A stretch of DNA of 64,000 nt, taken from Romanomermis culicivorax (Eukaryota; Nematoda; Enoplea; Mermithida; Mermithidae). The notes under the pieces were generated by a model. That model ran no database searches, had not been told where the DNA came from, and saw nothing but the letters and a program-made list of their open reading frames with translations. Of the stretch, positions 1 to 64,000 are shown one piece after another (the first letter of the stretch is position 1; each line of letters opens with the position of its first letter). The position numbers were made by a program, and so were the translations under genes. The stretch is from contig CAWUHX010000128.1 in the NCBI GenBank assembly GCA_963922205.1, forward strand, positions 124,001 through 188,000, given 5' to 3'.

Positions 1-443
1 CCTAAATGGCGTTGGGGGCCTAACCTGGCAATTGGTGGCTATAGAGAGGTCTATAGTTGGTTCTCTGGAGTTGTCCTTGGGGTCTTGCTGTAGGGGTAAT
101 GGACAACGCTGCCAGGCTAGGTGCGACAATCCCCGAGTCCTGCTCAGTGAGAGTGGGGGACAGGGTCACCCGTAAAATGACCTAAATTATGGGACCCGAT
201 TATGAACCAGACAGCCCCTTTTAGCCCGAACCTGAGAGGTGGAGGCCCTACTTATCTGTGGAAACCTTGGGAAACCAACTCAGGAAGGATTTCCCAACAA
301 ATACCCACAAATAACAATAATCCCCTGAGAAGACTCACCTAGTCCTGTTTCTCAAGCGATTACGACGCAACGGGCGGCGGGTCCCTGGATGCTTTCGGTC
401 TTCTGGCACTGGGAGCGAGGGGTACGATCCTCAAACGTCCTAG
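1..443 (-). repeat. Partial third copy of the retroelement LTR, cut by window edge and gap
   Basis: This stretch matches the internal part of both full LTRs, beginning at the position equivalent to 1,244 and running to the assembly gap. It differs mainly by single-base length changes in short homopolymers (an extra G in a GGGG run near 104, an extra G near 155, a missing A near 303). Such changes can be real or can be uncorrected read errors at a contig end. It belongs either to a second element copy to the left or to an assembly duplication across the gap. Confidence 0.9.
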
Positions 444-543
444 NNNNNNNNNNNNNNNNNNNNNNNNNNNNNNNNNNNNNNNNNNNNNNNNNNNNNNNNN
501 NNNNNNNNNNNNNNNNNNNNNNNNNNNNNNNNNNNNNNNNNNN
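444..543. other. Assembly gap of exactly 100 N
   Basis: One hundred N in a row is a conventional placeholder for a gap of unknown size. The sequence to its left is LTR and the sequence to its right is unrelated AT-rich DNA, so the real gap should contain at least the rest of that LTR copy. Confidence 0.99.
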
Positions 544-1052
544 GAATTAATTTTATTCAAATGTTGATAATCTGAAATTTCTGAATTAGCTCCGCATTTA
601 TCATTTTTTGTACTGTGAATATTCTGACTTAGTTTTTGCTCAGATATTCCATTTTACATTTTTTCTTAAGGATTTCAAAATTTTGGTTTTTAACTAACAA
701 GTTCTGGCAATTTTCAATTTCGAATCTTGAATTCCTGATGAATCTTGTTTCGATTCTGGATCTTTCCTTTATAGTCTCTTCTTTTCAAATGCTTGTAACA
801 CAAAAATGCTGAAAGCAGGTACGCATGCAGATTTTCGTGTCGAGAGAATTATTAAAACGTTGCTTACTGTATGTTGGAATCGAATAACGGGCGACGGTAA
901 ACTGTGACTAAACTCGACAACTCTTAAAAATGTTTTCCGTCCACTGGGGCCAGAAATGGACAAAAAAATTTCTCACGGCTAGGAAATATTCGCTCTGGGC
1001 AGAGAAAGCTAAGCAAATAGGCAGGGATGCGCCAGATTTTTGAGATTTCAAC
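544..1052. other. AT-rich host flank left of the retroelement
   Basis: Ordinary AT-rich DNA between the gap and the retroelement. A 64-codon minus-strand frame (769-963) is open, but I recognise nothing in it and see no convincing splice context. A short EFSHSL-type peptide in it recurs in an open frame near 47.5 kb, which hints at a shared repeat or exon family. The last four bases (CAAC) are the left target-site duplication of the retroelement. Confidence 0.6.
1049..1052. repeat. Left 4-bp target-site duplication CAAC
   Basis: CAAC directly precedes the TGTCAC terminus. The identical CAAC follows the other terminus at 17,261-17,264. A 4-bp duplication is within the usual 4-6 bp for Ty3/gypsy integrases. 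Confidence 0.85.
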
Positions 1053-2502
1053 TGTCACATTTTATGCCATCCATGTCACGTGTATGACATGTGGATTTGG
1101 AAGAGCTGGGGAGGTTTGGGTATCTCATCAGGTGATACCGTGTTTTAGACGTCACATTGATGGTGAACCATATCAGATTGATCCTATTACAGTGAGTAAT
1201 AGGCTGTGACTCCTGATGGATACTGGCATTTTCCCCAGGATTCCCTAAATGGCGTTGGGGGCCTAACCTGGCAATTGGTGGCTATAGAGAGGTCTATAGT
1301 TGGTTCTCTGGAGTTGTCCTTGGGGTCTTGCTGTAGGGTAATGGACAACGCTGCCAGGCTAGGTGCGACAATCCCCGAGTCCTACTCAGTGAGAGTGGGG
1401 ACAGGGTCACCCGTAAAATGACCTAAATTATGGGACCCGATTATGAACCAGACAGCCCCTTTTAGCCCGAACCTGAGAGGTGGAGGCCCTACTTATCTGT
1501 GGAAACCTTGGGAAACCAACTCAGGAAGGATTTCCCAACAAATAACCCACAAATAACAATAATCCCCTGAGAAGACTCACCTAGTCCTGTTTCTCAAGCG
1601 ATTACGACGCAACGGGCGGCGGGTCCCTGGATGCTTTCGGTCTTCTGGCACTGGGAGCGAGGGGTACGATCCTCAAACGTCCTAGGCGGCGAGCGGCGGC
1701 GAGCGGGAGGGAGCGGGAGTGAGCGGGAGGCGAAACTCCAACGTTTAATTCACGAACCGGGGCGGTCGGACACCTGGCACTGATGGGCAGCGGGGTACGG
1801 TAGGCGGTGAGCGGCGGACGCAGTAAGTAACGCAAAAATATGCAAATTTATTTAGGATAATAGGCGGCGGACGCAGTCGAGTATATAAAAATATGTAAAT
1901 TAAGAAGGGCGGCGGACGCGAAGTGACAACTGGACGAAAAGCTTGGTGAACCCAAGAATGAGCGAAAAACTAAAGAAACATGTCCTTTTAAGGACATGTT
2001 TGGCTACAGCTGCAGCTTGGGCGGAGTTTCTCGGCGCTCGAGCTAACTTCTGCAGCTAGACGCGATGCAGAAGATGCCTATGAGCACATAGACATTTTTT
2101 CATTCACATGCGTTTAGCACTGAGGCCGGCTGCAGTGCCTATGCTAAGCATATGAACGTCTTTAGCTAAAACTTCTTAGCTAGTCGTTTTGCGTAACAAA
2201 AACGACGCTAATTTTTGATGATAAGAGGTGCGTGAGCGCACCAAAAATAGCCATGTGCTCGTGGAGCACGACTGGCGGAAGTTTTTAGCTAAAGGGCCTA
2301 CTGTAGCCCGCGTTTGTAAAGAAATAAAAATACAACAAAACGAAACATAGAAATGCATAAAAATATAAAAACGAACGTAAAATGCATGTGTAAAAATGAA
2401 ATAAACAAAAGCATGATCGGGTAATAAACAAAACATGAAAAATAACAAAATGTCGGCATGATCGGGATCACGTGACGTTGGAGAATTGAGCGGCACGTGA
2501 CA
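1053..2502 (-). repeat. 3' LTR of the retroelement
   Basis: In the element's orientation this is the downstream LTR. It matches the 15,810-17,260 copy almost base for base. I found a one-base A-run indel near 2,378 and six substitutions, all within the first ~55 bases (1,061-1,107). It contains a GC-rich block of GAGCGG/GAGCGGG-type repeats at 1,684-1,830 and three CACGTG palindromes close to its ends. An AATAAA on the element strand (1,852 to 1,847) could be its poly(A) signal. Confidence 0.95.
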
Positions 2503-3021
2503 CGGCGGTCCTTCGAAAAAGGGCGTCCTCGTCCTTGCAGTGGTCAGTAGTGAGGTTTTATGCGGCGTGTCCGTGGTCGTAGGTCATTCCAAGGTGTGAC
2601 GGCGAGAGTGGTCGAATAGGTCCGTTGGGTTGTCGGTGGATGAGGCCTTCTTTGATCGTAATTCGTTCGGTGGTATGGTGACCGGAGGTTGTTGATGCGT
2701 GGAGTTGCCGACATTGAATATCCTGTGCGAAGGTCTGGAACACAGAAAAGAAAAAATTTTCAGGGCAAGATGTAGGCTATCGCAGAGGATGCGCCCAGTG
2801 AGGTACAGATTGTCGGGCTATCGCAGAGGATGCACCCTGAGAGGTGTAGGCTATCGCGTGAGGATGCGCCTAAGGCGTGACGCTTAGGTTGCTGAACGCT
2901 CTCTTCTATCCACTAAGATCCAGCATGGACAAGAGTGGATACTTCGTGAGGGGCACGGCGGTCCTTCGAAAAAGGACGTCCTCGTCCGTAAGCGGGGACA
3001 ATGAAGAGAGTGCATCCTGAG
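2503..3021 (-). other. 3' untranslated region of the retroelement with internal repeats
   Basis: This lies between the pol stop codon (3,022-3,024) and the 3' LTR. It carries three degenerate copies of GGCTATCGCNNGAGGATGC spaced about 40 bp apart (about 2,774-2,870). A ~33-bp block touching the LTR (2,494-2,533) is repeated at 2,954-2,989 and can fold around GTCCTT..AAGGAC. A polypurine tract is expected immediately before the 3' LTR, but I see only a weak one (GAAGGACCGCCG on the element strand). Confidence 0.7.
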
Positions 3022-6000
3022 TTACGGGTCGGGGACCTCTGCATCAAGATGTGGGTCAATCAGATTCGGTGTAAAGTCCCGGCTTATTGATGGATACAAT
3101 AAGGGTGCCGAATCCGTTACCTGTGAAGTGGGAGGTGTATCCTCTGCTTCACTTGGTTGTTCAGGGGACACGTAAAGTCGAAGCTGGTTGACATGTACAG
3201 TGTCTTCCTGATCCATCTCGAGACGAAGTGTGACATTGGGATATGCCACACTTGTTACAAGGTAGGGTCCATCGTAGATGGGCAGCAATTTAGGAGTGAG
3301 TCCACGTTTGCTGGAGGTGCGCAGTTTGAGCACCTGGTCCCCTACTTTGTACGAGACATCATGTGCCCTCCGGTCGTACGACCGTGCATAGGCTTCCTGT
3401 GCTTTCTCAATCCGACTCTGGATTAAGGTTAACGCATTCGTGAAATGACGTTTGACCTCCATATCATATGAGGAAACATTAATGATATGGGCCGGAGGGT
3501 TGAATGAGAGCGCGGCGTCAACAGGGAGCATGGGTGTGCGACCGTACATGAGTTCAAAGGGCGAGTACCCTGTTGACTCATTCATGCTGATATTGACGGC
3601 AAACACAGCGTATGGTAGGTGTTCATCCCAATCAGTATGTCCTTGATGAACATACATACGTAGCCGTGTGGCTAGCGTCTGATTAGCTCTTTCCACTTCG
3701 CCGTTGGTCATCGGGTGATAGGCGGTAGAGTGGATTTTCTTCGTCGCGCAGATCGCAGTGATTTCAGTCATCAGTTTTGATGTGAAATCAGTGCCACGAT
3801 CTGACTGAAGGATCTGCGGTGCCCCGTGCCGGCAGACAATTTGCGTTACAAACAGCCGGGCTATGGTGTTCGCAGTAATGTCCGGAGTGGCGAAAGCCTC
3901 GACCCATTTCGTAAAGTAGTCGATAAAGACTACGATGAAACGGTTGCCAGCTTCGCTAGTGGTCATTGGTCCCATGCAGTCGACACCTACCCGGTGAAAC
4001 GGTCCCGTGATGGTGATAGGTTTCAGGGTCGCAGTGGTTTTCTGTCGAGCGGGCTTATTCCGTTGGCAAAGATCACACCGCTGACAGAAGGACTTGACAT
4101 CCCGACTGAGGGAGGGCCAGTGGTATCTGCGAGCAATGAGCCGCGCAGTACGTTTAGCACCGAAATGTCCAGCTAAGATGTCATCGTGATGGGCCCGGAT
4201 AATGGTAGTAACCATGGATCTGGGTATGACGATCTTATTGGACTCGCCTGTCCATTTCTGAAGGACGTTATCCAACAGATGGTAGCCTCGCACATCATTC
4301 TGGTCGCCCAGAGGCTTAAGAGAGCGAATGATGTCGGCTAATTCCGGATCCTCCAGCTGAGCAGCGAAAAGGTCGGGGTGCTGCGCACCGACGGATATCT
4401 CGGCATAAGACTCTGATCGTACCGGGCGCTCCGCGCCAACAGTGATCGGTGCTGAATTACTTGAACGCGCCAGGTGCTGCACACCATCGGTCAAGGTCCT
4501 TGATCTCGCCAGGTGCTGCGCACCATCGGTGATCATCATAACGTGCCCCTCAGGTCTGTAAAGGGGAGTATCATCAATACTCTGACCGGTGAGGGAGTTA
4601 GGATCCGGCAGGCGTGATAATGCGTCAGCATTACCATTAGACTGACCTTTTCGCGGCCGAATTGTCAGTTTGAATTCGGCGAGCGCGAGTCCCCACCGAG
4701 CGATCCGAGCAGAGGGGTTAGGCTTCTCCAACACTGCTTTGACCGCGGTATGGTCAGTCTGAACGACCACCTCGTGCTGGAAGAGGTATGGTCGAAAGTG
4801 CTTGACGAAATGGACAACAGCGAGAGTCTCCAGTTCTGTAATGGAGTAGTTCTTCTCGGCCGCTGTTAACCCTCGGCTGGCGTACGCGACAGGATGGTCG
4901 TATCCATTTTCGTCTAACTGGCTAAGAACCGCTCCTATCCCCGAAATACTCGCATCAGTTTGAAGGATAAAGGATTTCGAAAAGTCCGGATGGCGCAGGA
5001 TAGGAGGGTTGGTCAGCAGGCGGCGGAGTTCATCGAACGCCTCCTGCTGAGGTTTTGACCACTGGAAAGTAGTTTCCTTCCGTAAGAGCTTGGTTAGTGG
5101 CTCGCTGAGCCGGGCACAACCAGGGATGAAACGCCTGTAGTAAGACACGAGGCCTAGGAAGGACTTGATGTCTTTGGCGTTTTGTGGAATGGGTAGGTTT
5201 TGGACGGCGGCCAGCTTGGCTTGGTCAGGTTCTAGGCCGCTCTGTGAGATGCGATAGCCTAGGTACTCTACCTCCGAGTGCGAAAATTTGCACTTGCTCA
5301 GTCTGAGCTTCATTCCACCCCGGCGAAGACGGGCGAACACATCTGCCAGGCGCTCAAGCATTTGGGTGTGAGAGTTCCCGAACACCAAAATGTCGTCGAG
5401 ATAAGTCAGAACCGTGCGCCATTGGATTCCAGTAAGGAGGAGGTCCATAAGGCGTTGAAATGTCCCTGGCGCGTTGCATAAACCGAAAGGCAAATAATTG
5501 AATTCGAATAATCCAATAGGCGTATTAAAAGCCGTCTTTTCCTTATCGGCCTCGGCAATCGGGATTGACCAATAAGCGTTAGCCTGGTCAAGGGTAGTGA
5601 AATACTTCATACCCTTGAGTGTGTCGAGGATGTCATCTATCCGTGGGAGAGGGTAGACATCCTTTTTCGTGACCTCGTTAAGACCACGAAAGTCAACACA
5701 CATACGGTGAGAACCGTTTTTCTTGCGCACCAGGACAGTATTAGTAGCCCACGGAGACGTGCTGGGCCGAATAATACCTTTCTCCTGGAGCGCCTTGACC
5801 TCCTGCATGATGAGATCCTTTTCCTTAGGTGAGGACCGGTAAGGAAAACGGCGGACTGGGCGGGCATCACCCGTGCTGATTTCGTGCTGGACGAGATCAG
5901 TGGAACCTGTGTCCTTTTCATCAAGAGCATAAAGGTCGGTGTATGCAACCAGCAGGTCGAGTAAGGCTGCCCGGTCCCGAGGGGAGATGTCCGGTGAGAT

Positions 6001-9000
6001 TACAGCATTGGCCTCGACCCACTGACGATCGAGGACGGTGTCTGAGTCGACCGGTGATTCCCGTGAGGGCTCACAATGCATTTGCACATGACCGATGGTC
6101 GTGTGTGGGTAGAGAACCACGGAATGAGTACTCGGGTTGACTACCTGAAGCGGTATGTGACCGTTGGTCACGGTACTGACGCTTCCAGCAAAATATACGT
6201 GTCGTTGAGACCCGGTGAGGTGCTTCGGAAAGAAGGCCACCTCAGGCACGTTCGTATAGATTGGTGGGACAGGGACAGTGAATCGTGTCAGTGAGCGAGG
6301 CTCTAGAATCACCAAGTCCTTCAGGGGCAAAGCGCCGCGGGCAGAAGGTGGGCTGTGGATGAGACCGTCACAGGGGATTCTACTCTCTTTGAACTGGAGG
6401 AAAGATTTCTCCCAGTTCAAACTGACACAATTGAACCGGCCGAGGAAGTTGGTTCCTAGGACCAGTTCAGCTGAACAGTTCTCCTGTATTTGGACCTGAA
6501 TCCGTTCAGAGACATCAGCCACTGTAACTGTGATGTAGGCTGCTCCTAGCAGTGGGATCGGGGACCCGTTGGCTGCGATAGGGCGTGCCCTGGTTGGTGA
6601 TAGTGACAAGTTGGGCAGCTGGGCCGCTAACTTGTGGTCCAAGAGTGAGAAAACAGCTCCTGTGTCGACCAGTGCCTTGGCTTCTACCCAGTTGTTGAGG
6701 AGAACTTTGATATGGGGTGTCCGAATATCATTTGGGTAAAAAGCCGTGACCACATGACCGGAATCAGGTGTGGTGGCACCACTAACATGTTTGGTCTTAC
6801 CGGACCGCTTTGGAATCGGCAGTCCCGTACGACGTAGGAGGCCTACTAGAGCGTATCCGACGGAGGGTTCCGGGTCATTCAGAAGGGTGGACTCATCCTG
6901 TACTGTTAGTATGTGGTCTGAGTGATCCTTCGGACTCTGAGTAGCTCCTAGTGATTCAACCTCGGTGTCCGATAGCGGAGGCGCGTTTGGCACGGGTGAT
7001 GTCGGAGCATCTGAATCACTTGGCTCACGGTATCGGCCCTTCTCTAGCGTTACTGGAGAGGTTCCAGGCGGAGGTCGAGGGCAACCTGACCCGTGCAAGG
7101 TCGACAGATGACGACTTGCCCGTCTAGAAGAGGCCCGGGATCCCCTAGTTGACCCACGTGATGAGGCAACTGAGGAGGCCCGTGAGTGTGGCCGAGAGAT
7201 GGACGAAGCCCTGGACCGCGATCGTGATCCCGACCTGTGTGAGTTTCGCGAGAGAGCACGGGTGTTCTCCCACCAGGGGTCGATCTGGTCAATCTCCGGC
7301 GTGGTCAGCAGGAGGGGTAATTCTACCGCGTCCAGCCGACAAACATTACGTTGGTAGTCAAACATAATGTTCTTGAACTGTTCTAAGAAGTCCAGTCCGA
7401 GTATGAGGTCAACAGGTGCCCAGAAGGGAGACGTAGTCTTGCACACATGGAGATGTACATCGATCCGTGTGTTCGGCTGGCGGTTTCCGGGCAACATGAT
7501 TTCATATGGTCCCGAAAGGATGGTATGAACGGCTTTACCATTGATGCTCATCAATGGGTTAAAGTCGTGATGTTGCTGGAACGCCATGACCGCCTTCGGA
7601 CTTTCTTTAGCCAAGGCCTTATGAAGGCGTTGGCTAATGATAGTACGTGGGCAACCCGTGTCAAGGAAAGCAGGAGTTTCCTTGGTGTCCAGCAGCACGA
7701 CAAAGCACGGTGTGATTCGGTCAAGCTGGGAGGGTACATCGTTTTGCACGTAGTGAAAACCGACCCAGCGTTGGACTTTGCGGTAAAGACCCAACGGGGA
7801 GAAACGGCTAACAAACCTGACCTGTTTGCTCCGCAGACGGTAGCTGAGATAATAAGATACACCAAGATAGGCAAGGTATCCGGCACCGATCAGCACTGTC
7901 AGGGTAATTAGGATGTTAAAGATCAACTGGACCGGCCCGCTCAGGACAGCATGCAAGCCCTGGGCGAGGGTGTGCTCTTGACCCGTAATAACATGGTTTG
8001 CTGCCAAACCGACACCTTCCAGAGAGGCCTTGATGTCGGTTCCTACCCCTGCAAAGGCCTGGTAGATGGCGTCTGGTTGCAGGGATAGACCAGCGGTAAA
8101 GTTCACCAGCCGGTTGAGTACCGCTTCAATTTGCTCAGTCTTGTAAACGTACTGTTTAAAGAAGGCAAAGTTTGAAGGGGTCATCGCCAACTGGTCATGG
8201 AAGAGCGCCGGTGCCTCAAAGTGAGTGATGTTGAAGCGCTGCTTCCAGAAGAGTTCCAGTGGGATGTGGCTCACATGGACCGCGCCAGACTCAGTAAACC
8301 AGCCCGAGCGATTTCGGAAAATCCCCGTAAAGTGGTGATGACACGGCACAATTGGGCTTGATTTAATGAGATCCGGACCACCGGGGGTGGCGAAGTAGAT
8401 GGTGCCGCCAACCTGCACAGGTAAGTACTTGTAGCAAACGTTCCCCACTCGGTACGAATGGTAAACGTAGGTGGCGTTGACCTTCTGACACGGCCATATT
8501 GTCAGCGCATCGCCTGTGAATTCCGCCGTCAGGTCATTCCTCTGGAGGAATGCCCGGGCACCCAGGGTAGGGTCGAAGCGAAGCAACTGCCAAGTCAGAT
8601 CAAGATAGCGTTGAGCGTGAGAGCAAAGCTCAAGCCACGTGAACCGGAAACCGTTAATTTCCGACTCCTTGATCTGCTGAGCCAGATAGTTCAGCTTGGC
8701 ATTGACAGGATCGGGACGGCTGTCCGTTGCCACTCTGAACATGTTTTGGGTCAAATTGTATCTCCCGTGGATGCGAAGGAGAAGACCCTGATCCGTCCGG
8801 ACTGTGGTGGAACGTAGTTCTGGGCACAGTTGGAAGACACGGGAGTTTCCCGGGATCTTGAGGGCAACCTGCAGATCATCGATGATGACGTGGTTCCCTG
8901 ACATGGACGCAGTGTAATTTCCCTTGGGGTGATAATGACACCGCGCCGTGAAGTTTTGTGCAGGCCAGACAATGACCCCGTCTAGGGTAGTGCACTGGCC

Positions 9001-12000
9001 TGCAGTGGGACTGCATCCACCTACATCGCCTAAGGTGCTCAGGGCCGTAGTGCCGTCCCACGAAGCGACTTGTCCCTCCTCGATGAAGAGGTTAGTCACT
9101 GTCTTGCAGACGTCGCTGCAGCACCATTCGTACATCACTTCCAATGTTTGGTTTGTGCTATAAAAGCCAGGGCGAATGCCGACAAGTTTTTGTGAACCAA
9201 ACATTTTAGTGCGATGTGCTAGCGTGCATGCCGCAGGCGCTAAGTGCTGAGTGGTGATGACGTCTGCAGTGATGCCCCTAGAGCCGAAGAAACCAGTGTT
9301 GGTGCAGACTTTGCGGGAGCGCAATGTGCATTTCCACGCTGTGGTTGTAATCGGGTCTGAGCTAGGGACATACACCGTAACATTCATGCGCCGCGGGCTC
9401 CATGAAGATTGCGGTGGTTTACACTCTACACGCTGGGGTAACTCAAGTGGATGTCCGCTTCTTGAGAGACCGCAAAATTGATACTGAGCCGCCGGTGCTG
9501 ACAAACTCACCCCTAGAAACAGTGATGCTACCAAGGTCAATTTTATTGTCAAAAACAACTGTACAAACGTAATTTGTAAGTGTTCACTCAATTTCACAAA
9601 TCTGGCCTGAGGGGCAGTGTCAGATTTCTTCTTCGTCGCTGTCGGACGAGATTGGTTCCTGGTCGGGGAAATCGAGGACCAATTCACCGCTGGGGAGGAT
9701 CTCCCGAAGGGTACCGACTTTCGGCGACCGTGGGTTGACTGCCGTTGGGAACGGTGATGTTTCGACAATGCTGACATCCTCATTAACTGGACGTAAGGTC
9801 TCGTCGACGGCCATGGGTTCGACGACGGGCGACTTGGTCGCGGCGGTCGGAGATGTCGTTTGGGCTGGTGCCGGCGATGTGGTCTGGGCTGTTGCCGGCG
9901 GTGTAGGATCATTTGCGGGTTCCTTGGCCGGGGGCGAGGAAGCAGTAATGTCCATCTTAGTTGGCGATGTCGCGGCAACAGGTGGTGCTGCTGCCGGTGA
10001 TGTAGCGGCGGCAGCAGGCAGGAGGATCCGACTGGCCTGTTCGACTGCTCGGCGGACGGCGTCGACTGAAGGCGAGGATGGCTCCCCGTCCAATAAGAAC
10101 TTCTCGACGGGCGAGATGGTGATAGTCCCATTGGCAATGAACTCGAGTGCCCGGCGGGCGACGTCGGGTCGTAATAGGCGCATCGAGACGGGTGCTGCAA
10201 GCACGACGTCGGCGGCCGTGAGCGCTTCGACATTTGATGGCTCGTTGAGGAGAGTCCACGGCAAATGCGGGTATTTCTTGGCCAGGTCGACTGACCAGAT
10301 GGCCAACATCGCGTCTTGGACGGGCGATGGCGCTGTGAACAAGAAATCAATAGAGTCGTGGACTGGGAGAGATTCCTGGTTCCTACTCTAGGATCACCTG
10401 AAGAAGAAGGTAGTATACCTGACAAATTCATGGGCTCGACCTGGTCGAGGACTTCCGTAGCCGAATCCGTGGGGATCGAAGGCGGTGGTCCTGGAGGGAC
10501 GATGCGGGCCGGTGGCGCCGAAGACGTCGTATTTGCGGCTGGAGCTGGCTCGGCAGTCTTGAGTTTAGGAATGCGATACGATGCGAGGATGTTAGCGTGG
10601 CCAACAAACTGCGGTGTCGTCGAGGGGTCCAGAGTGACCGGCATCGCATACTTTGGTGGTGGTGGTGGCAGCGGTATGTCCGATACGTTCATCGGTACGG
10701 GTACCTGGGCTGCTTGGACCACTGAAAATTCAATACTGATTACGCAGACAGGATAACACTGTTGTGAAGAATCTGTCAGGTGTTCAGCAAGTGCCTCATC
10801 ATCCAGGTCAAGAGGATCTGGATGGGGAGGGCCATCGGTAGCCCCAACGGCGTTGTTGCGGCGTATGGGCTGCCGATAATGGTTTCCTGTCCCGTTGGGA
10901 GGGTGATAACCATTTCTTTGATGATACACATTTGTCCCCTGGGAAGAATAACCAGTATCTTGGTAGACATTCTCACCCGTGTTTGCCGGATTGCGCTGCG
11001 GACAGGCAGTTGATCGGTGCACTCGCACTTGACGACAATGAGGGCATGGCCTATCACATCGGTCCGTGGGGTGGGCACGTGTACGGCAAAAATAACAGCG
11101 ACCACCGTTAGCGGCGTTGTTATCGGGGGCGGCACCGGTGGGACGCTGGGCCCGGCAGTCGGCGTCGCTATGTGTACACAGTCCGTGGAAGGAGCACGTT
11201 TGAAGGTGTGCTCCCGACGAGCGTCGCCCGGCGGACTGATTTGGTGTCGACGGCTGTGGAGGCGGCGTCTGTTGGATTGGCGCGGGTGCACGTTGCTGGG
11301 CCGTGAGCTTCACTACGTGGGCCGTGAGCCTGGCCATTTCCTGTTTCAAGCGGCGAACCTCATCGGCGGAGGATGACGACGTTGGAGCGTTGCTCTGACG
11401 ACCGTTTGCGCTTCTGTTAGGCATATCGGGATTATATCCGGCGTGTTTAGGTTCTGAAGAGAAAACGGCGTTAGATGGAGCAGTGTACCGGATCTCGTCC
11501 CGAAAGATTTGGGATTCTGCGTAACAGGCTGCCTTGAGTGTCTCTTCAAGAGTCGTGAACTCCCTAAACTTGATACTATCTCGGAGGACCGGCTTCAGTC
11601 CCCGCAGAAAGATAGGTTTGATGATAGAATCTCGGACATCCGTCGCGAGATCTGGATACGCTACCCTGGATAGTCTCTTGAGGTGCTCAAGGTAGACTAT
11701 CGCGGACTCTGTCGGCTTCTGCAGTCGATCTTGGATCAGCTGCTGATGCAGATCAGAGTCGCGCCCTACCGGAAAATCTCTCCGTAGAAAAGCCGTAAAC
11801 TCTTCGTAGCGGGTAGGTATTGGAGTGCTGCTGCTAAAGTCCCGGTAGGAGGCGAGAGCAGGACCCGTGAGGCATGACTCCAGAAAGGCGATTTTATACG
11901 CATGATCCGTTTCGCTTACACCCTGGAGTGTAAAGAAACGAGTAAGATGCGACATAAAATCGGTGATAGACTCACCAAAAGCACCGGAGAAGGTGGGAGG

Positions 12001-12138
12001 GGCCATAAAGCTGGACACGGGAGGGTGCCTCCGACCATTCATGGCCTCTAACTTTTGGTTGAGGGGTCCAAGAGCATTCTCAAATGCTGCCTGGACTTTG
12101 TTCTCGATCTGTGAAGGGAGATCAGTTTCCGACTTCAT
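3022..12138 (-). CDS. 3,038-codon polyprotein frame: Gag, envelope-like, twin protease, RT, RNase H, integrase
   Basis: A single frame is open from an ATG at 12,138 to TAA at 3,022. Approximate residue order: Gag core 40-220; zinc knuckles 314-378; proline-rich stretch 520-580; a low-complexity Arg/Ser/Pro stretch 583-840 that is probably not the real protein, because another frame codes better there; signal-peptide-like segment 850-885; glycosylated ectodomain to 1,400; transmembrane helix about 1,402-1,430; first retropepsin-like domain with DTG at 1,490; Arg-Ser-rich linker 1,620-1,680; second retropepsin-like domain with DTG at 1,823; RT with YLDD at 2,245; RNase H 2,380-2,500; integrase zinc finger 2,652-2,692; DDE core 2,720-2,815; GPY/F-type tail 2,935-2,990. 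Whether one protein is really made across all of this is doubtful. A frame change around residues 580-840 and processing by the element's proteases are likelier. Confidence 0.9.
3490..4235 (-). CDS. Integrase with HHCC zinc finger, DDE core and GPY/F-type tail
   Basis: The zinc-binding module (about residues 2,652-2,692) has paired histidines in an AGHFGAKRT context and the FCQRCDLC cysteine pair. The catalytic core has Asp in VGVDCMGPM (about 2,723), Asp in LQSDRGTDF (about 2,780) and Glu in GEVERAN, with the D,D(35)E spacing intact. The C-terminal part contains YDGPYLV, the GPY/F module of many Ty3/gypsy integrases. It would join the double-stranded DNA to host DNA and make the 4-bp CAAC duplication seen here. 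Confidence 0.95.
4600..5960 (-). CDS. pol: Reverse transcriptase and RNase H
   Basis: RT occupies about residues 2,060-2,290. It shows the conserved [10 protein letters not shown] stretch, the [15 protein letters not shown] catalytic region (first Asp) and the YLDD box near 2,245, whose two aspartates bind the metal ions. RNase H follows at about 2,380-2,500 with [15 protein letters not shown] and QTDHTAVK motifs matching the Ty3 RNase H active site. Together they would copy the packaged RNA into DNA in the particle, primed by a tRNA at the site next to the 5' LTR. No stops or missing catalytic residues were seen. Confidence 0.96.
6400..6765 (-). CDS. Second retropepsin-like aspartic protease domain (standard pol position)
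   Basis: Residues about 1,790-1,915. The motif [11 protein letters not shown] at about 1,822 and the second signature [11 protein letters not shown] at about 1,891 give a complete retropepsin pattern immediately before RT, where Ty3/gypsy proteases normally lie. Between the two protease-like domains (7,090-7,270) is a linker of repeated Arg-Ser and Ser-Arg-Ala-Ser units, expected to be disordered and possibly nucleic-acid binding or phosphorylated. Two complete DTG domains in one element are unusual. Confidence 0.85.
7340..7740 (-). CDS. First retropepsin-like aspartic protease domain, directly after the envelope tail
   Basis: Residues about 1,465-1,600 of the long frame. A hydrophobic strand leads to FLDTG at about 1,490, followed by a second signature, LILGLDFL, at about 1,577, as in single-domain retropepsins that work as dimers. 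It starts about 40 residues after the transmembrane helix, so in a type I topology it would face the cytoplasm. It is separated from the second protease-like domain by an Arg-Ser repeat linker. It may be an active protease, a Gag/Env-specific maturation enzyme, or a degenerate dimer partner. The catalytic Asp-Thr-Gly is intact. Confidence 0.8.
7800..9596 (-). CDS. env: Envelope-like type I membrane glycoprotein placed between gag and pol
   Basis: This stretch of the long frame begins with a strongly hydrophobic signal-peptide-like segment ending in small residues (about residues 850-885). A ~515-residue ectodomain rich in cysteine follows, with nine N-glycosylation sequons by my count (NVT, NQT, NFT, NYT, NLT, NAT, NRS, NIT, NFT). 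A helical stretch then leads to one transmembrane helix (about 1,402-1,430) and a basic tail. This is the layout of a viral fusion glycoprotein. I see no clear furin site. Family assignment is open; capture from an RNA-virus glycoprotein, as known for some BEL and Ty3 elements, is inference. No methionine sits at the start of the signal segment, so expression needs a frameshift, splicing or internal start. The downstream frame runs on without a stop. Confidence 0.8.
9620..10387 (-). CDS. Second-frame segment overlapping the polyprotein, probable Gag C-terminal region
   Basis: The frame shifted by -1 relative to gag is open from just after a TAG (10,390 to 10,388) to a TGA at 9,620. Its first half looks like a folded, helical domain and its second half is a Thr/Ser/Pro/Ala-rich tail ending in an acidic run before the stop. 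In the same stretch the long frame reads as Arg/Ser/Pro/His low complexity, the usual look of an out-of-frame GC-rich region. I infer that this frame is the true continuation of Gag. It could be reached by programmed -1 frameshifting or, if this copy carries a one-base indel between about 10,345 and 10,387, directly. The envelope-pol frame is +1 to it. I recognise no domain. Confidence 0.7.
10345..12138 (-). CDS. gag: Gag region (capsid and nucleocapsid-like)
   Basis: The first ~597 codons of the long frame. The N-terminal part has the helical, aromatic-rich pattern of Ty3-type Gag cores (a [10 protein letters not shown] stretch, then a YLEHLKRL stretch). Three Cys/His clusters follow: an atypical one at about 314-327, a classical CX2CX4HX4C at 347-360, and CX2CX5HX4C at 364-378. 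Zinc knuckles of this kind bind element RNA for packaging. A proline-rich tail leads into the overlap, where the reading frame appears to change. Gag would form the particle shell in the cytoplasm. Confidence 0.88.
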
Positions 12139-13994
12139 GTCCGAGGGTTCGTTTTCCCGTAAGGTGGTTAGAACAGACGTCCTTGCCCGTGAAGCAATTA
12201 AGTCAAATTGAATAGAGAGCGGCTCACTGGTCTGTACAGGCTGGGTACTGAGACGGCAGGAACGACGGGGTGTCTCTATTGTGTAAAATGAAAGTGAGTA
12301 CTACTTTTGAATTCGCGGCGAAAGAGCGCGTGAATTCGGAAAAACGCGTGTGCGACGGCGTTTAAGACGTAAATTGACTTAGCTTAAGACTAGCGACCAC
12401 GGAAAGGGAGCTAGAATGGAATAGGATTATAAGATGTAAGATCAGAGTACATCAGGGTGACGCAGAAGGGAATTTATCTGGTCGCCCGTGATGGACAGAG
12501 GCTTGGCCTGAGATATGGGGAATCGATCCCGACCAGAATGTAGAGTTTGGGGCCTGGACCCGGCAGTTAGAATAGGTGAAGAGGACAGAAGATCATGTAG
12601 AAAGAAGAGGAGAGGCGGTTTTTCCTGCCGAGAAATAAGGTGACGGATAAACCCGCTCAGGAGGGATTTTTCCTGGAAGTTCGACCGCTGTACTAGTTTA
12701 CAAACCTTGGGGCGAGGCGGACTCGTAGCCGGCAAGATCCTACTCACCAGGAGTAGCGCATAAAGTGGCATAAGGTAGAAAGGATGGGGTCAACTGAAAA
12801 TGAACTTAAAAGGGAGCAATAAATAGGGACAAAACTAATTTACAAACCCAGTTACGCAAAGGGGTCGCGCAGTTACGCAACGGGCCTCACTCGCCAGGAG
12901 CGATTGCGATCTCTGCATAGTGAGATGGACTATACAGGAGGTTCCGTGCTGGACGACATTCGCAAATAACTTACAGCCGTGTTCGAAACGGGAGCCCGCA
13001 TTCCGAACAGAACGGACACTCTCCAGGAGTATTATACACAGCTGGTGGCCGGGTTTGCCGATCACTGAGATGAAGTGAGGTTCGCAGGTCACACAGTAGA
13101 AGAGGGAAGGAGCACGGGTACCAAGGGTGCTATTCTGACACACTCAGTCAGTTAAAATGAAATCTCTGGATGTTTTGAGGGCGCACCCGAAAACATCTAA
13201 GGGATCACGGGTACAAGGTGTCCCTGATTGAATATGAGTGTAAAGTATGTATCGAGGCGTACTCAATACCTTCGCTGAGGCGGACTCAACGGTGCCTTAT
13301 TATTTACATGACTAATAAAGGGTAGACCGCGGAGGCGGACTCTGGGTCAGTGGCGACTCTAGCGCGGGCATCGTTAAGCCAGTTAACGAAGGCGTTCGAG
13401 TGAGAGAAATATGACAGGGGGTCCTATACACTCTAGGCCCAACCGGAGGCTGTGCCGCGGTCCCTTGGGAACCACTACGGTGGGGACACTAAAGAAGATC
13501 TATGTATGACAGCTCGATGAGATGAAAGAGAATGGGTGAATTTAGATAAGAAATTTACAAGAAGATTGCCGAACCCTTGCAGACGTCAGACACCGGCAGT
13601 ACCGACTGCAAATGCCTATCGTCTGCACGAGTCAAGCAACCAACCCAGCTGAGGCCGAGTGTAACTCGTTCAAACCTACAGTTAAAGCTTGAAAACAGCC
13701 ACATACTGATCAACAGTGCCGCTACCCGGGCGGACAACCTGATCATTACGTAGGCTAGTGAGCATCTCAGGTGGTGTATGTATGTGGACTGATGTTTCCC
13801 AGGCATCAGCCCCCAGACACACACAACCCTTGAACAAGAGAGGTAGGTGATAGGACCATGCGCCAGCGACCACCTACAACTCAAGTGGAATACTCATAGG
13901 GCCGACAGTAACCTGGTGCGGACGTCAGAAGGTAGGGGTATGGACCAACACATAACCTTGGTGCTGACTGCAGGTGCCTGGGATAAGAGTATTC

Positions 13995-14620
13995 AAGTAT
14001 CACGTCGCAGTTGCAGACGCCAGGGGTGAGTGCCTAAGGCCAGCAAACCCCTGCAGTAGCACGTAATGTTACCGTTGCAGACGTCAGAAATAGGATCATG
14101 TAACCTCAATTCCTGCTGCGAGAGCATGATACGTTGTCATTGCTGACGCCAGCAATAGGGCCCTGAAGCCAGCTATCGGTGTACAGCAACACGTGATGGT
14201 GCCGTTGCTGACGTCAAAAGGTGGAACCGAGGGTCTGATACCTTTGGTCAATGACATGAGATGCAGTTGTTGCAGACGTCAGATGTGGCACCCGTAAGAC
14301 CTGCACATCTTCGAATAGTGACACGGTGCGTCACCATTGCTGACGTCACAGATGGGGTGCAGAGAACCAGCCGAACCTGTCGCAACAACGTTGGCTTCAC
14401 CTGTTGCAGACATCAGAAGTCATTACTGTTGGAGTGTTAACTTGAACAACAACACGTAGTGTCGGTTGCTGACGTCAGGAGTAGAACCCGGAGGGCTACC
14501 CACCCCTTAAAGCAACAGCAAGTGAAGCGGCTGTTGCAGACGTTAGTGGTTGCATCCGTGAGGCTGAACCACGCAACAACAACAACCCGTAACGTTGTTG
14601 TTGCTGACGTCAAAGAACAT
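13995..14620. promoter_or_regulatory. Regular array of TGACGTCA (CRE/ATF-type) sites in the leader
   Basis: GACGTC or a one-base variant occurs at 14,016, 14,080, 14,145, 14,209, 14,275, 14,341, 14,409, 14,470, 14,539 and 14,605, a spacing of 61-69 bp (mostly 64-66). From 14,209 onward the context alternates strictly between GCTGACGTC and GCAGACGTC, giving a ~131-bp higher-order unit. Two outlying copies lie at 13,582 and 13,921. TGACGTCA is the known palindrome for CREB/ATF bZIP factors. That it works as an enhancer here is inference. Confidence 0.8.
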
Positions 14621-14750
14621 GACCCGTAAAGTCTATGGTCTAGATGCAACAACCGGAAAGTAGAAGAAACAGACCTTACAGTAAGTAGAAATGAAGAAGA
14701 GAGAAACTTATGTAAGGGTGTCATACTGTAGCGGTGGCATCCGAAAAACA

Positions 14751-14754
<4 letters not shown>

Positions 14755-14802
<48 letters not shown>
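14755..14802. repeat. 48-nt poly-T run (poly-A on the element strand)
   Basis: An uninterrupted run of 48 T. On the element strand it is an encoded poly(A) inside the leader. I see no AATAAA just upstream of it on that strand, so capture of a polyadenylated cDNA is not supported. Length may be unreliable because of homopolymer sequencing error. Confidence 0.9.
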
Positions 14803-14803
<1 letters not shown>

Positions 14804-15469
14804 ACACCGCTCAGTTGACCGAGAAAGGAAAAGGGAAAGGAAAATAACCGAAGACGGGGAATACGGGATTTGGGCATACGCGTGTTAAAGGTGTAAACAG
14901 TCGGTGTAAAATTGTTTTTGGGGCCGGAAAAGTGAGCAATTCCGACAGTTTCCGCCGACATACAAAAAGACTGTACACAATTAACAAATCGCAGCCACGT
15001 ATGACGTCCAGAATCATACGTGGAGGGTGTACGGTATCATGGGGTCACGGACCACCAACAGTCAGGAGAGGCCGTAAACCCCTACAGCTGTGATACCAGT
15101 ACCCGCGTATGGGTATACTGTAGTTACAGTACGGGAATGGGCACAGGCGTACTGTAATGGCACCCACCCGGAGGGCTACAGTATACCACCCAGGATTAAA
15201 GGAAGGGGGGGGGAATGAGGGAAAAGGAACAGATAAGGGAATTTACAACACAGATTTAAGTATGCAGAATGTACAGAATTAATCAGAGGAGAAATACAGA
15301 ATACTCGATATATAACTCAACTCTGGGACAAATAACACGACTCTGGGGATAAATAACTCGACTCAGAGGGGATTTATTACTCACAGGGGATAATACACAC
15401 GCATGAGATAATTATTTACACATATAGATCATATTTAGATCACTCGTAAGGGCAAATCCCGTCTTACAG

Positions 15470-15770
15470 TAATTAAATTTGATGTTCAGGGATAAATTCC
15501 CGACCTACAGTAATAACTCTCGGTGGCACGGGAAAAATTTTCCGACTACAGTAATAATACGCGACGTGAGGTGGGGGTATCCGACCTACAGGAGCGGTAA
15601 TCCGAAATAAGGGGCATTCCCGACCCATTAGGCAGTAAACCCGAATTTGGGGGGTCTCCGACTTATTGGATGGCTAGTGCCCAATTTTAAGGGGGCTTGT
15701 CCGACTTAAAATGGGAGTTGACCCGACCTGGGGGTAGATCCGACCCAAGGGTAAAGTTTTACACTTAAGG
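15470..15770. repeat. Field of degenerate CCGAC-type repeats beside the 5' LTR
   Basis: TCCGAC, CCCGAC, TCCGAA or CCCGAA followed by CTACAGTAA, CCATTAGG, TTATTGG or similar recurs about ten times at 15-40 bp spacing. In the element RNA this lies just downstream of the primer-binding site, a usual place for dimerisation or packaging signals. That function is inference. Confidence 0.65.
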
Positions 15771-15791
15771 GCGAGTGCCAGACTTAAGGTC

Positions 15792-15809
15792 GATTTTCCA
15801 GCCTCGCCA
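15792..15809 (-). promoter_or_regulatory. Primer-binding-site candidate
   Basis: Immediately inside the 5' LTR the element strand reads TGGCGAGGCTGGAAAATC. It starts with TGG, the complement of the CCA end of a tRNA, with no spacer after the LTR terminus. The priming tRNA would end in ...CTCGCCA, with G as discriminator base; I could not assign it. Confidence 0.65.
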
Positions 15810-17260
15810 TGTCACATATTGCGCCATCCATGTCACGTGTATGACATGGGGGTTTGGGAGAGCTGGGGAGGTTTGGGTATCTCATCAGGTGATACCGTGT
15901 TTTAGACGTCACATTGATGGTGAACCATATCAGATTGATCCTATTACAGTGAGTAATAGGCTGTGACTCCTGATGGATACTGGCATTTTCCCCAGGATTC
16001 CCTAAATGGCGTTGGGGGCCTAACCTGGCAATTGGTGGCTATAGAGAGGTCTATAGTTGGTTCTCTGGAGTTGTCCTTGGGGTCTTGCTGTAGGGTAATG
16101 GACAACGCTGCCAGGCTAGGTGCGACAATCCCCGAGTCCTACTCAGTGAGAGTGGGGACAGGGTCACCCGTAAAATGACCTAAATTATGGGACCCGATTA
16201 TGAACCAGACAGCCCCTTTTAGCCCGAACCTGAGAGGTGGAGGCCCTACTTATCTGTGGAAACCTTGGGAAACCAACTCAGGAAGGATTTCCCAACAAAT
16301 AACCCACAAATAACAATAATCCCCTGAGAAGACTCACCTAGTCCTGTTTCTCAAGCGATTACGACGCAACGGGCGGCGGGTCCCTGGATGCTTTCGGTCT
16401 TCTGGCACTGGGAGCGAGGGGTACGATCCTCAAACGTCCTAGGCGGCGAGCGGCGGCGAGCGGGAGGGAGCGGGAGTGAGCGGGAGGCGAAACTCCAACG
16501 TTTAATTCACGAACCGGGGCGGTCGGACACCTGGCACTGATGGGCAGCGGGGTACGGTAGGCGGTGAGCGGCGGACGCAGTAAGTAACGCAAAAATATGC
16601 AAATTTATTTAGGATAATAGGCGGCGGACGCAGTCGAGTATATAAAAATATGTAAATTAAGAAGGGCGGCGGACGCGAAGTGACAACTGGACGAAAAGCT
16701 TGGTGAACCCAAGAATGAGCGAAAAACTAAAGAAACATGTCCTTTTAAGGACATGTTTGGCTACAGCTGCAGCTTGGGCGGAGTTTCTCGGCGCTCGAGC
16801 TAACTTCTGCAGCTAGACGCGATGCAGAAGATGCCTATGAGCACATAGACATTTTTTCATTCACATGCGTTTAGCACTGAGGCCGGCTGCAGTGCCTATG
16901 CTAAGCATATGAACGTCTTTAGCTAAAACTTCTTAGCTAGTCGTTTTGCGTAACAAAAACGACGCTAATTTTTGATGATAAGAGGTGCGTGAGCGCACCA
17001 AAAATAGCCATGTGCTCGTGGAGCACGACTGGCGGAAGTTTTTAGCTAAAGGGCCTACTGTAGCCCGCGTTTGTAAAGAAATAAAAATACAACAAAACGA
17101 AACATAGAAATGCATAAAAATATAAAAACGAACGTAAAAATGCATGTGTAAAAATGAAATAAACAAAAGCATGATCGGGTAATAAACAAAACATGAAAAA
17201 TAACAAAATGTCGGCATGATCGGGATCACGTGACGTTGGAGAATTGAGCGGCACGTGACA
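15810..17260 (-). repeat. 5' LTR of the retroelement
   Basis: Upstream LTR in the element's orientation, 1,451 bp, nearly identical to 1,053-2,502. Near its U3 start (high-coordinate end) are two CACGTG palindromes within 40 bp. A GC-rich GAGCGG repeat block lies at 16,441-16,580. No convincing TATAAA lies on the element strand; a TATATAAAA at about 16,639 lies on the opposite strand and could drive antisense transcription. Confidence 0.95.
16604..16609 (-). promoter_or_regulatory. Poly(A) signal candidate AATAAA in the LTR
   Basis: On the element strand the LTR reads CTAAATAAATTTG. The same hexamer is at 1,852-1,847 in the 3' LTR, where it would be used. Confidence 0.45.
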
Positions 17261-17264
17261 CAAC
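17261..17264. repeat. Right 4-bp target-site duplication CAAC
   Basis: Partner of the CAAC at 1,049-1,052. It fixes the element boundary at 17,260. Confidence 0.85.
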
Positions 17265-18059
17265 TTTCCAAAGCACACCAATTGTGTCACGATCCCAACT
17301 CCCAATTATTTTCATTAAATGAGAACTATGTGCAAAAATTTTTTATCCTATCCAACTTTTTCGTAATAAACAGCCTTCAATTCCGTCATACTTCAATTGC
17401 CGCGCTTTTTTTCCCGTAATACAGTATGGTGTGCGCACGCGCGTTAATTGAACAAGCAATAAGTACTTCATTTCATCTTTCGATAAGAAGCATAAAAAAA
17501 CCATTGTTTCTGATTTTTGTCTTTTTTCAAAAAAAAAATTTTAAAGATTATACAAAGTGGAAAGTTTTTTCCAGTTCTTTGTTTTTTTTCTTTTGACCCT
17601 TACGACGAGGTGGCCATTATCTTGTGTAGCGTTGTCGGTAGAAATTGCTGCACAACATGTCTTTATTGGTGCTGAAAAACTTCCACATATATCTTTCGTA
17701 TCATATCTAATGCTTACAGTTTTGCTATTCATCGGAAGTCTTGAATCGGGAAAAACATCTTCTTCAGTTTCAGTGAGGATGGAAAAATGTGTACAGGTTT
17801 TACATTTCGTTATCGTGACGAGCGCTTTCCGATAAATTACTGTACTTAGTCTAAACCGATTCTTTTAGCGATTCTTTGCCTTAAGCAACCGCCGTCTTTC
17901 TTCAAATGACGTTTTTTTGAGGAAAAAATTTGGAAATGCGGAAAAAATGTTGGGCACGAGATTATCCAAAATTGGCTAAATTTTATAAATCGGTTCCCCG
18001 TCTTCAGCCTAATTATTGTATATGAGTTGTTTTTTGATTTTGAGCATGGAATCCGTGAC
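17265..18059. other. AT-rich host DNA right of the retroelement
   Basis: I see no gene here. A 92-codon plus-strand frame at 17,557-17,835 is open but is rich in poly-T-derived Phe and shows no recognisable domain or splice context. Confidence 0.5.
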
Positions 18060-18190
18060 CAGCGTTTTTTTTGTGCACGGACATTTGTGCCAATTGGCAC
18101 AGGAGGCCAAAAAAATTTGTGCCAATGGCACAAAAATTTTTTTTCTACTAGAAATATACTGTAAACTGTGGAAAATTTTTAGGTCAAAAT

Positions 18191-19373
18191 CATACCTGTA
18201 AGACCTCCGAAAATTGTTTTTTTTCCACGAACTTTTTTCCACAAATGTGGAAAGGGGTCAAATTTTTTTTCCACATGTGGAAAAAAAATTTTTTCGTCTT
18301 GAAATCCTCGTTTTTTGGCTTAAAAATGCTCACAGGCGCTTTATCGCACTGTTTTTGAGCTTTTTCAAGCCTTCCGGTGTTTTTAGAGAAGTCAATTCAT
18401 TAAAATTGAAGAAAAATTGCAATGTTCGACTTAAAAGCCTAATCTACAAGCATTGTTGAACAAATTTTCTAGCAAACTATCCAAGAGCATAATTGACTTG
18501 AATTACACAAGAAATCAATGGTCAAGTCCTCTATGATGACAAGTGAAAGCCCAAAAAAGATGGTAATCTTTCTGGCGCGTTGCGCCGGAAAATTTTTTGG
18601 GTATATTGACATTCTTGGATGCTGGAAAATCAATTTTCCGAACATTTATTTCAAGAATTCTGTGTTCAAGAGTCGTAACTTCTAGAATTTTACTTGAAAA
18701 ATTTTAAAATCTGTAATTTATTTGTAAACTCTCATGAACTTGGTGGAAAATATATGAGTAAGAAGATTATAAATTTCCGGAAGATATTTCCATGAAACTT
18801 TTGAATTGATTTTACGTTAGCAAAGAAATAATCGCATCATAAAGCGTAGAGACTTGACGTATTGATCTTTCTCAAAAGGAAAAAATTCGAATCTTCATTA
18901 AATCTTATGATAAAATGTTGAAGATTACCAATTAAAACATGAGATACTACGTTTAAGATGATGAAAACTATAGATTAAGTGATAAATGAAGGTAGACATG
19001 ATAAAAGCGGCGCCTGAGCTACTTAATGAATAATGATGATTATTAAAGTTATAACCGGCTTCGCCGGAAAATTTTGAGATTTGGACCTCCTGAAATGAAC
19101 CAAAATGCATCTTTTCAATATGAAAACCCCAAATTTTTCTTCCGCATTTGTGGAAAGACCTCAAAAATTTTTTCCACATTATAGTGCAAATGTGGAAAAA
19201 AAACAATACCTTCGACCAGTTTGGGGGGGGGGGGGGGTAGGAGCCAAAAAACATACACTTTTTTGAAAGTTTTTTAAATTTTTTCCAAACTGGGGAGGGG
19301 AGGGGGTTGGGGGGAAATGATTTTGGGTATAGGGTTGGCCGAGTTGGGGGGGTCCCCCCCAAGTACAGGTATG
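18191..19373. mobile_element. Poly-G family element (TIR CATACCTGTA), split by a later insertion
   Basis: It starts CATACCTGTAAGACCTCC and ends ...AAGTACAGGTATG. The 8-bp target duplication GTCAAAAT is present on both sides (18,183-18,190 and 19,374-19,381). Facing G and C tracts lie near the right end. It has no coding capacity, so it must be moved by a transposase from elsewhere. The 8-bp duplication suggests the hAT superfamily. Confidence 0.85.
18211..19207. mobile_element. 997-bp hAT-like element inside the poly-G element
   Basis: Its ends are ATTGTTTTTTTTCCAC and the reverse complement GTGGAAAAAAAACAAT. The flanks ACCTCCGA (18,203-18,210) and ACCTTCGA (19,208-19,215) are an 8-bp target duplication with one mismatch. 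It contains the dispersed ~600-bp hairpin repeat (about 18,480-19,090) and TGTGGAAA subterminal repeats. Confidence 0.8.
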
Positions 19374-19599
19374 GTCAAAATATTGAAAAAAAGTTAACGT
19401 TTAACGCATTAATTTTTTTGTGGAAATCGTGCCCAACCTATTTTTCAGCTAAACATGTCAGTGAGATAAGGAAAAACTGTGCAAGTAGTTCGCGACGACT
19501 CGAAAAGAAATGGAATGCTGAGAAAATTTAAATAACTCTAGGATTGTTCAGGATGTTCAAATTGATTAAATTTTCGACTATGAATCTATGTATATATGA

Positions 19600-19735
19600 A
19601 TGAATGAAAGATTTTATTACCTGTCGAAGTGAATGTAAAATTACAATACAAAATATAATTAGTCGAGAACGAGGAAATAATGTATAAACGTGAAGGATAA
19701 ATTTTAGAAGATTCGAACGACTAAATTCAAGATCA
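19600..19735 (-). repeat. Retroposon-like 3' tail fragment
   Basis: On the minus strand this ends with AATAAAATCTTTCATTCATTCA, the look of a non-LTR retrotransposon or SINE 3' end: poly(A)-signal-like motif, then short tandem repeats. A second, opposite-orientation copy is at 32,650-32,785. Both are too short to carry protein domains. Confidence 0.5.
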
Positions 19736-19964
19736 AAAGTAGGGATATAAGGTCGGTATTAGTGCGTCTGGTGGCCACCCATCTTATAAGATGTCTAATG
19801 CAAAAAGGTACCTGCAGTAATTGGGTAGAATGTGTGAGGAGAGGAGGCATAAACGGTATAACGTGCCTGCTAAATGGTAGCTTAAGCCTAAAGTCCAATT
19901 CAGCAGTGCAATAGCGGACTGTCGACGAAAAAAATCATAGGATTTTTCCACTTCTGAATAGGGC

Positions 19965-20169
19965 CATACCTGTACGTGGGGGGCAGGTTGGGGGGGGGAG
20001 CCCCCCCCCCCCAACTTGGCCAACCCTGTACCCAAAATCATTTCCCCCCCCCCCAGTTTGGAAAAAATTAGAAAAATTTTCAAAAAAGTGTATGTTTTTT
20101 GGCCTTTTTTGGGAAAAATTTCGACTTTTTTCTACCCCCCTCCAACTGGTCGGAGGTCTTACAGGTATG
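19965..20169. mobile_element. Poly-G family element, 205 bp
   Basis: CATACCTGTA...TACAGGTATG termini with facing G- and C-tracts. The 8-bp duplication AATAGGGC is perfect at 19,957-19,964 and 20,170-20,177. It is one of the shortest intact members and defines the family boundaries. Confidence 0.9.
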
Positions 20170-20407
20170 AATAGGGCCCAAGTCTAAAGGGTCATTTATA
20201 TTTGATTTTTCGATGGAACTGATCGCCAACAGCTTGAAACGTTCAGCTTGAAAATCCACTTTCGATCGGAAAGAATTACTGCAATTTGTAGACAATGACG
20301 ACAGTAACCTCCAACCGAACCTAACGGAACAAAAATTTCCCTTTCGTTCGGTAACGTTGGGTTGATTGTCTGTGCCTGAGTCGTACTATCGCCTTAAGTT
20401 ACTTAAG

Positions 20408-20474
20408 GGTAAATGATTTTGGGTACTGAGCTGGCCAAGTTGGGGGGGGGGTCCCCCCCCAAGTACAGGTATGG
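20408..20474. mobile_element. Poly-G family fragment
   Basis: Only the right half is present (GATTTTGGGTACTGAG to ACAGGTATG). The left end is missing. Confidence 0.6.
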
Positions 20475-20499
20475 TGAGTAAACATTTACTTTTCCTTTA

Positions 20500-21600
20500 A
20501 AATTTTCCTTAGGCTTAGGCTTAGGGTACAGCAGCTGCGCGCTGAGGGCGCAGCGCTGTTGAGTGAGGCTTTTCCAAATCAAGTTGTTAGTTAAAATAGT
20601 ATCAATGGTCTTAAAGGAATATAGTGTTTATACATTCTGGTGAAATTGTGTAGTGGTGAACGCATTAAGTCCATATAGGCTGGTGGACCAGGTTCGATTT
20701 TTGAAGAAGGTAGGATTTTTCAGTAGTGACAAGGAGTATGTGACATGTGTGCAGATTTTATGCAAGTGAGTTCCTGAATATCATGAGCGGCTGGATTTTC
20801 TAATTGATCTGGATAGCTGGCATCTTAAGGAGTCCGAAAATGCTTGTTTCGACCATAATTGGGAAGGGAACCGACTTGTAAAAAAATTCCGAGGCCTGAC
20901 TGCTCTTTTGATTAGGCTACAGGGTTTTCTGTTCGGAGATGCATTTCTATGCGTTCTAAAATGGAAAAAAGAGAAAACATAATTTTTTATAATTTTTCAT
21001 ATTATTTAAATTTTTATATTTATTATTTTTTTATATTATTCCTGTGCGCGGTTAAATAATGTCATTCTGATTAGTGCTTATAGGTTCTAATTATCTAATT
21101 ATTATGGATAAATGTTTGATCCTGTTTTGTTTTTTGACGAAATTGGTTGAAAACTAACATTTTTGGGTCATTTTCCCAAAATTTCTTTGCGATCTTCATA
21201 CAAATTTTGATTTTCATGTGATTAAAACATTTTGAGAGTAAGACAATGATAGAAATTCTTGTCAGTTAAAAGATTGAAATTCTTTGTCCCTTGCCTAGTT
21301 TTTGGATTTTAGTTTGTCTGACTGAAAATTCATTAAATTCACTGAAAAATCAAACCTTCTCTCTGGGAAATAAAAGGTGAAAAAATTCATTTTCCAGCGT
21401 TCTATGGTAGATGTAGGAATTTCCATACTTCTGGTCAGAAAACTACTGAAAAATGTAAATTTTTGAATAAAATATGGTCAAAAATGGGAATTTTCTGGGC
21501 TTTTCGCGCCGTGAATACTTTTATTAATACTTTCTAGAAAAAATTATTATTTTTAAAACTATTTCTCGGACTTTTTTCGTGAAAAAATTATGATTTGTTT
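20500..21600. other. AT-rich repeat-derived DNA with a TTAGGC tract
   Basis: A degenerate CTTAGGCTTAGGCTTAGGG run at 20,508-20,528 is followed by sequence (to about 20,700) repeated at 31,670-31,830. The rest is AT-rich with no gene seen. A truncated member of the CATACATG poly-G family ends at 21,700. Confidence 0.5.
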
Positions 21601-21700
21601 CCTAGAGGGACCCCTCCCCAACAATTTTGGGAATTACTGACCCCCGGCCCAAAAAAGTCGTCCAACTTCCCCCAGACCTCGGGGCTCCGTTACATGTATG

Positions 21701-22391
21701 CATGGTTTCTTTTTAGCATTTTACAAGCCATGGCTTGTTGGACTGACAAAATGGCTTGTAGAATTTAAGTCCAGCAAGCCAAAATGGCTTGTCAGAATTT
21801 TTTGAGTCATGTGTTTGATCACATCGGATAAAGAATAGATGCATTTTGGTGGATTTAAGAAGGTCATAATCTCAAACTTTTCCCGCTCTTCGCGCCGGTT
21901 ATAACTTAGATAAGCATTATTATTTATTTCCTAGCTCAGGCGCCACATCTAACATGTCTACCTTCACATATCATTTAATTTTTAATAGTTTTAATCATCT
22001 CAAACGTATTATCTCATGTTTTAATTGGTAATTTTCAATATTTCATCTAGATATTTGATGAAGATACACTTTTTCCCTTGTCACATTTTTTTAGAAAGAT
22101 CAATACGTCAAGTCTGTAAATTTTTTGAAGCGATTATCCCTTTCTTGACGTAAAATCAATCCAAAAGCTTCATGGAAGTAGTTTTCGGAAATGCTACTCT
22201 TCTTACTCTCATTTTTTCGGCCAAGTTCAAGAGTTTGATCGATTGCTGTGATGCTCAATATATACATTTCTTTGAAAAATAACCTAGCATTGGAATTTGT
22301 TCACGTACTGATATTATAAAATTGGGTTGTAAAAATTTGGAATGGCTTGTAAAATTTTAGGTCAACAAGCCACTTGGCTAAAAAAACCCTG
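21701..22391. mobile_element. hAT-like nonautonomous element with CAAGCC repeats, copy A
   Basis: Ends are CATGGTTTCTTTTTAGC and ...GCTAAAAAAACCCTG, near-inverted. The 8-bp duplication CATGTATG is perfect (21,693-21,700 and 22,392-22,399). Several AATGGCTTGT/ACAAGCC blocks crowd both ends; such subterminal repeats are typical transposase-binding arrays. It is the inverted relative of the copy at 39,341-40,428. Confidence 0.88.
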
Positions 22392-22399
22392 CATGTATG

Positions 22400-23745
22400 T
22401 TTACAAGGTGCGCCGGAACAAGAACTAAATAAAATTAGATGATTCTAATAGGAATCACAGAAATGTTAAAATCGGATAAATTCCTAAGAACTCTATCGTT
22501 AACATGCTTCACACCCGCTCCGGGAGAACAGCAATATATTCTTCATGAGTTCATTTCGACTAACATAACCAGAATTTTCTCAATTTCTTCCCTCATTTTT
22601 TCAGGTTTATGACTCTAAATACAACAGAATGCTTGGGTATGCTCCTAAAATGCATAAAAAAGCATCTGTAGCTACATTATTAACATTTTTAAAAATGTGG
22701 AAAATTTTTGGAAAATGGGGAAAAAAATTTTGGGTCTGGTTCTCATGTGGAAAAAATCTTCGAGGAAAAAAACGGTGGTCTATACAAATTAGTATTAAAT
22801 AGTTGTTAACGCCTAGAATTTTCAATTGACTCATGATTTTGTCAGTTTATCCTCGATATTGCATTTTAGTATATGGCGAAAATCAAGATTTTTTCGATTA
22901 TTTTCACTTTTCAGCAGTCTTTACAAATTTTTGTAACTTTAACAAGCATAAACGTAAAATTTGTTGCAAAAAAGCATTGGGAACATAATTTTTTTGCGTT
23001 CGACAAATGATTGAAACACTAACAGTTTAGAACAGTGACAGATAGTGCTGGTTGAATAATTCAATTTTTTGGTTCCTTTTCTGATGCTAGAAATTAAGTG
23101 GCATCCTTCCATAATTTTTTGTATTTTGTTTGACTATTAAAAACTGTTCAAATTGAATGAAAAATTAGACCACTAATCGAAGAAATAAATGTCGAAAATA
23201 TTCATTGTCCAGCATTCTAGTGATATTGGCACTTCGCGCCAAAAGTCTATTTGAAAAAAACAGTTGTTTTGCCCAAAAGTATGAAATATCGTTGTTTTAA
23301 AGCTGATTTTTTAGCTGGTCAGCAGATCGAAAACATGCGCACATGTTCTGAAATGCTCAAAAATACATAAATAAAGCATATGGTAGCATTTTTGAGTGAA
23401 AAATGACATGGCGAGAATTATGAAAAAAATTTTGAATTCTTTTGCCAAATAGCAAAAGAGTCTCCACAAAAAAAGACAATGCTTTGCACTGTTCATGACT
23501 ATAATAATCATCGTATACTAGCAGGCGTGGCGGTTAGCACATCTAAACCCACGTACTAATTAACCCTCATAGGTTTCTGTCAATTGAAAAAACCTCATCT
23601 CTTTTTTTATTGATTAAGAATAAGTTATATTTTGCTGAACATTGAGATTTTTCATATCTTTTCTTTCACTGGACTTGAACTTTCAACACGTTTTTAACCT
23701 GAACTTTTGCAATTATAAACGATGAAAATTGAAAACATTCTAGAC
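22400..23745. other. AT-rich DNA, no gene recognised
   Basis: Contains short open frames biased to Phe/Lys from AT-richness (for example 22,607-22,834 and 23,311-23,511, minus strand). No domain or convincing splice structure was seen. A degraded hairpin motif lies near 23,230. Confidence 0.5.
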
Positions 23746-24184
23746 CATACATGTAACGGAGCTCCGAGGTCTGGGGGGGGGGGTCGGAGCACTTTTTTGG
23801 GGCCGGGGGTCAGTAATTCCCAAAATTTTGGGGGGAGGGGTCCCTGAAGGAAAAAAAATTCGATTTTTTCCATGAAAAATGTCCGAAAAAACGGTTTGAA
23901 AAGTAGTAATTTTTGTCTAAAAAATGATAAAATATGTACTTATGGCGCGCAGCGCCGAGAAAATTGACGTTTTCGACCATTTTTTGTTCAAAAATTGACA
24001 TTTTTCATGGAAAAAATGACATTTTTCAGTATTTTTCCGACTAAAACTATGGGGTCTCTAGGGCTACCATATGGCTAGCCATAGGATTGGAAAATCCTGG
24101 GGGGAGTCGCCCAATGGCTAGCCATATGGTCGACGGTTTCTGGGGGGGGGTTCCCATAGCACTTCCCCCCCAATTACATGTATG
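23746..24184. mobile_element. Poly-G family 2 element (TIR CATACATGTAA), copy 1
   Basis: CATACATGTAACGGAGC at the left, ...CCAATTACATGTATG at the right, with the perfect 8-bp duplication TTCTAGAC (23,738-23,745 and 24,185-24,192). It contains a GGCGC..GCGCC hairpin (about 23,944), GACATTTTTCATGGAAAAAAT units, and an inner inverted pair built on ATGGCTAGCCAT. It is nearly identical to 26,708-27,195. Confidence 0.9.
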
Positions 24185-24192
24185 TTCTAGAC

Positions 24193-24791
24193 TATATATT
24201 TAGAGTTTTTATTTAGCAGTCGTTCATCACCTCAATTTGACTGATCTGACTAGAGCTTTCTCTATTTTTTCTCATTTTTACAAGTTAGTGGCTTTGAAAA
24301 TATGAGATTTTTGGTGTTGGACATGAAAAAAATATTCCACAAAACCTTGATGAGGGAAATGTTCAAAATCATTTTCTCTATCTTTCCCGTCCATTTTTCT
24401 GTTTAAGAATGTGCATATAGATGCTTTATTCAAGTGTTTCTGAACTTATTCAAACATTCTGTTTGGAGCCAATTTAGAGCCCATAAATCATCAAAATGAC
24501 AAAAAATTGAAATTTTGAAGAAATATTCTACCAAACTAGCCATAATGATTTCAGGCGTACATGGCAAGAATTTTCCAGACAAGAGTATCCTCCGACTATT
24601 TGTCAAGAGGTGGAGGGGCCGTTAGTGAGCAAAAAAACTCCACAAGCATGTTTTTCATACAAAAGATGCATAAAATCCATCAAAAATACTGTATTCAAAA
24701 ATGTTTAGGTGGTGTTTCACAGTTTTTTTCAGGCCAGGAGGTGTCAAGAGACTCAGGTATAAGGGTTCACCCTCTCTGTGCATGTATGAAT
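24193..24791. other. AT-rich DNA, no gene recognised
   Basis: Short open frames only; nothing recognisable. Confidence 0.5.
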
Positions 24792-25846
24792 TAGAGATGT
24801 ACCAATGACACAGTCCAAAAATGACACCCGAAATTACCTGACCATCTTGTTGGACCAAGACCCAACACTTCATAATTTTGGATGTGATACATCTTTGGTT
24901 TTCATTATGTGAAGACGTACACATTATATCACAGTCCAGTGATCGTACGGGGACCCCGACCCCGAAAAACCCCGGGTAAAACCCCGACCCCGAACCCCGA
25001 CCGGGGGGCTAAATTTTAGGAGTCGGGGTTGAGCGTTTTTTCGGGGGTAAAATTTTTCAAGTTATTCAAAAAATTATTGAACACAAAATTTACGTCGTTG
25101 CTTTGTTTTTTAATTATATTATATATTACTCATGTTTATGGCCGTACATATATTAACATGTATCACTCACTATCAGTTACCCACACGTCCACGTGTATTC
25201 TACCTACTCTGCACTGCAGACCCACGCTTCCATTATCGTGCATTATATCTCGCTCGCATCGTTCATGCATGACACATCACATTTATTTGAGAGAGGCGTC
25301 GTACATTACACGATATTATTATACTTTGTTAGGTACATGTTAGTATTACACACAGCACATACTATCAGCTGCACATTCAAACGATAGCGGTTGAATTTAT
25401 TCCATTCATTAAAATTCAACACGCGACACGTGTCATTGCATCATTCATAGTATTCTGTCTCTCACCTCTCATCTCACCTCTTACTAAACTAGAGTTTTAT
25501 ATGTAGGTCATTATTCTATCAGTAGCCTATCATGAATAAATTTTTGAAGAAACTCTCAAGTTATTTTTGAAACGATTGAATCGTTATTCATGATTATTTT
25601 CATCTCTAAATACCCAATTTCAGGTTTTTTCAACCCCGACCCCGACTCCGAAAACCGGGGTTTGTCAACCCCGACCACGACCCCGACCGGGGGCGAAATT
25701 CTGCCCCCGTACGATCACTGTATCACACAGATAAGCATTTTGAAAAGTATAATGGACCCGGATCTTAAATGAGACCTGGAATTACCCGTCTATTTTCCTG
25801 GGCCGGGACCTAAAATTCTTGAAATTTTGGACTTGATACATCTCTA
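24792..25846. mobile_element. hAT-like element (TIR TAGAGATGTA) containing a nested element
   Basis: TAGAGATGTACCAA at the left and ...TGATACATCTCTA at the right, with the perfect 8-bp duplication GTATGAAT (24,784-24,791 and 25,847-25,854). A second element with CCCCGAC arrays sits inside it (24,935-25,720). Confidence 0.88.
24935..25720. mobile_element. Nested element with CCCCGACC arrays
   Basis: The left end holds CAGTGATCGTACGGGG and the right end its inverse CCCCGTACGATCACTG. Both termini are packed with ACCCCGACCCCGA-type repeats in facing orientation. The flanks TATCACAG and TATCACAC form a probable 8-bp duplication with one mismatch. The AT-rich core shows no domain. Confidence 0.75.
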
Positions 25847-26038
25847 GTATGAATGACCTTTAATTACATGATAAAAAACAGTTAAATTCTGTATGATTAC
25901 TGTCAGTTTTTTTTGCCCAAGGGCTATGCATCAAGGTTTTTTAGTCTTTTTAGGGTCCTGGGCCCCTAAAAATTTGGAAATTGCTCCTGAAATTTTATGT
26001 CTAGGAGGCATTTTAGCTTCTAAAATTTATGTATTATA

Positions 26039-27606
26039 TAGGGATGTCCCAGGCACCAACACCGGCGCCGGTGCCTGACGTTTTTTCACAGATACTTGAA
26101 TTTTGGTGAAACGTCTTTCAATACATATAAAAAACCTTATTTTCTTCAACCGATATGGGCTGTTGATCAAAGCAAATAAAATTCACGATTTTTTTAACTA
26201 AAACTTATGAACCATCATGGTCACTGTCCCAGGTTTCTGTGAAACTAGTTTCTATTATCATTCGATTGCCGCTAATTTGTATTTTTTCCCTGTTTGAATC
26301 TTAGTTTTACTTTTTCTGTAGCTTTTTACATGGCTAAATATTTCATATCATCCTGTTGATAGGTTGCCCGCCAAATGCTTCTTGAAGCTGCTGCGCCCAA
26401 GGTCTTGTTAGTCTACACCACCTCAGATAATTTCTTTAGTGCAATAGTTGCATTTTGCTCTAGTTTCATTGGTTGTCGGAATGGTAAAAAAAATTTTATA
26501 TAACAGCAGAGTGCCTATAGCCCATTTAATTTATAATGATAGATGCAGTGAAAATTAATTAATAAGTACAATTTGATACGCAATTTTCACTTGGCAGAAA
26601 TTTTTATGTTAAAAAGGCTTAATTTGTATCGAAGAATGGGAAAGGCCGATATCATGGAAAAACGTCAAGCTTATTCACTTTAGATTTAGACAGCACTCCG
26701 CTGATACCATACATGTAACGGAGCTCCGAGGTCTGGGGGGGGGGGGTTTGAGCACTTTTTTGGGGCCGGGGGTCAGTAATTCCCAAAATTTTGGGGGGTC
26801 CCTGACGGAAAAAAAATTCGATTTTTTCCATGAAAAATGTCCGAAAAACGGTTTAAAAAGTAGTCATTTTTGTCTAAAAAATGATAAAATATGTATTTAT
26901 GGCGCGAAGCGCCAAGAAAATTGACGTTTTTGACTATTTTTTGTTCAAAAATTGACATTTTTCATGGAAAAAATGACATTTTTCATGGAAAAAATGACAT
27001 TTTTCATGGAAAAAATGACATTTTTCAGTATTTTTCCGACTAAAACTATGGGGGTCCCTAGGGCTACCATATGGCTAGCCATAGGATTGGAAAATCCTGG
27101 GGGGCTCGCCCAATAGCTAGCCATATGGTCGACGATTTCTGGGGGGGGGGGGTCCCATAGCACTTCCCCCCCCCCCCCCCCCAATTACATGTATGGCTGA
27201 TACCTCAGTTCGATTAGAGAGATTGATTGATGGAAATTTTCGGCTGTTCTGTTTGTTGCTTACTGACAAAATTTTTTTCATTGATTAGAGTAATAAGCTC
27301 TATTAGCTTTTTCATTATTGAACTTTGATGGGATTACTTCATTGATCGTCTAAAAATCAATAGAGTATATGCATAAGTAATCATTCTCCAGACTGTATTT
27401 TTCAACTTAATTAGAGAATGTTATCTGAAGAAAACAAAACAGTAAGTATTGTATACCAAACTCACTCATAAAAAGATAACTGATAATGATAAAAGGACAC
27501 AAAATTCATATCTAATAGGTAAAAAATCATGTAAGGTTGGCACTGGCACTGGCGACGGTGCTTAGGCACCAGCACCAGCAAAAAAGGTGGCACCGGGACA
27601 TCCCTA
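26039..27606. mobile_element. hAT-like element (TIR TAGGGATGTCCC) with a nested poly-G element
   Basis: TAGGGATGTCCCAGGC at the left, inverse ...CCGGGACATCCCTA at the right, and the perfect 8-bp duplication GTATTATA (26,031-26,038 and 27,607-27,614). GGCACC/GGTGCC repeats are subterminal. The element at 26,708-27,195 inserted into it later. No transposase frame survives. Confidence 0.88.
26708..27195. mobile_element. Poly-G family 2 element, copy 2
   Basis: Same orientation and almost the same sequence as 23,746-24,184. It differs chiefly by having more GACATTTTTCATGGAAAAAAT units (three in a row) and longer G and C runs. The 8-bp duplication GCTGATAC is perfect (26,700-26,707 and 27,196-27,203). 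Confidence 0.9.
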
Positions 27607-27619
27607 GTATTATATATGT

Positions 27620-28849
27620 ACTTCAGTGAATTATAGTTCTTTTCAGTGAATTTTACATTTGAAAAAAGTGGTCTGCAGGCTCTAAAATCAGGAAACATCA
27701 AAAAGTTTCTGGTGCATCATTCAGAGTGGTCTATCCTCTGTTTTTCCACAAGTCAAACTTTTTGGGGGAAAATTTCTGAGAATGCAAAAAAATGTGCAGG
27801 ATTTGAGATATCAAAGGAGAATTTGGTGCATTTTAGGGCTCAGAATCTGGATTTTGGCTTTTTTGGTGACTATAACTTTAGAAATGAAGCCAAGTTTGAA
27901 TTCCTAAGCATCACAGAATTGATTTTAAGAAATTTCAAGTTTAATTTGAATGTTTTAAAACTTATGAAGGTTTGAATATATTTTTCAATTCATAAAATGA
28001 TGAAGATATGTTCTCGAACAGAAAATTTCAACCCCATGTGTTTTGAATAAATTATCCTTAATTGATTTTCCAGCATTTTACAATGTTAGAATCTTGAAAA
28101 AATATCTGCTCTGCACCCCCTGGGAAGATAGTATTCAACAGGAGGAATAGGAACATAGGCTATATTTTTCAATACCTTATCACTAAATATCATGTATTTT
28201 CTGGCAAATAAAAAAAATTTCAATGAAGATTTTTTCGCGGATCATGTACAGAGAGGCCTGTACAAAGAAAGCATTGGCTGAAAATTCAGTTTAGGACAGT
28301 CATTTTTTTAAACATGTGTATGTATCAACTGATTGAATACCATATAATTCAATTATTCCACAGTGTCTCAGAAGCCAATTTTTTGATAACAAATTTTTGG
28401 CTCCTAAAAATTATCTTGATCCTAAAATAGCTCCTAAAAATTATCCTAAAATCTTGGGTTTCCATTATTTTCTGTATCCCGCCACCTTTTCATGTCCCTT
28501 TATTTAATTCGCACGATCTTGAAGTTTCAAAAACAAATTAATGCTTGATATTTGTGCTGTAGAAACTTGATATATCCGCTGCTGACAAACAAAAAAGACA
28601 AAAAAAATTTCTCATTTACCAAGCCCCACTGATGCATGTAGATCATTTTGACGGACTTTGGAGTAGTTGCATCTGTTTTAAATAGTTCATGGGAATCAAA
28701 ATCAGAAGTGAATCCACCACTAACAGCTTTGGCAAGAAAATATTTTGCTGTTCTTGCAATGAGTGTTGCGGCAAGGGATCTATTCTTAGTAGTGCAGGAA
28801 CCTGAATTCTCATCTATGTGACTTGGAACAGAATTACTTTTTTTTCTAG
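27620..28849. other. AT-rich DNA with a diverged repeat, no gene recognised
   Basis: The 27,670-27,990 stretch (109-codon open frame at 27,646-27,975) is a diverged relative of about 38,735-39,000, sharing GGCTCTAAAATCAG and neighbouring text. It is therefore more likely repeat-derived than a gene. Upstream exons of the leucine-rich gene may lie here, but I could not place them. Confidence 0.45.
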
Positions 28850-29262
28850 ATTGCATTTGGTTCTGAAAAATATGGACGATATTAAGCGAGCTCATCGGAA
28901 AACTTCATTCCCCGATTCTTTGAAAAGTCTACATATTTATATTACTGGCGTGCCGTGCTCATCATCAACAGACAAAGCTTTTTCCAAATTGATAGACGAC
29001 GTTTTGGACCAATGCCCAGATTTGTGTTCTTTTTCTACTGGTGATTTATGCAAAAGACAGTTGCGAAAAGTGCCCGTGAAATTGCCCAAATTGAAATCCT
29101 TGTCGATCGGACGATTAGGGACCATAAATAAAGAATTTTACGATGTTGAAGATTTTGAGTACGTCGTGGAGAATATGCCGAATTTACGTATTTTAAAAGT
29201 GTACGACAAAATTTACAGCTTGCTTTTGGAATCGGACGTTATAAAAAGCTTTTGTAGGCGAG
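28850..29262 (+). CDS. Internal exon of a leucine-rich-repeat (F-box-like) protein
   Basis: The exon is bounded by acceptor TTTTTCTAG and donor G|GTAAGC and is open in one frame (137 full codons, phase 1 at both ends). The peptide has repeated LRR-like strands: LKSLHIYIT, LPKLKSLSIG and MPNLRILKVY, separated by helical stretches with CPDLCSFS. This is the pattern of the substrate-binding part of F-box/LRR proteins, which dock targets on SCF ubiquitin ligases. No F-box is visible in this exon and I could not place neighbouring exons. It may be part of a working gene or an isolated remnant. Confidence 0.6.
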
Positions 29263-29902
29263 GTAAGCTACTAGTCCCTACATGGCCTTATATTTGAACC
29301 TTTGATGTGCGTTTTGAAGCTTTTTCTGGAATATAACGAAGTGTCTAATTTGTTGATGCCTTTTTTATATTGGAAAATAAAATCGTGTTGGTCACAAACA
29401 AACCTCTAAAATCAAAAAAGTTCATTTGCCGATTTTAGACGAAAATGGAATTTTTCAACGGAAATTTCCGATTAATAAAAATTAGAGAATTCCCTTAATT
29501 CTAGCATCCCGGGATAATTTTTATATACACCTTTACCCCTTTTTTCTAGCTATGCAGCTCTGATTGATATTGTTGGATTTTATTGATTCCGATAGCTTAC
29601 CTCGGTTTTAGTCCTCTATAATTTTTTTGTTGTTTTATCAAATTTTACTCATCTCACTCTCCGCTTTAGTAAAGTATCATCTAAATATCATCATTTCCTG
29701 TTCAAAAACTATATACGTTTGGAAAATACATTGTTGATTCTCTGTTATTCAGGGTCGCCTGTATATTAAAAAATATGTAGGTATACAGTTCGCTCTGTCA
29801 GTGTGTTTGATTTACTGACAGACAGACAGGTTTTTCATTGCATCATTTTGAACGCGCTAGTTCGACAGTTACTGTGAGACAGAGAAACTGTATCCTCCCT
29901 CA
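29263..29902. other. AT-rich DNA downstream of the LRR exon
   Basis: I see no further convincing exon or terminator before the next transposon. Confidence 0.4.
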
Positions 29903-29910
29903 TTTTTCGG

Positions 29911-31198
29911 CAGTGTTTTTTTTTGTGTCAAAACATGGTTTTTGTTTTGGCACAAAAAAAATTTGGAATGGCACAAAAAATTTTGAGCGTTTGTGCCAAT
30001 TGGCACAAACTTTTTCGCTGGTCAAACATTAAATTTCCTCGATTTTTAGACGTTTCAGGGGCCGAAAATGCAAAAAATTTTCGGCGCTTCGCGCCGAATC
30101 AATAAATATAATATTTCCTATTCGTTGACTATACCTGTACTTGGGGGGGGGGTTGGGGGGACCCCCCCCCAACTTGGCCAACCCTGTACCCAAAATTATT
30201 CCCCCCCCCCCAACCATACCTGTAAGACCTCCGACCAGTTGGGGGGGGGGTAAATCCGAAATTTTGGGGGGGGGTAGGAAAAAGTCGAAATTTTTCCCAA
30301 AAAAGGCCAAAAAACATACACTTTTTGACAAATTTTTTTAATTTTTTCCCAACTGGGGGGGGGGGGGTTGGGGGGGGGGAAATGAATTTGGGTATAGGGT
30401 TGGCCGAGTTGGGGGGGGGTCCCCCCCCCCAACCCCCCCCCCCCCCAAGTACAGGTATGCCCCCAACCCCCCCCCCCCCAGTTTGGAAGAAATTAAAAAA
30501 ATTTTCAAAAAAGTGAAAGTTTTTTGGTCTTTTTTGGGAAAAATTTCGACTTTTTCCTACCCCCCTCCCCAACTGGTCGGAGGTTTTACAGGTATGTATT
30601 TGACCCGAACGCAAACGATTTCTCTCCGAACAGTGTATTAGTATCGTTGCAGCAAACTTTATAGGCTGTCATCAAGACTGATGAGTGAAAAGAAATTCTG
30701 AATATTCTCTCTTCATTCAGTCAGATTCGGATTTAAAACTGAAATTCTTTTTGTGTTTGATTGATTCAAATAGAAAAATCAATATCGTTGATAATGGTAC
30801 AATGTTTCGATCGAAAATTAACACGATTTTCGACTTTATTTTCTCTAGTCTTCACATGGTTGTTTCGTTCGTAGTCGAAAATTGAATCAATTTGAACTTC
30901 CTGAACAATTCTAGAGCTATTTGAATTGTCTCAGCATTCCATTCCTTTTTGGGATTTCGTAAACTATTTTGTTGCACAGTTTGTTCTTTCCTCACTGACA
31001 TGGTTAGCTGAAAAATAGGTTGGGCACGATTTTTACAAAAAATTAATGCGTTAAACGTTAACTGTTTATCAAACTTTTGGCCTAAAACTTTTCCGCAGTT
31101 TTCAGTATGTCTCTAGTAAAAAAAATTTTTTTGTGCCATTGGCACAAATTCTTTTGGCGCTCTGTTGGCACAAATGTCCGTGCACAAAAAAAACGCTG
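29911..31198. mobile_element. GTGCCA-family hAT-like element with poly-G elements inside
   Basis: CAGTGTTTTTTTTTGTG at the left and ...GCACAAAAAAAACGCTG at the right, with the perfect 8-bp duplication TTTTTCGG (29,903-29,910 and 31,199-31,206). Subterminal GTGCCAATTGGCAC palindromes are abundant. A GGCGC..GCGCC hairpin lies near 30,085. Poly-G elements occupy 30,130-30,596. It is the inverted relative of 32,440-33,495. Confidence 0.9.
30130..30596. mobile_element. Cluster of poly-G elements
   Basis: At least two and probably three overlapping members: CATACCTGTA-type ends near 30,130 and 30,214, ACAGGTATG ends near 30,456 and 30,596. Outer flanks TCGTTGAC and TATTTGAC resemble a worn 8-bp duplication. 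Tracts of 8-16 G or C recur; base-exact structure is doubtful. Confidence 0.65.
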
Positions 31199-31234
31199 TT
31201 TTTCGGTATTACTGCAGCTGGTGCACACTACCTT

Positions 31235-31494
31235 CATACCTGTAATTGGGGGGACCCCCACCCTCAACTTGGTCAACCCTACACCCAGCCCTCCCCCCAA
31301 ACTCGGAAAAATTTGAAAAAAATGAGGAAAAAAAGTGGCTTTTTTACCTTTTTTGGGCAAATTTTCGAAATTTTTTCGACTTTTCTGGGGCTTTTCCGAT
31401 CCCCCTCCCCCACATTTTGGAATTGTTGGGACGCCCAGCCCCAAAATTTTGGGTTTACCCTCTTCGCCAACTGGTCGGACCTCTTACAGGTATG
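31235..31494. mobile_element. Poly-G family element
   Basis: CATACCTGTAATTGGGG to TTACAGGTATG with the perfect 8-bp duplication ACTACCTT (31,227-31,234 and 31,495-31,502). Confidence 0.88.
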
Positions 31495-31559
31495 ACTACC
31501 TTATAGTGTTATAATGCCAAGTACAGTAAACAGTATAGTTGTCAAAATTATTGATTGAG

Positions 31560-31680
31560 CACTGTGATAATCTAAGCCTAAGCCAAAGCATAGGCTTAGC
31601 CTTAGGTCCGGGCTTTGGCTTAGGCTTAAGCTTAGCCTTAGGCTTAATCCTGGGCCTAGGCTTAGGGTACAGCAGCTGCC
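31560..31680. repeat. Degenerate TTAGGC/GCCTAA tract
   Basis: GGCTTAGG, CTTAGCC and GCCTAAGCC units in both orientations. TTAGGC is the nematode telomere unit, but the array is irregular and internal. It is followed by a ~160-bp repeat shared with 20,528-20,700. Confidence 0.55.
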
Positions 31681-32224
31681 CCCGAGGCTCTTCCAAATGA
31701 AGTTGTTAGTTAAAATAGTATGAAGGGTCCTAAATGAATATAGTGTTTATACTTTCTGGTGAAATTGTGTGGTGGTAAACGCATTAAGTCCATTGGCTGG
31801 CGCGCCGCTCCAGGCTCAATTCTTGAAGTAAGCAGGATTTTTCTGGATAAAAGCCGCGTCTGAGTTACTTAATGAATAATGATGATTATTAATGTTATAA
31901 CCGGTGCGAAGCGCCGGAAAATTTTGAGATTTTTACCTCCTAAAATGTACCAAAATGCGTCTTTTCAATATGGAAACCCCAAATTTTTCTTCCACATTTG
32001 TGGAAAGACCTCAAAAATTTTTTGCACATTCCAGACTTTTTTCCACATTATAGTGCAAATGTGGAAAAAACAGTGATTCGACGTTGCGCAAAACGGTTAT
32101 GTGCTTTGTGCACAGATCGCCAGCTTCCTGATAAAAATTTTTCTTGGAAAAGAAAGAATTTTTGGCATATTCATCAAATCGAAAAAACTAGAGATTATCG
32201 ATCAGACCAGATCGAGTTTGCTGC

Positions 32225-33607
32225 TTTACCTGTAAGAGGTCCGACCACTGGGGGGAGGGTAAACCCAATATTTTGGGGGTGGGGGTCCCAACATTTCCAA
32301 AATTTGGGGGGGAGGGGGTCAAAAAAACCTCAAAGAAGTCGAAAAAATTCCGAAAATTTGCCCAAAAAGGTCAAAAAAGCCACTTTTTTCCTCATTTTTT
32401 CCAATTTTTCCGAGTTTGGGGGGGGGGGGTTGGGTGTAGCAGCGTTTTTTTGTGCACTGACATTTGTGCCAATCGGCACAAGAGACCAACAAAATTTGTG
32501 CCAATGGCACAAAAAATTTTTTTCTACAAGGAACATATTGAAAACTCCGGAAAAGTTTCAGGCCAAAAGTTTGATAAAAATATCTCCATTTGAAGCTACT
32601 AACGGATTAATTTTTTGTAAAAATCATGCCCTATTTTTGATCTCTAATTTATTCTTTCAAATCTTCTAAAATTTGTCCTTCACATTTATTCATTATTTCC
32701 TCGTTCTCGACTAATTATATTTTGTATTGTAATTTTGTGTTCTTTTTCTACAGGTAATAAAATCTTTCATTCATTCATTCAACCTATTTTTCAGCAAACC
32801 ACGACAGTGAAATAAGAAAAAACTGCAAGAAAATAGTTCAAGGCGATTTAAAAAGAAATGGAATGCTGAGAAAATTTGAATAACTCTAGGATTGTTCAGG
32901 AAGTTCAAATTGATTCAATTTTTGAATGCGAATATTTATATAATGTAAAGACTAGAGAGAATAAAGTCTAAAATTGTGTAAATTTTCGGTCGAAACACTG
33001 TATTAACGATTTCTATTTTTCTATTAAAATCAATCAAACACAAAAATTAAGGATTTCAGTTCTAGAACTGAATCTGACTGAATGAACAGAGAATATTCAG
33101 AATTTTTTTTCATTCATTGGTCATTAACAGCCTGTAAAGTTTGCTGCAGCTTGCAACGATACTCTAATACACAATACACTGTTGGAAGAGAAATCGATCG
33201 CTTTCGGGTCTAATATACTTGTGGGAAATATTATATGCATTGAATCGGCGCGAAGCGCCGAAAATTTTTGGCATTTTCAGCGCCTAAAAACGTCTGAAAA
33301 TCTAGGAAATTTAATGTTTGACCAGCCAAAAATTTTGTGCCAATTGGCATTAACGCTCAAAATTTTTTGTGCCATTTTAAATATTTTTGTGCCAAAAACC
33401 ATGTTTTGGCACAAAACAAAAAAAAAATATTTTGGCACAGAACAAAAATTCGGCACAAAAAAACAAAACATGGTTCTTGGCACAAAAAAACACTGGGGTG
33501 TAGGGTTGACCAAGTTGGGGGCTGGGGTCCCGACATTTGGGTATAGGGTTCGACCAAGTTAGGGGTGGGGGTCCCCCCCTCAACCTCCCCCCCCAATTAC
33601 AGATATG
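32225..33607. mobile_element. Poly-G family element split by a GTGCCA-family insertion
   Basis: The left end TTTACCTGTAAGAGG and right end TTACAGATATG are family ends. The flanks TTTGCTGC and TTTGATGC form an 8-bp duplication with one mismatch. The insertion at 32,440-33,495 sits inside its G-rich right half. Confidence 0.75.
32440..33495. mobile_element. GTGCCA-family hAT-like element
   Basis: CAGCGTTTTTTTGTGC at the left and ...CACAAAAAAACACTG at the right, with the perfect 8-bp duplication GGGTGTAG (32,432-32,439 and 33,496-33,503). Its right 170 bp is a dense array of TTGTGCCA/TGGCACAA. It contains a CGGCGC..GCGCCG hairpin at about 33,247 and a retroposon-like tail at 32,650-32,785. Confidence 0.9.
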
Positions 33608-35836
33608 TTTGATGCCCGGTTTTTACCTGGAAGATTTTTTCCACATGAAAACCCAACTGAACCCAAAATGTTCTTCCTCATTTTGCAAGAAATTTCCACA
33701 TTTTCAGAACCTTTATAATGTTGGCACTGATGTTTTTTTTCTGCATTTTATATGTCAAACCAAACATTCTGATGTTTTTAGAGTGAGTAACGTGCAGAAA
33801 TCAGGGAAAAATTCTCCAAATTCTAGTCGGATCAGCCAAATTGAGCTCATCATGAATGATATATTCACGTTCTACTACAAGGGCTGAAAGCATTTTAACG
33901 ATAGCGTTCGCATTAATTTATGTGCTATTAACATTTCTGTGGTCGTGAGTAGGGTTATCGAATTCTATTTATTTCTAGGTTCAGCACAGAGCGCCAGACA
34001 AATTTTCGGATTTTCATTTTCAAAAGCACTAACAAATGAATCTTTGCAACAAATATTCCCGAAAAGAAACTCTATCACTATTAGTGTCTGGAATCATGTC
34101 TTCAATTTTCGTCGCCTATAAATGTAAAAGTTATTTTGAAAACGTTTGAAAAATGCCCAACCCGGAGAGAAAAAGTTGATAGAACTGATGAAAAATCACA
34201 ATTTTCGGCGAAACACTGACTGTTAATGATTACAAAGTGACTCGAGTAACTAATTGATAGACAATGTTGAGGGTTGATTAGTAAGTGAGTAGGTGATTTT
34301 TATGCACAGTCCCGGTTGCAATGTATGTTCAACCTGAAGAAAAAATTTAGTTACACAGATAACTTTTTGTTTGCTAACTGTAAAATAAAGAAATTCGCTG
34401 AATTTTATCAAAACAACCATGGAAAGCTATGTAACTTTCTTGTACTTCAATTTATGTGCATAGGATTTAGGCTTTCAAAACTCAATCACCTGAATTTTAG
34501 GGAGAAAACGAAAAGGTAGCTATCAGTAACGTGTTCGGCGCGTAATGCCGAAAATTTTTTGTTAAATTTTTGATATTGTAGAATGCTCGAAAGTGAATCT
34601 TTTGAACTTTTATTTCCTAGACAGAAATTTTATTTTCTCAGTCTTAGACAATCGCGAAAAGATTTTGACAATCGCGAAAAGGTTTTGAGACTTAGACAAT
34701 CGCGAAAAGATTTTGAAAAAATAACCGAGAAAAATCTAGCTTTTCGTCAAATTCGTCAAAAAACAGTACGAGCTAAAACATTTATCCACATATGTTGATA
34801 ACTAAAAGCTATATAAGCATTAGCTAGAATATTTTCTAACCGTCCAGCAAAAAAACTAAGGAAAATAATAAATAAATTCAAAAAATCCTGAGAATTTGGA
34901 CTTATTTACATATTATAATGCATAAGAATCCATCTCCGGACAGGAAATCCTACAACCTAATCAAAAGGGCTGTCAGAATCAGATTTCAAAGTTGCGCGGT
35001 GCAACTTGACAGAAAAAATGTGATTGCATAGCCCGAAATCTGGCTGCCCTGTGCAAAAACCCTAGAAGATGTATAGTAAGCATGACGCCTGATACAAAAT
35101 AATGATAATTTTACCTATATGACCGGCTGGAATTTTGACTTCTTAAAGTTCACTAAAACGTAGCTTTTTAGTTCTGAATTCCCCGAAATTTTTTCCTCAA
35201 AAGACCCCATTTGATGAAAAAATGGTGTCTTCCGTCATACTCGGAACAGAACATATATGTACGTTACAGTTGAGAATTTATTTTCATTTAATCAGTCACT
35301 GACAACATATAAGTTTGCTGCGATAAATGTACTACAGAATGAAAATTTGCCCTTTTTCGAGCCCAGTAAGAGTAGTTAATACAGCAGTTAAAATTTTTTG
35401 TTTCCAATCCTTAAGATGGCTAGAAGTCAAGTGAATTTGGTTTTCGATTTTTGAGAAAATTTGTGCCCTTAGCACAAACGCGCAGAATTTTTGTGCCATT
35501 GCAGAATTTTTTGTGTCAAAAACATGTTTTGGCTCAAAAAACGCTGGTTTCGAGGCAAAAATTCACTGATCACTATTCTTGTAATTGAGAGGATTATCGA
35601 ACCTTATTCAAACACTATACCATTGGGTCATTGGAAGTAGGTTAACTGAGCGGGCTTGGCTTAGACTTTGTCGTCATTGAGGTTTGCGCCCTAAGCCTAA
35701 GCCTCGCCTCGTTAATCCCCTTCCAAAAACCCATTATGCTCAAGTATAACGTTCATAAAATTTCCTAAAACTACCTCCATGAAGCTTTTGAATTCATTTT
35801 ACGTTAAGAAATGGATAATCGCTTAAAAAGTTTAGA
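33608..35836. other. AT-rich repeat-derived DNA
   Basis: No gene recognised. Three near-identical GACAATCGCGAAAA units lie at about 34,645-34,710. An isolated right end of a GTGCCA-family element (GCTCAAAAAACGCTG) is at about 35,530-35,545. Confidence 0.5.
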
Positions 35837-35844
35837 GTTGATGT

Positions 35845-36231
35845 TAATGCTGAACATCGGGTGCCCGGATATCCCAGAACCCGGGTACAAAAATAAAACG
35901 CTACCCGGGTAATTCCGATACCCGTTTCGATTATTGATAAATTTTCATAATAATGAAATAAGAAATAAAAACGTTGTCAAAGTTTATTTTATGGAAATAT
36001 GGAAATAAAACGTCATTGAAGTTTATTTTATTTTTTTGTGCCACAAAATTTGCATTTTACACATACTGATTAATAATTTACATTTTCATACTGTTCAACT
36101 GATTTTTTATGATAACATACTTCATTTACATTATCTTTTCATACCTTATATAATTACCTGGGCAATTCCGGTACCTGGGTAATGACTGGTCAGGGTACCC
36201 AGGTAACAAATTTCCTCCGTGTTCAGCACTA
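35845..36231. mobile_element. 387-bp hAT-like element with CCCGGGTA palindromes
   Basis: TAATGCTGAACA at the left and the inverse TGTTCAGCACTA at the right, with the perfect 8-bp duplication GTTGATGT (35,837-35,844 and 36,232-36,239). It sits inside a copy of the dispersed ~600-bp hairpin repeat. Confidence 0.88.
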
Positions 36232-36645
36232 GTTGATGTGTTGATCTTTCTCAAAGAAAGTACTAAAGAAAAAATGTGGATGTCCATCAAATATCAAGAT
36301 AAAATATTGGAGATTACCAATTGAAACATGAGGTAATGTTTAAGACAATAAAAACTATTAAAGATTAAATGATAAGTGAAGGTGATGGCAGTCTGGCAGA
36401 CATGCTAAAAGCCGCGCCTGAGCTATAAATAGTAAACAATAATGATTTGGACCTTCTAAAATGCACCAATCATCCCAATAAATTTTCCTTTTCCGGATTT
36501 TTTTTTCGTTAAAAGCACGATTTGAAGCAAAAAACAGTGTAACGGATCCGATCGCGATTGTAGCTCTCACAAAATGAGTGAAAATATTAATAGTGAGTGA
36601 TTTTTCCTGAACAGGCTTGATCCCACAAAAATATCTTTTTTACAG

Positions 36646-38264
36646 AACGTTTGTGGCTAAAAGTCCAATATTTTAGCATATTTTCCGGTGACTTGTTCAG
36701 CGAACCGGTTTTATTCAACGGTTTTGAATGGTAAGAAGTGATTTTTTTGTTGTGAGTTGTTGACAAATGCTTTCATTTCAGGAATATTAAAATCAGCACC
36801 AATAGAGAAGACGTCTCATTTTTCTTGTGTTGTAGATTACCTCAGTACGTAACTAATTTTCTTGCTGAATGTTGGCCAAATCTTTTGTATTTTACTTGTT
36901 TGTAGAGCCGATCCGGAAACCTGGTGGTCATGCAGAGCCAGAGGTTCCATGATGATTATTTCTCGCAGAGCTCATTTTTCGTGTATTAAGAAAGAAATTG
37001 ATTTCAAATTTACATTTTTCTCGGCAAGCTCGGGCTACCATAATTTCATTGATTTCGAAGTAATATATTCTGTTCGAAGCTGCAAAAAAACTAAAAACTT
37101 TGTTCTTCCAGGAATTGATCGATCCAGAAAAAGGTTTAATATGCAATGATAACGTCATTTTTCAAGTTTGGATCACAGTGTCCGAAATAGAAATGCAGTG
37201 AGTAGTTTTTTTTCGTCTCTCGGATAATATACATGCAGGTTATGGGGGAATCTAGCAAAACAGTGAAAGTTTGGGGATATTTTTCTGTTATAAAACTGAA
37301 AAAATTTCGGACCCGTTATTTTCGCCTCTAATAAAAGTGAAACGGAACAATTCAAAACCTTATTCTTGAAGAACATTACATGGCTTGAACAGTCCAAGAA
37401 TGTAAAATTAGCGAAAAATATTACAAATATTGAATCCGATTGCCATCCTCTGATCAAGCATCATGATTTCGATTAATAGTAAAAGTGGTGGAAGAATGTA
37501 TTGTAAAATCAAACCCTTATTTTTAGAAAGCTTAGCACTTTAGAGATGAATGCCCTCACTATCGTCAATTATGTCGAAAGATTTAAAAATATGTTTAACA
37601 AGCTGAGCAGAGTTCGCAAATTCTTGATGGTAGAGTTTAAATCTACTTTTCCGGAGTTTTCTTCGCCCACACTTTTTGATCGCTGTTGGCATCGTGCTAT
37701 GGACACCATAATTAAATTAAAATTAGCAAATCCGACGCAACTCATGAACATCACGCCGCAATATTTGATCAATTTGTGGGAATTTCTACAACGTGATAAT
37801 TATATACCGAAGCCGGATGCGAAGAATGAAGCTAGATTTAAAAAACTGTTGAATTCTGCCATCGTCGACATTTCTGAAAAAGATAAAAGTTCTGAAGTTA
37901 GTGTTTGTCTTCTGAAGAATTTTTTACAAAATTTCTCATGCTCTAGTTTCTGATTTAAATTTTATTGGACAACCAAGAGTAAAAATTTCCCTCTCCCGTT
38001 CAGATCATACCTGGACAAACTCTATCGGTTCATGTGGTACCAGCCAGCCCAAAAAGTTGGTTGGTTTCCAAATGCTTTTGATGGTTGCCATGCGAAATGA
38101 GGGTAGGGAACCAGATGCATAGTAAATTTGTCTTGTAGCAAATGGACAGGACGCAATCTCTCAAGTTTATTCAAGAGTCTACACACTTTTTACGACATAC
38201 CAGTGTACTCAGTGGAAAAACTCGAAAGTCAGAAAAAAAATTACGAAATCTTGGAAAAGTTTGA
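36646..38264 (+). CDS. MATH-domain (TRAF-like) protein, multi-exon, 5' end not found
   Basis: Exons 36,646-36,730, 36,782-36,844, 36,906-37,059, 37,112-37,197 and 37,527-37,896 join with consistent phase at every junction, and each intron has GT donor and AG acceptor. The first four encode a complete-looking MATH domain: a WLKVQYFS strand, FNGFEWNIKIS, FFLCC, TWWSCRA, then GYHNFIDFEELIDPEKG and NDNVIFQVWITV. The pattern is closest to the MATH domain of USP7-type deubiquitinases, which binds short peptides on ubiquitin-pathway substrates. The fifth exon (123 codons) is helical and unrecognised. A sixth exon from 38,139 fits in phase and stops at 38,264, but a different frame there is open longer and looks like a coiled coil, so the 3' end is uncertain. 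No peptidase domain is seen, so it may be a MATH-only family member. Confidence 0.75.
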
Positions 38265-39091
38265 GAAGTTGAAAAAGTGCATTTTTGTGATCTTTAAAAG
38301 ATCAAAATTTCCTGTTGCCTGGAACCGATTTTTATTCATCAGATTTGGCTCGAGCGCGACACTCTGAAAGTCAAATGCTATTATCCAATTAACATTTCAT
38401 AGGATTTTTCTGTCGATCTTATTTATATATTTTCCTGCTCAGTGAGTGTTATAAATCACGATAGTTATAGACAGATTAATACAGGAAAAATCACTGCGAT
38501 TAAGATTTCCCTGTGTACTTTGTACATACATACTTTTTACCATTCTACAACTTGGTTATAAAATCTGAAAAAACTGAAAAATTCTGGGAAAATGACCCGT
38601 AAAAGCCTCAGAATTTCACTTTGAAAATTTCTCTCCGAGACAAACATTCTTAACTCCACACAAAGATCCTTTTGATATCTTTATTCAAAGTACAAAAAGA
38701 TTTTGTCTGCATTACCTGGTCGGAAAACGCTTTCCCAGGCTCTAAAATCAGAAAACATGGCAAATTTGGCGCGGTCTTTACTTCATAATTTTTCAGAATG
38801 GTTCGTCCAATGTTTCCCCCGTTCCTTTTGGAGCGAACCCCTTCAGAAAATAAGAATTGTGGTGCATTTTTGAACATGAAATCGAGGCTGAATTTAAAAG
38901 CATCATGGAAGCAATTTTCAAAAATTGCAAGTTTGAATAGAAGTTTTTCAAATCATAAAAGTATGAGTATTTTTTCAATTTTAAAATGAGAAATGTTGTT
39001 GAACAGAAAATTTGAACCTTCTTATGTTTCTCGAATAAGTTATCAGGAAATTGATTTTCCAGCATGAAGCTGCATCCCTCAATACTGTGTA
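38265..39091. other. AT-rich DNA downstream of the MATH gene
   Basis: Contains a diverged repeat (about 38,735-39,000) shared with 27,670-27,990. No gene recognised. Confidence 0.45.
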
Positions 39092-39099
39092 CTTTTGTG

Positions 39100-39306
39100 C
39101 ATACCTGTAAGACCTCGGACCAGTTGGGGGTGGGGGTAGAAAAAAGTCGAAATTTTTCCAAAAAAAAAAACATACACTTTTTTGCAAATTTTTTTTATTT
39201 TTTCCAAACTGGTGGGGGGGGTTGGGGGGAAATGATTTTGGGTACAGGGTTGGCCAAGTTGGGGGGGGGGGTCCCCCCCCAACCCTCCCCCCCAAGTACA
39301 GGTATG
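39100..39306. mobile_element. Poly-G family element
   Basis: CATACCTGTAAGACCTCGG to AAGTACAGGTATG. Flanks CTTTTGTG and CCTTTGTG form an 8-bp duplication with one mismatch. Confidence 0.82.
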
Positions 39307-39340
39307 CCTTTGTGCTATACAATAAGATCATGAACTCAAG

Positions 39341-40428
39341 CAGGGTTTCTTTTGACCTACGAGCCACAAGCCAAGTGGGTTGTTGACCTAAAATTTTGCA
39401 AGCCATTCCAAATTTTTACAAGCCAATTTTATAATATCAGTATACGTGAATAAATTTCAATGCTAGGTTATTTTTTTAAGAAATGAGCATCACGGCAATC
39501 GATCAAAAAAGAGATGTCATTCAACATTTATTCAATCGTTAATTCATTAAAATTCAGGAAACATTTGAAATTTTTGAGTTTGATCGAAGTCTAATCTACA
39601 AGCATTGTGGAACAATTTTTCCAGAAAACTATCCAAGAACATAATGACTTTGAGTTACATGAGAAATCGATGGTTAAGTCCTCTATGACGACAAGTGAGA
39701 GCCCAAAAAAGCTATTAATCTTTCCTGCCTGAAACGCCGGAAAATTTTTTTCGGTATTGACATCCTGCGATGCTGGAAAATCAATTCTCCAAAAACTTAT
39801 TTGATGAATTGGATTCGAATTCTCTGTTCAAAATTCGTAATTTATAGAATTTCATGTTTGAAAAATTTTAAAACCATTAATTTATTCTCTCACTCTCATG
39901 AACTTGGCCGAAAACATATGAGTAAGAAGAGTAGAAATTTCCGAAAACTACTTCCATGAAGCTTTTGGATTGATTTTACGTTAAAAAAGGAATAATCGCT
40001 TCAAAAAGTTTACAGACTTGACGTATTGATCTTTCTAAAAAAATGTGTCAAGGGAAAAATGTGAATCTTCATTAAATATTAAGATGAAATATTGAAGATT
40101 ACTAATTAAAACATGAAATAATATCTTTAGGATGATTAAAACTATTAAAGATTAAAGGATAAGTGAAGGTAGACATGTTAGATGCAGCGGCTGAGCTAGG
40201 AAATATATAATAATGCTTATTTAAGTTATAACTGGCGCCAGGCGCCAGAAAATTTTGAGATTATGACCTTCTAAAATGCACCAAAATGCATCTTTTCTAT
40301 ATCCGATATGATCAAACACATGACTCAAAAAATTCTGACAAGCCATTTTGGCTTGCTGGACTAAAATTCTACAAGCCATTTTGTCAGTCTAACAAGCCAT
40401 GGCTTGTAAAATTCTAAAAAAAACTATG
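39341..40428. mobile_element. hAT-like nonautonomous element with CAAGCC repeats, copy B
   Basis: CAGGGTTTCTTTTGACC at the left and ...CTAAAAAAAACTATG at the right, with the perfect 8-bp duplication AACTCAAG (39,333-39,340 and 40,429-40,436). ACAAGCC blocks crowd both ends. The interior carries the dispersed ~600-bp hairpin repeat with GGCGCC.GGCGCC near 40,234. It is inverted relative to 21,701-22,391. Confidence 0.9.
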
Positions 40429-40436
40429 AACTCAAG

Positions 40437-42560
40437 TGCTATCTTGAACAAGGCGTTTTCCGCACACTCTTCTTTAGGCTGTGCGGAAAAAGTTTTTGAA
40501 TTTTCCGCACAGAATAGGAGTTTTTCGGTCGTTTCTACGGCTGACATTGATGAAGAGGTGCATTTTGGTGCAATTTAGAAGGTCAAAATCTCAAATTTTT
40601 CCGACGCTCCGCGCCAGCAATGGCAATAATTTGTAATGTTCACTACAACTGTAAGCTGAAGCACAGCCGAAAAAAGTCAAGTTTCATTTCTCAGTTATCC
40701 ATGATTGTTTCCATGAATCTGCTACATCTCTGCTAGAGTGAGTAAAACTCGTCACTTCATAATGAGAATATAATTTTCACGACTAATATGAATTTGTGTA
40801 TTTTTCTCACATTTCTTCATACATTTATTTAATACCATCATTTTTGCAGGGAAAATTTGAACCCAGAGTATTACAAATTATCTCTACCAGGCCTCTAACA
40901 GGAGGGGGTTGGCACCAAGACCCCCCCCCCCCAAATGTTTCAAGAGTTAAAAAATAGAGACCTTTGGTTTTTTTCTTCAAGAAAAAGTCAGGTCACAAAT
41001 GCCAATTTTACAGTAACTTGAGTGAAAAAAATGTGTGACCCCCCCGGAAAAAATTCCTGGCTATAGGCTTGATCTCTACAATACATTTTCCAACATTTCA
41101 GTAGCCCCTGTGTTTAAAAATTCTCCGGTGCTACGCACTGAAAGAAATAAACGTGCATGGTTTTCATGAATTGAAGTTTTTCATCTCATTTATCCAGATT
41201 TTGTTGGAAATTGAGATTTATAATTGACCTTCATGAATTCTTTCCCTCTCTTGAAGTTTTCTGAACTTTGTGAACACAAATTTTGTCACTGAAAAACGAT
41301 GAATACGCAATTCTCGACTGAAAATCTAACACTTTTATTGTAGACATAAGGGTTGAAAAGACTCATTTTTCCAGCGTTCTAGAACATCAAAATCTAGAAA
41401 TTGGGTTAATTGAAAAATCTATCGAAATTTATAAATCTTCAGCTCTAATCACAGAAATGACAGCAAAATTTTGCTCAAACAATCTGAAATAATGTTTTTG
41501 AACGAGAAAAACATATAATTTTCAAGCTTTTCCTGGCAATCTACAACTCTGCTCAACTTCGAATGGAAAACATTTTCGTGTGCCAAAAAATTTTTTAGTC
41601 ATTTCCGCGTGGTGCGGATGAAAGCGTGCTGAAATAACCCTGATCTGAAAGAAGGTTTGGGCAAAAATACACTCAAAATCAACGTTTTTATAGTACAAAA
41701 ATTTTTTGGCTGACCTTTGTTGGGGATGTACTTATGGTAGTAGAAATCCCACATCTATGCAAAATTGGTGAATCGACAAAGTTATGATTCGACCAAAAAG
41801 AAAAAGTTTTATCATTCTTGTACTTTGGTGTGTCGTGGGTGAGTCGTGTTTGCTTCTGTTTATATTATTTCTTTTACGCCCAATAAAAGCAAGCGTCGAC
41901 AGCTTGACACACACATTATCATAATAATATTCTTATTATTATTTATTATTTTATTGTTATATTACTTGTGCAATAAGCGGGAGCAGGAGCCGTCTTACAG
42001 GGGATCCAAAGCCAAGGTAAAGCCCCAGCTCCTTGGGATATTAGTGAAGTGAGTTCTTTGTACTTGTGTTAACCTTTTCTGAGGCATCTGGGGAGACCCT
42101 GAGTGCCCTTCGATTGCAAGAGTTAGAGTTCCCAGTTACTTATTAGTGTGTTTACTTCTGCTTAAGGACTGTTGCACTGTGTTTAGTTGATTGCTAATAG
42201 GAAGCTCCTTTGAGTGACCTACAGTAGTCAGTTGAATACAAGCCAATAGTGCTTGGGTTATATTGCTGACGTCTTTCGACCTAAGCAGAGAAGTAAACAT
42301 AACACCTTGTACATGTACAAAAAGGCTCGTACAAATAAAACACTGCAGTTGCACCTATTGTTTATTATAAACGAGATAATAACTAGCTTTGGATCAAGCC
42401 TTGCACACCTTGACGGATTCATGAGGGTCAAAATCAATGGTTCACCAATTGAAAATTTCAATACTGCTCAATGGCCCAGTTTGCAAAGTGATGATCCAAC
42501 CATAGGAGCAAAAACCAAATCATCAAATAACAGTATAGTATATACTCGTCTGCTTAAGTA
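40437..42560. other. AT-rich DNA, no firm gene
   Basis: TTCCGCAC blocks near 40,450-40,520 and 41,600-41,620 suggest ends of another decayed transposon. Open frames at 41,846-42,052 (with a hydrophobic Ile/Leu run) and 42,253-42,561 (102 codons) show no recognisable domain and lack clear splice context. Confidence 0.4.
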
Positions 42561-42778
42561 GATACCTGTAATTAGGGGGCCGAAACTTGGTCGAACCCCA
42601 TACTTAAATGTTGGGACCCCCTAATTCGGGAAAAATTGGAAAAAATTAGTTTATTTGGCCTTTTTTGGAAAATTTTCGAAATTTTCCGGTTTTTTGTCGA
42701 CCTCCTCAAAATTATGGGACACCCACCCAAAAATTTGGGGCTTACCGCCTCCCCTAGTGATCGGATCTCTTACAGGTA
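42561..42778. mobile_element. Old poly-G family element
   Basis: GATACCTGTAATTAGGGGG to CTTACAGGTA. The G tracts are shortened and the flanks no longer match well, so this looks like an old insertion. Confidence 0.6.
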
Positions 42779-43059
42779 ATGCTTGAACAATTATATCACC
42801 ATATTGGTTTTGTTTCCTTGATGTCTGATTGATTTCCTTTTTGGCTGATTGCTTGATTCTTAAGTTAATCAGTTTGGTTAGTTGAGATTGGTTTCCTCAT
42901 TAGCTGGTTCATTAACACTGTGATTCGGTTGGTTATTTCTTATCTGGCTGCTAATTTGACTGGTTCAACTATATAGCCAGTTGAGGAATTACCTGCAAAT
43001 TATAATTACTATTATTTATTACGTTTATTCACTTAGTGAATTAACCAACCATCAAGGAA

Positions 43060-44270
43060 ATCAAAGTAAGTTGCTTTTCCTTGTTGGTTGGTTGGTCTCC
43101 TTGCAGTTGAATTTTGGTTTATTCCCAGATTAGTGGTTAGTTGATTGATTTCCCGATTCACTAAGTGGTTGCTTGGTTGATTCCTTGATTGACTAGTTGG
43201 TTGGCTCATTGATTCTCTGGTTGGTTAGTTCATCGATTCCTTGGTTGGTTGATTCATTACTTCCCTGGTTGATTGGTCGGTTGATTGATTCCTCGATTGA
43301 TTAGTTGGTTGGTTCACTGATTTCCTGATTCTTTGGTTGTTTAGTTCATTGATTCCTTGGTTGGTTGATTGATTTCCCGATTGTTGGTTGGTTGATGCTT
43401 CAATTTGTTGGTCATCGATTCGTTGATTCTCTAGTTGGCTGGCTGATCCATTGGTTGATTGATTCATTGATTTCCTGGTTAATTGGTTGATTTCCTGATT
43501 GGTTGGTTCAATGATTCAATGATTGATTGGTTGGTTGGTTCATTGATTCCCTGGTTGGTTGGTTAGTTGATTCGCTGATTGGCTAGTTAATTGATGCCTT
43601 GATTGGTTAGTTGGTTGATTCATTGATTCTCAGGTTGGTTGTCTTATCTCCTGGTTTTTATTGGTTGCTTGGTTCATTCTCTAATTGGTTGGTTGATTGG
43701 ATGTTTGTTTCCCTGATTGGTTGGTTCATTGATTCCCTGGTTGGTTGGTTGATTCCCCGATTGGCTAGTTGATTGATGCCTCGATTGGTCAGTTGGTTGA
43801 TTCATTGATTCTCTGGTTGGTTGTCTTATCTCCTGGTTGGTTGGTTGCTTGGTTCATTCTCTAATTGGTTGGTTGATTGGATGTTTGTTTCCCTGATTGG
43901 TTGGTTCATTAATTCCCTGGTTGGTTGGTTGATTCTCCGATTGGCTAGTTGATTGATGCCTCGATTGGTCAGTTGGTTGATTCATTGATTCTCTGGTTGG
44001 TTTGTTGTTTCCCTGATTGGTTGATTCCCTGGTTGATTGGATGGTTGGTCGCTTCATCAGTCCCCTTCTGGCTGGTTGCTTCCCTAATTGGTTGGTTGGT
44101 TCGTTGATTTCATGGTTGGCTGTATCCCTGATTGGTTGATTGATTCTCTGATTTGTTTGATTTACTGATTAGCTGGTTCACTGCGATTGATTGGTTTACC
44201 GATTCCCTGACTAATTGGTTGGTAATTGATTACCTGGTTGGTTGGCCGATTCCCTGTTTACGTGGTTGAC
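43060..44270. repeat. Degenerate minisatellite of TTGGTTGATT/CATTGATTCCCTGG units
   Basis: About 1.2 kb of diverged repeats built on TTGGTTGGTTGATTCATTGATTCCCTGG. Two near-identical ~190-bp blocks (about 43,635-43,815 and 43,815-44,000) show a recent higher-order duplication. Minus-strand frames made of Asn-Gln-Ser-Thr repeats are by-products. Confidence 0.9.
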
Positions 44271-44523
44271 CTTTGAATTCTCGATTGCATTTTCTCGGTT
44301 AAAATCGGTTCATACACAAAACATGATCTGATGCTGAGAATCAAGTCATCTGGTACCGAAGTCGTCTGATCTGGTACCGAGTTGCATCCAGTTGAACCTA
44401 TTGTCCAGGTATGGTTTAGATCAGTCATTCAGATTCCGATTCGCAAAATTTTCTAACCCAACCCTGTAAACATATTGATTCGAATATTTTCATATGCCTA
44501 TCGATCATTTTTTGTTTTGTCAG

Positions 44524-46591
44524 GATGAGTCAGAAAGCAATTCAAATGACGAAAGCTCGGAAGACAAAAGTTCAGTATCAATTAGCGCAAAAATTTCCGA
44601 ACAGGTAAATTTTTATCGCTTGTTTTCAATTTATTCATTCTTTCTTCAGTTTATTTATCGGTTCCTACAATATGAGTTAGTCCGTTTTTGTTCAAATGCT
44701 TTTAAATTATAAAGGCAAGTACTATTTCATATTTTTACGATTTTCTGTTAAACTAATGGATGAAGATAACCTTAAAATTTTTTCCATTGTATATTTATAT
44801 GCCTTAGTGTATTCGATAGAAAAACTAGTGATTTTACATCAACAGTTTTTCGTTTTTGGCTTCGTTTACACTATAATTTCATGATAGTTGTAAACAACAG
44901 TTGCAAATTTGTGCGTACATGATCTCAGCAGTCAATAGAGCATTTTGAATTGCAAATCATGGATTGGATAGTCCATCTCAAAAACTGCAATAATGGTCAT
45001 GTCACTAATTATCGACCTCGATTAGTTTCCAATGTTCTAGACTTGTAAGGCCACAGTTACGAATCTACAAAAAATCTTTTTTTGTAAAGATTTTTTCAGA
45101 TTTGTAACTCCACAAGTTGTCACATGAAATTCTTTTTGGAATTAGTTGCTTATCATCCATAGCGACCAATCAACGCCTTCAGTTGCTTAGCTATTGTTCG
45201 CATTTATGCATTATTTCTCTGTAAACGAAGCCGAATTGTGCGCAGTTTCAGAGTACACATGCTTTTTTTAGGTAAAAATTATATTTTTTTATATCTCATT
45301 GTTTTTCTATTTGTCAGGATAAATCGAGAAATGACTCAAGCCGCCAAAATTCAGAATTGGCGCCTTTACAGGAATCGGCTTTCACCAACTCTGCCGAATT
45401 TCGCGACAAGGTGAATTGAAAATTTTGCTTGTACATGGATCGATAGCACGCTTCGTTTTTAGTTCTGCCATGGTCAAATAATTGTTACAATTGGCAGACG
45501 AATTTACTCATTGAATCATGAGAAAAATTTATAAAACTTACCACCATTAAAAAATCTTAATCCAAAAAACTTCTGCATGCCAGTTAGCAAATGTTTAGTC
45601 CCAAATGCTCTAAGAAGTTTGATTTGTGGTGTAATGAAAATGTGTCAAATGATTGCAGTGCTCAAATCAAAATTTTCCAAACAGAAATAGCTCAGCATTA
45701 ATTAATGGCTCAGCATTCTACTTATCTTCCATTTGTTTTTAGTGTGGAATTTTCCTATTTTTTCAACTCTAAATATCATTCACAATTGAATTTTCCCGCC
45801 AGGATAAATCAGGAATTGATTCGCGGAAACGTGGAATGGAGAATTCGGAAATTCCAAGCAAAGTTTTTCGAATTTCCGAATCCACAAATTCGAACGAAAA
45901 TTCGCCCTTAGCTGTTTGGATCAATATTAATTCATCAATAAGTCAAGAAAATGGTCTAGATTTTAAACGATTTCTCCAAAAATGCGTCCGAGACGTTGTT
46001 GAAAATTTTAGTCTTTATTTCATACCTCGTTTTTTACGAACGGTCCAAATTTCGACTCATCAATTTTTGGTCGTTTGCTTGGATCGATTCTCGTTCGATT
46101 GGCTGCGTGATCAGATCTCCAAAAACAAGTTCGACAATGTAGAATTATCCTTGTTGACGTCCAAAATGGAACCGCAATTTGAATTGATGATCAATTTTTC
46201 GATTTCAAGTAATGTTCTTTAAAGACATTCACTTCAATGTCGAATATGAAGCATGGGGTTTTCAGTTTTTTTTTACTTTTCTCATTTCAATCAGAAAAAT
46301 ATCCTACGAAAATTTATCATTTTATCATGAAAAATTTAAATATTTTGAGCTTTCAACGACGAAACATCAGACCACGTGATAAATTTGCTCGAAAATCAAA
46401 ATCCTCGTTTGAAAATTGATCAATGGAAATTCGTTTCGATGACGCCAGCGAGTGATCAACAAAATGGGTGCAAAATCGTTGAGCTGTTGTTCAAAATTTC
46501 CAATAAACGTCTCTACGAATTGATATTGGCCAATTTTCGTATTTTTTACGATTTGGATCAAATTTTGGTAAAATTGTTGATCAAGATATAG
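44524..46591 (+). CDS. DUF4780-like protein with repeated Ser-rich exons, 5' end not found
   Basis: Exons 44,524-44,604, 45,318-45,410, 45,803-46,208 and 46,350-46,591 (TAG) join in phase (0, 0, 1). The first three each begin GAT-(A/G)A(A/G)-TC after the acceptor and encode acidic Ser-rich starts (DESES, DKSRN, DKSGI), as if one exon had been duplicated. The rest resembles both halves of DUF4780: STHQFLVVCLDRFSFDWLRDQI, then LLENQNPRLKIDQWKF and a VELLFKISNKRLYELI stretch. DUF4780 is a domain of unknown function common in insects. About 273 codons are seen. An in-frame ATG at 44,494 could be a start but more likely lies in an intron. The last acceptor (TTTTGAG) is weak. Confidence 0.65.
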
Positions 46592-47588
46592 ATGCAATAG
46601 ACAAATGATCATTTTTTATGAAAATTAATTTTTTCACATCGATCGAGCTTTTGTTCCATTTTTTATTTAGAAAAGTATCCGGTTTTTTGATTTTGATGTT
46701 ATTGTTAAAATCGTCAATTTTTTTGTAATGAAAATTCACTCATAGTCTGTATTTTTCTTGTCATGAAAAATTTAAAACATTAGAGCAGATGAAGCATTTG
46801 AAGATCAGTTCAATGAACATCATTGCATCTTTGACTTCAGTTTTTTTTGTATTGAATCTCATCTTTTGACCCTAGTTATGTCCTAAGTTGACATGAGGTG
46901 ATCAGAATTGCCACGAGCATAAGTTAATTTTAAACTAGAATGATTTTAAATTTTTCTATCGAAAAAATTGAGAAGTAATCAAGATATCGACAAAAAGAAA
47001 AAAAATTTTCAATTGTAGGGCTAATAACTTGAAATTCGCGTTATTCCACATTGAGAATTTTTCTGGAACAAGTCTAAGCATCAAAAAAAAAGACAGCAGC
47101 AAGAAAAACAAGGCAGTTTTCATTCGAATCATAGTTTGTTTGAGTTAGAAATAATTCTCTGAAGTCGATACTGCTGCTAAACTTATGCTAACCATTATGC
47201 CGCTGAATCTTGAAGTTTCACAATCATGCTTGAAAAGCGTACAATCAAGGCTGCAAGGTGTGTTTTGTACCTGCATAACTATAGTCCTTTCTTGTTGTCT
47301 GCCACCGAGGAAATGAAGCTAAGTACACATTGCTTGTTTGAATACCGCTCGTACGAACAACTATACTGTATTTGAAAATAGAATGTGGCAATCAAAATTA
47401 AAAAGTTAGGAGTAAGATCGTCGTGATAAATTGCTGTGCTGTTCTCAAAAATTCGGCGTGAGCGGATTTTTTCTTAGTGCTGCGAAATTTTCTCGCACTG
47501 GATGGAAATTATCGTTGATAGTGTCATCAGATTTAGTTAAAGAGTTTAGTCACAGTTTAGCGCAGCCAGCCGGTAAATCGATACCCAT
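46592..47588. other. AT-rich DNA, no gene recognised
   Basis: A short plus-strand frame near 47,431-47,590 shares an EFSHSL peptide with the minus-strand frame at 769-963. Otherwise nothing recognisable. Confidence 0.4.
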
Positions 47589-48194
47589 CAGCGTTTTTTT
47601 TGTGCACGGACATTTGTGTGCCAATTGCAGGGTTCATACACAACCTGGAAAACCTGGAAAACACAGGGAATTTTTTTTCAGGTCTGGAAAACCTGGAAAA
47701 CACAGGGAATTTTGTGGAAAAATAATTATTTTGTGTTGAAAAGTAGAGGAAAATCGTCAAATTTTTTCGCCGCGCTGCGGCGAGTTTTCTTATTCGACTA
47801 TGCACATTGAAAGTGAAATTGCTTAAAATCATCGAGTATTTGAGATTGTTTTTTTTAGGTTTTCAACTTCAACTTTTAATTTAGCCTTTAAATTATTACG
47901 TCAAAGTCAGCGTTTCAATTGGATTGTAAGGGTAATATTCGAGAAAACATTCAAACTCCTCATTTATGCCAGAAAATTGGAGACTAATCAATAAAATGTT
48001 TTCGGCTATATAGAGCATTCATATTTGCGAGCGAAAAAAATCGAGTCTGGTCAGGGTGTTTTAAGGTTAATTAGGAGCCATGGCTTCTAAAAACTCTGAG
48101 TGATTCCTAAAAATTTAGGGGCACAAGTAAACATGGCTTATAAAAATTAGACACTAACGACCCTTTTGATTTGGTGAGTTTCCTGTCCGGAGAT

Positions 48195-49552
48195 CAGGGT
48201 TGGCGAGGCTTTGGTTTTTTGGTTTTTGGTTTTTTTGGTTTTTTAAAAAAACCAAAAAATTGGAAAATCTCTGGTTTTTTGGTTTTTTTCCAAAATCATT
48301 GGGAAACTGTTTTTTCACATTAGTCGATCTTCTAGGCATGTTTTGGTGTCTATCTAAATCAACAGAAGAATTAATTTAGTTGAATTGACTTCACTACAAA
48401 ATAGAAAAAAGTCGTATTTTTATGCTACATTTTGTACTCAAAAGATGTAATATTAATTAATCGATATCCTTTGCATCCATCTTGCAAGCACACATTTAGT
48501 ACATGAGTCAATTTTGCTATAATTTGCTCACAAAAAAGTAGATGCTAAATCTTTCGTGGAGTGTACTTCGACCATACGGGGTGACATCCATTGATCCATA
48601 TCATCATCAAAATGTTATTGAATTTGATTGAGTTTAATATCCTGAATCTATTGTTACAGTAACCTTTTTAATTTTCTTGCTCGAAATTTCAAAATATAAA
48701 TGAGACAACAATAATAAAGTTTTATACAGATCAGTTAAGCATACTGTAGGTTGACAAAGAGAAGAGCTTTTGAGTGGCTCATTTTTATGTGACTTGATGT
48801 CGCTGCTAAGTAGAAAAAGTCTTACAAAAATATGTATCTATCATGCAAACGAGAATAATAATAAGACCCATTTGCTGTAGTTATAGCTCCCAGACAGGTT
48901 TGAAAAGCAAAAATTTGGAAACATCTGAAATGTCTATGTGTGACCTTCAACTGCAGTTTGTAATATTAATAACATATGTAATAATCTATCAATTTAAAAC
49001 CCTCTTATCGAAAACGGTATACTTAAAAGTAGTGTCATTTCAGCTTTCCTGTGGACATGTGTATATATGTCATGCATTGATACAATTCTGTGGTTGATTT
49101 CTTATGAGTTCTGACTATGTAGGCATTTCCCTTTATTTGTAATTTTTCTTATTTTCCTTGCATTCGCCCCTTACATATCGCATGCTCTGTTCCATTTTTG
49201 CTTTTCTTATGTTCTTCACTCATCGTTCCTCTCTTATGTGCCCACTATTACTGTATTTCTATTGCTATAATAAGGATTTCCTATAGCATAAAATTATGAC
49301 ACTTCCGATAAAATTAATACTTCTAGCTGCCATTTTACGGCTCCCTAACTAGTCTTGGATTACAGGGAGCTTCCAGCAGTTTTTTACATAGTTATTTTGA
49401 TGTACCAAACATGATAAAGAATTAAACCAGAAAAAAACCACTAAAAAACCATAGAAAAACCAAAAAAAACCATTAAAAAACCATAAAAAACAACTAAAAA
49501 ACCAAAAAACCAGAAAGTCAAAATTTCAAAAGTTTGGTTTTTGCCAACCCTG
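48195..49552. mobile_element. hAT-like element (TIR CAGGGTTGGC) with GGTTTTTT arrays
   Basis: CAGGGTTGGCGAGG at the left, inverse ...TTTTTGCCAACCCTG at the right, and the perfect 8-bp duplication CCGGAGAT (48,187-48,194 and 49,553-49,560). Subterminal GGTTTTTTGG and AAAAAACCA tandem arrays face each other. CAGGGTTGGC is a common type of hAT terminus. No transposase remains. Confidence 0.9.
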
Positions 49553-50140
49553 CCGGAGATGCATTCTTATGCGTTTTTAAGAAAACATATCGAAAATTTT
49601 CCGGCGCTCCGCGCTGGATTTCAAGTCACTTATGATTCTTGTTATCATTTCTGTTGTGCGGTTGGAAAATGTCGGCCTAGCTTACGCTGGCTTATAGCTT
49701 TTAAACATCAGCATGTTATGGATGAATGTTTGACCTTGTATTGTTTTTTCAGATATTTGACTAAAACCTAGATTTTTCTAGATTATTTCCACAAAATCAT
49801 TTTGTGGTTCCTTAGAATTTTCGACTTTCGTGAAGATAACTTTTTGCATTGGGAAAATGATTAAGCGTGGGACAATAGCAGAGGATCTTCTGTCTGAAAA
49901 AGTCATTCAATTCATTGCTGCTTGCTTAATTTTTGAATTTTAGTATGCCTGACTGAAAACATGTTGAATTCAATGAAAAATTAAACTTGTCAGGCAGGAA
50001 ATAGACATTAAAAATGGTCATTTTCCAACGATATAGAATATCAAAATCCAAATTTTTTCTGATGCTCTGCACCGCATTAATTACCGATCGATATCCAAGT
50101 CCGAAGTAAAATATCTATCACACTTTTTCATGGTTTATAC

Positions 50141-51081
50141 CAGTGTTTTTTTGCACTGTGCAAAGCTTTTTCCGCTCGTGCAAAACTCAGATTTTTTGCA
50201 CCGTGCAAAAAAATATTTATTAAGTGTGAAAAAAATTTGGTGTTTTCATATAGAAAAGATGGAATTCGGTGCATTTTAGTAGGTGCAAATCTCAAAATTT
50301 TCCGGCGCTTCGCGCCGGTTATAACTTTAATAAGCATTATTATTTATTTCCTAGCGCAGGCGCAGCTTCTAGCATGTCTATACCTTCACTTATTACTTAA
50401 TCTATTTTCATCATCCTAAACGTATTATCTCATGTTTTAATTGGTAATCTTCAATATTTTATCTTGATATTTAATGAAGATTCACATTTTTTCCTTGACA
50501 CATTTTTAGGGAAGGATCAATACGTAACTTTTTGAAGCCATTATTCCTTTCTTAACGTAAAATCAATTCCGAAGCTTCATGGAAGAAGTTTTCGGAAATT
50601 TCTACTCTTTCCTTCATATATATCTTTTTGGCCAAGTTCATGAGAGTTAACGAATAAATTACTGGTTTAAAAATTTTTCAAATAATTAAGTTCTAAAAAT
50701 TACGGCTTTGAACACTGAATTCAAATCTAATTCTTGAAATAAATGTTCAGAAAATTGATTTCCTAGTGTCGCTGAATGTCAATACCGAAAAAATTTTTCC
50801 GGCGCTTGGCGCCGGAAACATTACTATCTTTTTTGGGCTCTCACTTGTCATCAAGAGGACTTAACCGTCAATTTCTCATGTAATTCAAAGTCATTATGTG
50901 CGAAAGCCCAGTGACGAGAAAAACACTGATGTGGAAAAAAATTTGACTTCTTTATTTGTGGAAGAAAAGTTTGTGGAAAAATGTGACTATTTATTTAGCG
51001 TACAAAAAATTTTTTGGCGTGCAAAACTTTTTTGGTGATTTTTTTGCACCGTGCAAAACAGCTCGTGCAAAAAAAACACTG
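50141..51081. mobile_element. hAT-like element with GTGCAAA arrays
   Basis: CAGTGTTTTTTTGCAC at the left and GTGCAAAAAAAACACTG at the right. Flanks GTTTATAC and GTTTATAT form an 8-bp duplication with one mismatch. Its core (50,280-50,880) is one of the best copies of the dispersed hairpin repeat, with CCGGCGCTTCGCGCCGG near 50,302 and CCGGCGCTTGGCGCCGG near 50,800. Confidence 0.85.
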
Positions 51082-51497
51082 GTTTATATATATCATAAAT
51101 AATTATGATTGGTAAATTACTGGCTCTTGATATACGAAAACGTTAGAAAAATGTATTAAGGCTTCCACCAATCAAATGGTGAAAAGATCACGATTGATCA
51201 TCGGTAGCTGCATAAGAATGTGCTGAAAAATTGATTTTCCAACGTTTTAGAGGCCTCGGAATCAGAATTTTTCGGCGCTAGGTTGCGCAATAATTTGAAA
51301 TAAATTTTTTGATTTAGTACTCTATTTTTGATTATACTTTAGCTCACACATATTTCTATTATTCAGTATTTTTCTTCAGGATAGTATATTTCATCATAAT
51401 AAAAACCTGGAAAAATTGTATTTGTCAACCTGGAAAACCTGGAAAACACAGGGAATTTTTTTTCTCCAACTTTGTATGAACCCTGAATTGGCACAAG

Positions 51498-51735
51498 CAT
51501 ACCTGTACTTGAATGGGTTGGGGGGGACCACCCGCCCCCCCAGCTCGGCCAACCCTATACCCAAAATCATTCCCCCCCAACCCCCCCCCCCAGTTTGGAA
51601 AAAATTAAAAAAATTTTCGAAAAAGTGTATGTTTTTTGGCCTTTTTGGGGAAAAATTTCGACTTTTTCCTACCCCCCCCCCAAATTTCGGATTTACCCCC
51701 CCCCCCTCCAGCTGGTCACAGGTCTTACAGGTATG
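51498..51735. mobile_element. Poly-G family element
   Basis: CATACCTGTACTTG to TCTTACAGGTATG with the perfect 8-bp duplication GGCACAAG (51,490-51,497 and 51,736-51,743). Confidence 0.9.
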
Positions 51736-53597
51736 GGCACAAGGGGCCAAAAAAATTTGTGCCAATGGCACAAAATATTTTCTTTCACTAGAGACATACT
51801 GAAAACTGCGGAAAAGTTTAAGGCCAAAACTTTGATTAAAAGTTAACATTTAACGCATTAATTTTTTGTGAAAATCGTGCCCAACTTATTTTTCAGTTAA
51901 CCATGCCAGCGAGAAAAGAAAAAACTGTGCAACAAAATAGTTCACCAAATCCCAAAAAGAAATGGAATCCTGAGACAATTTGAACAACTCTGGAATTGTT
52001 CAGGAAGTTCAAATGTATTCAATTTTCGACTACGAACGAATATCTATATAATGTACATTTAACAACCATGTAATGACTAGAGAAAATAAAGTCGAAAATC
52101 GTGTTAATTTTTGATCGAAACATTGTACCATTATCAACGATATTGATTTTTCTATTCGAATCAATCAAACACAAAAAGAATTTCACTTTTAAATCAGAAT
52201 CTGATTGTATGAAGAGAGAATATTCAGAAATTTTTTTCACTCATTAGTCTTGACATCACAGCCTATAAAGTTTGCTGCAACGATACTAATACACTGTTCG
52301 AAGAGAAATCGTTTGCGTTTGGGTCAGATATACGAATAGGAAATATTATATTCATTGATTCGGCGCGAAGCGCCGAAAATTTTTTGCATTTTCAGCCCCT
52401 GAAAAGTCTAAAAATCAAGGAAATTTAATGTTTGACCAGCCAAAAAGTTTGTGCCAATTGACTTGGCACAAACACTCAAAATTTTTTGTGCCATTCCAAA
52501 TTTATTTGTGCCAAAAACCATGTTTTGGGACAAACAAAAATCAGTGTTTTAAAAAAAATTGTTTTGGCACAAAAAAAAACTCAGTGTCAAAAAACTCAGT
52601 TTTAATTGATTATGAAGGTTCATTTTCCAGCGTTTTAGAAAGTGAAAATCCAAAAATTTTTCCGGCGTATTCAAAATCCATAATTTTTTCCGGCGTATTT
52701 CAACACTCATCCATAATGTTAAAGTCTGCTGCGATAATACATTCGAATGGAATTTGCTCGCATTCAAGACTAATAAAAGGAGTTAATATTATACTCACAT
52801 TTTCAGCCCCTAAAATGGCTAAAAATCATAGAAATTTAGCTTTAGGCCTGTCAAAAAGTTTGTGCCAGTTGGCACAAATGCTCGAAATTTTTTGTGCCAT
52901 TCCAAATTTTTTGTGTGCCAAAAACCATGTTTTGGCACAAAAAAACACTGTACCCAAGCATTTTGATGTTTTTTGAGTCAGAAACCTGCAAAAATGAGAA
53001 AAAATTGGGAAAATTCTGGTTATGTTAGTAAAAATGAGCTGATAAAGAATATATTAGTGTTCCACCAGAGCAGAGAAAGCATGTTGTTAAGGATAGAGTT
53101 CTCATGAATTGGTTCGCTATCAACATTTCTTTGGTTCCAATTAGAATTATCCAATTTTGCTTACTTCTTAGTCCTGCAAAATTTTTGCACTTTCACACTC
53201 TAAAATGTTGCAAAATTAACTTTCATAATGTTCAGAAATCAAACTGATGAAGTTTCCCATTCGGGTCTGAACTGTCGGAAAAATTTTCGAGTTTTTGTAT
53301 TCTAAAACGCTGGAAAATAAATCTCTCCAACAGATACATCCCTGAACAGGAGTTCTAAAATCAAGTCTAGAATGATGTCTTAATTTCCATTTATACTAAG
53401 CGTAAAAGTCCTCATTGCAAACGTTTGAAAAATTCCAAGCGTCGAGAGATGCCGACCAGAGTAATAACCCCCTCCCTATTCGGCAGTGTAAATTAATTTC
53501 TGTTGTAAAGTTGTTTTTTCCTGTCTCCATATAGCTAGTATGTGAAGTGTAAATATCAAATTGAAAGGCGAAGAATTATTTTGCGATATTCAATAAA

Positions 53598-56225
53598 ATG
53601 TCAAAGGAAAATGGGTTAGTAAGTTTAAATTCACAATTTACAGTGTAAACTTTTCATTTTATATGATTATGGACATTTTTCACGTTTAGCAATTGTTCAA
53701 GGATTATGTAACCGTCGAAAGTTTGAGCAGCGAACATGGTTTTTAAGTACATCATAGGAACTTCACAGTTTACAACTTTTTCATTTTCACAAACTTTTCA
53801 GGAAGCCACAAAAAGCGTTTTTCAGCAATTTGCACCCGTTTTACATTTCAATTGCTGTGATTTCAATGCCATCTGTATCACAATCAGAATTTCAAAATTA
53901 ACGACGGGTTGGTGCAAAAAATAGTGAAACTGAAACTTCGCACCATTGTGTTTTTTTCTTCCGCTACAGATTCAAATTTCTCATAATTTCCTCGTCGGAA
54001 GAATACCTGGAAAAATTCGAATCCATACTCGCTGATCACATTTTACATGCTGCTCAGGTTGACATTTTGTTTCACGGCCGCCATTACATAGTTTGCACCA
54101 ATGCCAAGGGCGACTGAAAAGTTAGTTTACACTTAGTTTCTTCCAGAAGTTCGGCTTGTCACTTGATAAATTGTTACCTTTGGGAAGCCTAGAGTATTTA
54201 CAAGAATTTACACTGCATGAATTCTGCATTTTACACTCTTCCTATGTCCAGGCTGTCCACCGTACCTGGAAAACCTGGAAAAGTCAGGGATTTCAGAATG
54301 CACCTGGAAAGCCTGGAAAACCTGGAAAAGTCAGGGAATTTCAGAATATTTCAACAGTTTTCGAGCATCTTGAATTACGCTGTTTTCAAAGACTTTCTTC
54401 AAACTTTAATCTATTTTCTGATAATTAATCAAAACACTACTAAATTGAGGCTATAAAAAGTTTCTTCTACGAAAATATTACAAAAAATTCAATGATAAAA
54501 ATCAAATTAACACACAAACAAAATAATCACTTCACAAGCTGATACGTGTTTTAAATAATTCGATGAAGCCTCTCGTCAAGCCATTGTCCAAGTACACACA
54601 TTAACTACGTTTATATTTTATATGTCTACCAAACACATATTAATGGGTTTGGAGTTAGAGCGCAGAAACCCGTCCTTAGGACTTTTCACAAAAATTCACG
54701 CAAGGGATTTTTCTGACAGGATCACTGGGAGCGTAAAGGGTATTGGTTTGCTTAATGATCACTATTTAGAATTCTCCATGCGCCAGAGTGATGAACTCAC
54801 TGTGTCTTTTGATTACAACTCCTAATACCATAAGACAAGCCATATTTTATATTTTTAAGATTTTCTGCTAAGCAATATGTCATTCAAGAGTGAAAATTTG
54901 TAAAACTTGACAAGAATTTTTGAGTAAAAAATTCTTCAACAAAGACTAGTGCAAACGATTTCAAAGACAGTGTTAATTTTTCGATTTACGAGCATTCAAT
55001 AAAAACAGACTATAGTGCATTTCAGTTGTTATAGCATAGATGGTATTTGTTTATTAACTCAAAGACCGTAGGAGTCATTGTTTTCTTGAGCCTAAGAAGA
55101 ATTTTCTGGAAGATTATTCAAGCTTCAAACATTTTCACCAAAAGCCACAATTTTCACGGATTCACATATCAAAATCTTGATGAAAAAAACCTGTTGATTC
55201 ATCTCAATGGAGTTTGAAAAGCAAAAGATATGTTTCAAAATTGTTGCACTTTCGAGTAATAGTGTAGCTCGAAAAATTGCTCTTCGACAATGACCCACTG
55301 GTATCACAAATGTATGCTGATGCTGTTGTACTGAAATATGTACAATGATGATCAATGTATTTCCAGAAAATCTGAATTCTCAGGCTCCTGGTCATTGCCA
55401 TCACTAACATCAGATTCAGTTTAACCTGCAACACTTCGATGGCATGCAAAGAACCAATCAAATCCAAGCCTTAGGTGAAAAATATAAACTTCTTGTCAAT
55501 ATAACGCTGCTAATATCAGAGTAAAATCGCAGGTTATTTTTATATCTTTTTCACCAACTTTTTACCCAACTTTTGCCCTACCCACCTTCTGTAATCTGGA
55601 TATGGGTAAAATCATGGGTTATTTTTTTCTACCGACGATTTTACCCGTCTTTAACCCATGATCTTACCCCCGATTCTACCCGATTTTTACCCAGCCTTAA
55701 CCTACAATTCTACCCAAGATTTTACTCTTAGTCTTACCCACGTTTAACCCACTTTCTGTAATTTGGGCCTTAGAAGTCAAAAAATTGCAGCATAAGAAAC
55801 GTCATCTAGAAGAAACTGTGATATCAGAAAACAATGCTATTGATTTGCAAATTGCAGAGTTGAAGAAATTTATATAGTCATTCTATTGACATTATGTGTT
55901 TAGCGAATAAACAGTGAAAATGCTCATTTCATTTTTATTGAAAGCACTTGTGTTTGAAACAAAATCAATAAATACCTGGAAATTGTGAAAAAAAATCTGG
56001 AGAAAACCTGTAGAAGTCAGGGAATTTCATTATGGAAAAGTGGTGGACACCCTGTATGTCTTTTTTCGAAAAGTTAGCATAATTGTCAGACTTTCCACTC
56101 CATATAATCTGTTGTTTACATTCCACAAGTTGAGATTAGATCAAGTTCAGAAGTTTGAATATTTGCTGTACTCATCTGAATTTCTCCAGATTCGAAATGA
56201 ACTAGAATGGAAGTTCTATGTTTGA
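53598..56225 (+). pseudogene. Unrecognised multi-exon gene (F-box-associated-like) broken by a 1.8-kb transposon
   Basis: Likely exons: 53,598-53,618 (ATG, seven codons, GTAAGT donor); 53,690 to 53,706 or 53,738; 53,802 to about 53,890; 53,970-54,090; and 54,147-54,248 continuing at 56,061-56,225 (TGA). The 3/4 junction could not be resolved. The peptides alternate short strands and helices (SSEEYLEKFESILADHIL, LPLGSLEYLQEFTLHEF), a look similar to the substrate-binding halves of worm F-box proteins; that comparison is weak. The last coding exon is open on both sides of the transposon at 54,249-56,054, and both copies of its TATGTC duplication are read as Tyr-Val, so exact removal would restore one frame. 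As it stands the exon is interrupted unless the insert is spliced out. Confidence 0.6.
54249..56054. mobile_element. Transposon with CAGG(C/G)TGTCCACC ends inside a coding exon
   Basis: CAGGCTGTCCACC at the left and GGTGGACACCCTG at the right are inverted repeats. TATGTC is duplicated at 54,243-54,248 and 56,055-56,060. Subterminal ACCTGGAAAACCTGGAAAAGTC blocks relate it to the transposon at 47,628-51,485. The 5-6-bp duplication excludes a standard hAT. It carries a 67-codon plus-strand frame (54,622-54,825) with no known domain and a field of TTTTACCC-type repeats at 55,545-55,760. Confidence 0.85.
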
Positions 56226-57366
56226 TCTCCAAAAGTAATCAATCACAAACTGAAATTTCAAATTCAGGAATTTGAAATAAAATTTAAGTCTCAAAAATCT
56301 GAAATCTAGAGCTACAATTCTAGCAACTAAGCGTCAAAATTTAAAGTGATGGGACTTAAGTTCTAGATTACCTATTGAACAGAAGATATAGAATCTAAAT
56401 CTAGATCTAAGACTCTGGACCCCAAATTCCATACTCCAGGAAGAAAAATAATTATATAATTTTGTATTACACTTCCGGATTATAGTTATAGAAAAATCCA
56501 GGCTCAAAAATCTAGAATCTGGGAGCAATATTCTGGATTCTGGGGAGAATTTCTCAATCTTGAGCTGGAATTCTAGGAAAATTTGGATCAAAATTGTAGA
56601 ATAATAATATCAAGTTAACAATCTGGAACCAGATTCTAGAATTTTGAATCAAGATTCTATATTCTAGGATTGAAATTCTAGAAGTTTGGCTTGAAACTGC
56701 GTAATATAAAATCTAAATTACATGACATAAGATTCAACTTGTTGTATCTTTTGCAAGTTCTAGGGGCTATAGGACCTAAACCCTGGATTCTAGGTGAAAT
56801 TATGAATCTTTAGTTCCAGCATTCAATAATTATCTCGACTTTAAGCATTATGGTTCAAAGAGAGCCCCCCGACTATCCCTTTGACCTTGGGGCCCTGTTA
56901 CATGTATGACCCCAAGTCTTCTATAATCTGAACCATATTTAAGATTCTAGAACTGCAATACTGGAATTTATAGAGTTCAAATATGATGGTCTAGAATTAA
57001 AATTGTTGAATTCCGCATCAAAACTTCAGAGTCCAGAGCCAATTCAGAAATTTTTTTCACATAATTTTTGATCGTTACTTGAAATTTCCAATTTTATTCA
57101 GATTTTTTAAGTTTTTGGGCATTCAATGTTTCAAATTTTGTTTCTCGATAATAAATTCCTACATGATCATTCTAATTTTGTGTATATTTTCACAGCAACG
57201 TTCTACTATTTCTGAATTTCTACAGTAATCGTTTTATTTTCTGTAAGTTTTCGATAATTATTGTTTCACGTTTTGTGAATCTCAACAGTAATTGGTATGT
57301 TTTTTTCTGGCAGTTTCTACAGTAATCATTATACTCAATTGTAAAATTTTCCCATTCTATTTTTAA
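56226..57366. repeat. Degenerate TCTAGAATTC-type repeat region
   Basis: From about 56,240 to 57,050 the sequence repeats variants of GATTCTAGAATTTTGAATC at irregular 20-40-bp spacing. A similar field is at 59,990-60,370. A fragment of poly-G family 2 (GTTACATGTATG) lies at about 56,861-56,907. No gene seen. Confidence 0.6.
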
Positions 57367-57381
57367 GATCGATTTTTTCAA

Positions 57382-59377
57382 ATGGAACCTCTATGCGGCC
57401 GTTCTCTGGTTTGCCCGATTTGGGAGCGACGTTTGTTACATTTATACGAGCATTTGACAAAGTTGTGTATGGCAAATGGCCGTGATGAAATCAATGACAC
57501 CATCAACCGTATTAAAGAAAAAGAATTGAAAATAATGCAAAATGAAGTACAATGAAAATAAAATCTTAAATTTGTTTCTTTTTTCTCATTTTTTTTTCTT
57601 TTTTTCCATTTTTTTATTTTCCCATTTTTTCTTATTTTATGTTTTTTTTCTCCATATTTTTTTCCGAATTTATTTTTGTTCTTTCCCAATTTTTGTTTTA
57701 CTTCTTTTTTCTAATTTTTCTCCTTTTTGCGTTTTTTTCCAAATTTCACATTTTTTTCCAATTTTTCCACTTTTTTGATTTCGTCCTTTTTCCTAATTTT
57801 TTTCTCACAATTTTATTTCTTTTCTAACCGATTGTTTCCATTTTTCTTTCTTTTTTCCAATTTTCTTTTTCTTTTGCAATTATTTATTCAATTTTTTATT
57901 TTTTCATAGTCCCTTTCAACTTCTTTTTTTCAATATTCCTTCAATTTTTTCTTCTCTTGCAATTTTTTCGTTTTCTTATTTTTCCTTCTTTGTTTCGTTT
58001 TTCTTTTCCTTTTTTCTTTTTCTCTTCCTTTTTTCTTTTTCCCAATTTTTCTCTCTTCTCTTTTTTTATAATTTTGTTTCCTTTTTAACTTTTTTCTTTT
58101 TTCCATTTTTTGCTCTATTTAACTTTGTATTTTTCCCAAATTTTTTTATTTCTTTCCAAATTTCCTTTTACTCTTTTCCTATTTTCTAATTTTTAATTTT
58201 TTCATCTAATTATTTCTTTCTTTCTAATTTTATTTCTTTTTTCCCATTTTTCTTCGTTTTTGCATTTTTTCTTTTTTTGAAATTTTCTATTTATTGCCTT
58301 TTCCAACTTTTTCCCTAGTTTTTATTTTTTTTCCTTCTGTTCGAATTGTTCTCTAGAAATTTTTTATTTTTTTCCTTTTTTTGTCTTGTTTCTGTTTTTC
58401 CTAATGTTTTCCTGAAATTATGTTTTTCCTGACCAATTTGTTGGTTTTTTCCATCTTTTCTTTTTTCTATTTTTTCTTCTTTTCCAATTTTTTATTTTTT
58501 CCCCAAATTTTTTCCTCTTTTTTAGGTTTTGTATCTTTTTTTCACTTTTTTCTCTTTTTTTTTGTTTTTTTCAATTTTTATAATTCTTTTATTTTCAGGT
58601 AATTTTAAAATCACAAATTATACGCTGGGGTGGTTGTACAGATTTGATTGTTTGTGATTTGACTGAAAAAAGTTACAAGATCAAAAATGATATTCAAAAT
58701 GAAGGTATAATAATATGGTATTCTTCGAAAAAGAAAATTGATTGATTTTTTCAATTTTTTAGAAATCGCTGGTGAAAATTTTAGAGCAATGTATGATGAG
58801 TCGCGAAAGAACCAGAAATACAATCATCGGAGATGAAAAATCAGTAAATTTAATACAGTAAGCCCTGCTGGATACTCGAGTTTCAAAGATTTTCTGATAA
58901 TTATTGGTCGAGTTGCAGTAACCTGGTGAAATGAGATCCGACAGTGTACTTTTCCAGGCATAAAAAAATCATTGCGTCATTGTCCCGGCGCCACTCCATT
59001 GCCCAATGCACAACAACAACATTACCTTGAAAGTAAGTCTACTGTAGCATTTTTGGAAATTTTCAAATTTGGATCCTGAATTAAATTCTATCTACAGTTT
59101 ATTGAAAATTTTACACTGCATAAACTTGTTAATTTTGGAAAATTGATCTGAAAGTTACAAATTGCTTTTTTAGTGTAAGTTGATTGTTTGTTTTCAAGTT
59201 AATGAAGAAATCGACGAAAGTGAAGATGATTATATCAATGATGAAAACAGTAAATAAGTGAATCCTAATATGTGCGAATTCCAATATCTTACTGTACCTT
59301 TTCTGCTGTATACCTTCAATTCTATTGATTTTCTTGCAGTCGAGAATGAAAATGAAGAAGAGGATCGGATAGAATAA
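57382..59377 (+). CDS. Small unrecognised gene with a 1-kb pyrimidine intron and an acidic tail
   Basis: Exon 57,382-57,546 (ATG, 55 codons: LLHLYEHLTKLCMANG, then a Lys/Glu helix) joins in phase to 58,599-58,704 across a 1,052-bp T/C-rich intron (donor GTACAA, acceptor TTTTCAG). The second exon (IIRWGGCTDLIVCDLT region) ends in phase 1. Exon 58,763-58,836 continues in phase but stops. Exons 58,958-59,032, 59,199-59,249 and 59,340-59,377 (TAA) also join in phase 1, giving an acidic Glu/Asp/Asn-rich tail. Skipping 58,763-58,836 gives a protein of about 142 residues; including it gives about 114. A further phase-1 exon (59,466-59,543, then 59,593-59,615) encodes an alternative end. Function unknown; the start codon could lie further upstream. 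Confidence 0.5.
57547..58598. repeat. 1-kb polypyrimidine tract (TTTTTC/TTTCCA-rich)
   Basis: Almost pure T and C with occasional A, ending in a textbook TTTTCAG acceptor. Phe/Ser-rich open frames across it are by-products of composition. Confidence 0.9.
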
Positions 59378-59615
59378 TACCAGTCAGTAAGTTGGAAAAA
59401 ATTTTTTGACTGTAACTGTACTTTCTTTCCTCATCAATTCTTACTGTAGCTCTATATTTCTCTAGCCCGTCACATACAGTTTGCTGACATCCCCATGCAT
59501 ATATGGTTCAATTCGGACAATGACGAAAACTATGATATGCAAGGTTCGTGGAAAGAAAAAATTCCCACAAGGAGAATTTTTTATTTTTTTAGGTGCGGCT
59601 GATTCGATCCGATGA

Positions 59616-60890
59616 TCTGATCAAGTACTCGTCCTTTCGACGGCCTTTTTACAGAAACAAGATAGTTACGTTTTACGCCTTACAAATGGCATATTGTCCC
59701 TGAAGTTGGTGAAGTTTTTTTTAATGGAAAGAGCCTAAACTAGAAAAAACTAACCTTTGTTAATTATGGTACTTGAAAAAGACGTCTAGTAATGAAAATG
59801 ATGGGCAAATACGACAATTTCTTCAATTTTATTTTTTGATACCTATATATTTAATAATATTTTTAAATTTTCTCTTTTATTTTCTTTTTTATTTTTATTT
59901 TTACTTTGAATTGACATTTCTATCAAAATTGTGAAGTTTTAACACATTACTGATTGTGCGGCCTGACTCAAAATTTCTATTTCACATCAGAAATAGTAAT
60001 TTGATGTTTGAAAACGTAAGATTTCTTTTTGTTCCTTTCTTCCAAAAATTCCAAATTCTTTGAGCCAAGTTCTAGATTTTTCGGTCAAAATTCTGAATAT
60101 TGAGCAAAAATCCTAGTATGGTCTGGAATAAAGAATTTTTCCGAAAATTCATGAGTCAAGATTTTAGAATCTAGAAATCAAGTTGTGAAATCGAAAGTCA
60201 GAGCTGAGGCGCTGTTATACAGTCCTAACGGACATTCTAGACTCCAACATCAAAATGCTGGACTCTAGAATACACCGCAGAATGTGGAGTCAAAATCCAG
60301 AGACCTACATATGTTCAGAATCAAAATTTTATATGTCGGATCATCGAATTCAAGATCACATCATAGGCCATAATTCGACGCTTAGAAACTATAATCATAG
60401 GTGGCGCGACAGCGTCAACCTATAATATACTTGGCCCTCAAATTTCATGTCCCCCCCCCTCTAGAGCCAAAACGGTAAGAGCTAGAACCTTCGGGTTTTT
60501 TGCATAATATCGGGCATAGGGGCAAACTATGGGGTGCCTTTTGTCATTTGGCCTCTATCTGCAAGTGGTGCTTGACGAGGCCTCAAAAACATGCAAAAAA
60601 CGCACTTTTTAAGGCCCCCCAGTTCCACCATGCCCAGCAATCGGTGTGCCATATCCAACCTCCATACTTCGGCCTAAGCATCTTGGGGGTGTAATCTCAA
60701 ATGCGAATTTTTTTTCTTTGAAATATGGCCTCAATTCAATTATATGGTTGACCAAAGTCCAGGAAAACGCCAAATTCCCCAATTTTGTTATATAATACTT
60801 ATGGGTTCAAAGAAATAATTTTTTGCCGCATAATGCACTACTAATTTTTTTGCAGTTTCAATTGAACTTGTAGCCTTATTGGGATTTTTG
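59616..60890. other. AT-rich DNA, no gene recognised
   Basis: 59,990-60,370 repeats the TCTAGA-type degenerate pattern. A 64-codon frame at 60,500-60,694 shows no domain. Confidence 0.5.
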
Positions 60891-60894
60891 GGCT

Positions 60895-61840
60895 GCTAGG
60901 GTTTTCGACCATTGGGAATTTGATGGACGCGGTCACTTTACACAAAATATTATCCCAGGTGTAAACAAGCATATTTCCGTGATTTTTCTGTGGAGGGAGT
61001 TTTCGACCACGGGGATTCAATAGATGTGGTCACTTTACTCAAAAAATTATCTCTTGTGTAAACAAGCGTATTTTCGTGATTTTTTGCTGGAAGGGGTTCT
61101 CGACCACGAGGAATTCAATAAATGTGATCAATTTACACAAAAAATTATCCCGTGAGTAAACAAGCGTATTTTCCTGATTTTTCAGTGGAAGGGGTTTTCG
61201 ACCACGGGGAATTTGATGAATGTGATCATATTACCTAAAAGAACTAGCCCGGGTGTAAACACGCGTATTTTTGTGATTTTCTATGGAAGGGGTTTTTGAC
61301 TGCGGGGAATTCAATGGATGCTTCACTTTACACAAAAAAATTATCCAGGGTGTAAACATGCGTATTGCCGTAATTTTCTTGTGGAGGGGATTTTCGACCA
61401 CAATGAATTCCATGAATGTGATCACTTCACACAAAAAATTATCCCATGAGTAAACAAGCGTAGGGGTTTTCAACCATGGGGAATTTGATGAATGCGGTAT
61501 AAAACCATTCCGGGTGTAAACAAGTGTATTTTCGTTATTTTTTGTGGAAGGGGTTTTCGAGTCGACTGCAGAAAATTCAATGGATACGTCATTTTACACG
61601 AAAATCTATCTGGGGTGTAAACAAGCATTTTTGTGATTTTTTATGGGAGGGGTTTTCGACTGTGGGGAATTCAATGGATGCGTCACTTTACACAAAAAAA
61701 TTATTCTGGATCTAACCAAGCCTATTTTCGTAATTTTTTTGTGGAAGGGGTTTTCGATCACTGAGAATTTAATGAATGTGATCACTTTACACACTAATTC
61801 ATATCGAGTGTAAACAAAAGTATTTCTGCGATTTTTTGGG
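60895..61840. repeat. ~97-bp tandem satellite, about 9-10 units
   Basis: The unit GGGTTTTCGACCACGGGGAA ... GTGTAAACAAGCGTATTTTCG repeats, with GTAAACAAGC near 60,962, 61,058, 61,154, 61,254, 61,350, 61,450, 61,518 and 61,616. One unit (61,450-61,518) is shortened. Units differ by 10-20 percent by eye. The open frames in it are by-products. Confidence 0.9.
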
Positions 61841-62072
61841 TTTAAGGATTCTAGACCATGAGGAATTCAATAGGCGTGGTCATTTTTCAGTCTGTTTACA
61901 ATGTTTTTTAAGTACTATGCAGTTTACACATCTTTTACTTTTGCCGGAAGTGAGAATTCGTAGCTTGAAGATGGTTTTTTATTGTTTTTTTGACGTAAAG
62001 ATGACCAAATTTAAAACTTCATGTGCTTCTATGAAGGTTTTCGTGCATGGTTGAGGCCCACTAAAAAGAAGT

Positions 62073-63772
62073 GAACTAGTTTATTAGAAAATGCCCCGAT
62101 GGGGCAGAAAAAAGGAGAATATACTTGCTTCGACAGTTGCCATGGTAGAAAAAGAAGTGGACTAGATTTTTGAGAACTTGGGTCAAAGTTGGAAAAAATT
62201 CACTTCCTTTATATTGGATCTTCATTCTTTCTCAAAAAAATTGTCTATGTCTCCGAAAAAGTATATTCTGCAGTTAAGTGCATCAACATTCTTTCCAACC
62301 AAATATGTGCATCTCTGAAATTTTTAGGAGGGTACAGAGGTGGATCTTGGTTTTATGGCGTTTTTTAGACAAAAAATTTAAAAAAAATTGACCAAAAAAT
62401 TTTTTGCATAACAAGTTTTCCAGTTCCAAAACCCTTGTGGAAGTTTGTGCCCCCATGTCCCCTCTCACACATATTTGCTTCCAACTGTGTTGAACTTTTT
62501 TACTGAATTTGGTGTCAACAAAAGAAATCAACTGTGGGAAAGTGGCACATAAAATCTCACTCAGCTTTTTTAGAAAAAAAAGCTACAACACAAAGTCTTC
62601 TAAGAACTAAACCGATTGTCCCCGATACACTTCATTCACTCATTTTATATATTATATAACATATAATATAAAATTCACTCCATAAGTTCTACTGATTACA
62701 AGCTATAAAAAAATTTATTCTCTTTTATTTAACTATGCAACAAAATAGCATCATTAACAGTTTTTGGATTTAAACTGAAATTGCAGAAAGAGCGCTTTTT
62801 ACGGGTTTCCAGATGGGAAATAATTTCGCCCATCCCTGTCACTCCCGTCCTGCTGTCAAAAAAGTCGTTTTGTTGCCATGGGAGTGCCAGTAGAGTCGAG
62901 AAGAACACCCTATTATCTAATATAGCGACAACCCTAATATAGGCACGGCTGAATCCCATTTGCAGATCAGTGCCCAATGACTGTAACCAAGGCCCAGTTG
63001 CACAAAAGGGGTCTAAGCTCCAGCGCAAAGTAATTTCGAACAAAAAGGCGAATCAGTTTGATCTCAAGTCCGGTATAAATTGAATGCCATCAGGATTATA
63101 ACGAGCTCAATGCCAGGATTATATCCAGCTCGAGCTGTCGGGTTGCACTAAAAATTTTCGCATAATTTTCTTATCTCTAAAGCAAATAAATATAAAAATT
63201 TCTGCAATTCCCACCTCGAACTTAAACCTCAGTATTAGTTAATCCTGAAGTGAGTGTTGTTTGTGCATTGGACGAGAATAATTTGAACATTGCGATTAGC
63301 TCAACCTCAGGATCGTCAATTTAATCCCGATGTTGAGATTATCCTCATGTTGGGTTAGTGCAACCACCCCAGGTTTCTTTATAGTTCTGAAAATGACTAT
63401 AATATGCCTCCCACACTATTTTCCAGCTAGTGTGAGAGGCAGGAGTTTTGAATTGGTCGGGAATTAGAATGCTATTGGTTTACCATTTCTTTACATTTGA
63501 AATCATGCGCATATAATTCTCTTATAGAAAAATTTGATTGTAGTTGATGCCAGGGGAAAGACAAAACGCGCGATGCTGCAGAATATACTTTTTCACAGAC
63601 ATGGAAAATTTTTTTGAGAAAGAATGAAGATCCAATATAAAGGAAGTGAATTTTTTCCAACTTTGACCCAAATTCTCAAAAGTCTAGTCCACTTCTTTTT
63701 CTACCATGGCAACTGTCGAAGCAAGTATATTCTTCTTTTTTCTGCCCCATCGGGGCATTTTCTAATAAACTA
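62073..63772. mobile_element. Foldback-type element with ~200-bp terminal inverted repeats
   Basis: 62,073-62,277 and 63,575-63,772 are inverted copies: AACTAGTTTATTAGAAAATG outermost, then GCCCC.TCGGGGC, then the GCAAGTATATTC and CCATGGTAGAAAAAGAAGTG stretches. The 1.3-kb interior has no recognisable coding sequence but contains GGTTGCAC-type inverted repeats at about 62,990-63,375, suggesting another nested element. I could not identify a clear target duplication. Confidence 0.8.
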
Positions 63773-64000
63773 GTTTATATATGCGTCGATTGAAATTTTT
63801 GAACTTAGAGTTGAAAATCTGGAATCGTTACTTTGGGGAGTGGAATCAGACCTGTAGATTCTGGCGTTCAAATTTAACAAGCTAGAACTAATAAACAAGA
63901 ATCCATGATCAAATGGTAGTATTCTGTAATCACAGCACAATTGTTTGTAGAATTTACTTTCTAAATTTTATAGTATCCTTTGACCAGAATCTTATTCTTT
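63773..64000. other. AT-rich DNA at the right edge
   Basis: Nothing recognisable. Confidence 0.5.

What the first reader, a model, noticed from the sequence alone, without database searches (positions are those of the whole stretch)
3022..12138. Retroelement with an envelope-like glycoprotein between gag and pol, in frame with pol
Seen: the long minus-strand frame holds zinc-knuckle gag, then a signal-peptide-like segment, a glycosylated Cys-rich ectodomain and a transmembrane helix, and then, with no stop, protease-like, RT, RNase H and integrase domains. Known: in Metaviridae and Retroviridae env normally lies after pol and is made from a spliced RNA. Inference: in a type I topology the pol domains would hang on the cytoplasmic side of a membrane-anchored protein, so this element might load its enzymes through an Env-Pol fusion rather than a Gag-Pol fusion.
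Basis: partly seen in the sequence, partly recalled or inferred. Interest (0 to 1): 0.92.

Follow-up and report, generated by a model that had tools for sequence, protein, structure and literature searches.

The report
Retroelement with envelope inside its polyprotein
This genome carries young copies of a virus-like jumping element whose cell-entry-type protein appears to be built into the middle of its main protein chain, between the shell proteins and the copying enzymes, instead of being a separate gene at the end.

Summary
Confirmed. A 16.2-kb Ty3-like LTR element lies on the minus strand, with LTRs 99.5% identical and a CAAC target duplication. One stop-free frame encodes Gag, a fusion glycoprotein (PF24664, E 3e-14), RT, RNase H and integrase, with two hydrophobic segments around Env and two tandem retropepsins. 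It is not a chimera: 38 of 39 other scored copies keep the same span across the Gag-Env junction. Three unnamed proteins of 2490-2797 aa show the same order in one chain. In the own genome, 19 of 20 examined glycoprotein loci have PR and RT downstream and none has pol upstream, within 1.5-kb flanks. Six independent insertions of a sister family have one intact 2472-codon Gag-Env-PR-RT-RH-IN frame. In the window family the Gag-Env linker is overprinted by a selected 229-codon ORF. Best reading: a membrane-threaded polyprotein, Gag and Pol cytosolic, Env lumenal. Main rival: Env-Pol from its own RNA. Single Gag-Pol-Env chains are known (Atlas virus); Gag-Env-Pol was not found in ten literature searches. 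Translation, processing and infectivity are untested.

The parts
1053..2502 (-). 3' LTR, TG...CA ends
   Evidence: 99.5% identical to the other LTR over 1452 aligned columns, 6 mismatches, 1 gap opening; ends read
15810..17260 (-). 5' LTR
1049..1052 (.). target-site duplication CAAC (partner 17261-17264)
   Evidence: read from the flanks printed
15792..15809 (-). likely primer-binding site, begins TGG right after the 5' LTR; tRNA not identified
   Evidence: inference
12139..15791 (-). long leader; 38 ATGs counted over 12139-15809; best 5' splice-like site of the interior at 12748
   Evidence: splice weights recalled
3022..12138 (-). Gag-Env-PR-PR-RT-RH-IN open frame, 3038 aa
   Evidence: pieces
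11524..11970 (-). Gag capsid domain
   Evidence: PF19259, E 2e-7
11002..11097 (-). two zinc knuckles
   Evidence: motif scan
9589..10383 (-). Gag-Env linker in the polyprotein frame: open, amino acids not conserved
9620..10309 (-). overprinted 229-codon ORF in the -1 frame; ATG and TGA present in 40 of 40 sequences compared
9502..9558 (-). signal-peptide-like segment of Env (aa 861-879)
7927..9501 (-). Env ectodomain; PF24664 match at 8272-8706
7870..7926 (-). Env transmembrane segment (aa 1405-1423)
7306..7713 (-). first retropepsin-like domain (DTG at aa 1493, LGLDFL at aa 1580)
6436..6705 (-). second retropepsin domain (DTG at aa 1825, LGTNFL at aa 1894)
   Evidence: PF13975, E 4e-11
5248..5730 (-). 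reverse transcriptase (YLDD at aa 2246)
   Evidence: PF00078 in two adjoining pieces; PDB matches
4672..5061 (-). RNase H
   Evidence: PF17919 and PF17917
3712..4227 (-). integrase H2C2 and core
   Evidence: PF17921 and PF00665

Best explanation
A recently active Ty3-like (Metaviridae-type) LTR element, one of a group that captured a mononegavirus-type, probably class III, fusion glycoprotein and carries it inside its polyprotein, between Gag and protease-Pol. Most likely one chain, Gag-linker-Env-PR-RT-RH-IN, is translated from full-length RNA. The internal signal peptide sends the Env ectodomain into the ER lumen and the transmembrane helix stops transfer, so Gag before it and the enzymes behind it both stay in the cytosol. 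The retropepsins next to the membrane then release the parts during assembly. The topology resembles the flavivirus polyprotein (recalled), without relation to it. In the window family the linker also encodes a separate 229-aa protein in the -1 frame. Shown: order, single frame, independent insertions, sequence kinship of Env, selection on the overprinted ORF. Inferred: class III fold, translation as one chain, topology, processing, infectivity.
For: Domain order and single frame in the window. Same order in one chain in 3 unnamed proteins of 2490, 2707 and 2797 aa; identity to the window 30.6-41.6% in env and 41.5-47.3% in RT-RH. Own genome: 68 scored PF24664 matches of 2320 candidates; 0 of 14 control genomes match. 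19 of 20 fetched loci have PR and RT downstream and 0 of 20 have pol upstream. Of 12 ten-kb loci, 12 show CA-Env-PR-RT-RH-IN; 6 have one frame ATG to TAA of 2472 codons, 100% identity in the visible 166-276 nt of the LTRs, and unrelated flanks. Among those six, synonymous changes exceed expectation in gag+linker (11 of 21, P 0.014), env (10 of 16, P 0.0035) and PR-IN (22 of 46, P 0.0035). Foldseek: Keturi virus glycoprotein E 1.3e-24, KSHV gB E 1.7e-17. Only two hydrophobic regions in the window ORF and in L021. In window, L021, L027 and L030 the nearest in-frame Met lies 40-132 aa before the signal core. The polyprotein frame is open across the overprinted stretch in 37 of 41 sequences.
Against: No RNA or protein data. 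In L029, P0009, P0010 and P0011 a Met lies 4-19 aa before the signal core, and L029 has a stop between Gag and Env. The linker's polyprotein-frame amino acids are not conserved (23 synonymous against 40 expected). Avoidance of stops there is only weakly supported: P 0.0185; 3 seen against 7.0 expected, P 0.077. The leader has 38 ATGs, so simple scanning to the gag ATG is doubtful. The Env model is poor overall (pLDDT 56, pTM 0.33) and TM-scores are about 0.2-0.4. Sequons are not enriched in P0010 and P0011, and P0009 has further hydrophobic stretches in its protease and near its end. 6 of 12 ten-kb loci are broken or shifted, and 8 of the 12 were chosen for long frames. L006 shows neither PR nor RT. 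Env, RT-RH and IN trees do not agree on one split.
Confidence: 0.7

Rival explanations
1. Env-Pol is made apart from Gag, from a spliced or otherwise subgenomic RNA: an Env-Pol fusion, with the Gag-Env linker read only in the -1 frame or not at all.
For: Best donor-like site of the interior in the leader at 12748 (recalled weights); Met 4-19 aa before the signal core in 4 of 8 sequences and a stop between Gag and Env in L029; linker amino acids of the polyprotein frame unconserved.
Against: Six intact insertions and three database proteins keep Gag and Env in one frame without a stop; the frame is open in 37 of 41 window-family sequences; nearest Met 40-132 aa before the signal core in 4 of 8. 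A pair of acceptor-like sites as at 10397 and 10332 occurs in 10% of shuffles.
Confidence: 0.2
2. The glycoprotein has no entry role and is kept for another reason, such as membrane anchoring of Gag or restriction of rival elements.
For: No infectivity data; no exogenous relative of this element was found.
Against: Excess of synonymous changes in env among six copies and 16 of 16 cysteines conserved across 29-42% identity show that the protein is kept, though not what for.
Confidence: 0.08
3. Single-copy chimera, assembly join or frame artefact.
For: A 100-N gap lies just outside the element (444-543); part of the ORF is not the selected frame.
Against: Paired LTRs and TSD; 38 of 39 other scored copies have exactly the same 1201-nt span across both frame changes; same order in other families.
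Confidence: 0.01

Closest known systems
Atlas virus and other nematode belpaoviruses (PMC9094657, passages seen)
   Same: LTR element with a single intact polyprotein that includes a captured RNA-virus glycoprotein
   Different: Order Gag-Pol-Env; BEL/Pao, not Ty3-like; class II phlebovirus-like Env
Anakin, mosquito Pao elements with chuvirus glycoprotein (PMC7642597, passages seen)
   Same: Glycoprotein from a negative-strand RNA virus of the same broad Pfam group (group by name, recalled)
   Different: BEL/Pao; the text places the Envs of Roo, Tas and Cer-7 downstream of the polyprotein; Anakin's own gene order is in a figure that I could not see
Lokiretroviruses (PMC9040795, passages seen)
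   Same: Env similar to Mononegavirales fusion glycoproteins
   Different: Dual RNase H, sister of retroviruses; env after pol by recollection, not checked
Ty3 and single-ORF Metaviridae such as Tf1 (Tf1 recalled)
   Same: Capsid, RT-RH and integrase of Ty3 type; Gag and Pol in one frame
   Different: No Env inside the polyprotein
Errantiviruses such as gypsy (recalled)
   Same: Ty3-type element with Env
   Different: Env after pol from spliced RNA; baculovirus F-type Env
Cer1 of C. elegans (PMC10309623, passages seen)
   Same: No stop between gag and pol in a Ty3-type element; spliced CERV protein with one exon in another frame
MDG1-group elements with sORF2 (PMC11952523, passages seen)
   Same: LTR element with a membrane fusogen-like protein in an unusual place
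   Different: A short separate ORF upstream of gag or downstream of pol, not an RNA-virus glycoprotein
TelKA of bdelloid rotifers (PMC5408684, passages seen)
   Same: Env taken from a negative-strand RNA virus
   Different: Paramyxovirus F type, as an additional ORF3

Membership tests
Metaviridae (Ty3-type) | Ty3-type RT-RNase H, with integrase after RT | tested here: met
   top PDB sequence matches 4ol8 (Ty3 RT by recall) and 7q5b, named Ty3-G Gag-Pol
Metaviridae (Ty3-type) | Paired LTRs, TG...CA ends, short TSD | tested here: met
   (TSD 4 bp)
Metaviridae (Ty3-type) | RT phylogeny inside Metaviridae | not tested
   no reference RT set at hand; only a four-sequence RT-RH tree
Errantivirus | env downstream of pol | tested here: not met
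   519 nt between the pol stop and the 3' LTR; env lies before PR
Lokiretrovirus / Retroviridae | Second (dual) RNase H domain | tested here: inconclusive
   only the Ty3-type RNase H region matched in Pfam at E 0.1; no structure made
Troyka (PMC12440569: abstract; first part of Results) | CG...CG LTR ends, 3-bp TSD, no envelope | tested here: not met
   TG...CA ends and 4-bp TSD; Env present
Class III fusion glycoprotein | Class III fold shared by rhabdovirus G and herpes gB | tested here: inconclusive
   Foldseek E-values strong, but model pLDDT 56 and low TM-scores; PF24664 above its cut-off
Belpaoviridae (Atlas, Anakin) | BEL/Pao-type RT | tested here: inconclusive
   Ty3-type capsid and RT-RH matches speak against it; no BEL/Pao profile was compared

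The most novel reading that the evidence does not exclude
A lineage of retroelements builds its virion from one membrane-threaded polyprotein, Gag in the cytosol, class III Env in the lumen, enzymes back in the cytosol, so that capsid, entry protein and enzymes are tied to the same membrane site and made in equal amounts until tail-side retropepsins cut them apart; one family has in addition evolved a new gene overprinted on the dispensable Gag-Env linker.
Probability: 0.55. Interest if true: 0.92.

Novelty: new variant of a known kind. Interest (0 to 1): 0.84.

Why it matters
Retroviruses and their relatives are taught as gag-pol-env with Env apart from Gag-Pol. A Gag-Env-Pol order kept in several families and in young copies would show that an entry protein can be captured into the middle of the polyprotein and stay there. 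It would give another way to set the ratio of structural, entry and enzymatic proteins, and a natural test case for how retroelements become viruses. The overprinted ORF is a clear case of a new gene in a freely evolving linker.

Tried and rejected
Copy-specific indels as the cause of the frame change near 10340 and 9620: rejected. One search lists 40 copies, one of them the window's own; 38 of the 39 others have the same 1201-nt span and one has 1200. One search lists 149 copies of the frame-b ORF including the window's own; by my count of its table 8 rows have an internal stop and 8 have an open frame other than 255 or 263 aa.

-1 ribosomal frameshift from Gag into frame b: judged unlikely. 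No X XXY YYZ heptamer was seen by eye in 10387-10330. Selection on frame b begins at ATG 10309, not upstream: 3 synonymous of 15 in 10387-10310, but 4 of 6 in 10309-10240 and 15 of 18 in 10239-10140. It is weaker further on (9 of 26 in 9939-9840, 6 of 16 in 9739-9680). The RNA fold there is only slightly better than shuffles (z -2.1).

Frame-b protein as a conserved Gag domain: no Pfam match up to E 10; best tblastn E 0.12 in 12 loci of other families. The first retropepsin was likewise not found in those 12 (best E 0.11).

Scans of viral contigs and genome contigs for env found no relative. A third protein search, from P0011, returned only P0011. ARAGORN and Rfam found nothing in the window.

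Limits of the counts: L055 was left out because of an upstream 1-nt gap. Half of the 40 fetched copies were picked by frame-b protein similarity, which may favour frame-b conservation; the 20 picked by DNA alone gave 14 sites in that stretch and no clear signal. P values are simple binomials on site-alleles with an assumed (112) or estimated (117) transition weight. Codon statistics also prefer another frame, weakly, at aa 281-440 and a few other places.

Full report
What is there. The finding lies in an LTR element of 16,208 bases on the minus strand. The two LTRs (1053-2502 and 15810-17260) match at 99.5% over 1452 columns, begin TG and end CA, and are flanked by the same four bases CAAC. 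So this is one real and young insertion. The 100-N assembly gap at 444-543 lies outside it. The reading frame 12138 to 3022 has 3038 codons. Searched in pieces, it shows a Ty3-type capsid, zinc knuckles, a Monjiviricetes fusion glycoprotein, retropepsin, RT, RNase H and integrase, in that order. Only 519 nt separate the end of pol from the 3' LTR, so there is no room for an env at the usual place.

Env. The ectodomain lies between the only two hydrophobic regions that pass the threshold in the frame. It matches PF24664 at 52.3 bits against a cut-off of 27 and, below cut-off, Borna virus G. AlphaFold2 on five sequences gave a weak model (pLDDT 56, pTM 0.33). Foldseek nevertheless ranks negative-strand virus glycoproteins first in the viral library (Keturi virus 1.3e-24, Beihai rhabdo-like virus 3 2.5e-23) and herpesvirus gB in the PDB (1.7e-17). 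TM-scores are low (about 0.2-0.4). This points to class III without proving it. All 16 cysteines of the window piece aa 880-1400 are conserved in the other three polyproteins and in P0008.

Two proteases. Directly behind the TM lies a retropepsin-like domain (DTG at aa 1493, LGLDFL at 1580) that Pfam sees only below cut-off (E 0.009). A profile of three relatives' proteases and the window's second one finds it at 31 bits, against a best of 8.4 in 500 shuffles. The ordinary retropepsin follows at aa 1812-1901. The first was not found in 12 loci of other families.

Relatives. A protein search with a 1690-aa piece, scored on its first 950 residues, returned three unnamed proteins of 2797, 2707 and 2490 aa whose precomputed Pfam lists the fusion glycoprotein, RT, RNase H and integrase in one chain. 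Pairwise searches with window pieces place their capsid region before Env and PR-RT-RH-IN after it in 3 of 3. Precomputed Pfam also lists an RRM in P0009 and a dUTPase in P0010; by position (dUTPase) and by reading these lie between Gag and Env. Identity to the window is 30.6-41.6% in env and 41.5-47.3% in RT-RH. The small env and IN trees group P0009 with P0011 (support 61 and 74), the RT-RH tree groups P0010 with P0011 (99), so I do not claim strict co-descent of the parts.

Own genome. The window lies in a 359-Mb, 595-contig assembly without a name. PF24664 gives 68 scored matches of 2320 candidates, and 0 of 14 control genomes match; the window's own copy is not among the 68, so the list is incomplete. 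I examined the 20 for which the call cut loci, with 1.5-kb flanks. In 19, PR and RT follow Env on the same strand; in none was pol found before it; L006 shows neither. I fetched ten-kb stretches around 12 of the 68, eight of them chosen for long open frames. All 12 have CA-Env-PR-RT-RH-IN. Six (L021-L026) have one frame from ATG to TAA of 2472 codons, 100% identity in the visible LTR parts (166-276 nt) and unrelated flanks in 15 of 15 pairs, so they are six independent young insertions. The other six are broken or shifted: a stop between CA and NC in L027, IN in another frame in L028 and L029, a stop between Gag and Env in L029, a stop near the end of env in L030, frame changes in L031, and an open frame in L032 that starts inside CA and ends inside IN. 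Among the six intact copies, synonymous changes exceed expectation in gag+linker, env and PR-IN.

The linker. In the window, codon statistics switch to the -1 frame between about 10340 and 9650 and then return. This is not damage to one copy. Of 39 other scored copies at 99-100% identity, 38 have the same 1201-nt span. Of 41 sequences aligned (window included), the polyprotein frame is open in 37 and frame b in 41. A 24-nt insertion in 14 of them keeps both frames. In 40 sequences (L055 left out) frame b shows 76 synonymous changes of 139, against 41 expected (P 9e-10); the polyprotein frame shows 23 against 40, with 3 stops against 7.0 expected (P 0.08). Among 62 changes shared by two or more copies, none makes a stop in the polyprotein frame. 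Frame-b constraint starts at ATG 10309, present in 40 of 40, as is the TGA at 9622. So a 229-codon gene is printed over a freely evolving Gag-Env linker. Permuting the synonymous codons of frame b leaves the polyprotein frame open in 1.85% of 20,000 trials, which hints that it is kept open. Three linkers read from other families are in frame with Env and low in complexity (L021, L027, L030; the L027 frame has one stop before NC), and no frame-b homologue was found in 12 loci.

How it probably works. A full-length RNA is translated into one chain. The internal signal peptide and the TM put only the Env ectodomain into the lumen. Gag and the enzymes stay on the cytosolic face, where the retropepsins can dimerise and cut. 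This follows from the anatomy and from general knowledge of membrane-protein topology; it is not shown. The distance of 40-132 aa to the nearest Met before the signal core in window, L021, L027 and L030 favours it. The nearby Met in L029, P0009, P0010 and P0011 leaves room for separate Env-Pol synthesis in those families. How the -1 ORF is reached (splicing, reinitiation, leaky scanning) is open. Acceptor-like sites at 10397 and 10332 precede its ATG, but two such sites occur in 10% of shuffled stretches.

Compared with what is known. Atlas virus in hookworm has a single Gag-Pol-Env polyprotein with a class II Env (PMC9094657, passages). Anakin elements carry chuvirus glycoproteins in Pao elements (PMC7642597, passages). 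A follow-up found no clear capture by Gypsy or Copia elements (PMC10084718, passages). Lokiretroviruses carry Mononegavirales-like Envs (PMC9040795, passages). Bdelloid TelKA has a paramyxovirus-type Env (PMC5408684, passages). I found no description of Env between Gag and Pol in ten searches of the open library (listings, and passages of some papers). Subscription journals and repeat databases were not searched, so an unremarked repeat entry with this order may exist.

Verdict. It is a new variant of a known kind: a Ty3-like element with a captured, probably class III Env in a place where I found none described.

Noticed in passing
G000:C128:117386-118586, about 16 kb to the left of the window's copy; window 1-543: A near-identical neighbour copy (1 mismatch in 1201 nt) lies next to this one, with an LTR fragment and a 100-N gap between them; a tandem pair or an assembly duplication.
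   Followed up: partly
G000:C180:404, 8769, 17134 and C25:197813, 206184: Glycoprotein matches start 8365 nt apart (C180, twice) and 8371 nt apart (C25), which suggests tandem arrays of related elements.
   Followed up: no
window 14755-14802: A 48-nt T run, that is poly(A) in the sense of the element, inside the leader; may mark an old insertion.
   Followed up: no
window 14053-14614: Six diverged 36-nt repeats with a GACGT-type motif in the leader; may be packaging or regulatory repeats.
   Followed up: no
P0009 and P0010, between Gag and Env: An RRM (P0009) and a dUTPase (P0010) by precomputed Pfam sit in the Gag-Env linker by position, which seems to be a place where extra modules are gained.
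   Followed up: partly
G000:C54:597199-597984: One copy of the frame-b ORF lies in a 2462-aa open frame, unlike the 255 or 263 aa of nearly all others.
   Followed up: no
window 31998-32669 plus: A 223-aa ORF without any Pfam match up to E 10.
   Followed up: partly
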